Origin: a virus
Strand: one strand, 5' to 3'
DNA: 53,673 bases
Virus record (IMG/VR): IMGVR_UViG_3300020205_004424
Span: 1-53,673 of that record
Of the stretch, positions 1-53,673 are shown piece by piece. The stretch's first letter is position 1, and each line of letters begins with the position of its first letter. The position numbers were made by a program, and so were the translations under genes. The notes below the pieces were generated by a model. It was not told where the DNA came from, did not search any database, and was given only the letters and a program-made list of their open reading frames with translations.

Positions 1-2
1 TA

Positions 3-422
3 TATTTACGTGAAATTATTCATGTAAACGATGATGATAAAGAAATTTTAGAGGAAACTGACTTAGGTAACTATGGAATGTATGAAGGTGTTAAAGTACC
101 TTTAGACTTACCTATGTTGGAGGAAGAAGAACTCGAAGAAGCAGATAAAAAGAAAACACCACCAATTGGAAAACCAAAACGTGGAGGATCTAAAAAATTC
201 TATGTTTACGTAAGAGATAAAGGTAAAGTTAAAAAAGTATCTTTTGGAGACACAACTGGGTTATCTGTTAAAATTAATGATCCTAAAGCTAGGCAAGCAT
301 TTGCGAAAAGACATAGATGTTCTGAAAAAACTGACCGTACAAAACCTTCATATTGGAGTTGTAGAATCGGTCGTTACTGGAAACAACTAGGAGGCGCAAA
401 AAACTTTAGTGGTTTTTGGTGA
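3..422 (+). CDS. Conserved phage protein, 5' end outside window
   Basis: The reading frame is open from base 3, so the gene begins left of the window; the first ATG inside (78) is internal. The visible part is about 139 residues: an acidic linker rich in E and D, then a basic C-terminal domain with KKFYVYVRDKGKVKKVSFGD, a conserved HRCSEK segment, YWSCRIGRYW and a terminal GFW. Domains of this type recur, from memory, in marine T4-like phages, often at the C-terminus of head-associated proteins, but no function is established. Two Cys and several His and Trp residues could form a small metal-bound or rigid fold. It precedes a run of small overlapping genes. Confidence 0.75.
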   Translation, partial: YLREIIHVNDDDKEILEETDLGNYGMYEGVKVPLDLPMLEEEELEEADKKKTPPIGKPKRGGSKKFYVYVRDKGKVKKVSFGDTTGLSVKINDPKARQAFAKRHRCSEKTDRTKPSYWSCRIGRYWKQLGGAKNFSGFW

Positions 423-436
423 TAAAACAATATATT

Positions 437-595
437 ATGAAACGATCAGAATTAAAACAATTTATTAAAGAGGAAATTATTAAACATAAAATTTTAGAAG
501 AAAAAAATCAAAAAGCTTCTAAAATAAATCAAAATCTTTCGAATTTAATAGAAAAAATGAAAAAAGACTTCAATATAGAAGATGAACAACTTTGA
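437..595 (+). CDS. Small leader-type protein (52 aa)
   Basis: This is a short ORF starting MKRSELKQFIKEEIIKHKIL and made almost entirely of charged helix. It begins 14 bases after the previous stop and overlaps the next gene by 14 bases, fitting a coupled operon. Its N-terminus matches the leader seen on the genes at 1181, 1426, 2221, 4485, 10511 and 37659 (pattern xLxxxIxEEIxxxxLxE). The protein is little more than leader plus a helical tail. It may be an internal head peptide, but that is inference. Confidence 0.6.
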   Translation: MKRSELKQFIKEEIIKHKILEEKNQKASKINQNLSNLIEKMKKDFNIEDEQL

Positions 596-1184
596 TAAAA
601 TTAAACCTCTTTCTAACAAAATAGATTCTCTTTTACTAGATATAAAAGAAGTAAAACCTAATCTTTTTAGAGAATACACATTGATCGTTGATGACGCTAT
701 AAATGGTTTTATTGATTTAGGAGCAGAATATATAAAAGATAATCCTCAAGAATTTGAAATTTTCTTAAAAAAATTAAACGATATTGTAAAAATATTAGAG
801 TTTATTAAATCTAAAGAAAATATACAAGAAGAAAAAAGCAAACGTGACAGATGTTTACGTATTGCTGATCGTAAGTTTGATAAACCATCGGCTTATAAGT
901 CCGGTGCTGTAGTTAGATGCCGTAAAGGAAGTATTTGGAAAGGTATTAAAGAAGAAGTAATTCGAGAAAAAGCAAAAGAAACTCTTCGTACTTGGTTCAA
1001 ACGTAAAGGGCCTAAAGGAAAAGAAGGTGGATGGGTTGATTGTAATGCTCCTGATGGAGACGGAGGTTATAAAGCATGTGGTAGAAAAGAAGGCGAAAAA
1101 CGCGCCAAATACCCTTCATGCCGCCCAACACCAGCACAATGTAAAACACCTGGTAAAGGTAAAAAATGGGGAAAAACAAAATGA
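582..1184 (+). CDS. DUF5872-type protein with helical N-terminus
   Basis: The product has 200 residues. Residues 1 to about 85 look alpha-helical and acidic. From about residue 87 a basic, Cys-rich C-terminal domain begins: KRDRCLRIADRKF, then SAYKSGAVVRCRKGSIWKG, TWFKRKGPKGKEGGWVDCNA, GYKACGR, and YPSCRPTPAQCKTPGKGKKW. This order matches the DUF5872 family, which is common in phages and algal viruses and has no known role. Five or six conserved Cys suggest metal binding. The start overlaps the preceding ORF by 14 bases and the stop overlaps the next ATG, so translation is probably coupled. Confidence 0.8.
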   Translation: MNNFDKIKPLSNKIDSLLLDIKEVKPNLFREYTLIVDDAINGFIDLGAEYIKDNPQEFEIFLKKLNDIVKILEFIKSKENIQEEKSKRDRCLRIADRKFDKPSAYKSGAVVRCRKGSIWKGIKEEVIREKAKETLRTWFKRKGPKGKEGGWVDCNAPDGDGGYKACGRKEGEKRAKYPSCRPTPAQCKTPGKGKKWGKTK

Positions 1185-1429
1185 TTAAGTTAATAGACAT
1201 ACTCAAAGAACAAACCCAATCGGAAAAATCTCCTGCTTACATGTATTCACCTGTGGGGTTTGGATGTCATGTTTGTAAATTCTACTATGTAGAAAATGAA
1301 AAACATATGTGTGGTAATTCATATTATCAAGAACATACGGGAACTGCTGAATTAATAGATAATGAAGGAAATCAAATTAAAGATCCTTCAAAATGGTGTT
1401 CAAATTGGTTTTTACCTAAAGAAAAATGA
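1181..1429 (+). CDS. Small four-cysteine protein with leader
   Basis: The start at 1181 forms an ATGA overlap with the preceding stop and gives an 82-residue product beginning MIKLIDILKEQTQSE, the recurrent leader of this locus; an in-frame ATG at 1166 is less likely. The body holds CHVCKFYYV, HMCGNSYYQ and WCSNWF: a CxxC pair, then single Cys residues, with aromatic residues around them. This could be a zinc or iron-sulfur fold, but the family is not identified. The leader carries an L-K-E/Q site similar to gp21-type protease sites. Confidence 0.75.
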   Translation: MIKLIDILKEQTQSEKSPAYMYSPVGFGCHVCKFYYVENEKHMCGNSYYQEHTGTAELIDNEGNQIKDPSKWCSNWFLPKEK

Positions 1430-1962
1430 TTAAACTTGTAGACATATTAAATGAAATCCAAATTCAACCTAAAAAAAAAATAGGTTCTGGAGAGCATGGG
1501 AGCGTTTATAATTCTAGAGAAAATAAAATCATCAAAAAATCTAATGGTTTAAAAGGATTTTCCCAAGAGGAAATAGAAAATTATCAACTTTTTAATCAAC
1601 ATCCTGATATGTTTCCTCATATTTACAAATTAACTCAAGATTATGTAATTATGGATAAAATAGATTCTCCTAGTAAAGAATTGATGGATGTTTATAATTT
1701 TTTAGATGATGTGGATATATGGAGAGATGATGATTTTTTAACCAACATATATGATGAGGTTAAAAATAATAACTTAAAAATCTTCCAACAATCCCTTCAA
1801 AAAGCTAAAGAGTTAAATAGAATGGATATATATGATACTTTAAAAAAATGTTTAAATTTTTGTATTGAATTAAATAAATTATTTAAAAATAAATTTGTAG
1901 ATATACAATTAAGTAATGTAGGAATTGATGATAAAGGTAAAATAAAAATATTTGACCTGTAA
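1426..1962 (+). CDS. Protein kinase-like protein with leader
   Basis: The product has 178 residues. After the leader MIKLVDILNE there is a textbook glycine loop, GSGEHGSV (20-27), Lys residues at 37-38 in the ATP-lysine region, a hinge-like VIMDKI (74-79), a catalytic-loop-like DIQLSN with D159 and N164 spaced as in HRDxKxxN, and FDL at the C-terminal end in place of DFG. The protein stops immediately after this, so the whole substrate-binding C-lobe beyond the DFG position is missing. It is either a minimal kinase or a pseudokinase. Start and stop overlap or abut neighbours (ATGA at the start). Co-location with other leader-bearing genes suggests it may be packaged and injected, like T4 Alt; this is inference. 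Confidence 0.75.
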   Translation: MIKLVDILNEIQIQPKKKIGSGEHGSVYNSRENKIIKKSNGLKGFSQEEIENYQLFNQHPDMFPHIYKLTQDYVIMDKIDSPSKELMDVYNFLDDVDIWRDDDFLTNIYDEVKNNNLKIFQQSLQKAKELNRMDIYDTLKKCLNFCIELNKLFKNKFVDIQLSNVGIDDKGKIKIFDL

Positions 1963-1963
1963 A

Positions 1964-2224
1964 ATGAAACCATACACTGACATAGAAGTTACAGATAAAT
2001 ATATTATTCGTGAATTCAACGAAAATATAGATCCAATTGAACTACTATGGCACCGTGATGATGAAGACAGAACAGTTGAAATCTTAGAAGACACAGACTG
2101 GCAACTCCAGTTAGATAATCAGTTGCCTACCTCACTAAAAGAACGTATATTTATACCAAGACACGAATGGCATAGAGTCATTAAAGGAAATGGTACTTTA
2201 AAATTAAAGATACATAAATCATGA
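1964..2224 (+). CDS. Cupin-like conserved phage protein
   Basis: The ATG at 1964 gives 86 residues; an upstream in-frame TTG at 1952 overlaps the kinase-like gene and is less likely. Features are KYIIREF, a WHRDDEDR segment, WQLQLDN, and IFIPRHEWHRVIKG near the C-terminus. His residues in two strands, spaced as in small cupins, suggest a metal-binding beta-barrel. Homologues are familiar from marine phages as hypothetical proteins. It overlaps the next gene by four bases (ATGA). The function is unknown. Confidence 0.7.
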   Translation: MKPYTDIEVTDKYIIREFNENIDPIELLWHRDDEDRTVEILEDTDWQLQLDNQLPTSLKERIFIPRHEWHRVIKGNGTLKLKIHKS

Positions 2225-2505
2225 AATTAGATAATTTAAAACAGTTGGTACAAGAGGAACTTAAACGTGCTTTGAGTGAAGGAATGACCAAAGATCAAGT
2301 CCCTACTGAACCTGGAAAATATAAAATCGAATATACTGTTGATAACGGATCAGGAGCTGATCTAGATGTAGTAAACGTTTCACAAAATGATATAGACGAT
2401 GCCATTAATTCAGGAACAAATTCATTATGGTTTTGGAAATCATTGATCGATAACAACCTTTTTGGACGTGGAGATCGAGTAATGAACGTTGAGAAAATAG
2501 CATAA
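2221..2505 (+). CDS. Leader-bearing small protein (94 aa)
   Basis: The N-terminus is MKLDNLKQLVQEELKRALSE followed by G, the clearest copy of the recurrent leader. It contains L-S-E/G, which fits the T4 prohead-protease consensus [LI]-x-E before A or G. The remaining ~70 residues look like a small mixed alpha/beta domain with no recognised family. It is the last gene before a strong terminator. A head-internal cargo protein is the favoured but unproven idea. Confidence 0.75.
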   Translation: MKLDNLKQLVQEELKRALSEGMTKDQVPTEPGKYKIEYTVDNGSGADLDVVNVSQNDIDDAINSGTNSLWFWKSLIDNNLFGRGDRVMNVEKIA

Positions 2506-2553
2506 CATATAGACAGATTCATAGCCTGTCGACTTAAAAAAATTAGTAGAGCT

Positions 2554-2587
2554 GTGGCCTAATCTTTGGATTAGGTCACTTTTTTTT
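2554..2587 (+). terminator. Intrinsic terminator
   Basis: An 11-bp stem (GTGGCCTAATC with GATTAGGTCAC, one G-T pair) with a TTTG loop is followed by eight T. It closes the operon of small genes and separates it from the FAD enzyme. Confidence 0.9.
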
Positions 2588-2607
2588 GTATATTAAAAAG
2601 TAATAAA

Positions 2608-3927
2608 ATGAATATGGATAAAAAAATTGTAATAGTAGGAGCTGGAGTTGCTGGTGTCAATGCTGCAACAAAATTAGTGGATAATGGATATCCTGGAGAA
2701 TTAATCACAATTATTGATATGGGTAAAGATCCATACCAACGTAAACCTGAAGAAGTAATGACAGGTTTCCTAGGTGCTGGGGGTTGGTCTGATGGAAAAT
2801 TAACTTACCATACAGCAATTGGAGGTCAATTGTCAAAATATTGTGGTGAGGATAAAGCAATGGAATTGATGGATCAAGTCATTACTAACTTTAAACGTTT
2901 CCACCCTAAACCAGAGGAAGTACAATGTTCAAATCCTGAAGAGGAACCTGAATTTATTAAACCTTATTTTGGTTTACGACTATTCCCAGTATGGCACGTA
3001 GGTACAGATTATTTATCTGAAATTGCTAAAAATTGGTACGATTATTTAGTATCTAAAGGTGTTGAATTTCGATGGGAACGAAAAGTAGAATGGATTAATT
3101 TTGATACTAAAACAGTATGGTACAAACCATTGAATTCAGTAGGTGGTTTAACTTTAGAATATGATGAACTTATTTTTGCAGTAGGCAAATCAGGTATTGA
3201 TTTTGCTCAAGAATTAGCTAATAAATACGAACTACCAGATGAACCTAAATCAGTACAAATTGGTGTTCGATTTGAAGCACCACAAGAACACTTCCAAAAA
3301 CTAATCGATATTTCATATGACTTCAAGTTATATAGAAAATTTGATAATGAAGGAGTTTCGCTACGTTCATTCTGTACAAATAATAATGCTGCTTATGTTG
3401 CTGTAGAGGAAACATATGGTGATCATTCATATAATGGACATGCTAAGAAAGACGAAGCATATAGAAACAATATGACTAACTTTGGTATCTTGATGGAAAT
3501 TAATGGTATTGAAGATCCATTTACTTGGTCACGTGATGTAGTAAATAAATTACAATCAAATGGTACTGGTTTATATTATAGTCCATCTCGTCAACCATCA
3601 ACTACATCTGAAGGTAATGGTGTAACATCAACTCAAATTAGTTTAGATACTTTAACTCATGTTGTTGAACCTGCTATGGAAGGTTACTTTAAATATGTTA
3701 TGGATTTTATCATGGATATGAAAAAAGTATTTCCAACATTGCAAGACGATTGGGGAATGTATATTCCTGAGGTAAAATATCTATCACCTGAGGTAAAAGT
3801 AAACTATGAGGATCTTAGTTTGATCGATTATCCTAACGTACATTTCGTAGGTGATGCTTTAAGCGCACGCGGAATTACAGTGTCAGGAGCACAAGCAATT
3901 TATGTAGTAGAAAGTTTTTTAAAATAA
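2608..3927 (+). CDS. FAD-dependent oxidoreductase
   Basis: This 439-residue product has the FAD Rossmann motif GAGVAG at residues 11-16 after a beta strand (KIVIVGAG). A second conserved block lies at the C-terminus (NVHFVGDALSARGITVSGAQ), typical of FAD-dependent dehydrogenases of the COG2509 type. A GxGGWSDGKLT stretch near residues 56-66 is also typical of that group. Substrate and partner are unknown. The gene follows a terminator with no late-type box, so it is probably read from its own promoter in an AT-rich gap. The next gene starts four bases after the stop. It looks like an auxiliary metabolic gene placed beside a P-loop kinase. Confidence 0.85.
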   Translation: MNMDKKIVIVGAGVAGVNAATKLVDNGYPGELITIIDMGKDPYQRKPEEVMTGFLGAGGWSDGKLTYHTAIGGQLSKYCGEDKAMELMDQVITNFKRFHPKPEEVQCSNPEEEPEFIKPYFGLRLFPVWHVGTDYLSEIAKNWYDYLVSKGVEFRWERKVEWINFDTKTVWYKPLNSVGGLTLEYDELIFAVGKSGIDFAQELANKYELPDEPKSVQIGVRFEAPQEHFQKLIDISYDFKLYRKFDNEGVSLRSFCTNNNAAYVAVEETYGDHSYNGHAKKDEAYRNNMTNFGILMEINGIEDPFTWSRDVVNKLQSNGTGLYYSPSRQPSTTSEGNGVTSTQISLDTLTHVVEPAMEGYFKYVMDFIMDMKKVFPTLQDDWGMYIPEVKYLSPEVKVNYEDLSLIDYPNVHFVGDALSARGITVSGAQAIYVVESFLK

Positions 3928-3931
3928 AGTT

Positions 3932-4462
3932 ATGAGAATAGGTTTTTGTGGTACAATTTCAGTTGGTAAAACAACACTAGTTAATGCATTAAAAGAATTA
4001 CCTGAGTTTGCTGATTATGAATTTCGAACTGAGCGTTCAAAATATTTACGTGATTTAGGTATTCCATTGAATACTGATTCAACATTAAAAGGTCAATTTG
4101 TATTTTTTGCTGAACGTTCAAGTGAATTATATTTAGAAAATATAATTACAGATCGTACAGTAATTGATGTAATGGCATTTACACGTTCAGCTGTGTCAAT
4201 TCCATTTTTTATAGCCGATACAATAAACGAGGCTGCTTCGCATTTATTGCGCGAATATGATTATATCTTCTATGTTTCACCTGAGGGTGTTGAATTGGAA
4301 GATAATGGTGTTCGCACAACAGATATGGAATATCGTAAAGAAATTGATAAAGAGATTTGTAAACTTATCGAAAAATATAAAACTAAAATTCCTCATTTTG
4401 CTAGACTATCAGGTACTACCGAGGAAAGAATCGAGAAACTTAAAAGAGTAATAGGACTCTAA
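3932..4462 (+). CDS. P-loop nucleoside/nucleotide kinase-like ATPase (AAA_28 type)
   Basis: The product has 176 residues. The Walker A loop GTISVGKTT is at the N-terminus; ITDRTVIDVMAF in mid-protein resembles the DR(S) lid-substrate region of deoxynucleoside and nicotinamide-riboside kinases (NadR C-terminal, AAA_28). The fold call is firm, the substrate is not. It begins four bases after the FAD enzyme stop with an AAAGTTATG start context. The pairing may concern nucleotide or cofactor metabolism, but nothing in the sequence proves that. Confidence 0.8.
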   Translation: MRIGFCGTISVGKTTLVNALKELPEFADYEFRTERSKYLRDLGIPLNTDSTLKGQFVFFAERSSELYLENIITDRTVIDVMAFTRSAVSIPFFIADTINEAASHLLREYDYIFYVSPEGVELEDNGVRTTDMEYRKEIDKEICKLIEKYKTKIPHFARLSGTTEERIEKLKRVIGL

Positions 4463-4466
4463 TATT

Positions 4467-4474
4467 TATAAATA
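4467..4474 (+). promoter_or_regulatory. T4-like late promoter box TATAAATA
   Basis: A perfect TATAAATA lies within ATATTTATAAATAAAA, ending 10 bases before the ATG at 4485. It matches the T4 gp55-dependent late-promoter core. The implied transcript start is only a few bases before the ATG. Confidence 0.8.
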
Positions 4475-4484
4475 AAATTAGACA

Positions 4485-5402
4485 ATGAAAAAATCCCGTT
4501 TACTCGAAATCATACGTGAAGAAATTAGTGAGGCATTGAATGTACTCGTTACTAATAAAAAAGGCGAAACTACTACTATGCCTTTTAACACCCCAGATGA
4601 GAAAAAAGCTGTAACTAATCTAAAAGCAGATAGTAATATTACAAATATTGAAACTACTGCGGGTCAAAACATTAAAGAAGATGATCTAAACGAAATTCCT
4701 GATTTCGGTGGTCGATTCGATTCACAAGTAGCAGCAAAATATGGTGAAGGTCAAACCCTAGAAGATGCTACAAAAGACATTACAGATGAGATTCTTAAAG
4801 ATATGGGTCTTAGCCGTGACGATCTTAAAAAAGATGCTGATAAAGCAAAAGAAGTACTTAAAGCTATCCGCTCTAAAGTAGTTGGTAAAAACCAAGATTC
4901 ACGTGTTAAAAAAGCACTAGAAAAACAAACAGAATTTGATGATTCAGGTAATGCACTTCAAGCAAACCAAACCAATAATGCAATTTTAAAAGCATTAGGT
5001 TTAAAAGAACCTGGACAACGTGGTAGAAAAGCTGATCCAAACAAACCAGAAAAAGCACCTTCGACAGGCAAAAAAGGAAGACCAGCCGGTGAACCTAAAG
5101 CAAAAGTAGCTACTCGTACAGCTGGAGATGATGGATTTGATAATGTATCTTATTCTGAAGAAGATGATGAAGTAGCAGCAGCTACTAAAGCAATAAGTGG
5201 TGATGAAACTGCTAAAGAATTGGGTAATACACCTGAAGAAAAGAAAGTAAAATTCAATCAATTTTTAGCATCCGTTAAGAAAAATAAAGAAGATAAAGCT
5301 AAAATTGAAGGTATTTTAAAACTAGCAAAAGACAAATTCAAATTTCCTAAAACAATGATGGATGATTTGAAACGTGCTGCTGGTCGAGAAGTAGAAGCAT
5401 GA
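4485..5402 (+). CDS. Leader-bearing charged protein with AT-hook-like motifs
   Basis: The product has 305 residues. It starts with the recurrent leader MKKSRLLEIIREEISEALN, which contains I-S-E/A, a match to the gp21-type cleavage consensus. The rest is hydrophilic, Lys/Glu/Asp-rich, probably partly disordered. Two basic patches, RGRKADP and KKGRPAGEP, around residues 180-200 resemble minor-groove AT-hooks. It sits upstream of the lysis-like and terminase genes under a late box. Candidates are an internal head protein that binds DNA or, less likely, a small-terminase analogue. No family was recognised. Confidence 0.7.
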   Translation: MKKSRLLEIIREEISEALNVLVTNKKGETTTMPFNTPDEKKAVTNLKADSNITNIETTAGQNIKEDDLNEIPDFGGRFDSQVAAKYGEGQTLEDATKDITDEILKDMGLSRDDLKKDADKAKEVLKAIRSKVVGKNQDSRVKKALEKQTEFDDSGNALQANQTNNAILKALGLKEPGQRGRKADPNKPEKAPSTGKKGRPAGEPKAKVATRTAGDDGFDNVSYSEEDDEVAAATKAISGDETAKELGNTPEEKKVKFNQFLASVKKNKEDKAKIEGILKLAKDKFKFPKTMMDDLKRAAGREVEA

Positions 5403-5761
5403 TACTAAATAAAACATTTCAACTAAAGTTATCCCATCTTATTATAGGTGGGATACTTTTATTGTTACTCGTATTTTTAGTTAAATGTAAACCAACACCT
5501 GTACAAACAAACAAATACGACAAACAAAAACAAGAAATTGAACGTTTAAAAAACCGTATTGAATTGTTAAAGTTTGGCCAACAAGCATTAAACAAACAAT
5601 TAGATCAACAAAATCATATTGTTGATTCATTGAATATAGAAATTAAACATACAGAAAAAGAGCTACAAACAACACGCACCTATTATGGCAACAAAATTAA
5701 AGATCTTACTAGTGCTTCTAATACTGAGCTCGATCAGTTTTTCTCAGACCGTTACAGATAA
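5399..5761 (+). CDS. Inner-membrane spanin-like protein
   Basis: The product has 120 residues: a short basic N-terminus, one transmembrane helix (LIIGGILLLLLVFLVKC, about residues 15-31), then a long coiled coil and a C-terminal ELDQFFSDRYR segment. The arrangement fits an i-spanin of the kind seen in Bacteroidota phages. The start overlaps the previous stop (ATGA). The 3' end overlaps the next gene by 77 bases in another frame, a typical spanin arrangement. The lysis role is inferred from architecture and context. Confidence 0.6.
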   Translation: MILNKTFQLKLSHLIIGGILLLLLVFLVKCKPTPVQTNKYDKQKQEIERLKNRIELLKFGQQALNKQLDQQNHIVDSLNIEIKHTEKELQTTRTYYGNKIKDLTSASNTELDQFFSDRYR

Positions 5762-6113
5762 AATTTGTTTTTCACACGATAAAGCACGAGCAATTGCAAT
5801 CGACCTTACACGAGGTGATTCGGCTATTGCTGAGTTAAAAGTTGTAAACAAAATGGTATGGCAGTTAAATGAAAAAATTGACGCCAAAGATAGCACAATC
5901 AATATTTACATTTCCAAAGAAAAAAATTATCTTGAGCAAACAGCTACATATGAAAAAGCTATGGCTGTACAAGATGAAGTAATCAAAGGTCTTGAAAAAG
6001 ACGTAACTGACCTTACCCGTAAAAATACTAACCTTAAAAGAGGAATTAAATGGTTAGGCGGAGGATTCGTGTCTTCCGTACTTATTATTCTTACATTGGT
6101 GGCAGTTAAATAA
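5685..6113 (+). CDS. Secreted coiled-coil protein, spanin partner candidate
   Basis: The product has 142 residues. An N-terminal signal-like segment (KILLVLLILSSISFSQ) has a possible signal-peptidase site after SFS. A coiled coil occupies the middle and a hydrophobic helix the C-terminus (WLGGGFVSSVLIILTLVAVK). It begins inside the 3' end of the spanin-like gene and its stop overlaps the terminase start (TAATG). It has no clear lipobox, so it is not a classical o-spanin; the pairing with 5399-5761 is the main support. Confidence 0.55.
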   Translation: MATKLKILLVLLILSSISFSQTVTDKICFSHDKARAIAIDLTRGDSAIAELKVVNKMVWQLNEKIDAKDSTINIYISKEKNYLEQTATYEKAMAVQDEVIKGLEKDVTDLTRKNTNLKRGIKWLGGGFVSSVLIILTLVAVK

Positions 6114-7714
6114 TGGAAGAAAAAAGCATTAAACAAGTTGTCCGCGAGGAGTATATAAAGTGTGCCCAATCACCGGCTTACTTTATGAAAAAATACTGCT
6201 ACATTCAGCATCCAAAACGCGGACGTATTCAGTTTAACTTATATCCATTCCAAGAAAAAGTACTTACTCTATTCCAAGAGAACCCATACTCAATTGTACT
6301 TAAATCTCGCCAGTTAGGTATTTCAACATTATCCGCAGGTTATTCACTTTGGTTAATGTTATTTCATGAAGACAAAAACGTACTATGTATTGCAACTAAA
6401 CAGGAAACCGCTAAAAACATGGTTACTAAAGTTAAGTTCATGTACGAAAGTTTACCTTCATGGCTTAAATTTGCAAGTAAACCTGACGAAGCCAATAAAT
6501 TAACTCTCCGATTACCAAATGGATCCCAAGTTAAAGCAGTTGGAGCATCAGCAGATGCAGGTCGATCAGAAGCCGTTTCTTTGTTGATTATAGATGAGGC
6601 AGCCTTCATCCACAATATTGGTGAGATATGGGCTTCAGCTCAACAAACATTAGCTACGGGTGGTGGATGTATTGCATTATCTACACCTTATGGTACAGGT
6701 AACTGGTTTCACCAAACATGGGTTTCTGCTGAAATGGGTGAGAATAGTTTCTTGCCTATTAGATTACCTTGGGAAGTACATCCTGAACGAGATCAATCTT
6801 GGAGAGATCAACAAGATAAAGATTTGGGCATTCGTATGGCAGCCCAAGAATGTGACTGTGACTTTACAACATCTGGTGACACAGTCTTTCAACCAGAAGA
6901 CATTTCTTTTTACGAGCAATTTCACGTAAAAGAACCTCTAGAAAAACGTGGTGTAGATCAAAACCTATGGATTTGGGAACCAGCGGATTATTCAAGGAGT
7001 TATCTGATCGTAGCTGATGTAGCGCGTGGCGATGGCAAGGATTATTCGGCGTTTCACATCTTTGATGTTGAAACATTCACTCAGGTAGGTGAATATAAGG
7101 GACAAATCAATACTAAGGATTATGGTCATCTATTAGTTAGCATTGCAACGGAATATAATAATGCTCTATTAGCTGTCGAAAATCAAAGTGTAGGCTGGTC
7201 AACTGTACAGACCATTTTAGATAGAGGTTATCATAATTTCTATTATTCACCAAAAGGTGGAACAAATAATGTAGATTCTTTCTTTGACCCTTATATGGAT
7301 CATAGTAAAATGACTCCGGGCTTTACAATGTCAAATACAACTCGTCCGATATCAATTGGTAAATTCCAAGAAGCTGTTATGGATAAAGGAGTTGTTTTTC
7401 ATTCTATTCGCCTATTAGAGGAAATGAAAGTATTTATATGGAGAAACGGTAGAGCAGAAGCACAAGGAGGATACAATGATGACTTAATTATGGCATTTTG
7501 TATCGGATGTTACTTACGCGAAACCGCATTTAAATTAAGAACAAGTAATATGGAAATGACTAAAAGCATGTTAAACGGGATTGGAAATTCCAAAACTGCA
7601 TATGCTGGAGGTTATTCCAATGGGCCAAGTTATGCTGATAAGTATAACAATAACCCATTTCAAATTGATAACCCTTACTCAAACGGCAAAGAAGATATTT
7701 CTTGGCTTATATAA
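6113..7714 (+). CDS. gp17: Large terminase (DNA-packaging ATPase/nuclease)
   Basis: The product has 533 residues. Deviant Walker A is KSRQLGIST (64-72), where T4 has SRQLGKTT; the usual lysine before S/T is Ile and a lysine sits at the loop start instead, as in several other phage terminases. Walker B is LLIIDEA (157-163). A coupling motif ALSTP follows at 188-192. The RNase H-like nuclease shows D302 in ADVARGDGKD, E356 in AVENQS and D456/D457 in GGYNDD. It pumps DNA into proheads through the portal, encoded eight bases downstream. Confidence 0.95.
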   Translation: MEEKSIKQVVREEYIKCAQSPAYFMKKYCYIQHPKRGRIQFNLYPFQEKVLTLFQENPYSIVLKSRQLGISTLSAGYSLWLMLFHEDKNVLCIATKQETAKNMVTKVKFMYESLPSWLKFASKPDEANKLTLRLPNGSQVKAVGASADAGRSEAVSLLIIDEAAFIHNIGEIWASAQQTLATGGGCIALSTPYGTGNWFHQTWVSAEMGENSFLPIRLPWEVHPERDQSWRDQQDKDLGIRMAAQECDCDFTTSGDTVFQPEDISFYEQFHVKEPLEKRGVDQNLWIWEPADYSRSYLIVADVARGDGKDYSAFHIFDVETFTQVGEYKGQINTKDYGHLLVSIATEYNNALLAVENQSVGWSTVQTILDRGYHNFYYSPKGGTNNVDSFFDPYMDHSKMTPGFTMSNTTRPISIGKFQEAVMDKGVVFHSIRLLEEMKVFIWRNGRAEAQGGYNDDLIMAFCIGCYLRETAFKLRTSNMEMTKSMLNGIGNSKTAYAGGYSNGPSYADKYNNNPFQIDNPYSNGKEDISWLI

Positions 7715-7722
7715 AATAGAAT

Positions 7723-9621
7723 ATGGCAAATACAGGACTATTTAGTAGATTACAACGATTATTTTCAACTGATGTTATCATTCGTAATGAAGGAGACAAC
7801 CAATTGAAAGTATTTGATATTAACAAAATTCAAGTTTCAGGTGAATACGAAACAAATGCATTAGTAGATAGATTTAATCGCATCTATACTAATTCACATA
7901 CCTCAATTTATGGATATCAAAGCAGCTTTAATTACCAAACTTTACGCCCCACACTTTATTCCGAATATGATTCAATGGATACAGATGCTATCATTGCTTC
8001 TGCCTTAGATATCTTAGCTGATGAAAGTACTTTACGTAATGATATGGGTGAAGTATTACAGATCCGTAGCTCAGATGAGGATGTACAAAAAATTCTATAC
8101 AATTTATTTTACGATGTATTAAATGTAGAATTTAACCTATGGCCTTGGATTCGTAACATGTTGAAATATGGTGATTTCTTCTTAAAACTAGAAATCGCTG
8201 AGAAATTTGGTGTGTACAATGTAATTCCTTACAACGCATTCCATATCGAAAGACAAGATGGATACGATAAAGACCATCCAAATTCAGTACGTTTCCGTTT
8301 TGATCCTGATGGTATTTCATCTCCTTCTGACTATGGTTACTATAATGTACCAAACTCGGGTGGTCAAGCTAATTCAATTTATTTTGACAACTATGAAATG
8401 GCTCACTTCCGTTTATTAACGGATACTAACTTTTTACCTTATGGTAGATCATATTTAGAGCCTGCTCGTAAATTGTTTAAACAATATGTTATGATGGAAG
8501 ATGCGATGTTAATTCACCGTATCGTTCGTGCACCTGAAAAACGTATTTTTTATATTAACGTTGGAAATATTGCACCTGCTGAGGTAGAAAACTTCATGCA
8601 GAAGACAATTTCCAAAATGAAACGTACTCCATATATTGACCAAAATACTGGTGACTATAACTTGAAGTACAATATGCAAAACCTACTTGAAGACTTCTAC
8701 ATCCCAGTACGTGGAAATGATCAAGCAACTAAAATTGACAATTTAGCAGGTTTGCAATGGCAAGGTATTGAGGACGTTACTTACTTACGTGATAAATTAT
8801 TTGCTGCCCTTAAGGTGCCTAAAGCGTTTATGGGCTATGAAAAAGATTTAACAGGTAAAGCTACGTTGGCTGCTGAAGACATTCGTTTTGCGCGCACTAT
8901 TGAGCGTATTCAACGTATTGTAGTATCTGAGTTAACTAAAATTGCTTTGGTTCACTTATATTCTCAAGGATATCGTGACGAGAGTATGACAAACTTTGAA
9001 TTATCATTAACTACCCCTTCTATCATTTATGATCAAGAACGTGTAGCATTAATGAAAGAAAAAGTTGATTTGGCTGCTCAAATGATGGAAAATAAATTAC
9101 TTCCAACTGACTGGATCTATGAAAACTTATTCCACTTGAGTGAAGATCAATATGATGAATATAGAGACTTGCTTTTACAAGATGCTAAACGTAAATTCCG
9201 TATTGCTCAAATTGAAAATGAAGGTAATGATCCATTAGAAACAGGTAAATCTTACGGTACCCCACACGATCTAGCTTCTTTATATGGTAGAGGTAGATAT
9301 GAAGCAACTAACGTACCTTTAGGATATGATGAAGATGCTGATTTAGGTCGCCCTGAAGAAAAAGTAACTGATAAAAATACACAAGATAATGCCCTTGGAA
9401 AAGACAGAATCGGCTCAGATGGTATTAAAAAAGATGGAGACGAATCAGATTCTATTAGACCTCAATTCAAAGGTGGCAGCCCATTGGCACTTGAAACTAA
9501 AGGAAAACCAAATCCAAATAAGAGAATGTTCAATGACATTAAAAATCAACACAAACAAATGATTTTTGAATCAGACATTAGAGGAAATTCACTATTGGAT
9601 GAATCACAGATACGAGAGTAA
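7723..9621 (+). CDS. gp20: Portal protein
   Basis: The product has 632 residues, longer than T4 gp20 (524). The central region matches portal proteins: KMKRTPYIDQNTGDYNLKY, LEDFYIPVRG, LRDKLFAALKVPKAFMG and AAEDIRFARTIERIQ. The C-terminal ~100 residues form a charged, low-complexity extension ending SLLDESQIRE. It forms the dodecameric DNA channel and initiates head assembly. It lies directly after the terminase, as expected, without its own late box. Confidence 0.93.
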   Translation: MANTGLFSRLQRLFSTDVIIRNEGDNQLKVFDINKIQVSGEYETNALVDRFNRIYTNSHTSIYGYQSSFNYQTLRPTLYSEYDSMDTDAIIASALDILADESTLRNDMGEVLQIRSSDEDVQKILYNLFYDVLNVEFNLWPWIRNMLKYGDFFLKLEIAEKFGVYNVIPYNAFHIERQDGYDKDHPNSVRFRFDPDGISSPSDYGYYNVPNSGGQANSIYFDNYEMAHFRLLTDTNFLPYGRSYLEPARKLFKQYVMMEDAMLIHRIVRAPEKRIFYINVGNIAPAEVENFMQKTISKMKRTPYIDQNTGDYNLKYNMQNLLEDFYIPVRGNDQATKIDNLAGLQWQGIEDVTYLRDKLFAALKVPKAFMGYEKDLTGKATLAAEDIRFARTIERIQRIVVSELTKIALVHLYSQGYRDESMTNFELSLTTPSIIYDQERVALMKEKVDLAAQMMENKLLPTDWIYENLFHLSEDQYDEYRDLLLQDAKRKFRIAQIENEGNDPLETGKSYGTPHDLASLYGRGRYEATNVPLGYDEDADLGRPEEKVTDKNTQDNALGKDRIGSDGIKKDGDESDSIRPQFKGGSPLALETKGKPNPNKRMFNDIKNQHKQMIFESDIRGNSLLDESQIRE

Positions 9622-9637
9622 GGAAATCTTATATATT

Positions 9638-9645
9638 TATAAATA
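9638..9645 (+). promoter_or_regulatory. T4-like late promoter box TATAAATA
   Basis: A perfect TATAAATA within ATATATTTATAAATAAAC, ending 15 bases before the ATG at 9661. Confidence 0.78.
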
Positions 9646-9660
9646 AACAAATATTACAGA

Positions 9661-10518
9661 ATGCAAGTCAAACATTCAAAGTATAAAAACACGGGTATCC
9701 TCTTTGAACTTTTAGTTCGACAGATCACTACCGATACACTGGACGGTAAGGATTCCCCGGCAAAAGATATACTGAAAAAATATTTCGTTAAATCGGAATT
9801 GGGTCGTGAGTACAAGTTATACGAAACTTTGTTGAAAAAAACTTCATTGACTGAAGGTAAAGCAAACTTAGTAGTTAGCACACTAATTGATTCCTCTAAA
9901 ACATTAAATAGAGGAGCAATCAAACGTCAAAAATATAACTTGATTAGTGAAATTCAAAAACACTATGACCTAAACGAATTTTTTAACCACAAGTTACCTA
10001 ACTATAAAGTATTTGCTGCATTCTATACACTAGTAGAAATGGCAAATGCTAACCAAAATACTGATCCTGAACAAGCGATCAATAATAAGGTAACTATTTT
10101 AGAGCATTTAACAGCTGCTCAAGTTAAAGTAGGTAAAGTTCGTGACGAGGTAATGAACGAATTTGAACATGCTGATAAAGATGTTCGTTTGTTAGCCTAT
10201 AAAATGGTATTGGAAAATTTCAATACAAAATACGACGATCTTCATCCACGTCAAAAAGAAATTCTTAAAGAATTTATCACATCTGTTGATAATACATCTC
10301 GCTTAAAAGATTTTTATACAACAAAAGTTGTAGAAATTAAAGAAGAGTTAACTCAATTAAACTCCAAAACCAAAAGCGAAACAACCAAAATCAAAATCAA
10401 CGAAATTATCAACATTATTCAGGTGCCAGCTAAAACAGCTAAAATTACCGATAATGACCTAGTTGATTTGTTACAGTACTATGATTTAATTAATGAATTG
10501 GAAACTGTAAATGGATAA
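9661..10518 (+). CDS. Conserved prohead-region protein
   Basis: The product has 285 residues, predicted mostly helical, starting MQVKHSKYKNTGILFELLVR. This N-terminal block is familiar from marine T4-like phages, where the gene also lies between portal and protease. In T4 this slot holds the prohead-core genes 67 and 68, but no sequence similarity to them is visible. A role in the head core or neck is inferred from position. It overlaps the next gene by eight bases. Confidence 0.75.
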   Translation: MQVKHSKYKNTGILFELLVRQITTDTLDGKDSPAKDILKKYFVKSELGREYKLYETLLKKTSLTEGKANLVVSTLIDSSKTLNRGAIKRQKYNLISEIQKHYDLNEFFNHKLPNYKVFAAFYTLVEMANANQNTDPEQAINNKVTILEHLTAAQVKVGKVRDEVMNEFEHADKDVRLLAYKMVLENFNTKYDDLHPRQKEILKEFITSVDNTSRLKDFYTTKVVEIKEELTQLNSKTKSETTKIKINEIINIIQVPAKTAKITDNDLVDLLQYYDLINELETVNG

Positions 10519-11005
10519 ACTTAAAGAAATAATTCGTAAAAAACTCAAAGAAATGAGTTCTACCGGTGCTGGTGGTGCTTCATTTTCTGCTGGTCAAGGT
10601 GAAGGATATGCTACTCCAAAGGCGTTCAAAAAAGTAAATGAAGGTCCTGGAGCTACGTTAGGGCCTGGTCCTGCTGCAGGTTCTGAAGGGGTTAAAGATA
10701 ATTACTATATTAAAGCCTTCAAATACAAATTAGTTCCAAAAAATCCAAAACCAAAGTCATTTGATATTAAAAAACTTTGGGAAGATGACACACTAAACGA
10801 AATGAATGACGTTCAAAAAAGACGTATCGCTTCGTTAGATGAAATCGAAAAATTAATGAATGAAATTCAACCACTTGTTTCAAATGCTAAAAACGAAACA
10901 ATTGAATTATATGGTGGAAACGCTGGTTCATATGATATAAACAAACCAATCGAAATAGTTTTAAGCTATTTAAAAGAAATAAAACAACTCTTATCAGAAA
11001 ACTAA
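10511..11005 (+). CDS. Prohead-core candidate with leader and capsid-like signature
   Basis: The product has 164 residues. The short leader MDKLKEIIRKKLKE is followed at once by MSSTGAGGASFSAGQGE (15-31), nearly the same as residues 62-78 of the major capsid protein. L-K-E14/M15 would be the protease cut if the leader is removed. A GYATPKAF segment follows; the rest is charged and helical. Position between portal and protease, and stop/start overlaps with both neighbours, support a prohead-core or head-completion role. Confidence 0.75.
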   Translation: MDKLKEIIRKKLKEMSSTGAGGASFSAGQGEGYATPKAFKKVNEGPGATLGPGPAAGSEGVKDNYYIKAFKYKLVPKNPKPKSFDIKKLWEDDTLNEMNDVQKRRIASLDEIEKLMNEIQPLVSNAKNETIELYGGNAGSYDINKPIEIVLSYLKEIKQLLSEN

Positions 11006-13035
11006 TGAAAAAGACATTACAAGATCAGTATTTGTTAATCAAAGAAGGTAAAGGACACGTTGGTGTTTTCCTTACAGAGGCAAAACGTCAATTTCCAAAT
11101 ATCGTACGTAACGCTGCTACGTTTGACGAAGCTGTAGCATCACTTAAAACTAAAAATATCATTTCTGAGAATGTTATTTCGGTAATGCCTGCGATTATGG
11201 ATCGTCCTAAAAAAGAATCTTATGAAACTGCATTCGAAGCGTTTTTAGCTGAAGCTAAAAAGAAAGAAAACGAAGACGAGAAAGTTAAAGCAGAGGAAAA
11301 AAAAGTTTCTAAACCTGTTGAAAAAGATCTTGAACATAACTACGATTATTCAGATGAAAAAAACCCTGATAATATGATCTTTGATCAAATTATGACAGGT
11401 TATTATGCTGAAATGAAAGATCCTAAAAATGCTGATAAAACAATGCAGCAGTTAAAGGATATCGTGTTTAAAAATTTAGCAAAAGATCCAATTTACTATA
11501 CAAAAAATGGTCAATTCGGTATTAAAGATTTAGGCTATACAATGGATGTACCTGGTTTAGGTGAGCCAAAAGAAGCTAAAGGCAAATACAAATCTTCTGG
11601 TTACGGTGATTTGAAAGAATCTAAAGAAACTGAAGATGATCTTAAATCAAAATTAATTAACATGGGAGTTAGTCCTATGGTAGTTGATTCTATTGCTAAA
11701 TCTAAAGGTATAGAAGGATTGAAAGACCGACTTAAAGAAAAACTTAAAGAAGGTGAAGTAGAATACTACGATGGTGATGAGGAAGAAGAAGTAAAGGATG
11801 TTCGTGATATGAGTTGGACAAAAGGCTTTACTAAAGAAGAACAAACATTACGCGAAGTAATTCGTGAAATGATTGATGCTGAATTAGAAGAAGCATATCA
11901 ATTAGTAAACATCAACCCTGTAAAAAGCGATAAAGAAAGAAATGAAAGAGATCCACAACCTTTCAAAACTACCTATATCGATCCTGAAGTAATCGATTCA
12001 CTTAGAAAAAATCAACACTTAAGAATCTTAAGAAGCCCATCTAATCCTGAAGAAATTGCAGGTATTGCTATTCGTGCTAGATTGATTCCTACATCTTCTA
12101 AAAATTTAGGCAAAACAACCGATAACCTAGGCAAATTAGGCATCGATATCCCTTCAGATTTAAAAAACTATTTAACTGATACTAACAATATCGGAGGAGA
12201 AAAACAATTGCCAACAAAAGAAGGAGTTGCTGAATTGTATAAACTTCTTAACAACGCTACTTTGAACCAAAACGGAAGTTTGGTGATTAAAGTACCAAAT
12301 CCAAATTATGTAAAAGAAGGTGTTCTTGGTGTTCGAGATAATGATGTTAATTATAACCCCCCTCTATCTCTCCCAGTATCATATAGTGATGATAAAAATG
12401 TAGCTCATTATTCTGATGATGATAGATATAGTAGTCAAGAAGATCGTTTAGATGTTGAAGACTATTTTGAACAAATACAAGGAATGTCTGATGGAGATGC
12501 ATTTGATTATTTAGGAGAACTTGGATTAGAAAGAGATGAAATTTTAACTGTTTTAAAATCCCGTAAATCATCTTTACGTGAAAGTGTAGAAAAAGATCTA
12601 GCTGATATCAACAAAGAAGCAGAACATGAAGTACTACAAGCTAAATTAGATAAAATTGACGCTTTAATCGACCACAGACGTTCAAAACTTGGTAAACTTG
12701 ATGAGGATGAGGATATGAAAGCCTTAACCGACAAGAAAAAAGTAAAAGAACTTGAAAAAGACATTAAAAAACTAGAAGTAGCTCGTAAAAAAATCGAGAA
12801 AATGATGTCGAAATTCAAAGGCAAAAAAGCAGCTTCTAAAGAAGTAATTGACGAAGATGAAACTCCAATTGAAGCATCTGAAGAATATCTTCAATATAAA
12901 GAAGATGCTGAGCGTCGTTACGATGAAGGAGAAGACATTGATTCAATCATTGACACATACACCAATATTTCCTTAGACATGAAAAACATGTTACGTGATG
13001 ATCTCGAAGGAAAAGCAGACGGAATGGATTACTAA
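11005..13035 (+). CDS. Large charged prohead-core protein candidate
   Basis: The product has 676 residues and is rich in K, E and D with several predicted coiled coils, especially the last 150 residues. It starts MKKTLQDQYLLIKEGKG. An internal segment LREVIREMIDAELEEAY near residue 280 repeats the leader pattern found at other N-termini. Many [LI]-x-E sites are present, as in proteins degraded by prohead proteases. It occupies the T4 gene 67/68 slot and overlaps the upstream gene by one base. A scaffold-core function is inferred from composition and context, not homology. Confidence 0.7.
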   Translation: MKKTLQDQYLLIKEGKGHVGVFLTEAKRQFPNIVRNAATFDEAVASLKTKNIISENVISVMPAIMDRPKKESYETAFEAFLAEAKKKENEDEKVKAEEKKVSKPVEKDLEHNYDYSDEKNPDNMIFDQIMTGYYAEMKDPKNADKTMQQLKDIVFKNLAKDPIYYTKNGQFGIKDLGYTMDVPGLGEPKEAKGKYKSSGYGDLKESKETEDDLKSKLINMGVSPMVVDSIAKSKGIEGLKDRLKEKLKEGEVEYYDGDEEEEVKDVRDMSWTKGFTKEEQTLREVIREMIDAELEEAYQLVNINPVKSDKERNERDPQPFKTTYIDPEVIDSLRKNQHLRILRSPSNPEEIAGIAIRARLIPTSSKNLGKTTDNLGKLGIDIPSDLKNYLTDTNNIGGEKQLPTKEGVAELYKLLNNATLNQNGSLVIKVPNPNYVKEGVLGVRDNDVNYNPPLSLPVSYSDDKNVAHYSDDDRYSSQEDRLDVEDYFEQIQGMSDGDAFDYLGELGLERDEILTVLKSRKSSLRESVEKDLADINKEAEHEVLQAKLDKIDALIDHRRSKLGKLDEDEDMKALTDKKKVKELEKDIKKLEVARKKIEKMMSKFKGKKAASKEVIDEDETPIEASEEYLQYKEDAERRYDEGEDIDSIIDTYTNISLDMKNMLRDDLEGKADGMDY

Positions 13036-13036
13036 G

Positions 13037-13669
13037 ATGAGCAAGCAACTATTAATAGAAACCAGACATTTTGATCCAAAACCAATGAAATTGGTTGAGG
13101 GTATGAGCAAAAGCGGTAACGTTTTTGTTGAAGGGATATTGGCTACTGTAGAAGTAAAAAATGGTAATGGTCGCTATTACAAACGTGAATTGTGGGAACG
13201 TGAAATTGACAATTTTACACGCAAAATTCAAATGAAATCTACCGAAACGGTAGGTGAGTTAGACCATCCTGATTCGCAAGTAATCAACCTTAAAAACGCA
13301 TCACATGCCATTCGTGAAGTATGGTGGAGAGGTGATGAAATTTGGGGTAAAGTAGAAATTTTCTCTGATATGGGTGATCTAGGCACTTCATCAGGTCGTA
13401 TTGCTGGTGCATTAGTTAAAAATGGCTTAATCATTGGTATTTCTTCTCGTGGGATGGGTTCATTAAAACAAATGGGTGAAGTAATGGAAGTACAAGATGA
13501 CTTTGAATTACTTACTTGGGATTTAGTTTCTAACCCATCTAACCCAGATTCATGGATGAAAAACGGTGCATTAAACGAATCAAGAACAACATATCTAGAT
13601 CAATACGCACGCACAAACTCACTTATTACCGAAATTTTATGTGCTAAAGGCACATGCCCTATATTTTAA
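13037..13669 (+). CDS. gp21: Prohead maturation protease
   Basis: With the ATG at 13037 the product has 210 residues, almost the T4 gp21 length (212). An upstream in-frame start at 12995 would overlap the previous gene and is not needed. The serine-protease signature is present: GELDHPD with H77, and GISSRGMGS with S136 or S137 as nucleophile; DLVSNPSNPD follows. The enzyme should degrade the scaffold and trim head proteins at [LI]-x-E sites. A terminator follows the gene. Confidence 0.92.
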   Translation: MSKQLLIETRHFDPKPMKLVEGMSKSGNVFVEGILATVEVKNGNGRYYKRELWEREIDNFTRKIQMKSTETVGELDHPDSQVINLKNASHAIREVWWRGDEIWGKVEIFSDMGDLGTSSGRIAGALVKNGLIIGISSRGMGSLKQMGEVMEVQDDFELLTWDLVSNPSNPDSWMKNGALNESRTTYLDQYARTNSLITEILCAKGTCPIF

Positions 13670-13691
13670 AATATGCAAACCGGTGAAAATT

Positions 13692-13717
13692 AGCCCTCTT
13701 TTTGAGGGCTTTTTTTT
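13692..13717 (+). terminator. Intrinsic terminator after protease gene
   Basis: AGCCCTC, a TTTTT loop, GAGGGCT, then seven T. It isolates the scaffold-capsid unit from the upstream packaging and protease genes. Confidence 0.9.
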
Positions 13718-13735
13718 ACTTTGCGACTTTAGTAA

Positions 13736-13743
13736 TATAACAA
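13736..13743 (+). promoter_or_regulatory. Possible late promoter box TATAACAA for scaffold/capsid unit
   Basis: TATAACAA is the same variant as the boxes before 20313, 24756 and 39114, but it lacks the usual upstream ATATT and lies 114 bases from the ATG at 13858 instead of about 10. It is the only late-type box found between the terminator and the scaffold gene. Confidence 0.45.
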
Positions 13744-13761
13744 TATACATATAATACGAAT

Positions 13762-13830
13762 ATGCCACCCCCCCTCATATCTTATGTGGCATCGATATAA
13801 AAAAATCTATTACGTTTCTCAATAAACGTA
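13762..13830 (+). promoter_or_regulatory. Structured leader of scaffold/capsid mRNA: two hairpins
   Basis: Hairpin 1 pairs ATGCCAC (13762-13768) with GTGGCAT (13786-13792) around a loop with a seven-C run, unusual in this AT-rich genome. Hairpin 2 pairs TACGTTT (13811-13817) with AAACGTA (13824-13830) around CTCAAT. Neither has a T-run, so they are not terminators. They could protect or regulate the mRNA of the two most abundant head proteins. Confidence 0.5.
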
Positions 13831-13857
13831 CTTTCCCAACAACTTAATTTAGGAAAA

Positions 13858-15138
13858 ATGGCAACAAACAGAGATTTGCTTAAAGAAGCAATCGCAGATG
13901 CTAAAGCTGTTAAAGAAACTGCTATCGCAAATGCAAAAGCCGCTCTAGAAGAAGCCTTCACACCTCAATTACAATCAATGTTCGCTGCAAAGCTTCAAGA
14001 AATGGAAAAAGAAGAAATGGAAGAAATGGAAGACAAAATGTACGAAATGGAAGACAAAGATTCTATGGAAGAAGCTGAAGACAAAGACATGATGGAAATT
14101 GATTTAGAAGAGCTTTTAGCTGAGCTAAATGAAGAAGAGGAAGAAATGGAAGAATCTTTAAACGAAGCCGAAGAAGAAGAAGCTGAAGACGTAGAAATGT
14201 CTGATGAAGAATCTGAAGAAGGTGAAGAAGAAGGTGAACCAATCGACCTCGAAGACATGACAGATGAAGATCTTAAAGACATCATTGAAGATGTAATTAA
14301 AGACATGATCGCGTCAGGTGAACTCGAAGCTGGTCACGAAGGTGAAGAAGGCGAAGAGGAAGAAGAAGTAGGCATGGAAGATGAGGAAGAAATCGACCTA
14401 GCAGAATTGTTAAAAGAAATCGAAGAAATGGAAGAAATGGAAGAACCAATTGATGAACTTTTCGGATTAGGAAACAAAGAACAAAAAATCATGGGTCAAC
14501 TTTTAGATTTTTTCTCTAAAGAAGGAAGAAATATTGAAGGTGCCTCTGAACTTGTAAAATTAGATCCAAAATCTGATGAATTCAAATCAAAAGTTGGAGA
14601 AATTATTCAATCTCAATCTATAACTAACGAATTAGGATCATGGGCTAAAAGAACCGGATCTAGTTTGAGAGGAATAGATGTATTGGCTAATTTCCGTAAT
14701 GCTCTTGGCTTAAAACAAACTACAAAAGCTACTGCAGGGCCTGATTCTGCAGCTGCTACATTAGGTCAGACAGCTGAGTCTATGAAAGCTGAATTAGCTG
14801 AAGCATTGAAAACTATCGAAACTCTTAAGTCTGAATTGAACGAGATCAACTTGTTGAATGCTAAACTTCTTTACACAAACAAAATCTTCAAATCTAAAAA
14901 TTTGAACGAAAACCAAAAAGTGAAAGTGTTAAGTTCTTTTGACAAAGCAACTACAGTAGGTGAAGTAAAAATGGTATTTGAAACTTTAAACGAGGGTATT
15001 AAAGTTAAAAAAGAAACCATTAAAGAAAACTTAGGTAGAGCTTCCAAAGCAACAGTTACACCAGTAGCTAAACAACCAATCGTAGAGTCAAACGATGCAT
15101 TCTTACGTATGCAAAAATTGGCTGGAATTATTAAGTAA
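13858..15138 (+). CDS. gp22: Scaffold (prohead core) protein
   Basis: The product has 426 residues. The N-terminus is helical and Ala-rich (LKEAIADAKAVKETAIANAK). Residues ~45-200 form an extremely acidic stretch of E, D and M. A more ordered segment follows around residues 200-280, then a coiled-coil region and a C-terminal AFLRMQKLAGIIK. The composition and the position between protease and capsid gene identify the gp22-type scaffold. AGGA lies just before the ATG (TTAGGAAAAATG), one of few possible Shine-Dalgarno sites here. Transcription probably continues into the capsid gene. Confidence 0.88.
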   Translation: MATNRDLLKEAIADAKAVKETAIANAKAALEEAFTPQLQSMFAAKLQEMEKEEMEEMEDKMYEMEDKDSMEEAEDKDMMEIDLEELLAELNEEEEEMEESLNEAEEEEAEDVEMSDEESEEGEEEGEPIDLEDMTDEDLKDIIEDVIKDMIASGELEAGHEGEEGEEEEEVGMEDEEEIDLAELLKEIEEMEEMEEPIDELFGLGNKEQKIMGQLLDFFSKEGRNIEGASELVKLDPKSDEFKSKVGEIIQSQSITNELGSWAKRTGSSLRGIDVLANFRNALGLKQTTKATAGPDSAAATLGQTAESMKAELAEALKTIETLKSELNEINLLNAKLLYTNKIFKSKNLNENQKVKVLSSFDKATTVGEVKMVFETLNEGIKVKKETIKENLGRASKATVTPVAKQPIVESNDAFLRMQKLAGIIK

Positions 15139-15162
15139 TTAAATTTTAAATTAAACAAAAAA

Positions 15163-16884
15163 ATGTCAAACATTAATTCTCTTTTAGAAAGCGCAGCATC
15201 TGGATGGAAAAACATGCAGAGTGACGCAGCTCGTATGGCTTCAAAATGGGGTAAAACGGGTCTCTTAGAAGGATTGAATAGCGAAGTTGAAAAAAACAAC
15301 ATGGCTTTAATCCTCGAAAACCAAGCAAAACAACTTGTTGTTGAGCAATCTTCAAACGGTGTAGGTGGTGCTTCTTTTACTGCTGGTCAAGGTGAGCAGT
15401 GGGCTGGTGTAGCTCTTCCATTGGTACGTAAAGTATTTGGTTCTTTATCATCTAAAGAATTCGTTTCTGTACAACCAATGAATTTGCCTTCTGGTCTTGT
15501 ATTCTTCTTGGATTTCCAATATGGTGATACAAACGGAAAAGTTGCTCCTAATGGTCCTTTCGGTCCTGGTGGAAATGCTTACGGTGCTACTTCATCTATG
15601 TACGGTAATACAAACCCTGGAACTGCAGCTGATGCTTCACAAGGTCTTTACGGTGCAGGTCGTTTCGCTTATTCAGTTAACCAATTCTCAGCTTCTTTAG
15701 CTACAACTGTAGCTGCTGCAACTTGGGCAGATGTTGAATACAACTCAGAATTATCTGCATCTTTGGCTAACTACTACAAAATTACCTATACTGTAGGTAC
15801 AGGTACTAATGCCCCACGCCCTGACTTTAAAGGTGTTCGTGCATTCGTTCCAGCTTCAGGTTCAGGTGTTCTTTCATTAGGTGCTGTATACGATCGTTTA
15901 TTACCACAGTATACTACTACTAATGGTTCAACTACTGTTACATTTGTAATTTCTGGTTCTGGTGCAATCACTAACATGGCTAACCTACCTTCAGGTTCAA
16001 CTAACACATTGTTCTACAATGTTCAACCTGCTGATAATTACCGTGGTGATTTCGAAGATAATAGCGGTGCTGGTTACCCTAACGCTGATTCTACATCTGC
16101 AGACCAATTAGCTATTCCACAGATCAATATCCAAATGAAATCTGAGGCTATTGTTGCTAAAACTCGTAAGTTGAAAGCACAATGGACACCAGAATTCGCT
16201 CAAGATTTAAACGCATACCAATCTTTGGATGCTGAAGCTGAATTGACTTCAATCATGAGTGAGTACATCGCATTGGAAATTGACCTCGAAGTAATCGATA
16301 TGTTGATCCAAGACGCATCTGCATGGGATGAGTGGTGGTCAGTTAAAAACAACACTGCGTTGAATATTGCTGGTAGCCCATCTAACTCTGGTAATCCATA
16401 TACAGATCTTGGTTTCTTCAATACACAAGGTCAGTGGTTCCAAACTTTAGGTACTAAAATGCAAAAAGTTAGTAACAAAATTCACCAAAAGACTTTACGT
16501 GGTGGTGCAAACTTCATCGTAACTTCTCCAAACGTAGCTACAATTCTTGAGTCTATCCCAGGATTTGCTTCTAGCTCTGATGGTGATGTAACTAAAGCTA
16601 GCTACGCATTCGGTATCCAGAAAGCTGGTCAAATGAACAACCGTTACACAGTTTATAAGAACCCTTATATGACTGAAGGTTTAATGTTAATGGGTTACCG
16701 TGGTTCACAGTTCCTTGAAACAGGTGCTGTATTTGCTCCATATGTTCCATTAATCATGACTCCACTTGTGTACGATCCAGATACATTTACTCCACGTAAA
16801 GGTCTCTTGACTCGTTACGCTAAGAAAATGATCCGTCCTGAATTCTTTGGTCGTATCTACATCAATGACTTAGGTTTACTATAA
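15163..16884 (+). CDS. gp23: Major capsid protein
   Basis: The product has 573 residues. Homology to gp23 is seen in ALPLVRKVFGSL and FVSVQPMNLPSGLVFFLDFQ (residues ~84-118), in KLKAQWTPEFAQDL, and in the C-terminal FTPRKGLLTRYAKKMIRPEF. Residues 1-61 would be the removed propeptide: V-V-E61/Q62 lies near the T4 cut after residue 65. The following SSNGVGGASFTAGQGE is shared with the 10511 product. No late box lies directly upstream, so the gene is likely co-transcribed with the scaffold. A terminator lies 25 bases after the stop. Confidence 0.95.
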   Translation: MSNINSLLESAASGWKNMQSDAARMASKWGKTGLLEGLNSEVEKNNMALILENQAKQLVVEQSSNGVGGASFTAGQGEQWAGVALPLVRKVFGSLSSKEFVSVQPMNLPSGLVFFLDFQYGDTNGKVAPNGPFGPGGNAYGATSSMYGNTNPGTAADASQGLYGAGRFAYSVNQFSASLATTVAAATWADVEYNSELSASLANYYKITYTVGTGTNAPRPDFKGVRAFVPASGSGVLSLGAVYDRLLPQYTTTNGSTTVTFVISGSGAITNMANLPSGSTNTLFYNVQPADNYRGDFEDNSGAGYPNADSTSADQLAIPQINIQMKSEAIVAKTRKLKAQWTPEFAQDLNAYQSLDAEAELTSIMSEYIALEIDLEVIDMLIQDASAWDEWWSVKNNTALNIAGSPSNSGNPYTDLGFFNTQGQWFQTLGTKMQKVSNKIHQKTLRGGANFIVTSPNVATILESIPGFASSSDGDVTKASYAFGIQKAGQMNNRYTVYKNPYMTEGLMLMGYRGSQFLETGAVFAPYVPLIMTPLVYDPDTFTPRKGLLTRYAKKMIRPEFFGRIYINDLGLL

Positions 16885-16909
16885 TAGTAACTAATCAAAG
16901 AGTGTGAAG

Positions 16910-16939
16910 AGCCTGGCGAAAGCCAGGCTTTTCTATTTT
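16910..16939 (+). terminator. Intrinsic terminator after capsid gene
   Basis: AGCCTGGC, a GAAA tetraloop, GCCAGGCT, then a T-rich tract (TTTCTATTTT). It ends the scaffold-capsid unit. Confidence 0.88.
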
Positions 16940-16969
16940 CCCTCAATATTTATTATCAAATATAGTTAT

Positions 16970-17668
16970 ATGACAGATTTTAATAGAACTCCTGAAGCGC
17001 AGGATGTATTTAAAGCAAAACGCAAACCAAAAGGTCCTATCAAATTCAATATTTCATTGAATGAAGAACAGAAATCAGCCAAATCAAAAATTTTAGCAAA
17101 CACAGTAACCATATTACGTGGTAAAGCGGGTTCTGGTAAATCTTTATTAGCAGCTAATATTGCTCTTGATTTGTTATTTAGTAGAGAAATTGAGAAAATT
17201 ATTATTACTCGACCAACTGTGGTAGCAGGACAAGATATTGGATTCTTACCAGGGGATGTTAATGAAAAATTAGCCCCATTTACAGCTCCAGTATACGAAA
17301 ACATGCACCGTTTGTACAACAAAGACAAAATCGAAAAATGTATAGCAGACGGTGAAATTGAAATCGTACCTGTATCATTTATGCGAGGTAGAAACTTTAC
17401 AGATTGTTTAGTTGTAGTAGATGAAGCTCAAAACTTAACAGATAATCAAACAGAACTTTTATTAACTCGTATATGTCATGGATCTAAAATGATATTTTGT
17501 GGTGATGCTGCCCAAGTTGACTTACGAGATAAAAAAACATCAGGATTTGATGTGGTATGTAAACATATGAAAGAAGTACCTGGATTTGAGGTAGTTACAC
17601 TTGAAAAAAACCATAGACATCCAATAGTAGACGATATTTTAGAAGTATACAAATCTTTCAGAGGATAG
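16970..17668 (+). CDS. phoH: PhoH-like ATPase
   Basis: The ATG at 16970 gives 232 residues; an in-frame GTG at 16904 lies in the preceding terminator and is rejected. Walker A is GKAGSGKSL (51-59); RPTVVAGQDIGFLPGD and the Walker B VVVDEAQNL are typical of PhoH. A CGDAAQVDL sensor-like motif and NHRHPIV follow. PhoH genes are frequent in marine phages; the role (RNA helicase or stress-related ATPase) is unsettled. A weak late-type sequence, ATATTTATTAT, lies at 16946. Confidence 0.92.
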   Translation: MTDFNRTPEAQDVFKAKRKPKGPIKFNISLNEEQKSAKSKILANTVTILRGKAGSGKSLLAANIALDLLFSREIEKIIITRPTVVAGQDIGFLPGDVNEKLAPFTAPVYENMHRLYNKDKIEKCIADGEIEIVPVSFMRGRNFTDCLVVVDEAQNLTDNQTELLLTRICHGSKMIFCGDAAQVDLRDKKTSGFDVVCKHMKEVPGFEVVTLEKNHRHPIVDDILEVYKSFRG

Positions 17669-17675
17669 CCATATT

Positions 17676-17683
17676 TATAAATA
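17676..17683 (+). promoter_or_regulatory. T4-like late promoter box TATAAATA
   Basis: A perfect TATAAATA within ATATTTATAAATAAAAG, ending eight bases before the ATG at 17692. A T4-like start site would leave only about 2-3 untranslated bases. Confidence 0.82.
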
Positions 17684-17691
17684 AAAGATAA

Positions 17692-18180
17692 ATGGCTAAT
17701 TTATATGTAACCATTACGGAAGAAATCACTCTCCCGAATACCACTACAGAAAAAACAAACGTATTTAAAACTATATCGGGGATTAATCAAATAGTTCGCC
17801 GAGTAGATACTATTGCTACTACTTTTAGTGGTTCTGGTGTTGAAATTTTACGTTTTTGTGATAGTGAAGAAGAACAAACCGGTGGGGCATTTGTAAAAGC
17901 TGATGTTCAATATGTTCGAATTACCAATTTATCAACTCAATACAATACTTCAATATATTTAATTGCTAATAATGGCAATGAAAGTGCTTTACTTAGTTTA
18001 GATCCTGGAAAAACTATTATGTTAGGTAATGCTGACATAAACACTCCATCAATTGGTGATTATGTAGTAGATGGATATGTAGATGAAACTTATTATAGTG
18101 ATTTCACATACATTAATTCAATTAAAGCCAAAGCAATTTCAGGAAGTACACAATTGGAGTATTTTGTAGCATCAACTTAA
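17692..18180 (+). CDS. Conserved virion protein (beta-rich, 162 aa)
   Basis: The product starts MANLYVTITEEITLPN. Alternating hydrophobic strands and a lack of charged helices suggest a beta-sandwich. Small proteins beginning MANLYVTITE occur in other marine T4-like phages near neck or fibre genes, usually labelled structural. The late box and adhesin neighbour support a virion surface or neck position. The exact role is unknown. Confidence 0.65.
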   Translation: MANLYVTITEEITLPNTTTEKTNVFKTISGINQIVRRVDTIATTFSGSGVEILRFCDSEEEQTGGAFVKADVQYVRITNLSTQYNTSIYLIANNGNESALLSLDPGKTIMLGNADINTPSIGDYVVDGYVDETYYSDFTYINSIKAKAISGSTQLEYFVAST

Positions 18181-18184
18181 TATT

Positions 18185-18192
18185 TATAAATA
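18185..18192 (+). promoter_or_regulatory. T4-like late promoter box TATAAATA
   Basis: A perfect TATAAATA within ATATTTATAAATAAAAG, ending only seven bases before the ATG at 18200; the sequence is almost the same as at 17676. Confidence 0.82.
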
Positions 18193-18199
18193 AAAGAAA

Positions 18200-20239
18200 A
18201 TGGCAGATTTAACATTAAGATCAGTAAAAGGTTCTCCACTTACCAATGCCGAATTGGATGGTAACTTTGAATACTTTACTGGCTCACACGCAGTAACTGG
18301 TTCCCTAACAGTAACTGAAGATTTAATTGTAGAAGGAAGTATTATTGGTAATATTAGTGGATCAGTACTTATAACAACTAATGCAGGAGTCCAAGTTACA
18401 GGCTCATTAGTAGTTTCTGGTTCAAATACCTTTACAAATATTGGACCTATGAAAACAGGTGCTGCTAATAATGTAGCTGGAGGTTTTTCATTAGCCCAAG
18501 GATCTATGGTTTCAGCAAGCGGATTGTATTCACATGCTGAAGGATTTGATACTAATGCATCTGGTAATTTTTCACATGCTGAAGGACAAAATACTTTATC
18601 TCAAGGAGGATCATCACATGCTGAGGGAGTTGATACTTTTGCATTAGGTGATTTTTCACATGCTGAAGGTTATCTTACTGTTGCTTCAGGATACGCTTCA
18701 CACGCTGAAGGATATTCTACATTAGCATCAGCTTCATACCAACATGCTCAAGGAATGTGGAATGCTGCAAGCCCTATAACAGGAGCTTTCATTGTTGGTA
18801 ATGGTTCAGGCCCTTCTTCTAGATCTAATTTAATTTTTGCCGCTGGAAATCAAGTTGAAATCACAGGCTCATTAGTAGTTTCTGGAGGAATTACGGGTAC
18901 AGTAACAACAGCCTCATACATCAATCCAACATTCATTTCAGCATCAGCTGCTGCTGCTGGATTTGGTTCAGGAGGTGGAGGTTCAATTGACACTAGTATA
19001 TTTGCAACAACTGGTTCAAACACATTTAGAGGCAACCAAGTTATTTCAGGAAGTACCACAATTTCAGGTTCAATAAGTCATTTTGGATCTTTAAGAACAG
19101 GCTTTTCAGGCAATACAGTTTCACCTACTTCAGTTGCCCAAGGATATTCAGTTTCAGCTAGTGGGTTTTATGCTCATGCAGAAGGATATTATACTACAGC
19201 TTCAGGAGCTTGGTCACACGCTGAAGGATATGAAGCAAGAACTTTAGGAGGTTCTTCACATGCTGAAGGATATCAAACTGTATCATTTGGTCAATATTCA
19301 CATGCTGAAGGTCAACAAACTGTTTCTTCTGGTAGTTATTCACATGCTGAAGGTACAAATACTATAGCTTCTGGTAGTTATTCACATGCTGAAGGTTCAA
19401 GTACTATATCAAGAGGTTTTGGATCACATGCTGAAGGGGCTGGTACTACAGCAAATGGTGATTATTCTCATGCTGAAGGTAATAATAATAGAGCTACTGG
19501 ATTTAGTGCCCATGCCGAAGGTTTCTTTACATTAGCATCAGGTGATTATTCACATGCTGAAGGACAATACACAACAGCATCAGCAGTTTCTTCTCATGCT
19601 GAAGGACATGGATCTAAAGCCTTAGGTATAGGTTCCCATGCTGAAGGTGGTAATGGCCAATTCCAACCCGGTGGTACTGCATTAGGTGTAGGTTCCCATG
19701 CTGAAGGACATAATACATTTGCATCAGGTTCATATTCTCATACAGAAGGATATTTTACATCTGCAAGTGCACAATATGCACATGCTGAAGGTTATACAAA
19801 TATAGCTTCTGGCAGTTATTCACATGCTGAAGGGGCTAATACTGTATCTCAAGGAGATGGTTCTCATGCTGAAGGAGCAGGGTCTATTGCAATAGGTAAT
19901 TATTCACATGCTGAAGGGCAAAGCACTATTGCTTTAGGAGAACATTCTCATGCTGAAGGTAATCAAACAATAGCTTCTGGTTCATTCCAACTTGCTGTAG
20001 GTCAATTTAATACCCATGGAGATTCAACATCTTTAATGATCGTAGGTAACGGTGATTTTTCTACCCGTAGAGATGCATTCAAAGTAAGACAATCAGGTTC
20101 AATTGTATTACCAACTACTCAATCAACTGCCCCTTCTTGGACAGGTACAGATGGTGAGATGGTATTTGCAACAGTAACAGGAAATCATAGATTCTATGTT
20201 TGGATGGCTGGTGCATGGAGATCAGGTTCATTGTCATAA
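18200..20239 (+). CDS. YadA-like repeat adhesin (SHAEG repeats)
   Basis: The product has 679 residues. The N-terminal anchor is MADLTLRSVKGSPLTNAELD. About 25 copies of a 14-residue unit follow in two blocks, residues ~110-190 and ~310-600, with consensus YSHAEGxxTxASGx. This is the period of the left-handed parallel beta-roll of YadA-type heads. A C-terminal tip (SIVLPTTQSTAPSWTGTDGE, YVWMAGAWRSGS) is shared with the 23488 product. It is probably a trimeric fibre or head/neck decoration for surface binding. Its own late box is upstream and a terminator follows. Confidence 0.85.
   Translation: MADLTLRSVKGSPLTNAELDGNFEYFTGSHAVTGSLTVTEDLIVEGSIIGNISGSVLITTNAGVQVTGSLVVSGSNTFTNIGPMKTGAANNVAGGFSLAQGSMVSASGLYSHAEGFDTNASGNFSHAEGQNTLSQGGSSHAEGVDTFALGDFSHAEGYLTVASGYASHAEGYSTLASASYQHAQGMWNAASPITGAFIVGNGSGPSSRSNLIFAAGNQVEITGSLVVSGGITGTVTTASYINPTFISASAAAAGFGSGGGGSIDTSIFATTGSNTFRGNQVISGSTTISGSISHFGSLRTGFSGNTVSPTSVAQGYSVSASGFYAHAEGYYTTASGAWSHAEGYEARTLGGSSHAEGYQTVSFGQYSHAEGQQTVSSGSYSHAEGTNTIASGSYSHAEGSSTISRGFGSHAEGAGTTANGDYSHAEGNNNRATGFSAHAEGFFTLASGDYSHAEGQYTTASAVSSHAEGHGSKALGIGSHAEGGNGQFQPGGTALGVGSHAEGHNTFASGSYSHTEGYFTSASAQYAHAEGYTNIASGSYSHAEGANTVSQGDGSHAEGAGSIAIGNYSHAEGQSTIALGEHSHAEGNQTIASGSFQLAVGQFNTHGDSTSLMIVGNGDFSTRRDAFKVRQSGSIVLPTTQSTAPSWTGTDGEMVFATVTGNHRFYVWMAGAWRSGSLS
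18530..20000 (+). repeat. 42-bp coding repeats (SHAEG units)
   Basis: The core TCACATGCTGAAGG recurs every 42 bases within the adhesin gene, with a spacer region (~18760-19130) between two blocks. It is coding DNA, not CRISPR: spacers are not independent and the frame is kept. Confidence 0.85.
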
Positions 20240-20262
20240 TAAAAACACAATATATTTAAAAT

Positions 20263-20289
20263 GGGCCTCTAAATGAGGCCCTTTTTTTT
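20263..20289 (+). terminator. Intrinsic terminator after adhesin gene
   Basis: GGGCCTC, a TAAAT loop, GAGGCCC, then eight T. Confidence 0.92.
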
Positions 20290-20295
20290 CATATT

Positions 20296-20303
20296 TATAA
20301 CAA
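20296..20303 (+). promoter_or_regulatory. Late promoter box TATAACAA
   Basis: It lies within CATATTTATAACAAAATA directly after the terminator and ends nine bases before the ATG at 20313. Confidence 0.72.
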
Positions 20304-20312
20304 AATATTGCT

Positions 20313-21461
20313 ATGAACATTCCAATTTGGCCTGGCTCAAGTTCATTCCAACCCGGAGATACTCCATTTGGGTTTTATGATTATGATCCGCAATTCCAAT
20401 CTGATGCTGATAAATTTGCAAAATTTGCTGCACAACGTTTGGGATATCCTTTAGTTGAAGTTGAATTACAAGATATAAACTTTTATACAGCACTTGAAGA
20501 TGCTGTAACAACTTATGGAAATGAGCTATATGCTTATCAAGTAGCAGAAAATTTACTTTCCTTTCAAGGTGCTCCTACAACCATTGGAGCTGCTAATGAT
20601 GAAGTTATTCAAGAAAACATGGCCTCTATTGTTCGCTTATCCCAACAATACGGAGAAGAAGCAGGAGTTGGAGGTACAGTAACTTACCATTCAGGTTCAA
20701 TTAAATTAGAAGCGGGTAAACAAGAATATGATATGAATAAATGGGCTATTGATAATGGAATTCAAGGTCGTATTGAAATTAAACGTATCTATTATGAAGC
20801 ACCCCCAGCAATTATGCGATATTTTGATCCATATGCTGGTACAGGTACAGGTATGATGGGTATGCTTGATTCATTTGGTTGGGGTTCATATTCACCTGCA
20901 ATCAACTTTATGTTGATGCCTATCAACTATGACTTACAAAAAATTCAAGCAATTGAATTCAACGATCAAATTCGTAAATCGCAATATACATTTGAATTGG
21001 TAAATAACCAATTGAAAATATTCCCTATTCCTGTTGTACATTATCGTGACTTGTGGTTCCAATATATTTTAGAATCTGATCGCAATAAAGTGTATACTGA
21101 TCGTAATGGACAAAATTTGATTACTAATGCTTCTAATGTACCGTATGAAAACCCAACATATTCTAAAATAAATTCAATTGGTCGTTCATGGATATTTGAA
21201 TATGCTTTAGCTTTAGCAAAAGAAATGTTAGGATATGTTCGTGGAAAATACCAAACAGTCCCTATCCCAGGATCTGAAATTACATTAAATCAAAGCGATT
21301 TAATTACTGCTGCTACAAATGAAAGAAATGCATTAATTGAACGCTTGCGAGCATATTTTGATACTACTTCTCGCAAATCATTACTTGCAAATAAAGAAGC
21401 AGAAGCAGCTAGTCAAAAGAACATATTAGCAGACGTACCAATGGTAATTTATATAGGATAA
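20313..21461 (+). CDS. gp13: Neck protein, gp13-like
   Basis: The product has 382 residues, close to T4 gp13 (309) with insertions. Features are FAAQRLGYPLVEVELQDIN, VTTYGNELYAYQ, a QEYDMNKWAID segment and a helical C-terminus with EYALALAKEMLGYVRGKY. The family is the marine form of the T4 neck protein. With the next gene it would close the filled head and dock the tail. The position before the gp14- and gp15-like genes supports this. Single start, with a late box nine bases upstream. Confidence 0.78.
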   Translation: MNIPIWPGSSSFQPGDTPFGFYDYDPQFQSDADKFAKFAAQRLGYPLVEVELQDINFYTALEDAVTTYGNELYAYQVAENLLSFQGAPTTIGAANDEVIQENMASIVRLSQQYGEEAGVGGTVTYHSGSIKLEAGKQEYDMNKWAIDNGIQGRIEIKRIYYEAPPAIMRYFDPYAGTGTGMMGMLDSFGWGSYSPAINFMLMPINYDLQKIQAIEFNDQIRKSQYTFELVNNQLKIFPIPVVHYRDLWFQYILESDRNKVYTDRNGQNLITNASNVPYENPTYSKINSIGRSWIFEYALALAKEMLGYVRGKYQTVPIPGSEITLNQSDLITAATNERNALIERLRAYFDTTSRKSLLANKEAEAASQKNILADVPMVIYIG

Positions 21462-21462
21462 T

Positions 21463-22035
21463 ATGGCATTATTTGGAACACAACGTGATGTATCCCTATT
21501 TAGACATCTCAGCCGTGAGTTGATGTGGGATATTATTTCCCAACAATGTGCTTTTTACCAATTAATTGCTGATCAAACAAAAGTAAACATTTATGGTGAA
21601 GCAGCAGGTTCAAAATATTATAATGGTCCCGTTTTACTTAATGTTTTAATTGAAAGAGGTGATAACCAATCCCCAGTAGATGATTTTGGTGTAAATTTTG
21701 ATCGTCCTATGACATTTAGATTTTTACGTGATGATCTTCGCGGTAAAAACCCAGTTAACTCGGGTGGTGGACCTGATATAGGTAACTATGATGGTACGCC
21801 TTATGGAGCAGATATATTACCTGAAGTAGGTGATATAATTATGTGGAATGAATCGTATTGGGAAGTTGATAATGTAAACGATAACCAATTATTTGTAGGT
21901 AAAGACCCTGCATACCCATATGAACAAAACCCACTCAACCCAGGATTAGATAATTATGGTTCAAATTACTCAATCATTTGTTCAGCACATTATGTCCCTG
22001 CAGATAAAGTTCAGATTACAAGAGAAAGATTATAA
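21463..22035 (+). CDS. gp14: Neck protein, gp14-like
   Basis: The product has 190 residues (T4 gp14 has 256). LPEVGDIIMWNESYWEVDNV matches the T4 segment with EGDLIYFP and FEINWV in order and spacing; YGEAAGSKYYNGPVLLNVLI may correspond to the T4 region around its VECYYVPREY. It lies between gp13- and gp15-like genes with one- and three-base spacers. It should form the head-to-tail connector. Confidence 0.72.
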   Translation: MALFGTQRDVSLFRHLSRELMWDIISQQCAFYQLIADQTKVNIYGEAAGSKYYNGPVLLNVLIERGDNQSPVDDFGVNFDRPMTFRFLRDDLRGKNPVNSGGGPDIGNYDGTPYGADILPEVGDIIMWNESYWEVDNVNDNQLFVGKDPAYPYEQNPLNPGLDNYGSNYSIICSAHYVPADKVQITRERL

Positions 22036-22038
22036 CAT

Positions 22039-23325
22039 ATGCCATCAGCAAGAAAACCAAATCCAAAATCTCAACTAGAGATACAAAATGATCAGATAGA
22101 ACCTTATGTGTTTCCTGATACGGAAGAGTCTTATGGTAATCCTAATATACCTTCTGAATTTCAACAATTTACAGCAACAAAACAAAGTGGAATTGAATTC
22201 AACCGTTCAGAACAAATGTCATTTAAAGGTGACAATGTTAAACCATTTGTTATAGGTCTGCAAGATATTGATGAGGCGATTATGTTTTATTTTCAAAACG
22301 TAATACGTCCATTTGTTTATCAAAATGGTGTACGAATTGAAGTACCTGTAATTTATGGTTCTCCTGAAAAATGGAAATCAGTACAAAAAGATGGATACTA
22401 TAAAGATAAAAATGGTGCTATAATGGCCCCACTAATTATGTTTAAAAGAGATACATTAGATAAAAATCGATCTCTAACAAACAAATTAGATGCTAATCAT
22501 CCACATCTTTATACTTCATGGGCACAAGGATATAATTCAAAAAATGCTTATTCGAATTTTAACGTATTAACAAATCGAATTCCTGTAAAGCAATTCGTTG
22601 TCAATGTAGTACCTGACTACGTTAATTTAACGTATACATGTGCCATTCAAACGTACTATGTTGAGCAGATGAATAAAATAATTGAGGCAATCAATTATGC
22701 CTCTGATTCATATTGGGGAGATCCTGAACGCTTTAAATTTAAGGCATCAATCGATTCATTTTCTACAGCAATTGAAGTATCTGACACTACAAATCGTATT
22801 ATAAAAGGTACATTCACCATTAAACTATTCGGCTATATTGTACCTGATACAGTACAAAAGGATGTAACTGCAATTAAAAAATATAATAGCAAAGCTCAAG
22901 TAATTATTGGTTTAGAAACAGTAAACGGCCAAGCTGAATTTGTATCATTATCTAAGAAAAAATCTGCAGTATCTTTCCCACTTACTCCATCCAATGGTGG
23001 AGGAGGTGGCGGCGGAGGCGGCAATATTGATCCTGCTACTTTAGCATACTTAAATACTAATGTACAAAAATTAGGAACATTTGTAACCCCAACCATAGTA
23101 ACATTCCCTAGTGGCTGGTTAACTGCACCTGCAGGACTTCCACCAACATCATTAAATAATTTCTCTATATTCTGTAATGGAGCATTAATTGAAAATGAAG
23201 CAATAGTTTCACTTACTGTAGATGGTACAAACACAATAACTACTCTAGTAATTGATCCTGTGGAATTAGGGTATAGTTTTGATTTACAAGATGAAGTTAT
23301 AGCAATTGGAAAATTTAATAGTTAA
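22039..23325 (+). CDS. gp15: Tail-terminator/sheath-stabilising protein, gp15-like, with extra C-terminal domain
   Basis: The product has 428 residues, against 272 in T4. Residues ~60-300 resemble gp15: VPVIYGSPEKWKSVQKDG, then CAIQTYYVEQMNKIIEAINY, and KGTFTIKLFGYIVPD. A nine-glycine linker at about 317-325 leads to a ~100-residue beta-rich C-terminal domain absent from T4 gp15. The core caps the tail tube and sheath. The extra domain may project outward as a decoration or binding module; its family is not recognised. Confidence 0.75.
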   Translation: MPSARKPNPKSQLEIQNDQIEPYVFPDTEESYGNPNIPSEFQQFTATKQSGIEFNRSEQMSFKGDNVKPFVIGLQDIDEAIMFYFQNVIRPFVYQNGVRIEVPVIYGSPEKWKSVQKDGYYKDKNGAIMAPLIMFKRDTLDKNRSLTNKLDANHPHLYTSWAQGYNSKNAYSNFNVLTNRIPVKQFVVNVVPDYVNLTYTCAIQTYYVEQMNKIIEAINYASDSYWGDPERFKFKASIDSFSTAIEVSDTTNRIIKGTFTIKLFGYIVPDTVQKDVTAIKKYNSKAQVIIGLETVNGQAEFVSLSKKKSAVSFPLTPSNGGGGGGGGGNIDPATLAYLNTNVQKLGTFVTPTIVTFPSGWLTAPAGLPPTSLNNFSIFCNGALIENEAIVSLTVDGTNTITTLVIDPVELGYSFDLQDEVIAIGKFNS

Positions 23326-23344
23326 CGTTTAATATTTATTAGAA

Positions 23345-23488
23345 ATGGCAAAAGCAAAAGCACAAACCTCAGTTTCTTTCATGAAAAAACCTAGAAAAAA
23401 AAGACCAGGTGTTCATGCAAAATCAAAGTCAAGTAAACTTAAATCAAGTAAAAACTACACAAAATCATACTCATCACAAGGTAGATAA
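23345..23488 (+). CDS. Small, very basic phage protein (47 aa)
   Basis: MAKAKAQTSVSFMKKPRKKR, then PGVHAKSKSSKLKSSKNY and a C-terminal SYSSQGR. About one third of residues are Lys or Arg. Near-identical small proteins recur, from memory, in pelagic T4-like phages, always small and basic, with unknown function. The stop overlaps the next ATG (TAATG). It may bind nucleic acid or acidic virion surfaces. Confidence 0.75.
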   Translation: MAKAKAQTSVSFMKKPRKKRPGVHAKSKSSKLKSSKNYTKSYSSQGR

Positions 23489-24732
23489 TGGCACATATTA
23501 AACCAGATCAGTTACGCTCAGGATTTTACGAAATAACAGGTTCGTTATATGGTACTGCTTCCTTTGCAATTACTGCATCCCATGTGGATAAAGCAGTTGT
23601 AACTGCCTCTGCTGTTAATGATACTATTACTTTTACTAAAGGTGATGGATCTACATTCCCTATAACTTTAACTAGTGTTGCAACTGCATCTTATGCATTA
23701 AATGCACTTTCAAGTTCATATGCTCTTAGTTCATCATATGCTGCAACTGCTTCATATATTAGCACTTTATATAGTAGTAATTATACACAATCATTCACAA
23801 ATCAATCTACTTGGACAGTAAACCATAATTTAAATACTTTATATGTTATTGTACAAGTATATGATACTAATTTTGATGAAATAATTCCTCAAAATATTGA
23901 TTTCACAAATGATGATACTGTTACTATTTCATTTCCAACTCTAGAAAGTGGAACTGCAGTTGTAACTGTAGGTGGTGCTCTACAAACTGGTGGAGGTGGA
24001 GGATCTATTACAATCCCAGGTAATAATACTGAAATTTTATTTAATAGTGCTAGTGCTTTACAAGCATCACCATACTTTAAATTTAATTATGTTAATAGTG
24101 CATTCCAACACGGATTTAGTAATATTGCTCAAGGAGCAGGTTCTCATGCTGAAGGGGGATCTACTTTAGCTTCTGGGGATGCAAGTCATGCTGAAGGTAA
24201 CTTTACAGTGTCATCTGGTGATAATTCTCATGCTGAAGGTGACCAAACTACTGCCCAAGGATTTGCTAGTCATGCTGAAGGTTGGTTTACTAGTGCTAAC
24301 GGATATGCAAGTCATGCTGAAGGTTTATATGCTACTTCTATTGGAGGTAATTCTCATGCTGAAGGTGCATATACTGTATCTCAAGGAAATTATTCTCATG
24401 CTGAAGGTCAAGGAGCTATATCGTTAGGAGATTTTTCCCATGCTGAAGGTTTAAATACTATAGCATCTGGCTCTCATCAACATGTTCAAGGGGTATATAA
24501 CACCCATGGAGATGCTACTTCATTAATGATTGTAGGTAATGGTACTAGTATTAATACTCGTAGAGATGCATTTAAAGTAAGAATGTCAGGCTCTATTGTT
24601 TTACCTACAACACAATCATCTGCTCCTTCTTGGACAGGAACTGATGGAGAAATTGTTCCTGCAACAATAGGAGGTCAATATTTTCTTTATATGTGGATGA
24701 ATGGAGCCTGGAGGTCAGGTTCATTTGTCTAA
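23488..24732 (+). CDS. YadA-like repeat adhesin, second copy
   Basis: The product has 414 residues. The N-terminal half has TASYALNALSSSYALSSSYA-type repeats that suggest a fibrous stalk, then a small beta domain with a five-Gly stretch. Residues ~215-330 carry about nine SHAEG units of 14 residues. The C-terminal tip (GSIVLPTTQSSAPSWTGTDG, MWMNGAWRSGSFV) is a close copy of that in the 18200 gene. It lies at the end of the neck operon, coupled by TAATG to the basic gene. A fibre or whisker role is inferred. Confidence 0.82.
   Translation: MAHIKPDQLRSGFYEITGSLYGTASFAITASHVDKAVVTASAVNDTITFTKGDGSTFPITLTSVATASYALNALSSSYALSSSYAATASYISTLYSSNYTQSFTNQSTWTVNHNLNTLYVIVQVYDTNFDEIIPQNIDFTNDDTVTISFPTLESGTAVVTVGGALQTGGGGGSITIPGNNTEILFNSASALQASPYFKFNYVNSAFQHGFSNIAQGAGSHAEGGSTLASGDASHAEGNFTVSSGDNSHAEGDQTTAQGFASHAEGWFTSANGYASHAEGLYATSIGGNSHAEGAYTVSQGNYSHAEGQGAISLGDFSHAEGLNTIASGSHQHVQGVYNTHGDATSLMIVGNGTSINTRRDAFKVRMSGSIVLPTTQSSAPSWTGTDGEIVPATIGGQYFLYMWMNGAWRSGSFV
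24136..24490 (+). repeat. 42-bp coding repeats (SHAEG units, second gene)
   Basis: CATGCTGAAGG recurs with 42-base spacing about nine times, matching the units of the 18200 gene. Confidence 0.82.
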
Positions 24733-24738
24733 TATATT

Positions 24739-24746
24739 TATAACAA
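24739..24746 (+). promoter_or_regulatory. Late promoter box TATAACAA
   Basis: It lies within ATATATTTATAACAAAATA and ends nine bases before the ATG at 24756. Confidence 0.72.
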
Positions 24747-24755
24747 AATAGATTA

Positions 24756-25007
24756 ATGAGATTATTTTCCCCAGTCATAACCGGTTCCTTAAACGTCACG
24801 GGTTCAGCAGCTATAACTGGATCTTTGTTTGTTCAAAGTAGTAATAATGATATTTTTCTCATTAAAAATGCAAATAATACTACTGTTTTAGCAGTATCTC
24901 AAAGTGGAGTTGTTGTATTTTCTACTCAATCCCAAGTTTTAACCGGTCCCGCACCAAATGGAGGTATTTATTTTACATCTGCTTCGTTTTTTGTTGGCCT
25001 TGATTAG
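24756..25007 (+). CDS. Small fibre-associated protein
   Basis: The product has 83 residues, starting MRLFSPVITGSLNVTGSAAI. The G-S-L-x-V-T-G-S pattern is the same as the N-terminal and stalk repeats of the neighbouring fibres, so it looks like a short fibre segment or adaptor. It has its own late box. Alternative: remnant of a larger fibre gene, though start and stop contexts look intact. Confidence 0.65.
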   Translation: MRLFSPVITGSLNVTGSAAITGSLFVQSSNNDIFLIKNANNTTVLAVSQSGVVVFSTQSQVLTGPAPNGGIYFTSASFFVGLD

Positions 25008-25019
25008 AAACAACATATT

Positions 25020-25027
25020 TATAATAA
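25020..25027 (+). promoter_or_regulatory. Late promoter box TATAATAA
   Basis: It lies within ATATTTATAATAAAATAAG and ends 14 bases before the ATG at 25042. Confidence 0.72.
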
Positions 25028-25041
25028 AATAAGAAAACAAC

Positions 25042-26034
25042 ATGGCAACTTGGAAAAAAGTCATCGTCTCGGGCAGTAATGCTAACTTAACATCATTACA
25101 AGTAGACAACTTAACTTCCGGTCAAGTAGTAATTGGTGGTGGTACAGGTAACTTATCCACAACAGCAATTAATGGTACTGGAAATATTTTAGCAACTACT
25201 GGAGCAACTGGAGTATCTATTTCAGGTTCATTTAGTGGTTCATTCTTTGGTAACGGTTCAGGTTTAACTGGTGTTACTGCAGCATTTCCAACTACTCAAA
25301 AGACAGATTTAGCAAATACCGATCAATTTTATATCAATGACGGTGCTAACAAATATGTTACTTATGGTGATCTATTAACTGACTTAGCAGGTACTAATTT
25401 AGCAGTTGAAGGTTCAGATAGTTTAACATTAGCTACTACTATTACAGGTATTACTTCAATTTCCTCAACTTCATTTACAGGTTCGTTATTAGGAAATGTT
25501 AATGGTACTGCAAGTTGGGCAGTAAATGCACAAAATGTTTCTAGTATTGCTAATAATATTACCAACAATACAAACAATTACGTATTAACTGCAACTGGTA
25601 CTGGTGCTATTAATGGTGAATCTAATTTACAATTTGACGGTACTACATTAACAGTAACAGGTAATGAAACTATTACAGGTAACTTAATTGTACAAGGTAC
25701 TGCTTCATTCCAAAATACAACTAATTTAGAGGTTGCTGATAGATTTATTTTATTAGCCTCTGGCTCCAATTCAGCTGGTGATGGTGGTTTAGTAATTCAA
25801 CAAACTACACAAGATGTAGGTGAATTATTTGGTTATGAAAACTCAATTAATCGTTGGGGTTTCACATCTAGTTTTACAGCCAATGGATCAACATTTAACG
25901 CAGCTGCATATGTAACTACAACAGAAGTTGCAGCATCTGCTCCATCAGCAGCTCCACTTTATGGTGGTGCTTCAAACGGTTACGGTAACATTCATGTTAA
26001 TACACTTACAGGAGATATTTATATTTATTCTTAA
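25042..26034 (+). CDS. Tail fibre/virion structural protein
   Basis: The product has 330 residues. The N-terminal anchor MATWKKVIVSGSNANL is nearly the same as that of the 27295 fibre (MPNWKKVIVSGSDASL), implying the same attachment point. Gly/Ser/Thr-rich beta repeats follow (SFSGSFFGNGSGLTG), then a conserved segment LIVQGTASFQNTTNLEVADR FILLASGS typical of marine phage fibre proteins, and a C-terminal IHVNTLTGDIYIYS. It probably forms a trimeric beta-helical fibre. Confidence 0.78.
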   Translation: MATWKKVIVSGSNANLTSLQVDNLTSGQVVIGGGTGNLSTTAINGTGNILATTGATGVSISGSFSGSFFGNGSGLTGVTAAFPTTQKTDLANTDQFYINDGANKYVTYGDLLTDLAGTNLAVEGSDSLTLATTITGITSISSTSFTGSLLGNVNGTASWAVNAQNVSSIANNITNNTNNYVLTATGTGAINGESNLQFDGTTLTVTGNETITGNLIVQGTASFQNTTNLEVADRFILLASGSNSAGDGGLVIQQTTQDVGELFGYENSINRWGFTSSFTANGSTFNAAAYVTTTEVAASAPSAAPLYGGASNGYGNIHVNTLTGDIYIYS

Positions 26035-26053
26035 CATACTTAAAAAACTAGTT

Positions 26054-26248
26054 ATGTCTTTCACTGCCAGTCACGTTGTTGGTGACACTAAAAACACTCA
26101 ACCTCTATCTTCTAACCAATTATCGGCTAAGGAGATAGAGGTTTTGCTTTCTATGGTTAAACGTACAACTTTCATTGGAGAAGATATTGAGCCTTTGTAT
26201 CATTTAGTTGTAAAACTACAAAATCAATACACAGAACAAACCAAATAG
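26054..26248 (+). CDS. Small helical protein, tandem paralogue 1
   Basis: The ATG at 26054 (AGTTATG context) gives 64 residues; the longer frame from 25928 runs inside the fibre gene and is rejected. The core LSAKEIEVLLSMVKRTTFIG with a KL at the end of the second helix aligns without gaps to the next gene's product. It is probably a helical hairpin. Similar small proteins follow fibre genes in marine phages; the function is unknown. Confidence 0.65.
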   Translation: MSFTASHVVGDTKNTQPLSSNQLSAKEIEVLLSMVKRTTFIGEDIEPLYHLVVKLQNQYTEQTK

Positions 26249-26255
26249 ATAAGTT

Positions 26256-26492
26256 ATGAATATATTTGCCGTTGACTTTTCCCATGCGGAATTGAATTTT
26301 CTTAGACAAGCACTTGAAACAGTTCCAATTCAAGGACGTGACGCTAAATTTTGTGCTTCCATTCAGCTAAAACTAGAACATGAACTAGAAGAAATTACAA
26401 GAATGCTTAAAGCTGAAGAAGAATCAAAAATGTTGGGTCTTCAACAAATAGTCCAACACGAAGAGGAAAAAACATCCACTAGGAAAAAGTAA
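26256..26492 (+). CDS. Small helical protein, tandem paralogue 2
   Basis: The product has 78 residues, starting MNIFAVDFSHAELNFLRQAL. Spacing of S, E, L, G-x-D and K-L matches the upstream small protein, so the two are a diverged tandem pair. The C-terminal 25 residues are charged. It starts seven bases after the preceding stop in the same AAGTTATG context. The function is unknown. Confidence 0.62.
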   Translation: MNIFAVDFSHAELNFLRQALETVPIQGRDAKFCASIQLKLEHELEEITRMLKAEEESKMLGLQQIVQHEEEKTSTRKK

Positions 26493-26493
26493 T

Positions 26494-26574
26494 AATATAT
26501 TTATTACCGTATTATAGGCCCATAAGGGAAGTGGGCACCGCATATTCGGTGTAACCAACCGTAATAAATTTATT
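26494..26574 (+). ncRNA. Structured leader of homing endonuclease gene
   Basis: Outer stem: 26494-26507 pairs with 26561-26574 (13 of 14 positions). Inside are GCCCA/TGGGC (26518-26522, 26532-26536) and ACCG/CGGT (26537-26540, 26547-26550). The structure ends two bases before the endonuclease ATG and would mask its start region. The 5' arm also overlaps a late-box-like ATATATTTATTA. I found no hammerhead or group I core motifs. Confidence 0.5.
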
Positions 26575-26576
26575 AA

Positions 26577-27302
26577 ATGAGTAATAGTGAAAACTTTTAC
26601 GTTTACTGTCATGTTAAAAAAACAGATGGTAAATGTTTTTATGTAGGGAAAGGAACAGGCAATCGCTTTCAAACAACATATTCCCGCAACAGGTATTGGA
26701 AAGATATAGTAGATCAACATGGATTTGAACCTATTATATTAATTAATAATATATCTGAATCAAATGCTTTTAAATTTGAATCTATTATATGCGAAAAGAT
26801 AGGATATAATAATCTTGTAAATATACGAAAAGAAGAAGGTTGGGGAGGACACCGTCATCAACCTGAAACCCTGAAAAAACTATCTAAACCAGTTTTACAA
26901 TATACAAAAGAAGGTATTTTAGTAAAAACTTGGGATAGTGCTACTCTAGCAGCTAAATCGCTTAATAAATCTCATAGTGCTGCAATTACAGAATGTTGCA
27001 GAGGATTAAGACCATATATATACGGGTTTATTTGGAGACATATTGATAATCCTATAGAAGAACCCCAAAAAATAATTAATAGAAAAGAAAAATCAGAAAA
27101 AATACCACCATATTATCATCCAATAGAACAATATGATAAAAATGGTAATTTTATAAAATTATGGAACAATGCTAGAGAAATATCTCGTTCATTAAAAATA
27201 AAATCTGGTTCTATATCACAGTGCTTAAACGGTAAACATAAATCCGCTGGAGGATTTATTTGGAAAAAATCATTAAATAAGAAAGGAGTGCATTTTGCCT
27301 AA
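26577..27302 (+). CDS. GIY-YIG homing endonuclease with NUMOD-type repeats
   Basis: The product has 241 residues. The GIY-YIG core appears as FYVYCHV and FYVGKG (residues ~6-25) with N, R and K residues in GTGNRFQTTYSRNRYWK and a catalytic-type Glu in FKFESIICEKIGY. Two C-terminal repeats, VLQYTKEGILVKTW...GFIWR and IEQYDKNGNFIKLW...GFIWK, are NUMOD1-like DNA-binding units with helix-turn-helix segments. It is a free-standing mobile gene between small fibre-linked genes and a fibre gene. Its stop overlaps the fibre start by eight bases. Its leader is structured. Confidence 0.88.
   Translation: MSNSENFYVYCHVKKTDGKCFYVGKGTGNRFQTTYSRNRYWKDIVDQHGFEPIILINNISESNAFKFESIICEKIGYNNLVNIRKEEGWGGHRHQPETLKKLSKPVLQYTKEGILVKTWDSATLAAKSLNKSHSAAITECCRGLRPYIYGFIWRHIDNPIEEPQKIINRKEKSEKIPPYYHPIEQYDKNGNFIKLWNNAREISRSLKIKSGSISQCLNGKHKSAGGFIWKKSLNKKGVHFA
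27282..27297 (+). promoter_or_regulatory. Strong Shine-Dalgarno and TTG start of giant fibre gene
   Basis: AAAGGAG (27282-27288) lies six bases before TTG (27295). TTG is set as start because PNWKKVIVSGS aligns with MATWKKVIVSGS of the 25042 gene. Such a strong Shine-Dalgarno is exceptional in this window. It lies inside the end of the endonuclease gene. Confidence 0.7.
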
Positions 27303-30018
27303 TTGGAAGAAAGTAATTGTATCGGGCTCTGATGCCTCTCTGAATTCAATAACTACCCCCGCAGGTACAATCAATAATATTACGGCATCTTATGCGATGA
27401 CCGCATCCCATGCTTTAAACGGTGGTGTAACACAATTATTAGCAGGACCTAATATAACTCTTTCCCCAACAACAGGTAAAGGACAAGTAACTATTTCTTC
27501 TACCGGAGGTGGAGGACCCTTCTTTAATACAGCAACAGGATCTTATGGATCCTTTTATGATACAACAACTCAAACCAACCTAGTAGCTAATATTCCACGT
27601 TCAATGTCTTTTAATACAACAGACATTACAAATGGAGTTTCTATTTCAGGATCAACAAGCCCATTTAACACATATATTAAAACAGAAAATCCTGGTGTAT
27701 ACAATATCCAATTTTCTGCTCAAGTAGATAAAACAGACGGTGGTACTGATGATATTGTTATTTGGTTGAGAAAAAATGGAATTGATTTAATTGATACAGC
27801 AACTACATTAACATTACCAACAAATAACTCAAAAGTAGTAGCAGCTTGGAACTGGTTTGTAAACTCAGCGGCTAATGATTACTACCAAATTATATGGCTC
27901 TCAGCAGATACTGATCTAAGATTACTAGCCGAACCTATTTCAGGTACCCACCCAGGCATCCCTTCAGTAATATTAACTGCAAATAGAGTAGATCAATTTT
28001 TATCCAATACAGGATCATTTAGTGGTTCATTTACAGGAACATTTACAGGTTCATTACAAGGTACTGCAAGTTGGGCAACAAATGCTTTAACAGCATCAAA
28101 CATTTCTCCTGCCATAGCAAATGATGCAGATACTAGAATTCTAACTGCTAATGGAAACGGGACATTAAATGGTGAAGCCAACATGACATTTGATGGTACT
28201 ACATTAGCAGTTAATCAAAAATTAACAGTAGGAACATCCCACACCAACTCAGGAACATTATCCTCGATTGCCGGTGGTACTGGAAATATAGCATCAGGAA
28301 ACTGTTCATTTATCGGTGGTGGTACTTTAAATACGGGATCTGCAGATTTTTCAACAGTTGGAGGTGGAAAAGCTAACACAGCATCTGGTTATAATTCAAC
28401 AATAAGCGGAGGTATAAACAACACAGCTTCTAATTATTTTTCAACAGTAGGTGGTGGAAAATGTAACACAGCATCTTGTAATAATTCAACAGTAGGTGGT
28501 GGTAATTCAAATACTGCATCAGGTTATTATTCAACAGTAAGCGGAGGTACAAACAACATAGCATCTGGTTATAAATCAACAGTAAGCGGAGGTACAAACA
28601 ACACAGCATCTAGTTTTAATTCAACAGTAAGCGGAGGTACATACAACACAGCATCTAATTTTTATGCAACAGTAGGTGGTGGATTTGGCAACATAGCATC
28701 TGGTTATAAATCAACAATAAGCGGAGGTACAAACAACACAGCATCTGGTTATGTTTCAACAGTAAGCGGAGGTACATACAACACAGCATCTAGTTATTTT
28801 TCAACAATAAGCGGAGGTTCAACCAACACAGCATCTAGTTCTTGGTCAACAGTAGGTGGTGGATCTGGCAACACAGCATCTGGTTATTGGTCAACAGTAG
28901 GTGGTGGATCTGGCAACACAGCATCTGGTTATTGTTCAACAGTTAGTGGCGGATATTGCAATACAGCATCTGGTTATTGTTCAACAGTTAGTGGTGGATA
29001 TAATAATACAGCATCCGGACCTCGGTCAACAGTTGGAGGTGGAAAAGCTAACACAGCATCTGGTTATAATTCAACAATAAGCGGAGGTACAAACAACACA
29101 GCTCAAGCATTTGCAGGGTTCATAGGTGGTGGTAACTGCAATAATGTTTGTAATGTAACAAGTGGATGCCTTGCTTATGGGGCAGTAGTTGCGGGTGGTG
29201 TAGGTAATAATACTGATGGAGGTACATGGAATTTATCACTTGGTTTATTTCTTTTTCCACCAACTATTTGCAACGCAGGTCAGTATTCATTTATAGGTGG
29301 TGGTTTTCAGAATAAAGCATCAGGAAATTATTCAACAGTTAGTGGTGGATATAATAATACAGCATCTGGTTATAAATCAACAGTAGGTGGTGGTAATTAT
29401 AATACAGCATCTAATTATTATTCAGTTGTTGGTGGTGGATCTGGCAACACAGCATCTGGTAATCGTTCAACAGTAGGTGGTGGTAATTCAAACACAGCTT
29501 CTAATTTATATGCAACGGTTAGTGGTGGATATTGCAACACAGCATCTGGTTATTATTCAACAATTGGTGGTGGTGGATGTAATACAGCTTTAGTAAATTA
29601 TTCAATAGTAGGTGGTGGTCGTTTAAACATAGCATCTGGTTATAATTCAACAGTAGGTGGTGGTATTGCTAATACAGCATCTTGTTATTGGTCAACAGTT
29701 AGTGGTGGTCATTCAAACACAGCTTCTAATTGTTTTTCAACAGTTAGTGGTGGATATTGCAACACAGCATCTGGTACTCGTTCAACAGTAGGTGGTGGAA
29801 GAACTAATACAGCATCAGGAACATATTCAGGTATTTTAGGTGGGTGCGGAAATACTGCATCATGTGCTTGTTCATTTATAGTAGGTACACAGATTACAAC
29901 AGATAGAGTTTGCACAACATTTGTAAATAATCTTTCTATTAAAAATGTCCCAACATCTGCAGCTGGTTTGCCTGCTGGTTCTGTTTGGTCTAATGGTGGA
30001 GTTTTAAATATTGTCTAA
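27295..30018 (+). CDS. Giant repeat tail fibre/adhesin
   Basis: The product has 907 residues. Residues 1-20 form the anchor shared with the 25042 protein. A beta-sandwich region at ~75-235 (YNIQFSAQVDK, DIVIWLRKNGIDL, YYQIIWLSAD) resembles C1q/TNF-like phage domains. From ~320 to ~865, some 35 units of 14 residues follow the pattern STVGGGxxNTASGxx, a YadA-like beta-roll. Variable positions hold Y, W, F, C, K, R or N. The C-terminus is short (VWSNGGVLNIV). It is likely a receptor-binding fibre. It uses a TTG start and follows a homing endonuclease gene. Confidence 0.85.
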   Translation: MPNWKKVIVSGSDASLNSITTPAGTINNITASYAMTASHALNGGVTQLLAGPNITLSPTTGKGQVTISSTGGGGPFFNTATGSYGSFYDTTTQTNLVANIPRSMSFNTTDITNGVSISGSTSPFNTYIKTENPGVYNIQFSAQVDKTDGGTDDIVIWLRKNGIDLIDTATTLTLPTNNSKVVAAWNWFVNSAANDYYQIIWLSADTDLRLLAEPISGTHPGIPSVILTANRVDQFLSNTGSFSGSFTGTFTGSLQGTASWATNALTASNISPAIANDADTRILTANGNGTLNGEANMTFDGTTLAVNQKLTVGTSHTNSGTLSSIAGGTGNIASGNCSFIGGGTLNTGSADFSTVGGGKANTASGYNSTISGGINNTASNYFSTVGGGKCNTASCNNSTVGGGNSNTASGYYSTVSGGTNNIASGYKSTVSGGTNNTASSFNSTVSGGTYNTASNFYATVGGGFGNIASGYKSTISGGTNNTASGYVSTVSGGTYNTASSYFSTISGGSTNTASSSWSTVGGGSGNTASGYWSTVGGGSGNTASGYCSTVSGGYCNTASGYCSTVSGGYNNTASGPRSTVGGGKANTASGYNSTISGGTNNTAQAFAGFIGGGNCNNVCNVTSGCLAYGAVVAGGVGNNTDGGTWNLSLGLFLFPPTICNAGQYSFIGGGFQNKASGNYSTVSGGYNNTASGYKSTVGGGNYNTASNYYSVVGGGSGNTASGNRSTVGGGNSNTASNLYATVSGGYCNTASGYYSTIGGGGCNTALVNYSIVGGGRLNIASGYNSTVGGGIANTASCYWSTVSGGHSNTASNCFSTVSGGYCNTASGTRSTVGGGRTNTASGTYSGILGGCGNTASCACSFIVGTQITTDRVCTTFVNNLSIKNVPTSAAGLPAGSVWSNGGVLNIV
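28261..29880 (+). repeat. 42-bp coding repeats with hypervariable codons
   Basis: About 35 units based on TCAACAGTAGGTGGTGGA and AACACAGCATCTGGTTAT, nearly invariant in the scaffold codons but changing at 2-4 codons each. One irregular, longer unit interrupts the array at ~29100-29280. Confidence 0.85.
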
Positions 30019-30073
30019 AACAATTTGGATATTTAAAAAATAGTTCTTATATTGTAGTTATATTAAATTTGTT

Positions 30074-30967
30074 ATGGAAAAAAAATATTCAATTTTTCAC
30101 ATTGAAGGTGGTTTAGGAAAACATATTGCTGCAACTGCTGTTGCACGTTGTATTAAGAAAAATCATCCCGATCGTGAACTTATCATAGTTTGTGCTTACC
30201 CACAACCCTTTTTAAATTTAGATTTTGTGTCTCGTGTATATAGAATAGGTGTCACACCATATTTCTATAAAGATTATATTGATCAAAAAGATACACTTAT
30301 ATTCAAACACGAACCATATTTCACAACAGAACATATTCATAAAACACTTCCACTAATTGAAAATTGGTGCAAGTTATATAATTTAGAATATAATGGTGAA
30401 CAACCTGAACTATCATTCAATGATAGAGAGTTACAAAAATATAGTAGAACATGGCAATCTCAAAAACCTATATTTGTGATTCAATCAAATGGAGGACTAC
30501 TTAATTCCGAAAGTGGTTTACCTTATAGATGGACTAGAGATATTCCATTTGACATTACTCAACAAATTGTAGACAAATACCAAGACCAATACACAATATA
30601 TCAAATTACAAGACCTGGATCCCCAGTTGCTAATGGTGCTATTGAAGTTACAAATGAAATGACTTCAATGGAATTGCTTTCTGTATTGTTGTATTCTGAA
30701 AAACGTTTATTGATTGATTCATCTTTGCAACATGCCGCAGCTGCTTTAAATTTACCTTCAACTGTATTGTGGGTTGGAACATCTCCAAAAGTATTTGGAT
30801 ATGATCTACACGATAATATTGTTGCTGAAATTCCTGAAGATCAAAAACTTCCGGATAGTTATTTCTTTGACTATGATTTTGAAGGTCAATTACATGACTA
30901 TCCATTTAAAGGAGATTTATTTGACATAGATACAATTACAAAATCACTAACAAGACAAAGTTTATAA
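30074..30967 (+). CDS. Glycosyltransferase, family 9-like
   Basis: The product has 297 residues. The N-terminal domain has HIEGGLGKHIAATAVARCI, as in heptosyltransferase-like enzymes that use a GG-GK acceptor loop. The C-terminal nucleotide-sugar domain has LLIDSSLQHAAAALNLPSTV followed by LWVGTSP, matching the GT9 pattern DSGxxHxAaAxxxPxxxLwG. It should transfer a sugar to a glycan on the host surface or the virion. It starts a run of glycan and sulfur genes and overlaps the sulfotransferase start by one base. No late box is upstream. Confidence 0.8.
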   Translation: MEKKYSIFHIEGGLGKHIAATAVARCIKKNHPDRELIIVCAYPQPFLNLDFVSRVYRIGVTPYFYKDYIDQKDTLIFKHEPYFTTEHIHKTLPLIENWCKLYNLEYNGEQPELSFNDRELQKYSRTWQSQKPIFVIQSNGGLLNSESGLPYRWTRDIPFDITQQIVDKYQDQYTIYQITRPGSPVANGAIEVTNEMTSMELLSVLLYSEKRLLIDSSLQHAAAALNLPSTVLWVGTSPKVFGYDLHDNIVAEIPEDQKLPDSYFFDYDFEGQLHDYPFKGDLFDIDTITKSLTRQSL

Positions 30968-31782
30968 TGCAAAAGTTATTTTTTCAATCATCCTTGCCTA
31001 GAGCAGGATCAACCCTATTACAAAATGTTTTAGGACAGAACCCCGATTTTTATGTTACACCAACCTCTGGTGTTCTAGAACTCGTTTATGCTGCCCGTAA
31101 CAACTATTCAACATCAGCTGAATTCAAAGCACAAGATTCTGATTTGATGCGAGAAGGATTTAAACAATTCTGCCATGATGGCGTTACTGGTTTTTTTAAA
31201 GCAGTAACAGACAAACCATATATAATGGACAAAAGTAGAGGATGGGGCTATCATAGAGATTTCCTAGATTTCTTCTACCCAGATCCAAAAATTGTATGTA
31301 TGATTCGAGATCCTAGAGCTATATTTTCTTCTATGGAAAAAAACTTTAGAAAAAACCCCGAACAAGACAAAGGTATAGTTAACCATGCAGAAATGGCAGG
31401 TGTAACCACCGAACAACGCATTGATATGTGGGCAGCAGGTGTCCCTGTGGGAATGGCACTACAGCGTTTATATCAAATAGTAAAAGAAGGAAATGACCAA
31501 AAAATGCTATTTGTGAAATATGAAGACCTAATGAAAAACCCACAAGGTGAAATGGATCGAATCTACAAATATTTAGACATTCCTTCATACACCCATGACT
31601 TTGATAACATCCAACAAATTACCCAAGAAGATGATGAAGTATATGGCGCATATGGAGACCATACAATTAAACCAAAACTAACCCCAGTAAAACCAGATTG
31701 GAACGAAGTACTAGGAAAAAGTGCAGCTGCATGGATTCGTAGTAATTATACATGGTTCTACGAATATTTCGGATACGCTTAA
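30967..31782 (+). CDS. PAPS-dependent sulfotransferase
   Basis: The product has 271 residues. The 5'-phosphosulfate loop is SSLPRAGSTLLQNVL (8-22), with the usual R12, G14, S15 and T16. The 3'-phosphate motif is CMIRDPRAIFSSM (111-123), and KYEDLMKNP follows, as in bacterial Sulfotransfer family members. It transfers sulfate from PAPS to a hydroxyl or amine, probably on a carbohydrate. It is translationally coupled to the glycosyltransferase (TAATG). PAPS can be made by the APS kinase encoded 360 bases downstream. Confidence 0.9.
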   Translation: MQKLFFQSSLPRAGSTLLQNVLGQNPDFYVTPTSGVLELVYAARNNYSTSAEFKAQDSDLMREGFKQFCHDGVTGFFKAVTDKPYIMDKSRGWGYHRDFLDFFYPDPKIVCMIRDPRAIFSSMEKNFRKNPEQDKGIVNHAEMAGVTTEQRIDMWAAGVPVGMALQRLYQIVKEGNDQKMLFVKYEDLMKNPQGEMDRIYKYLDIPSYTHDFDNIQQITQEDDEVYGAYGDHTIKPKLTPVKPDWNEVLGKSAAAWIRSNYTWFYEYFGYA

Positions 31783-31786
31783 TATT

Positions 31787-31794
31787 TATAAACA
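31787..31794 (+). promoter_or_regulatory. Late promoter box TATAAACA
   Basis: It lies within AATATTTATAAACAAAAG and ends nine bases before the ATG at 31804. Confidence 0.75.
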
Positions 31795-31803
31795 AAAGAC
31801 AAT

Positions 31804-32124
31804 ATGACAATAGGATGGACAATTTCAAGTATGAAACGCTTAACCGATGATGGTTTAGTAGTACAAGCAACTTATATCTTTCAAGCACAGGAAGGTAGTT
31901 TTATCAATAGAAAAGTAGGCGATATGACATTTTCTGGAAGTGTAGATGAGCCTGGCTATATCCCTTACGAGGATCTTACTCAAGATGATGTATTGAATTG
32001 GGTATTTACTAGATTAGGTGATGGAAAAGTAGCTATTGAAGCAGATGTTACTTTAGCTACTGAAACACAATATTCGGCATCAATTGCTAACCCATACTCA
32101 AACGGAGTTCCTTGGAACAATTAA
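31804..32124 (+). CDS. Small conserved phage protein
   Basis: The product has 106 residues, starting MTIGWTISSMKRLTDDGLVV. Tandem beta strands are followed by IPYEDLTQDDVLNWVF and a short helix. Small proteins of this form are common next to fibre genes of cyanophages and related phages (DUF7936-like, by memory). It carries its own late box, so it is a virion or assembly protein rather than part of the sulfur pathway. The function is unknown. Confidence 0.6.
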   Translation: MTIGWTISSMKRLTDDGLVVQATYIFQAQEGSFINRKVGDMTFSGSVDEPGYIPYEDLTQDDVLNWVFTRLGDGKVAIEADVTLATETQYSASIANPYSNGVPWNN

Positions 32125-32142
32125 TACAAAATTTAAATAGTT

Positions 32143-32613
32143 ATGATTTATTGGTTTACCGGACAGCCTGGAGCAGGTAAAACTGTTTTAGCAACTGCTT
32201 TAAAACAAGAAATGGACAACACTTTCCATATTGATGGAGATGATTTACGTGCCATTTTCGATAACAAAGATTATAGTGAAACTGGTAGAAGAAAAAATAT
32301 TGAGCTAGCGCAACAACTAGCTCATTTTCTTTACAATAAAGGAAACAACGTAGTTGTATCCCTTGTTTCACCATACAAAGATCAACGTGAAGAATTTAAA
32401 ACAAAACTTGGAGACTCATTAAAAGAGTTTTATGTTCATACTACTGAAATACGAGGACGAGAAAATTTCCATGTTGAAAACTATCAACAACCAACAGAAA
32501 ATTATCTTGATATAGATACTACAAATATTTCCGTTGAAGAATGTTTAAACAAAATTAAAAGTTATGCAAAATTGGACCAAGAAAGTACACGTACAATCAT
32601 CCCTACAATCTAA
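32143..32613 (+). CDS. cysC: Adenylylsulfate (APS) kinase
   Basis: The product has 156 residues. Walker A is GQPGAGKT (7-14). The APS-binding segment is HIDGDDLR (29-36), and VVVSLVSPYKDQREEFK is the characteristic CysC strand-helix. The protein is shorter than bacterial CysC (~200) and the lid region is reduced. It phosphorylates APS to PAPS, the donor for the sulfotransferase upstream. The start context is ATAGTTATG. Its 3' end overlaps the next gene by 50 bases in another frame. Confidence 0.87.
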   Translation: MIYWFTGQPGAGKTVLATALKQEMDNTFHIDGDDLRAIFDNKDYSETGRRKNIELAQQLAHFLYNKGNNVVVSLVSPYKDQREEFKTKLGDSLKEFYVHTTEIRGRENFHVENYQQPTENYLDIDTTNISVEECLNKIKSYAKLDQESTRTIIPTI

Positions 32614-32968
32614 ACCAAACCAATACGCTTTATTTATTGGTCGTTGGCAACCATTACATGATGGGCATAAAGCTCTATTCCAACAAGCTTTAGATGAAGG
32701 AAAAAATGTTTGGATTGCAATCCGAGATGTTGAAACAACTGAATCAAACCCATTTGATGCTCAAGAAGTACTTAAAAATATTGGAAATGAATATAAAGAA
32801 CTATGTGGCCAAGGCAGAATTAAAGTCAGCATCATCCCTGACATATGTTCAGTGGAGTTTGGTAGAGGAGTGGGCTATGATATTATTGAGCATATTCCTC
32901 CTGTAGAGGTAGCTGAAATATCTGCTACAAAAGTAAGAGAGCAAATGCGTAAAGAAGGTAAATTATGA
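32564..32968 (+). CDS. HxGH nucleotidyltransferase, possible minimal ATP sulfurylase
   Basis: The product has 134 residues. The nucleotidyltransferase signature is GRWQPLHDGHKAL (26-38), with HDGH as HxGH; ISATKVREQMR (119-129) is the second motif, as in ATP sulfurylase, NMN adenylyltransferase and cytidylyltransferases. The substrate cannot be set from sequence. Fusion-like overlap with APS kinase and the DUF2061 neighbour favours APS synthesis. The protein is much shorter than known ATP sulfurylases, so it could serve another step. The start may lie further in, since the first ~18 residues overlap cysC. Confidence 0.72.
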   Translation: MQNWTKKVHVQSSLQSKPNQYALFIGRWQPLHDGHKALFQQALDEGKNVWIAIRDVETTESNPFDAQEVLKNIGNEYKELCGQGRIKVSIIPDICSVEFGRGVGYDIIEHIPPVEVAEISATKVREQMRKEGKL

Positions 32969-33186
32969 AAGAAGATAAAAAATCGGCAATGACACGCCAC
33001 ATCTTAAAAACGCTTTCATACCGTATTTTAGATACGTTAACAACAGTGTTTGTTGCTTATTCTTTAGGTGCATCACTTGAATTGTCTTCATTACTTGGTG
33101 TAGGAGAATTATTAATTAAACCTACATTGTATTTTTTCCATGAACGTATTTGGTACAAGTACATTCGAATAGGAAATAAAAAATAA
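32965..33186 (+). CDS. DUF2061 membrane protein
   Basis: The product has 73 residues. KSAMTRHILKTLSYRILDTL and ELLIKPTLYFFHERIWYKY are the two signature blocks of DUF2061, around two hydrophobic helices (TVFVAYSLGA and SLLGVGELLIKPTLYFF). From memory, the family is often encoded beside or fused to sulfate-activation enzymes in bacteria, which fits here. A role in sulfate handling is inference. It overlaps the nucleotidyltransferase stop (ATGA). Confidence 0.82.
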   Translation: MKEDKKSAMTRHILKTLSYRILDTLTTVFVAYSLGASLELSSLLGVGELLIKPTLYFFHERIWYKYIRIGNKK

Positions 33187-33192
33187 CATATT

Positions 33193-33200
33193 TATAAACA
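33193..33200 (+). promoter_or_regulatory. Late promoter box TATAAACA
   Basis: It lies within ACATATTTATAAACAAAT and ends 10 bases before the ATG at 33211. Confidence 0.75.
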
Positions 33201-33210
33201 AATTTAAATT

Positions 33211-33474
33211 ATGTCAATTGTTTCAGAAAAAAAGTTCTTAACAGAAGAAGAACAAGCAACCCTCAAAGAAATCCAACAAAAATCCCGTGCTCTAATTGGT
33301 GAGTTAGGTGAAATTGAACTAGTTAAACTTCAACTAGAAAAACGCCACGAAAGTGCTAAAACATTTTTAGAAGAATTGGGCGAACAAGAAAAAGAATTCA
33401 CCAAAAATGTATTTGATATCTATGGTAAATGTACTATCGACCCAGAAACAGGCGAAATTACAGCTGCAGAGTAA
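33211..33474 (+). CDS. Coiled-coil small protein
   Basis: The product has 87 residues. FLTEEEQATLKEIQQKSRAL is followed by a second helix and a C-terminal IDPETGEI. It is probably a helical hairpin. Proteins of this size and pattern precede the tail sheath genes in some marine T4-like phages. The late box marks it as a late protein. The function is unknown. Confidence 0.65.
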   Translation: MSIVSEKKFLTEEEQATLKEIQQKSRALIGELGEIELVKLQLEKRHESAKTFLEELGEQEKEFTKNVFDIYGKCTIDPETGEITAAE

Positions 33475-33497
33475 TCTAGTTGTAAATACACCATATT

Positions 33498-33505
33498 TAT
33501 AATAA
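33498..33505 (+). promoter_or_regulatory. Late promoter box TATAATAA
   Basis: It lies within CATATTTATAATAAAATAA and ends 11 bases before the first sheath gene. Confidence 0.75.
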
Positions 33506-33516
33506 AATAATTTATA

Positions 33517-35286
33517 ATGGCAGAAACAATTGTCTCACCTGGTGTATTAGCAATAGAGAACGATCAATCATTTGTAACTCAACAACCTGTACAAGCAGGT
33601 GCTGCTATCATTGGACCAACCGTTAAAGGTAAAGTAGGAATCCCTACTCTAGTAACTACATATAGTGATTATTTAAATAAGTTTGGTGCTACTTTCCTTA
33701 GTGGAAGTAACACCTATACTTTTTTAACTTCAATTGCAGCATATAATTATTTTGCTGGTGGTGGAAATACATTATTAGTTACCCGTGTAGTAAGTGGTAG
33801 TACATCAACCGCTTGGACCCCTGCAACATCTTCATTTATTTCTGCTTCCGCCCATTCAGTTGGTTCACCTTATAATACTAATGTTTTTGTACTAGAAACA
33901 ATATCTGAAGGTATTATTATGAATAGTGCCGGACCTACTGGTTCAAATGGTACATTATTGAGTGGATCAAATGAAAACTATAGATGGCAAATTGTATCCC
34001 CAGATACAAATAATGGAACGTTTTCACTTGTTATTCGTCAAGGAAATGATTCAAATATTCAACAATCTACTTTAGAAACTTGGGGTCCACTTTCATTGGA
34101 CCCATTTGCTTCAAATTATATTGAAAAAGTAATTGGAAACCAGGTTGAAACTATTCAAGTAGACAATGGTGAATATTATATTCAAATGTCTGGAAGTTAT
34201 GCAAACCAATCTGCTTACGTTCGTGTTAAACAAGTAAATCAAACTACTCCAAATTATTTTGATAATGTAGGAAATCCAAAAAATGAATATACTGGATCTA
34301 TTCCTACTACACAAAGTGGAGTATTTGGTGATGCTAAAGGAAATATTATCCCTACAGGTGTTGCTGCAGCGTATTATGAAAAAATTTCAAATACAAACAT
34401 TCAAGGTTTAACTGCAAATGATTATACTGAATCTATTTCTTTATTAGCAAATAAAGATGCATTTAAATATAATTTGTTAATTGCTCCTGGTTTAATTGCT
34501 GACCCAACTCAATTCCCTTTACATAACAGTGTAGTAAACCAAATGATTACTACTGTTCAAGAAAGAGGAGATTCAATGGTAGTAACCGATGTAGTCGGAT
34601 ATGGATCAAACATTAACCCAGTAGTTTCTAGTGCCCAAACTAAAGATACTTCATATGCCGCAGTATATTGGCCTTGGTTATACACAGTAGACCCAAATAC
34701 ATCTAATCAAGTGTGGGTACCTACAACAACATTAATCCCAAGAGTATATGCTCAAAATGATGCTATTGCTTATCCTTGGTTTGCACCTGCTGGTATTAAT
34801 CGTGGGGTAATGACATCTGTTATTAAAACAGAACGTATATTAACTCAAGGAAATAGAGATTTACTTTACAAAAATAATATAAATCCAATTGCAAATATTG
34901 CTACCGCTAATGGATCTGCAATAACAGTATTTGGACAAAAAACTCTACAGAAAAAATCAAGTGCTTTAGATCGTGTAAATGTACGTCGTTTATTAATTGA
35001 ACTTAAAAACTATATTTCTCAAGTAGCCGATACGTTTGTATTTGAACAAAACAATGCAATAACTAGAAGTAATTTATTATCATTAATTAATCCGTATTTA
35101 TCACAAGTTCAACAACAACAAGGATTAACAGCATTTCAAGTAGTAATAAACGAAACTAATAATCCACCTAGTGTTGTAGATCAAAATCAAATAATTGGTC
35201 AAATTTATTTACAACCTACTAGAACAGCTGAATATATCATACTTGATTTCAATATATTACCTACTGGTGCAACGTTTCCTGCTTAA
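33517..35286 (+). CDS. gp18: Tail sheath protein, copy 1
   Basis: The product has 589 residues. The N-terminal strand SPGVLAIENDQSFV and PVQAGAAIIGPTVKGKV, ALDRVNVRRLLIELKNYISQ and QIYLQPTRTAEYIILDF at the C-terminus are sheath hallmarks. The middle ~200 residues (surface domain) differ most from copy 2. It forms the contractile outer tail. It has its own late box. Confidence 0.93.
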   Translation: MAETIVSPGVLAIENDQSFVTQQPVQAGAAIIGPTVKGKVGIPTLVTTYSDYLNKFGATFLSGSNTYTFLTSIAAYNYFAGGGNTLLVTRVVSGSTSTAWTPATSSFISASAHSVGSPYNTNVFVLETISEGIIMNSAGPTGSNGTLLSGSNENYRWQIVSPDTNNGTFSLVIRQGNDSNIQQSTLETWGPLSLDPFASNYIEKVIGNQVETIQVDNGEYYIQMSGSYANQSAYVRVKQVNQTTPNYFDNVGNPKNEYTGSIPTTQSGVFGDAKGNIIPTGVAAAYYEKISNTNIQGLTANDYTESISLLANKDAFKYNLLIAPGLIADPTQFPLHNSVVNQMITTVQERGDSMVVTDVVGYGSNINPVVSSAQTKDTSYAAVYWPWLYTVDPNTSNQVWVPTTTLIPRVYAQNDAIAYPWFAPAGINRGVMTSVIKTERILTQGNRDLLYKNNINPIANIATANGSAITVFGQKTLQKKSSALDRVNVRRLLIELKNYISQVADTFVFEQNNAITRSNLLSLINPYLSQVQQQQGLTAFQVVINETNNPPSVVDQNQIIGQIYLQPTRTAEYIILDFNILPTGATFPA

Positions 35287-35315
35287 TAGCATATTTTAAG
35301 GAAACTTTAGATATT

Positions 35316-35323
35316 TATAATAA
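35316..35323 (+). promoter_or_regulatory. Late promoter box TATAATAA
   Basis: It lies within AGATATTTATAATAAAAAA and ends nine bases before the ATG at 35333. Confidence 0.75.
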
Positions 35324-35332
35324 AAAAATACG

Positions 35333-37042
35333 ATGGCAAATTTCACAACTTCTCCTGGAGTAGCAATTAGCGAAATAGACAACACATTCTTAACTGGACA
35401 ACCAGTTCAAGCAGGTGCTGCTATTATAGGCCCAACAGTTAAAGGTCCTGTTGAAAAACCAACACTTGTAACAACCTATTCAGACTTTGTAACATTGTTT
35501 GGAGATACATTCATTAGTGGTGGTAATTCTTATTCATACCTTACTTCAATTGCTGCTTACAATTATTTTAATTATGGAGGAACTTCATTATTAGTTGCTC
35601 GTGTAGCAAGTGGTTCTTATACATCTGCAGTTAGTACTACAATTCTTAACTCTATTCACCCAACATCAGCTTCATTTGTTTTAGAAACTATTTCTGAAGG
35701 AGAAATTATGAATAATTCAGGATCCATGTCTTCAGGATCCCTACTTTCAGGATCAGCTGATAATATTCGTTGGGAAATTACAAATGCAAATACTGGATCA
35801 GGTACATTCAATGTATTAATTCGTCGTGGTAATGATATTCCTACTAATAAAGTAGTATTAGAAGCATGGAATAACTTAACATTAGATCCAAATTCAAGTC
35901 GTTACATTGCTGCTGTAATTGGTGATCAAGAATTAAATTATAATAGTGCTACTCAACAAATGGAAGTATCTGGATCTTATCCAAACAGCTCACGTTATGT
36001 CCGTGTAAAATCTGTTAATTATCCAACTCCAAATTACTTCACTTCCACAGGAACCCCAGTAACTGCATATACTGCTTCAATCCCATTAAATGGAAGTGGC
36101 TCAGCGGGTGGTGCATTTACTAATGCTTCAGGAACTGTAAGTAATAATATTAAGTTATATGACCGAATTGATTCATCTACACAAGGATTAAGTGGTAGTG
36201 ACTATAATAACATGATTACACTTTTTGGTAATCCTGAAGCATTCCAATTTAATGTATTATTTACTCCTGGTTTGTTAAATAGCGAACACACTGCACAAGT
36301 TACAAATATTATCTCAAATACAATTTCAAGAGGAGATAATTTATATGTAATGGATTTAACAACATATAATAGTCCTATTGCATCAGCAATTCAACAAGCA
36401 AACACACGTGATACTTCATATGCCACAACATATTGGCCTTGGGTTCGTATTATCGACCCAGCAACAGGAAAACATGTTTGGGTGCCTGCTTCAACAGTAA
36501 TCCCAGGTGTATATGCGTTTAACGATAAAGTATCAGCTCCATGGTTTGCTCCAGCAGGTATAAACCGCGGTGGATTAAGCACAGTTCTCCAAGCTGAACT
36601 GAAATTGACACAAGGTAATCGTGACACGTTATACAGCAATAATATTAACCCTATTGCAACACTACCTCAACAAGGAGTTGTAGTATATGGTCAGAAAACA
36701 TTACAAAAAGCTCAATCTGCTCTTGATCGTGTAAACGTACGTCGTTTAATGATTGAATTGAAATCATATATTCGTCAAATTGCAGATACGATCGTGTTTG
36801 AACAAAATACAATTACTACAAGAATAGCATTTACTTCAAGAGTTACTCCATATTTGGAATCAATTCAACAAAAACAAGGTTTATACGCATTTAAAGTAGT
36901 AATGGATGATACAAATAACGGACCAGCAGTAATTGATCAAAACCAATTAGTAGGTCAAATTTATATCCAACCAACACGTACAGCTGAATTTATCTCACTA
37001 GACTTTATCTTAATGCCTACAGGAGCTGAATTCCCAGGGTAA
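35333..37042 (+). CDS. gp18: Tail sheath protein, copy 2
   Basis: The product has 569 residues. It shares with copy 1 the blocks PVQAGAAIIGPTVKG, TLVTTYSDF, SYLTSIAAYNYF, WFAPAGINRG, SALDRVNVRRLMIELKSY and the C-terminal QPTRTAEFISLDF. The DNA has diverged at many third positions, so the duplication is old. Each copy has its own late box, so both are probably made. They may build a mixed sheath or two tail states. Confidence 0.93.
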   Translation: MANFTTSPGVAISEIDNTFLTGQPVQAGAAIIGPTVKGPVEKPTLVTTYSDFVTLFGDTFISGGNSYSYLTSIAAYNYFNYGGTSLLVARVASGSYTSAVSTTILNSIHPTSASFVLETISEGEIMNNSGSMSSGSLLSGSADNIRWEITNANTGSGTFNVLIRRGNDIPTNKVVLEAWNNLTLDPNSSRYIAAVIGDQELNYNSATQQMEVSGSYPNSSRYVRVKSVNYPTPNYFTSTGTPVTAYTASIPLNGSGSAGGAFTNASGTVSNNIKLYDRIDSSTQGLSGSDYNNMITLFGNPEAFQFNVLFTPGLLNSEHTAQVTNIISNTISRGDNLYVMDLTTYNSPIASAIQQANTRDTSYATTYWPWVRIIDPATGKHVWVPASTVIPGVYAFNDKVSAPWFAPAGINRGGLSTVLQAELKLTQGNRDTLYSNNINPIATLPQQGVVVYGQKTLQKAQSALDRVNVRRLMIELKSYIRQIADTIVFEQNTITTRIAFTSRVTPYLESIQQKQGLYAFKVVMDDTNNGPAVIDQNQLVGQIYIQPTRTAEFISLDFILMPTGAEFPG

Positions 37043-37062
37043 AAACTAAAAAATTAGATATT

Positions 37063-37070
37063 TATAATAA
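37063..37070 (+). promoter_or_regulatory. Late promoter box TATAATAA
   Basis: It lies within AGATATTTATAATAAAAG and ends 19 bases before the tube gene, the longest spacing among the clear boxes. Confidence 0.72.
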
Positions 37071-37089
37071 AAGAATTAAATAATATAAA

Positions 37090-37578
37090 ATGGCAATTTT
37101 AGATCAGAATCAAATATTTTTTACCCCGTTTGAGCCAAAACAAAGTAACCGCTTTGTAGCTACAATCGATGGTGTTCCTGCCTATTTAGTTAAAGGTGTA
37201 AGTGCAGTCAACTTGACTCAAACAGCAGTTGCCCTTAACCATATCAACATCCAACGATATGTAAAAGGAAAAACCGTTTGGGGTACAATTTCATTTACAT
37301 TGTATGAAGCAATTACTCCAAGTGGTGCTCAAGCAGTAATGGAATGGGTACGTTTAGGACACGAATCAGTAACAGGTAGAGATGGTTATTCTGATTTCTA
37401 TAAGAAAGATATTACGTTCAACGTAATCGGACCTGTAGGTGATATCGTTTCTGAATGGATTATTAAAGGAGCCGTTATTACAAGTGTTAACTTTGGTGAT
37501 TATAGCTACGATGATGATGGAACACCAGTAAACATTTCAGTTGAAGTACAACCAGATTACTGCGTATTGAACTATTAA
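37090..37578 (+). CDS. gp19: Tail tube protein
   Basis: The product has 162 residues, the T4 gp19 length (163). The pattern fits a tube protomer: FEPKQSNRFVATIDGVPAYL, VKGKTVWGTISFTLYEAI, VMEWVRLGHESVTGRDGY, DIVSEWIIKGAVITSVNFGD and SVEVQPDYCVLNY. It builds the inner tube inside the sheath. It follows the sheath genes, as in T4, and precedes a terminator. Confidence 0.93.
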   Translation: MAILDQNQIFFTPFEPKQSNRFVATIDGVPAYLVKGVSAVNLTQTAVALNHINIQRYVKGKTVWGTISFTLYEAITPSGAQAVMEWVRLGHESVTGRDGYSDFYKKDITFNVIGPVGDIVSEWIIKGAVITSVNFGDYSYDDDGTPVNISVEVQPDYCVLNY

Positions 37579-37604
37579 TATTAGGTTAAACAACAAATAC
37601 AATG

Positions 37605-37640
37605 AAAGCTCCAAAGAAATTTGGGGCTTTTGTTTTCTTT
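37605..37640 (+). terminator. Intrinsic terminator after tail tube gene
   Basis: AAAGCTCCAAA and TTTGGGGCTTT form an 11-bp stem (one T-G pair) with a GAAA loop, followed by a T-rich tract. Confidence 0.85.
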
Positions 37641-37658
37641 TACTATATTTATAACCAT

Positions 37659-38030
37659 ATGAAGCTAGACAACTTACGTACTTTAGTTAAAGAGGAGCTT
37701 AGTAAGCGACTAAACGAGGAATACCAAGACAAATTTAAAATGGTAGGTATGCTTATTACCAACATTAAAAAGCGCCCTCAAAAAGAAATATTTTCTGATA
37801 TTCGCTCAATCCCTGGTGTTACAGTAGCATCTGTAAAAGAACCTATGGAATACAGTGAACAAAATACAGAAAAATTTCAATCGATCATGACTGTAAAAGT
37901 TGATGGTCACCCATGGATTGCAACTAGTGGTTTTGATCGTTCAAAAATGGAAGACATACGTAAAGCAATATTGAAAGTAGAAGGAGTATTATCATTTAAT
38001 GTAAATTCCGATAATATTTCTGCCCTTTAA
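37659..38030 (+). CDS. Leader-bearing conserved protein (ferredoxin-like/ACT-like fold)
   Basis: The ATG at 37659 is chosen because the upstream in-frame ATG (37602) lies in the terminator. The 123-residue product starts MKLDNLRTLVKEELSKRLNE, the recurrent leader, with L-N-E/E. The body (FKMVGMLITNIKKRPQKEIF, SIPGVTVASVKEP, FQSIMTVKVDG, SKMEDIRKAILKVEGV) has a beta-alpha-beta repeat like ACT or ferredoxin folds. It is common between tube and baseplate genes in marine T4-like phages. A TATAACCA box ends one base before the ATG, too close for a normal promoter. The function is unknown. Confidence 0.75.
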   Translation: MKLDNLRTLVKEELSKRLNEEYQDKFKMVGMLITNIKKRPQKEIFSDIRSIPGVTVASVKEPMEYSEQNTEKFQSIMTVKVDGHPWIATSGFDRSKMEDIRKAILKVEGVLSFNVNSDNISAL

Positions 38031-38053
38031 TATATTTATATAAGACAATAAGT

Positions 38054-38061
38054 TATAACAA
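38054..38061 (+). promoter_or_regulatory. Late promoter box TATAACAA
   Basis: TATAACAAATAAAAATT ends nine bases before the ATG at 38071. A second candidate, TATATAAG at 38037, is further away. Confidence 0.6.
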
Positions 38062-38070
38062 ATAAAAATT

Positions 38071-38802
38071 ATGGAAGAATTTAAAGTACCAACTGAAAAA
38101 ATCGAATTACCTTCAAAAGGTTTAGTTTATCCCACTGAAAGTCCACTTGCTCAAGGTTATGTTGAAATGAAATACATGACTGCAAAAGAAGAGGATATTC
38201 TACTTAACGCAAACTATATCAAAAACGGTACTGCAATTGATAAACTATTAAAAGCACTAATTGTAACTCCAATTAATTATGATGATCTAATTGTTGGAGA
38301 TAAAAACGCAATTATGGTTGCTTCTCGTATTTTAGGATATGGCCCAGAATATTCATTTGACTATGAAGGTGAAAGTTACACAATTGATTTATCTCAATTA
38401 GATAGTAAACCATTAGATGAATCTTTGTTTACAAAAGGGGTAAATGAATTTGCTTATACATTCCCATTCTCTAAAACAGAAATCACTTTCAAATTACTTC
38501 AACATAAAGACGAAAATAATATCACTCGTGAATTAGATGGTCTTAAAAAGATTAATAAAGAAAATTCACCCGAATTATCTACTCGTTTAAAATATATGAT
38601 TACATCAGTAGATGGAAATCGAGAATCTAAAGTAATTCGAGAGTTTGTTGATAAACACTTACTAGCTCGAGATGCTAAATCATTAAGATCTCATATTAAA
38701 AAATTTCAACCAGATGTAGATCTAACTTTTTTTCCCTCCGGAGATTCGGATAGAGTCAGTATTCCAATTGGGATTAAGTTTTTTTGGCCTGACGTCGATT
38801 GA
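38071..38802 (+). CDS. Baseplate/tail-assembly protein (T4 gp26-like), frame-0 product
   Basis: The product has 243 residues. IELPSKGLVYPTESPLAQGY and EMKYMTAKEEDILLNANYI are the N-terminal signature of the T4_baseplate (gp26-type) family. The C-terminal part is helical with SHIKKFQPDVDLTFFPSGD. The last codons run through a seven-T tract and stop soon after; the next ORF continues in the +1 frame. The location directly before the tape measure gene suits a tail-assembly chaperone that is extended by frameshift. Confidence 0.8.
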   Translation: MEEFKVPTEKIELPSKGLVYPTESPLAQGYVEMKYMTAKEEDILLNANYIKNGTAIDKLLKALIVTPINYDDLIVGDKNAIMVASRILGYGPEYSFDYEGESYTIDLSQLDSKPLDESLFTKGVNEFAYTFPFSKTEITFKLLQHKDENNITRELDGLKKINKENSPELSTRLKYMITSVDGNRESKVIREFVDKHLLARDAKSLRSHIKKFQPDVDLTFFPSGDSDRVSIPIGIKFFWPDVD

Positions 38803-39073
38803 TCAAGCTAATAAGGCCAAAGTAGCCATCTATAAACAGATACATCAAATTTGCTTTTTTGGAAAAGGAGGATACAGCTGGCCTATTGTCTATAATATGC
38901 CAGTTTATCTTCGTCGTTTTATTTTTGATGAAATGAAACAATTCTATGATGAAGAAAAAGCGGCAAACGAGAAAGCATCAAAACGATCTCGAACAGGAAA
39001 AAATACATCTGAAACTCAAACATTTGATATGGGGGCAACTCCAAAAGGTAAAGTACCTGTTAAATATCAATAA
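38768..39073 (+). CDS. Frameshift extension of the gp26-like chaperone
   Basis: This ORF has no ATG near its 5' end, only TTG at 38768 inside the previous gene, and no Shine-Dalgarno. From GGC at 38786 it gives 95 residues with AKVAIYKQIHQICFFGKGGY, WPIVYNMPVYLRRFIFDEMK and a basic charged tail. The MPxxLRRF motif recurs in C-terminal domains of phage tail-assembly chaperones. It is most likely translated as a 333-residue fusion with the upstream gene. An independent gene from TTG is possible but weaker. Confidence 0.65.
   Translation: MGLSFFGLTSIDQANKAKVAIYKQIHQICFFGKGGYSWPIVYNMPVYLRRFIFDEMKQFYDEEKAANEKASKRSRTGKNTSETQTFDMGATPKGKVPVKYQ
38779..38785 (+). other. Candidate programmed frameshift site (T7 tract)
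   Basis: In frame 0 the sequence reads AAG TTT TTT TGG. A +1 slip (or -2) on the Phe codons enters the 38768-39073 frame at GGC. The -1 frame hits TGA at once. A sequencing indel in the homopolymer is the alternative. Confidence 0.6.
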
Positions 39074-39093
39074 AAGCTTGCACTTTTAATATT

Positions 39094-39101
39094 TATAACA
39101 A
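39094..39101 (+). promoter_or_regulatory. Late promoter box TATAACAA
   Basis: It lies within AATATTTATAACAAAATA and ends 12 bases before the ATG at 39114. Confidence 0.73.
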
Positions 39102-39113
39102 AATATTTGATAC

Positions 39114-41408
39114 ATGGCTGCTAACGATGATGCTAAAGAACTTAAGGGAATTTTAGGCGAGGTAAAAGCCGCCATGAAAGAAGCCGAAAATGACATCAAA
39201 AGAATGGGTGATGGCTTTAAATCTACTAAAGATTCTTTAGCTAGTCTAGTCGACTTAGCATCTGAATTTAGTTCCCACCAAAATAAAACCAACCAACTAT
39301 CTTCAGACCAACTAAAAAATCTTTCTGAAAAACTTAAAATAGAAAAGGAAAATCTTAAATTATCCCAAGAAAGTTTACTTAAACAGATTCAAAGAAACCA
39401 ACAACAAAAATCTGCTACTGATCAAGAAATTGCTCGATTAAATCTCCTAAGTAAAACTTATGGAACTGATCAAAAACGTCAAAAGCAAATTGAAAAATTA
39501 ATAACCTCTAATAAAACCCTTAACCAACAACTCTCAGACCAAGTTACAGCATACGAACAAGCGGATGATGTTTTAAGTGATATAGATGGTAGTATAGGAA
39601 ATTTAGAAAGAGGTCTTGATAAAGCTGCTAAAAAAGCTAAGGGTCTTGAAATGTTAAATAAGGTAGGGGGATCTTTAGATAAGATAAACTCTCCTTTAGA
39701 AGGAATGTTTAACCCACTTCAACTAATAAATAAAGCTATTGGGTTTATTGTAGGTAGTGTTACTGAATTTGATGCAAGATTAGGTGATACTGCTAAAAGT
39801 ATGAATTTAACATACGGAGAAGCAGAACGATCTAACAAAGCTATGGCCGCTTTTGCTAAATCCTCCAAAAGCGCTTATGATAACTCAGAAGATTTAAATA
39901 AAACAGTAGTAGAGTTAAATAAAAACTTAGGAACTTCTATAAAATTTGAACAATTAACTGGTGCTCTTAAAGAGGATGTAGCATTAATGTCTCAATTAGA
40001 GAATATTGCTGGGTTAACTGCTGAAGAATCTCAAGGAATACTTAATTATACTTTAGCTACAAACCAATCTGCTACAAAAGCAACTAAAGATTTGATGGCC
40101 AACTATAAAGTAGCAGGTCTTAAACGAGGAGTTGTATTAAATGAAAAAGATGCTTTAAAAGAAGTATCTAAATTATCAAATGCTATTAAATTATCTACAG
40201 CTGGTGGAGCTGCAGGATTAGCTAAATCTGTTGCGGCTGCTAAAGCACTAGGATCTGATTTAAGTAAAGTAGATGATATAGCAGGAAGTATTCTTAACTT
40301 TGAAGAATCTATTGAATCTGAATTAAGTGCAGAATTATTAACAGGTAAACAATTAAATTTAGAAAAAGCTCGTGAAGCTGCTTTAAATAACGACCTAGCA
40401 ACATTATCAGATGAGATAAAGAAAAATGTTGGTAGTACTGCTGAATTCCAAGAAATGAATAGAATCCAACAAGATGCAATTGCAAAATCTGTTGGAATGA
40501 CTCGTGAAGAATTAGCAACTACTTTAACTAACCAAGAAGCATTAAAAAATATTAGTGCTTCCTCTATTGAAGATGCTCAAGAAAAATATAATTTAGCAAA
40601 AGCTGAAGGGAAAGAAGCAGAATTTTTAGCTGAATTAGGTGATGAATCCCTAGCCAAACAATTCCAGCAAACTAGCATGCAAGAAGAAGCTGCTAATGCC
40701 CAAAAACAAGCTAATGATTCTATTATATTAGCTATAGGTTCGATGGAAAAATATAAAGAAGAACTAAAAGCAGTCCTTAAGTTTGCTACAAATTTAGCTG
40801 ATAATTTTGGATTAATAAAAGGAATTTTAGTAGCTATGGGAGCTATCATGGCTCTTAAATTAGTTAAAGGAATCATGGACTTCACCTCAGGTGCTGGTAA
40901 AGCTATATCTGTTGCTAAAGCATTATTTGCCGTAGAAAAGAAAGAAGCTTATACAGATGTTATTGGTGGTTCATATAAAATGGCTGCTGGCTTAGGACCC
41001 TTAGGTATTGCTGCCGTAGGAGGATTACTCGGTGCGGGTTTAACAGCATTAGCCATGTATACTATGAATGACGGTATAATTTCACCCTCTTCAGGTGGTA
41101 GCGGATATGGTGATAGAATGTTATTTGGGCCTGAAGGTGCAGTTTCATTTAATAATAAAGATACTATTGTAGCAGGAACTGATTTATTTAAAGCAAACGA
41201 TATGGTATCTGCTCCTAAAGGTGCAGTTCAAGTAGGAGGTGGAAATTCATCTAGAGAAATAGCTGACTTAAAAGGAGCAATAATGGCTTTAGCAGCTCGT
41301 CCTGTAAATGTTTCAATTGATGGTAAAAAAGTAATTGAAGCTACAACAGGTGCTCAACCAAATACCCAAGGAGTTGAATCTGCTAAAAACAGTTTCAAAA
41401 TGCAATAA
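39114..41408 (+). CDS. Tail tape measure protein
   Basis: The product has 764 residues. Residues 1 to ~180 are long charged coiled coils. An Ala-rich helical middle region follows. Two hydrophobic segments, around ~570-595 (GLIKGILVAMGAIMALKLVK) and ~625-650 (GPLGIAAVGGLLGAGLTALA), are typical of tape measures that insert into the host membrane. The C-terminus has GGxSSREIADLKGAIMAL. Position after the chaperone pair supports the call. It sets tail length and would pass into the cell on ejection. Confidence 0.83.
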   Translation: MAANDDAKELKGILGEVKAAMKEAENDIKRMGDGFKSTKDSLASLVDLASEFSSHQNKTNQLSSDQLKNLSEKLKIEKENLKLSQESLLKQIQRNQQQKSATDQEIARLNLLSKTYGTDQKRQKQIEKLITSNKTLNQQLSDQVTAYEQADDVLSDIDGSIGNLERGLDKAAKKAKGLEMLNKVGGSLDKINSPLEGMFNPLQLINKAIGFIVGSVTEFDARLGDTAKSMNLTYGEAERSNKAMAAFAKSSKSAYDNSEDLNKTVVELNKNLGTSIKFEQLTGALKEDVALMSQLENIAGLTAEESQGILNYTLATNQSATKATKDLMANYKVAGLKRGVVLNEKDALKEVSKLSNAIKLSTAGGAAGLAKSVAAAKALGSDLSKVDDIAGSILNFEESIESELSAELLTGKQLNLEKAREAALNNDLATLSDEIKKNVGSTAEFQEMNRIQQDAIAKSVGMTREELATTLTNQEALKNISASSIEDAQEKYNLAKAEGKEAEFLAELGDESLAKQFQQTSMQEEAANAQKQANDSIILAIGSMEKYKEELKAVLKFATNLADNFGLIKGILVAMGAIMALKLVKGIMDFTSGAGKAISVAKALFAVEKKEAYTDVIGGSYKMAAGLGPLGIAAVGGLLGAGLTALAMYTMNDGIISPSSGGSGYGDRMLFGPEGAVSFNNKDTIVAGTDLFKANDMVSAPKGAVQVGGGNSSREIADLKGAIMALAARPVNVSIDGKKVIEATTGAQPNTQGVESAKNSFKMQ

Positions 41409-41419
41409 TATTTAATATT

Positions 41420-41427
41420 TATAAACA
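41420..41427 (+). promoter_or_regulatory. Late promoter box TATAAACA
   Basis: It lies within AATATTTATAAACAAAATA and ends eight bases before the ATG at 41436. It probably drives the baseplate gene run. Confidence 0.75.
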
Positions 41428-41435
41428 AAATAATT

Positions 41436-41711
41436 ATGGGACTTTTAACTAAATTACAACAACAAGGATCAGCATACTCAGAATATGATGGTACTAACCC
41501 ACCAACTAACCCACTAGCAACTAATCAATCTCAGTTACATGCTGGTGCAGGAGGAACTGCAGGATATTCTTTAAATGGCTCTGCCCAAACCCAAGTAAAT
41601 GCAAATTATAACGCTTATTTGGATGGAGTATCAAATGCATTACCTACTCCTTCACAATTAGATTTGAATGGTGTAAGTGCAACTCCTTATTTACAAAACC
41701 CACCACAATAA
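41436..41711 (+). CDS. Small baseplate-region protein A
   Basis: The product has 91 residues, starting MGLLTKLQQQGS. SEYDGTNPPTNPLATNQSQL and YLDGVSNALPTPSQLDLNG recur in the next gene, so the two are paralogues. It is rich in N, Q, G and T with no charged helix, like an extended linker or peg. It probably attaches to the baseplate through the MGL motif. The function is unknown. Confidence 0.68.
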   Translation: MGLLTKLQQQGSAYSEYDGTNPPTNPLATNQSQLHAGAGGTAGYSLNGSAQTQVNANYNAYLDGVSNALPTPSQLDLNGVSATPYLQNPPQ

Positions 41712-41718
41712 TTAAATT

Positions 41719-42150
41719 ATGGGTTTAAGGGATTTGTTACAACAACAAGGGTCAACTCTAGCTTATGGAGCTAACCCAACAAACCCATCTAATGGTGATA
41801 ATATTTCTCCATTAAACCAAGAGACCTTATTACCTGGATTTTCTACAGAAGGATCAGGTTTAACAGAATATGATGGTACTACTCCCCAAATAAACCCATT
41901 AGCTACAAAGCTATCAACCCTTCATTATAACCCTAAAAGTAATTCTGAAGGTTGGTCTGTTACAGGAAAACTAGATCAAACGGGTATGCAAACCATCAAA
42001 AATTATTCCTTATACCAGGATGGAGTATTTAATCCAATACCACAACCATCTACATTAGATCTTAATGATCCTGAAGGAGCGGATCCAAATTATAAATTAC
42101 AATATACTTCAATAGAAGGAAATAGATACGAAGATTCATCTTTTCAATAA
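41719..42150 (+). CDS. Small baseplate-region protein B
   Basis: The product has 143 residues, starting MGLRDLLQQQGS. TEYDGTTPQINPLATKLSTL and YQDGVFNPIPQPSTLDLND align with protein A; it carries an N-terminal insertion of about 35 residues. It starts eight bases after the stop of A. The duplication of a small Gly/Asn-rich unit suggests a repeated position in the baseplate. Confidence 0.68.
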   Translation: MGLRDLLQQQGSTLAYGANPTNPSNGDNISPLNQETLLPGFSTEGSGLTEYDGTTPQINPLATKLSTLHYNPKSNSEGWSVTGKLDQTGMQTIKNYSLYQDGVFNPIPQPSTLDLNDPEGADPNYKLQYTSIEGNRYEDSSFQ

Positions 42151-42153
42151 CAT

Positions 42154-44286
42154 ATGGGACTTGTTCAAATACTTACTGCTCCTGGGAGTTTTAAATTTTA
42201 TGCGGAAAAAAGTTTCCCAAACCCAAATGCTGTATCTACACCTACTTCATTTGGACAAAAAAGAATTGGTTATGGAGACTCAAACCAACCCTATATTAAA
42301 ATCCCACTCCCTGATTCAGGAGTAACATATGGTCAATTAAATAAATTAACTTCGAATCCAAATCCATATGATTTTTCTTTAATTCCTGGTTTTGATGCTC
42401 TTGCAAATGCAGCAGGTAATATACGATATAATCCTTCATCTTGGGGTCTTGATTTTTTAAATAGAGGAAATGCTTTTGGATTAACTAGAGCAGGAGATGA
42501 TATTTTAAGATTAACAAAATTTTTTACAGATAATAGAAGTTCAACAGGAGAACTTTTTATAGCTAAACAAAATTTACTTTCACGAGTAGCTGTTAAAACT
42601 GAAGCATCTTACGGAGTGGCTTATGGTTTAGGAAATGTAAATGGGGGTATTTATACTCCTGCATCAACTATAGGTCAAGCTGCTTTAAGTGTAATTGAAG
42701 GTCATTTACTTAAACAAGGTATAGATCCTACAGGAACTGTTGAAGATTTAAGTATTAGGACATACCAACAAGCTATATTTGCTAATCAACTTAAAGACAA
42801 TACTGATAAAAATAATCGCTTAATTAAATTAAGTAAATTATCATACATAACTGTTGCTGAAACTGATACATTAAATGTTGGTTCAACGTATAAAATAACT
42901 CAAGATACAGGTTATTTTATGTCTTATGGTGGTGGTCCTGATTCATTTTTAGGAGTAGGAAATACTAAAATAAAATATGCTACAGATAATACAGGCCAAA
43001 ACCCCTTACTTACACTCTCTAATAAAAAAGACTATTCAGATGCATCTGGAATTAGTACATATACCCCAACCCCATTAACTTGGGATAGAAAAGATTTTGC
43101 TCTTTCTTCTTCATATGATAAATATAATTCTACAACTCCAACAATAGGTGAAGATTTTAGAAAATCTCTTGTAGAAGAAGCAAGTTTAGGTCAACAGATA
43201 TTTTTAAGTAAGTCTCCTAGCTATGTTTTAGGAAGTTCTAACACAGGTAATATTGAAAAAAGAACTAATTTTAGAGGAGCAGGTGCTAGAGGAAATAGAA
43301 AAAATTATAAAGACGGTAAAAAAGATATTACTGCCGGAAGAGTATTAGGCCCAACAGATTTAATCAATGCTGTTCCTATATACCAAGGTACTAATTCTAC
43401 TAATAATGAAATTGTAAAAGACCTCGTTGATTTTCGTATAGGAATTTATGATAATGATACTATTGGTAATTCAGATATATCACTCAATTGGCTTCACTTT
43501 AGAGTATTTTTAGATGAGTTTTCTGATTCATATGGTGCTGATTGGAAACCACTAAATTATATGGGTAGAGCAGAAAGTTTTTATAAGTATGAATCATTTA
43601 AAAGAGATGTATCTATTGGATTTACTGTAGCTGCTCAATCAAAACAAGAACTTTTACCAATATATAAAAAGCTTAACTATTTAGCATCCTCAATGGCTCC
43701 TAGTTACTCTCCAAATGGGTTTATTCGTGGTAATTTATCTCGAATAACTCTAGGTAACTGGCTTTGGGAACAACCAGGATTTATTTCTTCAGTAGATTTA
43801 TCTATTCCTGATGAATCTCCTTGGGAAATTAATCTTCCCCTTGATACCTCTACCCCAGATGAATTTGTTAAACAAGTTCCTCATATGATTCAAGTTAAAA
43901 TTAAATTCACTCCAATTCATAGATTTAGACCTGAAATTACAAAACTTGGGAGTATACCAAATCCTGAAACATTTACTGAAGATAATATTATTTATCAAGA
44001 TCCATCATATGGACCACAAAGATATATTGCTCTCCAAGATCAAAATACTAATGGATATGACACCAAACCATTATCCCCAAATCAACAAACAACCCCAGGA
44101 ACATCTTTAACTGATGAACAAACAAATCAACTTGCTTATGGACCTGTAACTCAACAAGAAGCATCTAGTTTTACATCCCCATTAGATCAAGGAATATTTT
44201 CTTCACCAGTTTCAACAACTCCTCCTTCAGCACCTTCAAATCCAAATTTGGCTTTAGGAAATCAAGGAAGTATATTTACACCATAA
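42154..44286 (+). CDS. Large baseplate protein
   Basis: The product has 710 residues. It begins MGLVQILTAPGSFKFYAEKS, sharing the MGLxxxLxxxGS start of the two preceding proteins. The conserved C-terminal half includes LHFRVFLDEFSDSYGADWKP, YMGRAESFYKYESFKRDVSI, LLPIYKKLNYLASSMAPSY and ESPWEINLPLD, a domain familiar from baseplate proteins of marine T4-like phages. The C-terminal ~90 residues are Pro/Gln/Ser-rich. It is likely a wedge or hub-periphery component. Confidence 0.75.
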   Translation: MGLVQILTAPGSFKFYAEKSFPNPNAVSTPTSFGQKRIGYGDSNQPYIKIPLPDSGVTYGQLNKLTSNPNPYDFSLIPGFDALANAAGNIRYNPSSWGLDFLNRGNAFGLTRAGDDILRLTKFFTDNRSSTGELFIAKQNLLSRVAVKTEASYGVAYGLGNVNGGIYTPASTIGQAALSVIEGHLLKQGIDPTGTVEDLSIRTYQQAIFANQLKDNTDKNNRLIKLSKLSYITVAETDTLNVGSTYKITQDTGYFMSYGGGPDSFLGVGNTKIKYATDNTGQNPLLTLSNKKDYSDASGISTYTPTPLTWDRKDFALSSSYDKYNSTTPTIGEDFRKSLVEEASLGQQIFLSKSPSYVLGSSNTGNIEKRTNFRGAGARGNRKNYKDGKKDITAGRVLGPTDLINAVPIYQGTNSTNNEIVKDLVDFRIGIYDNDTIGNSDISLNWLHFRVFLDEFSDSYGADWKPLNYMGRAESFYKYESFKRDVSIGFTVAAQSKQELLPIYKKLNYLASSMAPSYSPNGFIRGNLSRITLGNWLWEQPGFISSVDLSIPDESPWEINLPLDTSTPDEFVKQVPHMIQVKIKFTPIHRFRPEITKLGSIPNPETFTEDNIIYQDPSYGPQRYIALQDQNTNGYDTKPLSPNQQTTPGTSLTDEQTNQLAYGPVTQQEASSFTSPLDQGIFSSPVSTTPPSAPSNPNLALGNQGSIFTP

Positions 44287-44290
44287 TAAT

Positions 44291-44608
44291 ATGAATAGAT
44301 ATAGCGTAGCACAAATAGTTAAAACTGCAGAAAATACAAATAGAAGGTATACTAATATAAAATACCCTCTAATACAACCCTCTTCTTCAGATATTTACCT
44401 ATATACAGGTCAAGGAGATAGATATGATACTTTAGCATTGACTTATTATAGTGATACTACATTATGGTGGGTAATTAGTAGAGCAAATCCATCCCAACCC
44501 AATGATACTTTATATCCAAACGTTGGAGCCCAAATTAGAATTCCTGCACCAGCAAGAATTCCAACTATAATATCAAATTTTCAAAATTTGAATAACATAT
44601 CAATTTAA
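44291..44608 (+). CDS. LysM-like baseplate protein (gp53-type)
   Basis: The product has 105 residues. YTGQGDRYDTLALTYYSDTT, LWWVISRAN and GAQIRIP form a LysM-like fold as in gp53 and tail protein X. In tails this domain binds the inner baseplate, not peptidoglycan. It starts five bases after the previous stop. T4 gp53 is longer (196), so only the core is kept. Confidence 0.78.
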   Translation: MNRYSVAQIVKTAENTNRRYTNIKYPLIQPSSSDIYLYTGQGDRYDTLALTYYSDTTLWWVISRANPSQPNDTLYPNVGAQIRIPAPARIPTIISNFQNLNNISI

Positions 44609-44614
44609 AAAGTT

Positions 44615-47236
44615 ATGGCACTAGTAGGAGAACAAATTCCAGGTTATGTTCAAAAACAAATAGAGGTTAGACAAAAAGCTCATGGTAGTGGAACTTCTTC
44701 TGATTTGTTAAGAACAGACGAAACTTTAATTTATACTAATTCTCGAAATGCTTTTATTAAAATGGCTTCGGGGGTTTCTGTTTCTGAAGCTAAATTAAAA
44801 GAAATAGGATATAGTGGGGCAGATTTAGACATTTTAAAAGGAATGGGTCTTGCAAAAAACCATGTTTTATTTGGAGGGATCTCTTATATGTCCCAAATTG
44901 CAAATTCATCAGGAGGAACAGATGGCGTTTTATTCCAAAAATCTGATTTTATAGGAATTAATGGAGCGTATACTGCAGACCCTGATTTTGGAATAGTACC
45001 AATGCCTGGTGTAGAAAGTTTAGAAGTAAAATCTTTAAACCGTGGTTCATTAAAAAAAGCTACAGTTAAACTTACTGCCCAAACTAGAAACCAACTTGCC
45101 GTTCTAGACTTATTATATATGCGTTTAGGATATACGGTTTTAATTGAATGGGGTAATTCTATTTATCTTGATAAAAATGGTAAGTTACAAAAAATGTATA
45201 CTTCTATTATTGAAGATAATAAACTATGGTTTAATCCAACTTGGTCTTCAAAAAGATCATTTGCTGATATTACAGGACAAATATCTAAAGTTAGAGAATT
45301 ATATGATGGAAATTTTGATGCTTTACTAGGTAAAGTTTCTAATTTCAACTGGTCTTTCAACTCAGATGGTTCATATAGTATAGAATTAACTATTATTAGT
45401 TTAGGAGATATAGTTGAATCTTTAAAAGTTAATGTACCTGCTGCCTATAATACAATGAAATTTGTTAATGATAATGGTACAGCATGGTTAACAGAAGATG
45501 ATACTTTAGATCAACATAGAAAAGATAATATTGTTTTATCTTTACTTCATACTCTTAGAGTATTAAACCAAAACCCCACCGGAACTAAAATAACAATTTC
45601 TACAAAAGATACATCTGGAGTAGATCAACCAATAGCATATCCTGGAAGATTATTAACTATAGGAGGTAATGTAATTACTACTTCTGACCATCAATTGACT
45701 TTAACATATACTGTTGGTTGGAAAAATGATGAAACTGGCCAATTTATTAGTCCTGATGACTTAAAAGAAGGATATTATGGTCTTTTTGGTGTAGCAGCAA
45801 GACAATTAACATTTGATGAAGCTAAAAAATTAGCCTCTACAAATACAGAAGCTAATGGAGACCCAGAATACTATAAAGGATATGGATATGATGTACAAGA
45901 AATTGGAGGAGGTATAGAAAGAGCTAGATTAGTTTTTAAATCTAAGAGAACAGCAAATATTTTTACAGAAACCAAAACATTCAGTGACATCGAATGGAAA
46001 GATTATATTGATTCAGGTGACCAAAGTAAAAATTATAAAGATTTATCCAAATCAGAAAACCCAGTATCTAAATTTAGATATGAATTTTTTACAAAATATA
46101 GTGATTTTGATTTTGATAAAACTAAAGAAAATTTTTTATCTATTGCCCTTTTTTCTGATACTACTCAAGAGGTTTTAAGAACTACTCCAAAAGAAAAAAA
46201 ATTATCTTTAATAGAAGTAGATACTAGACCAATCCAAAATAAAATATCAATTTCATTTGCTCAAGTTCCTAATAGATCGACTCAATCTATAAATGCACAA
46301 AACATTAGCAACCCTTTAAAAGGAACAGGATATGAAGATGATGATGCATTTGTATTAAATTTAGATAAACCTCAATATTATATTAGATTTGGATATTTAC
46401 TTGATCTACTTAAGAAAAAAGTTGTAACTCGTATAAACACGGGAAAGAAAAATTACGACGAAAATCCAAATATATTTAACATAGATACTGACGAGAATAA
46501 TAGTTTAATGTTGTGTTTACCTCAACAAATTTCGTTTGATTGGAGAACATGTATAGTAAGACGTAATCAATTTGATAGGCCTAATTCTTGGCAACAAAAA
46601 ATATTTCCTCAATTAAGACAATGGTATAGACCTGATACTAACACTGCTTTTGCTTTAAATGTTTATTTAAATTTTAACTTTATAGCAGAAAGTATGACCT
46701 CAAATTCAGATGATAGAGGAAATATTTCTGTTTATGATTTTATTAAATCCATGTGTGATGGGATAAATAAAGCAATGGGTGGTATAAACAACCTTGAACC
46801 TGTAATTGATGAAGATACTAATACTTTACGTATTTTTGAATCTTCCCCTATCCCTAAAGAACCAGTAAACCCAGGATATAAACTTCAATTATATGGATAT
46901 GGTAATGGTGTTACTAGTCCTAAAAATTCTTCAACATTTGTTAGAAAAGTTGATTTAAAAACAGCCATCACCCCAGAATACGCCACAATGATTACAGTTG
47001 GAGCAACAGCTAATGGATATGTTAAAGGAACTGAAGCAACAGCATTTGCTAGATGGAATAGTGGTTTAACCGATAGATTCAAAAGTGAATTATTAGCAGC
47101 TGATTCTGAGACTAAACTCAAAGGAGATGATGATAGAGATGATACTGCCGCTAATTTCCAAGCAGCAATGAATTGGACAGCAAGATGTTTTGGAATTGAA
47201 GGAGCAGGTAAAATATGGGAATGTTTCCCTCAATAA
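44615..47236 (+). CDS. Large baseplate/hub protein
   Basis: The product has 873 residues, starting MALVGEQIPGYVQKQIEVRQ. Blocks NSRNAFIKMASGV, KATVKLTAQTRNQLAVLDLL, LLGKVSNFNWSFNSDGSYSI and LPQQISFDWRTCIVRR are typical of the very large baseplate proteins of pelagic T4-like phages. From memory, in those phages the same chain continues into a domain like the N-termini of the next two genes; here that domain is encoded separately and twice. It is probably the central hub scaffold. Confidence 0.7.
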   Translation: MALVGEQIPGYVQKQIEVRQKAHGSGTSSDLLRTDETLIYTNSRNAFIKMASGVSVSEAKLKEIGYSGADLDILKGMGLAKNHVLFGGISYMSQIANSSGGTDGVLFQKSDFIGINGAYTADPDFGIVPMPGVESLEVKSLNRGSLKKATVKLTAQTRNQLAVLDLLYMRLGYTVLIEWGNSIYLDKNGKLQKMYTSIIEDNKLWFNPTWSSKRSFADITGQISKVRELYDGNFDALLGKVSNFNWSFNSDGSYSIELTIISLGDIVESLKVNVPAAYNTMKFVNDNGTAWLTEDDTLDQHRKDNIVLSLLHTLRVLNQNPTGTKITISTKDTSGVDQPIAYPGRLLTIGGNVITTSDHQLTLTYTVGWKNDETGQFISPDDLKEGYYGLFGVAARQLTFDEAKKLASTNTEANGDPEYYKGYGYDVQEIGGGIERARLVFKSKRTANIFTETKTFSDIEWKDYIDSGDQSKNYKDLSKSENPVSKFRYEFFTKYSDFDFDKTKENFLSIALFSDTTQEVLRTTPKEKKLSLIEVDTRPIQNKISISFAQVPNRSTQSINAQNISNPLKGTGYEDDDAFVLNLDKPQYYIRFGYLLDLLKKKVVTRINTGKKNYDENPNIFNIDTDENNSLMLCLPQQISFDWRTCIVRRNQFDRPNSWQQKIFPQLRQWYRPDTNTAFALNVYLNFNFIAESMTSNSDDRGNISVYDFIKSMCDGINKAMGGINNLEPVIDEDTNTLRIFESSPIPKEPVNPGYKLQLYGYGNGVTSPKNSSTFVRKVDLKTAITPEYATMITVGATANGYVKGTEATAFARWNSGLTDRFKSELLAADSETKLKGDDDRDDTAANFQAAMNWTARCFGIEGAGKIWECFPQ

Positions 47237-47248
47237 ATAAGTTAATAT

Positions 47249-48289
47249 ATGCCACACTTTGTAGATTCACGTATTAATGAAAATGTAGAAGTAGCAACTG
47301 AATATTTTAAAGCATTGGTTTCTTCTAACTTTAAAGATGCTGAAAATAGACAAAAACAATCTGCAGGTTCGATAGGTTTTATTCCATATAATATATCATT
47401 CACTATGGATGGTATAGGAGGAATTAAAATTTATAACGAACTTTCTTTAGATACTAGTTTTCTCCCTGCAGGATATACTAAAACAACTGATTTTATAGTA
47501 ACTGGAGTAGATCATAAAATCCAAAATGGTGATTGGGAGACTAATATAAATTTAACTCTTATTCCTAGAACTAGTCCAATAAATAATACTATTACTAGTA
47601 GTTTATCTTTTGCTAATCAAACTGAAGAAACTCGACCAGATACTGCTCCTACAAATAATAATACTGTATCTTCTCCTGCATCTACCACTGGAGATGCTGT
47701 AACCGGGGGTGATGCTGATTTTTGGTCTTTATTAACTATATGTCTTTTTGAAGATGGAGATGCACAAGCAAGAGCAGACATAGCCCAATCTATATATAAT
47801 AGGGTAGGATCAAAAGCTTATAGTAAATCATCAATAGCAGGAGTTATAAAAAGTGATGGCCAATACGAACCAGCATTCGCTACTGGTACTTCAAAAGTAG
47901 CTACAGTTTGGAAAAATATTCAAGATAAAGCAACTGCTATTGCAGCAGTAAGAGCTACAAAACCTGGTACATATACAGACGATGCTAAAGCTTTAGCTGC
48001 CCTTAAAAGTGTTTATGAAGCCCTAAAAGACTCAGCTAAACAAGAGGCATCTAAAACATTTATTCAAGGAAGAACTGATTTTTTAAGTATTAGCCAAGGT
48101 TCAGTTGCTCAAAGAAATTCTAAAGTAAAAGCAGGATCATATGATCCAACTGGTAAACGTGGAACGTTTTTAATGAGAAACAATGGAACCCCTAATAACG
48201 TATTTGGATGGGCATATAACTATATTAAAAATGCCACCGCACAACCCCCAGGCTCAGAATTTTGGGATAAGTATAAAGATCAATTCTAA
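47249..48289 (+). CDS. Hub-domain protein with SleB-like cell-wall hydrolase
   Basis: The product has 346 residues. Residues 1-130, starting MPHFVDSRINENVEVATEYF, are a hub-type domain (SFTMDGIGGIKIYNEL, FIVTGVDHKIQNGDWETNI) shared with the next gene. After a Thr/Pro/Asn linker, residues ~155-340 resemble SleB/CwlJ-like hydrolases: LLTICLFEDGDAQARADIAQ, SIYNRV, GVIKSDGQYEPAF and VFGWAYNYI. The Glu in FEDGD is the candidate catalytic acid. It would pierce peptidoglycan from the tail tip, as T4 gp5 does with its lysozyme. Confidence 0.75.
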   Translation: MPHFVDSRINENVEVATEYFKALVSSNFKDAENRQKQSAGSIGFIPYNISFTMDGIGGIKIYNELSLDTSFLPAGYTKTTDFIVTGVDHKIQNGDWETNINLTLIPRTSPINNTITSSLSFANQTEETRPDTAPTNNNTVSSPASTTGDAVTGGDADFWSLLTICLFEDGDAQARADIAQSIYNRVGSKAYSKSSIAGVIKSDGQYEPAFATGTSKVATVWKNIQDKATAIAAVRATKPGTYTDDAKALAALKSVYEALKDSAKQEASKTFIQGRTDFLSISQGSVAQRNSKVKAGSYDPTGKRGTFLMRNNGTPNNVFGWAYNYIKNATAQPPGSEFWDKYKDQF

Positions 48290-48291
48290 CT

Positions 48292-49197
48292 ATGCCCCAT
48301 TTTGTAGATTCACGTATAAATGAAAATGTAGAAGTAGCAACAGAATACTTCAAGGCATTAGTCTCCCAAAAAGATGGAGATAAAGCTTCTGCTGGTTCAA
48401 TAGGTTTTATTCCTTTTAATATGTCTTTTACAATGGATGGTATAGGAGGAATTAAAATTTATAATGAATTATCTGTTGATACTAGTTTTCTTCCTCCGGG
48501 TTATACAAAAACAACGGATTTTATAGTAACAGGGATAGATCATAAAATTCAAAATGGTGATTGGGAAACTAGTATTACTACTACTTTAATTCCAAGAACA
48601 AGTCCTATAAATAATACTATTACTAGCAGTTTATCATTTACTTCTCAAACAGAAGAAACTCAAGTTGATGCACCACCGTCTTCTTCACCAAGTTTACCTC
48701 CATCACCACCACCTAATGTACAAGGAGCTTGGAGAGTATGGAATAAAGGAGAATTTATTGGTTCTGCATATAGATTAAATGCCCACCATAGTGAACGTGT
48801 AACTGAAGTAGATAGTGTAAACACTAGAAGTGGAGGTTGGACTAAATCTAAGAGTGGAAAATACATTTATGATGTTTCCTTATTTAGAAAAGAAAATGGA
48901 ATTGAACAAAGTAGACCATTTGTCCCATCCCCGGCAAATGGAACCGTAACAAGAACTGCTCCTGATAGTAGTGGAAACTCATTCTTAACTATTAAAGGAG
49001 ATGACGGACTAGAATATGATTTACTTCATATGGATACTTACCAAGTAAAAGTAGGTGATAGAGTAACTAAAGGACAATTAGTAGCAAGACAAAGTAATGT
49101 TAGCCCTCCAGCATTTGCAAATCACCTTCACATACAAATGCCAACAAAACAAGCATTAATAGATTATATTTATAATTTAGTAAATAATAGTTTTTAA
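48292..49197 (+). CDS. Hub-domain protein with M23-like peptidase
   Basis: The product has 301 residues. Residues 1-125 repeat the hub-type domain of the preceding gene with high identity at protein and DNA level. A Pro/Ser linker (PSSSPSLPPSPPP) leads to an M23 (LytM-like) domain: VPSPANGTVTR, FLTIKGDDGLEYDLLHMD, VKVGDRVTKGQLVAR and NHLHIQM, the HxH zinc motif at about 278-280. The first metal ligand (HxxxD type) is not obvious, perhaps in NAHHSERVTEVD. It is likely an endopeptidase at the tail tip. Confidence 0.8.
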   Translation: MPHFVDSRINENVEVATEYFKALVSQKDGDKASAGSIGFIPFNMSFTMDGIGGIKIYNELSVDTSFLPPGYTKTTDFIVTGIDHKIQNGDWETSITTTLIPRTSPINNTITSSLSFTSQTEETQVDAPPSSSPSLPPSPPPNVQGAWRVWNKGEFIGSAYRLNAHHSERVTEVDSVNTRSGGWTKSKSGKYIYDVSLFRKENGIEQSRPFVPSPANGTVTRTAPDSSGNSFLTIKGDDGLEYDLLHMDTYQVKVGDRVTKGQLVARQSNVSPPAFANHLHIQMPTKQALIDYIYNLVNNSF

Positions 49198-49208
49198 TAG
49201 TTATAATC

Positions 49209-49850
49209 ATGGCATATTACCCAAAATCCCAAGTCAAAACTAATTTATACACTAATGGTGATGAATATGTTCTTAGTACTACAAAACAAGAATATACAGG
49301 ATATTACTATAAAACTTCAAGTGGAGCTAAATATACGGGAAAAAATCCTGATATTAAACCCTCTATATTACTTCAACCTATAGAACCTGGTTTAGATGCT
49401 GTTGAAGAAGAATTTTCAGATGCTTCTTTTCAATCGGTTGCTTTACGCCAAAAACTTTCTACTACTATTGAAATTGAATCAATCACCCCCTCAGCAACAA
49501 ATTATGTTTCTGAAAATGATAGAAAACGAAGTATTCCTCAATTTAGTGTAACTTTACCAACAGCAGAAGATAAAAAACGTGGTTATTTTATGCGATATTT
49601 TTGTAAGAAAAATAACGAATTAATATACTACGAAACTTCTCAAGCTGATTATGATAAAACAAAAAATCAAGACCCTACAATGGCATATGATTTATATTCT
49701 GTTTTAGCATTGCAGTGGTCTTTAATAGGTGATCCTTCTCAAGTAGCTGGTTTTAATGCATCTAGTGTAAATAGAGCTGCTTCTATTAATGGTTGGACTG
49801 GATTTCCTCAATATTTTAAAGGAAATTACACTCAATACTTGGGTTTCTAA
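49209..49850 (+). CDS. Conserved baseplate-region virion protein
   Basis: The product has 213 residues, starting MAYYPKSQVKTNLYTNGDEY. EYTGYYYKTSSGAKYTGKNP and KRGYFMRYFCKKNNELIYYE are conserved in pelagic T4-like phages, where the gene also closes the baseplate run. It is probably structural. The exact role is unknown. No terminator follows; a host-like promoter sequence does. Confidence 0.68.
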   Translation: MAYYPKSQVKTNLYTNGDEYVLSTTKQEYTGYYYKTSSGAKYTGKNPDIKPSILLQPIEPGLDAVEEEFSDASFQSVALRQKLSTTIEIESITPSATNYVSENDRKRSIPQFSVTLPTAEDKKRGYFMRYFCKKNNELIYYETSQADYDKTKNQDPTMAYDLYSVLALQWSLIGDPSQVAGFNASSVNRAASINGWTGFPQYFKGNYTQYLGF

Positions 49851-49873
49851 AAAATAATTAGTATCTTTACAGC
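49835..49873 (+). promoter_or_regulatory. Possible Bacteroidota-type promoter
   Basis: TATCTTTA lies a few bases before the ATG at 49874, with TTG about 20 bases further upstream. This resembles the Bacteroidota TTG...TAnnTTTG consensus, with A in the last place. It separates late structural genes from replication genes. Confidence 0.4.
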
Positions 49874-51124
49874 ATGTATTGGCTGATAGAAGATCCTAAC
49901 CACATTGAATTACTCGCAAACCTAAAACACCAAGATGTTTATGTTGAAGTAATCCCCACTTCCCACAACTTACACCCAGTTGAAAACGACATATGTGCTG
50001 TTTACCTTAGACCAAAAAGGGATACAAAAGGATACATCATTCCAATCAACCATAGTGAGACAATAAACTCTACAATAGAACAAGTAGAAAGTGTTTTAAA
50101 CAGTATAGAAAGAATTTACGTAAGGGATAGAAAAGAGTTTTTACATTATTTTCCTATTAAGCACTGTTACCAACCATCACCCTCCCCACATACGTATATA
50201 CCTCAATTAACAACGGCTCACACACAATTATACAGCAGGTATTCGCAAGTACCTAACTTAAACACTATTGTACCGATCGTAAAACACTATGAGATATGTG
50301 AACAAAATCATTCTAAGTTTAACGACATGAGAATGAATTCGTTCTACCAAAAGGCAGACTTGGTGTTCAATCAACTCGAACGAGCGGGCATTAAAGTGGA
50401 CCCAATATTATTCGAGGAGTACTTCGATAAACAACCAAACGAGTTTATCTACACGCAATATAACCTAAACACATTAACAACAAGACCCTCAAATACCTTT
50501 GGAGGTATTAACTTTTCAGCACTAAATAAAGAAAATGGAGAACGAAAATGTTTTATCCCGCGTAATGATAAGTTTATTGAAATGGATATTTCTGCTTATC
50601 ACCCTACCCTTTTGGCTCATCTACTTAATTTCAGTTTTGATAGCTCTGATATTCATGGGGAGTTTGCTAGGATGTATGATGTTGATTATGCCAAAGCGAA
50701 AGAGATTACGTTTAAACAAATCTATGGAGGAGTTTGGAAAGAGTATCAAAATTTGGAGTTTTTCAGACGAGTTATAGCTTATACAGATAGATTATGGGAT
50801 GAATTCCAATATGGAGGAAAAATTATATGTCCACTTTCGGGTCATGAGTTTGTAAGAGTAGAGATGGATGAAATGAATCCACAAAAGCTTTTAAATTATG
50901 TACTCCAAAACTTGGAGACAGCAAATAATGTTAATATATTATATGATATATTTAGAGTATTACGCGGGAAAAATACTAAACTCGTGTTATATGTGTACGA
51001 TTCATTTTTATTTGATTATGATAAAGATGAACCTGACGTAATGCTTCAAATATTGGGAATATTTAATAAATATCAATTACAAGTTAAAACAAAAGATGGT
51101 AAAAATTACCATGAAATTCAATAA
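49874..51124 (+). CDS. Compact family A DNA polymerase-like protein
   Basis: The product has 416 residues. Motif A is FIEMDISAYHPTLLAHLL (D238), motif B AKEITFKQIYGG (275-286), and motif C LYVYDSFLF (D376, where PolA has VHDE). The N-terminal ~150 residues include VENDICAVYLRP and YIIPINHSE, like a degenerate 3'-5' exonuclease start without its acidic set. The thumb is short. T4 itself uses a family B enzyme (gp43). It is probably a repair or replication polymerase; activity is unproven because motif C lacks the second acid. Confidence 0.72.
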   Translation: MYWLIEDPNHIELLANLKHQDVYVEVIPTSHNLHPVENDICAVYLRPKRDTKGYIIPINHSETINSTIEQVESVLNSIERIYVRDRKEFLHYFPIKHCYQPSPSPHTYIPQLTTAHTQLYSRYSQVPNLNTIVPIVKHYEICEQNHSKFNDMRMNSFYQKADLVFNQLERAGIKVDPILFEEYFDKQPNEFIYTQYNLNTLTTRPSNTFGGINFSALNKENGERKCFIPRNDKFIEMDISAYHPTLLAHLLNFSFDSSDIHGEFARMYDVDYAKAKEITFKQIYGGVWKEYQNLEFFRRVIAYTDRLWDEFQYGGKIICPLSGHEFVRVEMDEMNPQKLLNYVLQNLETANNVNILYDIFRVLRGKNTKLVLYVYDSFLFDYDKDEPDVMLQILGIFNKYQLQVKTKDGKNYHEIQ

Positions 51125-51129
51125 AAGTT

Positions 51130-51591
51130 ATGTATAGTACTTTGGACCACCCTCGACATATGTATGATCAATACGACTATGATTTTACATTTGAAAACTT
51201 ATTGATGAACAATAGACTGTTTTGTACTTTTACCGCAATCGAAGATTTAGAGGCGTTGATTAATGAGTTATCAAGTCGTTATGTTATAATGTACGATAAA
51301 ATGTTTGTGTTGCATGTTAAAAGCAACAACGAATATGTTATTACATATAATGTAGATCAAGGTAACGTAAACGATATCCCCGATAATACTATTCTAGTAC
51401 ATAGAAAAAAAGAATCAAACACACTATATACCATTAATGCTCTAAATGAGTTAATTAAAAAACTAAATGGTGGTGTAGTTGATACAAATTATACAGTAAA
51501 CTGGCAACACTACAGAAACTGTATCCTACTTACCCAGCATAACGAAATCAAACAATTGAATACAAAGATATTTAAGATAGTTGAAATATGA
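51130..51591 (+). CDS. Unknown early-region protein (153 aa)
   Basis: The start context is AAAAGTTATG, five bases after the polymerase stop. It has an alternating alpha/beta pattern with FENLLMNNRLFCTFTAIEDL and ALNELIKKLNGG. No signal peptide, membrane helix or known motif. Coupled to both neighbours, overlapping the next start by four bases. A replication-associated role is only guilt by association. Confidence 0.6.
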   Translation: MYSTLDHPRHMYDQYDYDFTFENLLMNNRLFCTFTAIEDLEALINELSSRYVIMYDKMFVLHVKSNNEYVITYNVDQGNVNDIPDNTILVHRKKESNTLYTINALNELIKKLNGGVVDTNYTVNWQHYRNCILLTQHNEIKQLNTKIFKIVEI

Positions 51592-52205
51592 AAGAAAAAT
51601 TAAGAATGCAATTTTTAGCTGGTGTGATTACTGAAAATGAATATAAAGCAAAACTAGATGAATCATCATCTGATAAGATATATCATTTTACATTTCCTGA
51701 TGGTGAATATCAATATAATATAATACCCTCCCTTCCTTCAAATATTATAGGTTACAATATGGGAGGTGGAGGAATGCCAGAAGAAGAAGGATATGTTCAT
51801 ATTGATATTATGGATCCTGATGAATTTGGAGAAGAAGCAGTAGATTATGGTTTAAGTGATGAGTATAGTGAAGTATATTATATTAAACATGATTTAAATA
51901 ATTATATTACTCTTCCAAAAGTTTCAAGTATTGTAACTTCTAAAATTACTCATTATATTTCTAATCAAGAAAATTTTACAAAAACTATAAATGATGCACT
52001 TTCCCCCGGAGGAAAAGTAATTTTTTATGCTGATATGATTGATTTTGAAATAGAAGATGAAGATATTTCTGGAAAAAATGATTTAAATTTTTTTAAATTA
52101 ATGACTGAAAAATATGGATTTAAAATTTTAGATAGTACTGGAAAAGAAATTTCTCTAGATGAGTTACCTCAATATGAAGAAGAAAGAATTTATCTAAAAA
52201 AATAG
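51588..52205 (+). CDS. SHOCT-like N-terminus plus degenerate methyltransferase-like domain
   Basis: The product has 205 residues. The first 22 residues (MQFLAGVITENEYKAKL) match the SHOCT short-helix pattern. Later, a late strand-loop LSPGGKVIFYADM resembles class I SAM methyltransferases, followed by FFKLMTEKYGFKIL. The SAM-binding GxGxG loop is not evident, so catalysis is doubtful. It overlaps the previous stop (ATGA). Confidence 0.55.
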   Translation: MKEKLRMQFLAGVITENEYKAKLDESSSDKIYHFTFPDGEYQYNIIPSLPSNIIGYNMGGGGMPEEEGYVHIDIMDPDEFGEEAVDYGLSDEYSEVYYIKHDLNNYITLPKVSSIVTSKITHYISNQENFTKTINDALSPGGKVIFYADMIDFEIEDEDISGKNDLNFFKLMTEKYGFKILDSTGKEISLDELPQYEEERIYLKK

Positions 52206-52266
52206 TTTGGCTTACCCAATAAAGGTTATTATATTTAAGTTGTAAACAATAAAATAAGTTATATTT

Positions 52267-53091
52267 ATGAATCTAGATGCAATCAAGAAGAAACTTGAGT
52301 CAATGCAAAAACAACCTTCATCAGGTGGTGGCTCAAACAACCAAACAAAGCGCTTTAAGCCGCAAGTTGGTAAACAAACGGTTCGTGTTGTTCCTTTCAA
52401 ATACAACAAAGAATTTCCATTTACGGAAATGAAATTCTACTATGGTATTGGTAGTAAAAAGGTAATTGCCTCTCCTTTAAATTGGGGTGAGAAAGATCCA
52501 ATTGCAGAATTTGCAAAACAACTTCGTGGTACAAATGACAAAGAAAACTGGCGTTTGGCTAAGAAATTAGATCCGAAAGTTCGTATCTTTGCTCCTGTAA
52601 TTGTTCGTGGACAAGAATCTGAAGGTGTTCACTTGTGGGAATTTGGTAAAGAAATTTACGAGGCGTTCTTGCAAATGGCTGCTGATGAAGAAGTAGGCGA
52701 TTTCACAGACATCATGACTGGTCGTGATATCAAATTGGTTACTGTAGGTCCTGAATCAACAGGTACTGTCTATAACAAGACAACAATTCAACCATCTATG
52801 AAAATGTCACCATTGTCTGAAGATGATAAAGAATTGGAATTGTGGTTAGATGATCAAGTTAATCCAAAAGAAATTTACAAACCACTTCCATTTGATGATA
52901 TCAAAGCTGCACTTCAAGAATGGTTAAACCCTGAAGAAGAAAAAGAAGAAGAATTCCCATCAGATGGTTTATTAACTGTAGAGGAAAAACCTCAAACAAA
53001 CTATAGCTTGTCTGCTAAACCAGCAGCTAAAAAATCAAAAGCAGAAGCATTTGATGATTTGTTTGAAGAGGATGATGATATGCCATTTTAA
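52267..53091 (+). CDS. gp32: ssDNA-binding protein, gp32-like
   Basis: The product has 274 residues. The basic N-terminus is like the cooperativity region of gp32. An OB-fold core follows with TVRVVPFKYNKEFPFTEMKF, KVRIFAPVIVRGQE and LWEFGKEIYEAFLQM. The C-terminus is highly acidic (DDLFEEDDDMPF), the usual protein-interaction tail. It coats ssDNA in replication and recombination. UvsX follows 13 bases downstream, its partner in T4. Confidence 0.88.
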   Translation: MNLDAIKKKLESMQKQPSSGGGSNNQTKRFKPQVGKQTVRVVPFKYNKEFPFTEMKFYYGIGSKKVIASPLNWGEKDPIAEFAKQLRGTNDKENWRLAKKLDPKVRIFAPVIVRGQESEGVHLWEFGKEIYEAFLQMAADEEVGDFTDIMTGRDIKLVTVGPESTGTVYNKTTIQPSMKMSPLSEDDKELELWLDDQVNPKEIYKPLPFDDIKAALQEWLNPEEEKEEEFPSDGLLTVEEKPQTNYSLSAKPAAKKSKAEAFDDLFEEDDDMPF

Positions 53092-53104
53092 TTTAGGTTA
53101 AAAC

Positions 53105-53673
53105 ATGGCTAAAAGAAAATCATTAACTGAGGCGGCTGACAAGGAATTGAAAACCGCCTTCAGTTTAGACAAATTTAAAGCAAATAAGGGTTTAGCGTCA
53201 AACGTTAAATTCAAGGAGCAAAAATGGATTCCATTTTCTCCGGCTTTACAAGAAGCACTATCCATTCCTGGTATTCCTATGGGTCATAATTCAATGGTTC
53301 GAGGAAAATCAAACACTGGAAAATCTACTATGACCATTGAGGTAGCAGTTAATGCTCAAAAAATGGGAGTTTTACCTGTATTGATTATTACCGAAATGAA
53401 ACATGACTGGAACCACTGGAGAACAATGGGTTTCGAAATGGAAGATGTAGTTGATGAAGAAACAGGTGAAATTTTAGATCAAACCGGATTCTTTATTTAT
53501 CGAGATAGAAGTTCATTAAATTCAATTGAAGATATTGCATCATTTATTATCGATCTACTTACAGAACAAAAGAAAGGTAATTTACCATACGATCTACTCT
53601 TTATCTGGGACTCAGTTGGTTCAATTCCATGCCAAATGTCAATTGAGCAAGGTAAAAACAATCCAATGTGGAA
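53105..53673 (+). CDS. uvsX: UvsX/RecA-like recombinase, 3' end outside window
   Basis: The ORF is open to the window end (about 189 codons visible). It starts MAKRKSLTEAADKELKTAFS. Walker A is GKSNTGKS (67-74) in MVRGKSNTGKSTMTIEVAVN; Walker B is DLLFIWDSVGSIP. The order and spacing fit RecA-fold recombinases and the location after gp32-like SSB fits UvsX. It drives strand exchange and recombination-dependent replication. Confidence 0.87.
   Translation, partial: MAKRKSLTEAADKELKTAFSLDKFKANKGLASNVKFKEQKWIPFSPALQEALSIPGIPMGHNSMVRGKSNTGKSTMTIEVAVNAQKMGVLPVLIITEMKHDWNHWRTMGFEMEDVVDEETGEILDQTGFFIYRDRSSLNSIEDIASFIIDLLTEQKKGNLPYDLLFIWDSVGSIPCQMSIEQGKNNPMW

Follow-up and report, generated by a model that had tools for sequence, protein, structure and literature searches.

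The window, a stretch of 53,673 nucleotides (positions 1 to 53,673 of IMG/VR record IMGVR_UViG_3300020205_004424), comes from a T4-like phage. Between its repeat fibre gene and its tail sheath gene lies a cassette encoding, in order, GT, ST, DUF7936, KIN, NT, and DUF2061. The features considered here are:

27295..30018, plus strand: repeat fibre protein, 907 aa (UspA1_rep, 6.4e-15; LbR_Ice_bind, 5.4e-9)
30074..30967, plus strand: GT, a GT9-like (heptosyltransferase-like) protein, partner of ST (PF01075, E 0.035)
30967..31782, plus strand: ST, a PAPS-dependent sulfotransferase (Sulfotransfer_3, 2.5e-24; Sulfotransfer_1, 8.9e-15)
31784..31791, plus strand: ATTTATAA box, late-promoter-like (from the octamer count in the window)
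31804..32124, plus strand: DUF7936 protein (PF25590, 2.5e-13)
32143..32613, plus strand: KIN, a short APS kinase homologue (APS_kinase, PF01583, 3.2e-15)
32564..32968, plus strand: NT, a minimal HxGH nucleotidyltransferase (CTP_transf_like, 3.3e-6)
32965..33186, plus strand: DUF2061 small membrane protein (PF09834, 2.7e-14)

The five open reading frames named in a preliminary description of this DNA were each found where it had placed them; the DUF7936 gene, present in a subset of relatives, was absent from its list. NT starts 50 bases before the end of KIN, in a different frame. The ATTTATAA box precedes the DUF7936-KIN-NT-DUF2061 segment and stands 20 bases from the DUF7936 start. The window as a whole has 27 copies of this octamer where 13.4 would be expected, a count that none of 100 shuffles reached; of the 19 copies on the plus strand, 14 stand 18-30 bases before the start of an open reading frame. 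Expression of the cassette presumably is late.

ST is a clear member of PF13469 (87.2 bits; cut-off 27). Its PAPS motifs are intact, as the preliminary description had said: the 5'-PSB sequence PRAGST (P11-R12-x-G14-S15-T16) and the 3'-PB residues R114...S122 are both present, and both are invariant among relatives. Of 21 relatives of GT, 8 match PF01075 (best, 2.9e-5), although the window protein itself falls below the cut-off (13.9 bits against 22). No GT relative of known structure was detectable by sequence. Sulfotransferases homologous to ST (28-29% identity) occur in the cyanophages S-SKS1, S-SRM01, and S-SCSM1, and that of S-SRM01 lies close to a glycosyltransferase, as ST does here. 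Unlike the present cassette, however, these three records gave no match when searched for NT.

KIN belongs to PF01583 (56.9 bits; cut-off 21.1), and its profile matches APS kinase structures at 1.7e-17. Three motifs are invariant: the P-loop GQPxxGK[TS]; DGDxxR; and GRxxN, with the Arg and Asn of the APS pocket. The usual lid segment of APS kinases (KGxYKxAxxGxIxxFTG) is missing from KIN but present in the cellular partners of NT described below, and KIN scores 65 bits against the NCBIfam apsK equivalog TIGR00455, for which the cut-off is 138.7. The DUF2061 protein is a firm member of PF09834 (53.7 bits; cut-off 23.1). Members of this family lie in cysH-cysD-cysN operons at 4 of 7 Bacteroidota loci, and the window protein is closer to those copies than to others. 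The family appears to be associated with sulfate assimilation, and the phage protein may be a small membrane protein that assists sulfate activation.

NT is neither Sat nor CysDN. With Sat/Met3 (PF01747) it shares the nucleotidylyltransferase superfamily and the proposed reaction, but its core has about 115 residues rather than roughly 400 and it lacks the PUA-like N-domain. The window protein remains under the Pfam cut-off for ATP sulfurylase (14.6 bits against 24.3; E 0.022); among NT members, 26 of 50 match that profile (best, 2e-4), which is second only to the general CTP_transf_like profile. Three loops conserved in NT (HxGH, GR[GDN]VGY, and IS[AG]TxxR) resemble, in sequence, the RNP (QxRNPxHxxH), GRD, and SGTxxR loops of ATP sulfurylase (PMC3779200), although the spacing of the RNP-like loop differs (GRWQPLHDGH). 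CysDN also makes APS, and DUF2061 occurs in its Bacteroidota operons; however, it is GTPase-coupled, and CysD has a PP-loop fold, whereas the AF2 model of NT (pLDDT 89) has a nucleotidylyltransferase fold. This model matches CoaD and NadM structures with Z of about 10, and one archaeal ATP sulfurylase with a Foldseek E of 0.065 (TMq 0.46). Structure prediction, the check suggested earlier, leaves ATP sulfurylase inseparable from NMNAT or PPAT.

The profile nearest to NT is that of archaeal NadM: hhalign gave 97.6% against NadM and 7% against Sat, the latter represented by one sequence, with the Sat-like RN[VI]PH variants of SAR11 left out. NT and NadM have in common the GRFQPxHxGH motif, the fold, and the NPFT segment. 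Nevertheless, NT is shorter, scores only 28.9 bits against the NadM equivalog TIGR01527 (cut-off 181.2), and does not conserve the NMN side: where NadM has its GSA..H loop, NT has an invariant R, and GRGVGY stands in place of the NAVWVSH segment.

The contexts of NT in cells concern APS. Its cellular homologues are 48-61% identical. In Nomurabacteria, Omnitrophota, a haloarchaeon, and Marinimicrobia they either adjoin a full-length APS kinase or form one protein with it. The Nomurabacteria and Haladaptatus fusions match PF01583 at 187 and 152 bits, respectively, and the Omnitrophota fusion has the reverse order and an intact lid. In Marinimicrobia, the APS kinase (236 bits) ends 2 bases before NT, and a Sulfotransfer_5 gene (1.8e-47) lies about 2 kb upstream; the gene adjoining the Nomurabacteria fusion has a weak Sulfotransfer_5 match (0.0012). 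Only 2 of 100 sampled Marinimicrobia genomes contain NT, both with an adjacent APS kinase, numbers too small for statistics. Canonical Sat was found in 3 of 20 NT-bearing genomes, and CysD over cut-off in none of them. This organization, with ATP-sulfurylase-like and APS-kinase domains adjacent or fused and found in both orders, recalls PAPS synthase, a fusion of ATP sulfurylase and APS kinase, except that a small NadM-like protein replaces the ATP sulfurylase part and that most phages have two separate, overlapping genes. A role in PAPS reduction, for assimilation, was also considered; PF01507 exceeds its cut-off in only 3 of 13 KIN-NT genomes, so such reduction is not general there.

A second context is found in SAR11, where NT lies directly upstream of aprMBA. 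Among 55 SAR11 loci, aprM adjoins NT in 51, aprA is present in 50, and aprB in 48. In Allochromatium this position, immediately upstream of aprMBA, belongs to sat (PMC3779200); in SAR11 it is NT that occupies the slot. Across 117 Pelagibacterales genomes, NT and aprA occur together in 79, NT alone in 5, aprA alone in 7, and neither in 26 (Fisher p 7e-15, although these genomes are related, so that the counts are not independent). Canonical Sat is encoded by 7 of the 117, and a study of SAR11 describes its sulfate pathways as incomplete (PMC12636525). APS is the metabolite common to the APS kinase and aprMBA contexts. NT keeps company with APS kinases and takes the sat position beside aprMBA, and therefore is probably an ATP sulfurylase: a minimal third type, to judge from sequence and context, distinct from both Sat/Met3 and CysDN. 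The step that the preliminary description had singled out as weakest has thereby gained support.

Other enzyme readings must be set against these contexts. NadM provides the nearest solved structures as well as the nearest profiles, kinase plus NMNAT fusions (NadR) exist, and so do phage NAD genes; NT might accordingly adenylylate NMN, with KIN acting as a nucleoside kinase, so that the two salvage NAD for the infected cell next to an unrelated ST. This is improbable, given the loss of the NMN-side elements, the match of KIN to APS kinase and not to ribosylnicotinamide kinase, the fusions that join NT, in either order, to APS kinases of full length, the sat slot by aprMBA, and the separate, true NadM (257 bits) in the haloarchaeon that carries a KIN=NT fusion. 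In SAR11 the setting of NT is an oxidative one (AprBA, followed downstream by a TauE/SafE-like gene), which would also suit an NT that works solely in reverse, as an APS:phosphate adenylyltransferase (ADP sulfurylase) or as the APS degrader of SAR11 sulfite oxidation, with the phage taking APS from its host. We regard this, too, as very unlikely: fusion or adjacency to APS kinase, in the company of sulfotransferases and without CysD, implies APS formation for PAPS, and ATP sulfurylase is reversible (PMC3779200). The least probable reading has KIN and NT as diverged relics acting on some other substrate, as in Campylobacter, whose APS-kinase homologue Cj1415 phosphorylates a cytidine diphosphoramidate. 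The absent lid and the low apsK score of KIN fit this reading, but the APS kinases that accompany NT in cells are of full length and have a complete lid, and in SAR11 NT stands beside APS reductase.

The preferred reading, sulfate activation by NT and KIN, gains from the spread of the cassette. Because the arrangement recurs in more than 100 distinct phage loci, it is far beyond chance. Among 80 kinase-anchored phage loci, NT is present in 79, DUF2061 in 77, and ST in 40; among 80 anchored on NT, the counts are 79 for KIN, 64 for ST, and 58 for GT. KIN and NT are fused in two phage loci (L174 and L199). The preliminary description had thought a complete route unusual for a phage and counted a lack of co-occurrence in related phages among the grounds against its reading. 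They do co-occur, and the cassette turns out to be common and widespread among uncultivated aquatic phages, though rare in cultured ones: NT is found in 5 cultured phage records and a sulfotransferase in 10, the whole cassette in none, and a search of cultured phages at the DNA level gave nothing useful. In a literature search that covered few subscription papers, neither an NT-type enzyme nor a PAPS-sulfotransferase cassette in a phage was found to have been reported. Viral cysC, cysD, and cysH likewise are phage-borne genes of sulfate activation, but they usually are read as assimilatory; here the set feeds a sulfotransferase and its first enzyme would be of a new type.

Several observations count against the pathway. 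Besides the NadM-like profile of NT, its ATP-sulfurylase score below cut-off, the differing spacing of its RNP-like loop, and the missing lid of KIN, cultured Stenotrophomonas phages encode kinase=NT fusions whose neighbours include no obvious sulfation genes, and about half of the kinase-anchored phage loci have no ST nearby. A search of whole ST-less phage records found Sulfotransfer_3 in only 1 of 32, and a universal KIN-NT-ST link therefore is rejected. (Of 38 ST-less loci, however, 11 have a member of a family in which one gene gave a marginal match to Sulfotransfer_2.)

What ST sulfates is a separate question. In non-redundant kinase loci, GT is present in 76 of 88 with ST and in 1 of 38 without, a pairing that suggests a sugar acceptor; the acceptor most probably is the sugar laid down by GT. 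Alternatively, ST may use PAPS to modify a small molecule, or tyrosine or Ser/Thr of the neighbouring fibre. Among solved structures, the ST profile matches protein-tyrosine sulfotransferase 1 best (5e-10), and the adjoining fibre protein, a possible acceptor, is rich in Ser, Thr, and Asn, with 'NTASGYxSTVSGG' repeats (28 NTAS-type copies) and 12 regular ASGY/ASGF positions. Repeat-rich structural genes of one single-linkage cluster lie nearby in 67 of the 88 loci with ST but in 2 of the 38 without it, a comparison confounded by tail-region location. Tyrosine sulfotransferases, however, favour acidic surroundings, which the fibre repeats lack, and the frequent company of GT suggests a glycan. 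A non-glycan acceptor is rather unlikely. The cellular contexts of NT support the original proposal of sulfate activation and sulfation well; that the acceptor may be a glycan is suggested by the tight pairing of ST with a weakly GT9-like protein.

The genes with their motifs, the conserved grouping, and the association of cellular NT with APS kinase and APS reductase are results of computation; the activities of NT and KIN, the direction of the reaction, the acceptor, late expression, and the purpose are what we infer. NT would adenylylate sulfate (ATP + sulfate -> APS + PPi); KIN would convert APS and ATP to PAPS; and ST would transfer the sulfonyl group from PAPS to its acceptor, presumably a sugar on the virion fibre or host surface. 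With NT as a probable ATP sulfurylase, the phage would encode the full route from sulfate through APS and PAPS to a sulfated product. That the cassette is such a phage-encoded sulfation pathway, with a sugar as its most probable acceptor, we consider likely.

A broader proposal could fall either way: that NT represents a third class of ATP sulfurylase, derived from NadM and smaller than any other known; that it fills the place of the missing last enzyme in SAR11 sulfite oxidation; and that many aquatic phages, equipped with NT and a short APS kinase, make PAPS independently and use it to sulfate fibre or host-surface glycans. If so, sulfate activation would have a third solution, and a gene named just as a generic nucleotidyltransferase would complete the oxidation of sulfite by SAR11 bacteria, which have been described as the surface ocean's most abundant heterotrophs. 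Many phages would carry a complete PAPS route together with a sulfotransferase, and the idea that phages direct the sulfation of glycans or of virion fibres could be put directly to the test.

The 53.7 kb window derives from a T4-like phage (Gp23 capsid match, 6e-75). Six genes lie between a 907-residue repeat fibre and a sheath gene, all on the plus strand with short or overlapping junctions, and the window's ORFs bear out the cassette coordinates of the preliminary description:

27295-30018 (+), repeat fibre
30074-30967 (+), GT, GT9-like protein
30967-31782 (+), ST, PAPS-dependent sulfotransferase
31804-32124 (+), DUF7936 protein
32143-32613 (+), KIN, short APS kinase homologue
32564-32968 (+), NT, proposed ATP sulfurylase
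32965-33186 (+), DUF2061 membrane protein

Beside the observed genes, motifs, conserved linkage and cellular contexts, we infer the enzyme activities, reaction direction, acceptor and purpose. NT would convert ATP and sulfate to APS and PPi; KIN would convert APS and ATP to PAPS and ADP; and ST would use PAPS to sulfate an acceptor, probably the sugar that GT places. DUF7936 and DUF2061 would be accessory parts.

ST is a clear Sulfotransfer_3 protein by profile search, and both PAPS motifs are invariant among the 25-36 representatives compared. KIN is a clear APS-kinase homologue (high-confidence model, pLDDT 92.5) that lacks the lid segment of APS kinases. The GT9 identity proposed earlier is weak for the window's own GT, and draws moderate backing from its relatives.

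Is the cassette a unit? From IMG/VR, 80 loci were retrieved per anchor and annotated with profiles built in this analysis. KIN-anchored loci contain NT (79), DUF2061 (77), ST (40) and GT (34); NT-anchored loci contain KIN (79), DUF2061 (75), ST (64) and GT (58); and ST-anchored loci contain GT (63), KIN (38) and NT (36), frequencies that apply to near relatives because the relatives were picked by similarity. Many contigs and single-cell genomes are incomplete. Within a set of 126 loci whose kinase genes are distinct, GT is present in 76 of the 88 that carry ST, versus one of the 38 ST-less loci. These counts therefore define two sub-units, often joined: the nearly inseparable KIN-NT-DUF2061, and the tight GT-ST pair. 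Gene order around the core is variable, so the association is kept despite rearrangement. In many relatives (e.g. L007, L010, L048) about 242 bases, possibly a small gene, separate NT from DUF2061; in the window these two overlap.

No sulfotransferase was recognised near the kinase in about half of the kinase loci. Another family, of about 240 residues, lies near KIN-NT-DUF2061 in 11 of the 38 ST-less loci; of two members scanned, one matches Sulfotransfer_2 marginally and the other not at all. Some of these loci also hold tryptophan halogenase, carbamoyltransferase and 2OG-oxygenase genes. Members are:

L045, 10919-11620
L069, 9478-10209
nine further ST-less kinase loci

Sequence and fold alone place NT, a short HxGH nucleotidyltransferase, in the nucleotidylyltransferase superfamily, with NadM nearest. 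However, NT does not retain the NadM segments of the NMN side, which serve in NMN binding, and one haloarchaeon encodes a true NadM in addition to its KIN-NT gene fusion. NTs from phages, bacteria and archaea have in common GR[WYF]QPxHxGH; an invariant Arg following strand 2; P[DN][IV]xx[VI]xxGR[GDN]VGY; and IS[AG]TxxR. RNP, GRD and SGTxxR loops are ATP sulfurylase features (PMC3779200). An ATP-sulfurylase profile weakly matches 26 of 50 NT members, more than any other specific family.

Cellular NT homologues occur in Marinimicrobia, SAR11, marine group III archaea, haloarchaea and others. Outside SAR11, most have KIN fused or adjacent; in three fusions the APS kinase is full-length, and in one of these three the order of the two parts is swapped. 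In one Marinimicrobia locus (L242), NT is preceded by an independent full-length APS kinase, 2 bases away, and by a Sulfotransfer_5 gene at a distance of about 2 kb. In a marine group III archaeon (L258, 4960-9612), KIN-NT is flanked by genes reading as S-adenosylmethionine synthetase and serine hydroxymethyltransferase, and methionine-synthesis-like genes are close by (all names read from sequence).

Of 55 SAR11 loci, 48-51 have NT ahead of aprM, aprB and aprA; a 126-residue NT gene is directly upstream of aprM-aprB-aprA in L262 (7959-11577) and 50 further loci. A TauE/SafE-like gene (name read from sequence) lies downstream in 48 of the 55. Allochromatium vinosum has sat immediately upstream of aprMBA (PMC3779200), so the SAR11 NT holds the exact sat position. 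In a set of 117 Pelagibacterales genomes, NT and aprA occur together in 79 and are both absent from 26, while 5 have NT alone and 7 aprA alone (Fisher p 7e-15, ignoring relatedness among genomes that are not independent). By coordinates, NT is <2 kb from aprA in 37 of the 79, either co-directional upstream of aprM or convergent with aprA. Only 7 of the 117 genomes have a canonical ATP sulfurylase, and NT is a candidate for the ATP sulfurylase that SAR11 sulfite oxidation lacks. In some SAR11 genomes (L344-L351) there is a Sat-like protein whose RN[VI]PH motif is unusual, beside or replacing NT.

APS is the sole metabolite that an APS kinase, an APS reductase and a nucleotidyltransferase would have in common. 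ATP sulfurylase is the simplest reading of NT, to which genomic context points, although sequence and fold alone put NadM nearest.

DUF2061 adjoins cysH, cysD and cysN directly in four of seven Bacteroidota loci (genes read from sequences):

L336, 4920-5171
L337, 4572-4838
L338, 4862-5140
L339, 4840-5070

The phage protein scores 105-128 against these four copies versus 58-83 against the other three. In cys loci DUF2061 is a putative sulfate-assimilation-associated membrane protein, and this adjacency and similarity support the view that the cassette as a whole serves sulfate activation.

At the last step, sulfation of a protein is a serious competing reading, because the solved structures closest to ST are tyrosine sulfotransferases, and aromatic residues recur regularly in the Ser/Thr-rich fibre adjoining the cassette. 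The purpose may be fibre modification, host-surface masking or host-polysaccharide alteration.

The octamer ATTTATAA occurs in the window at twice the expected frequency (e.g. at 31784, 33190, 33495, 35313 and 39091), and 14 of 19 plus-strand copies sit 18-30 bases ahead of an ORF start. It is probably a late promoter element; the copy before DUF7936 (31784), one of the 14, would fit the late expression suggested earlier. Two similar sheath-like genes follow the cassette in succession (33517-35286 and 35333-37042), the first matching the sheath families. A NUMOD1/I-HmuI-like domain protein (26577-27302), probably homing-endonuclease related, has fibre genes on both sides.

Viral cysC and cyanophage sulfotransferases are already known separately; the literature library searched yielded no report of an NT-type enzyme class or a phage PAPS cassette. 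Among cultured phages, a kinase-NT fusion is assigned to three that infect Stenotrophomonas (DLP6, Suzuki and Bhz60), to Clavibacter phage 33 and to Xanthomonas phage AhaSv, the fusion itself having been read in DLP6 and Suzuki only. These two fusions (Suzuki, L332, 5587-6324; DLP6, L333, 4593-5324) carry a GRDVGY variant and are annotated hypothetical. Neither phage has obvious sulfation neighbours, and the fusion could serve another use. Such cultured phages offer the easiest experimental entry. NT has a fair chance of being a new class of ATP sulfurylase.
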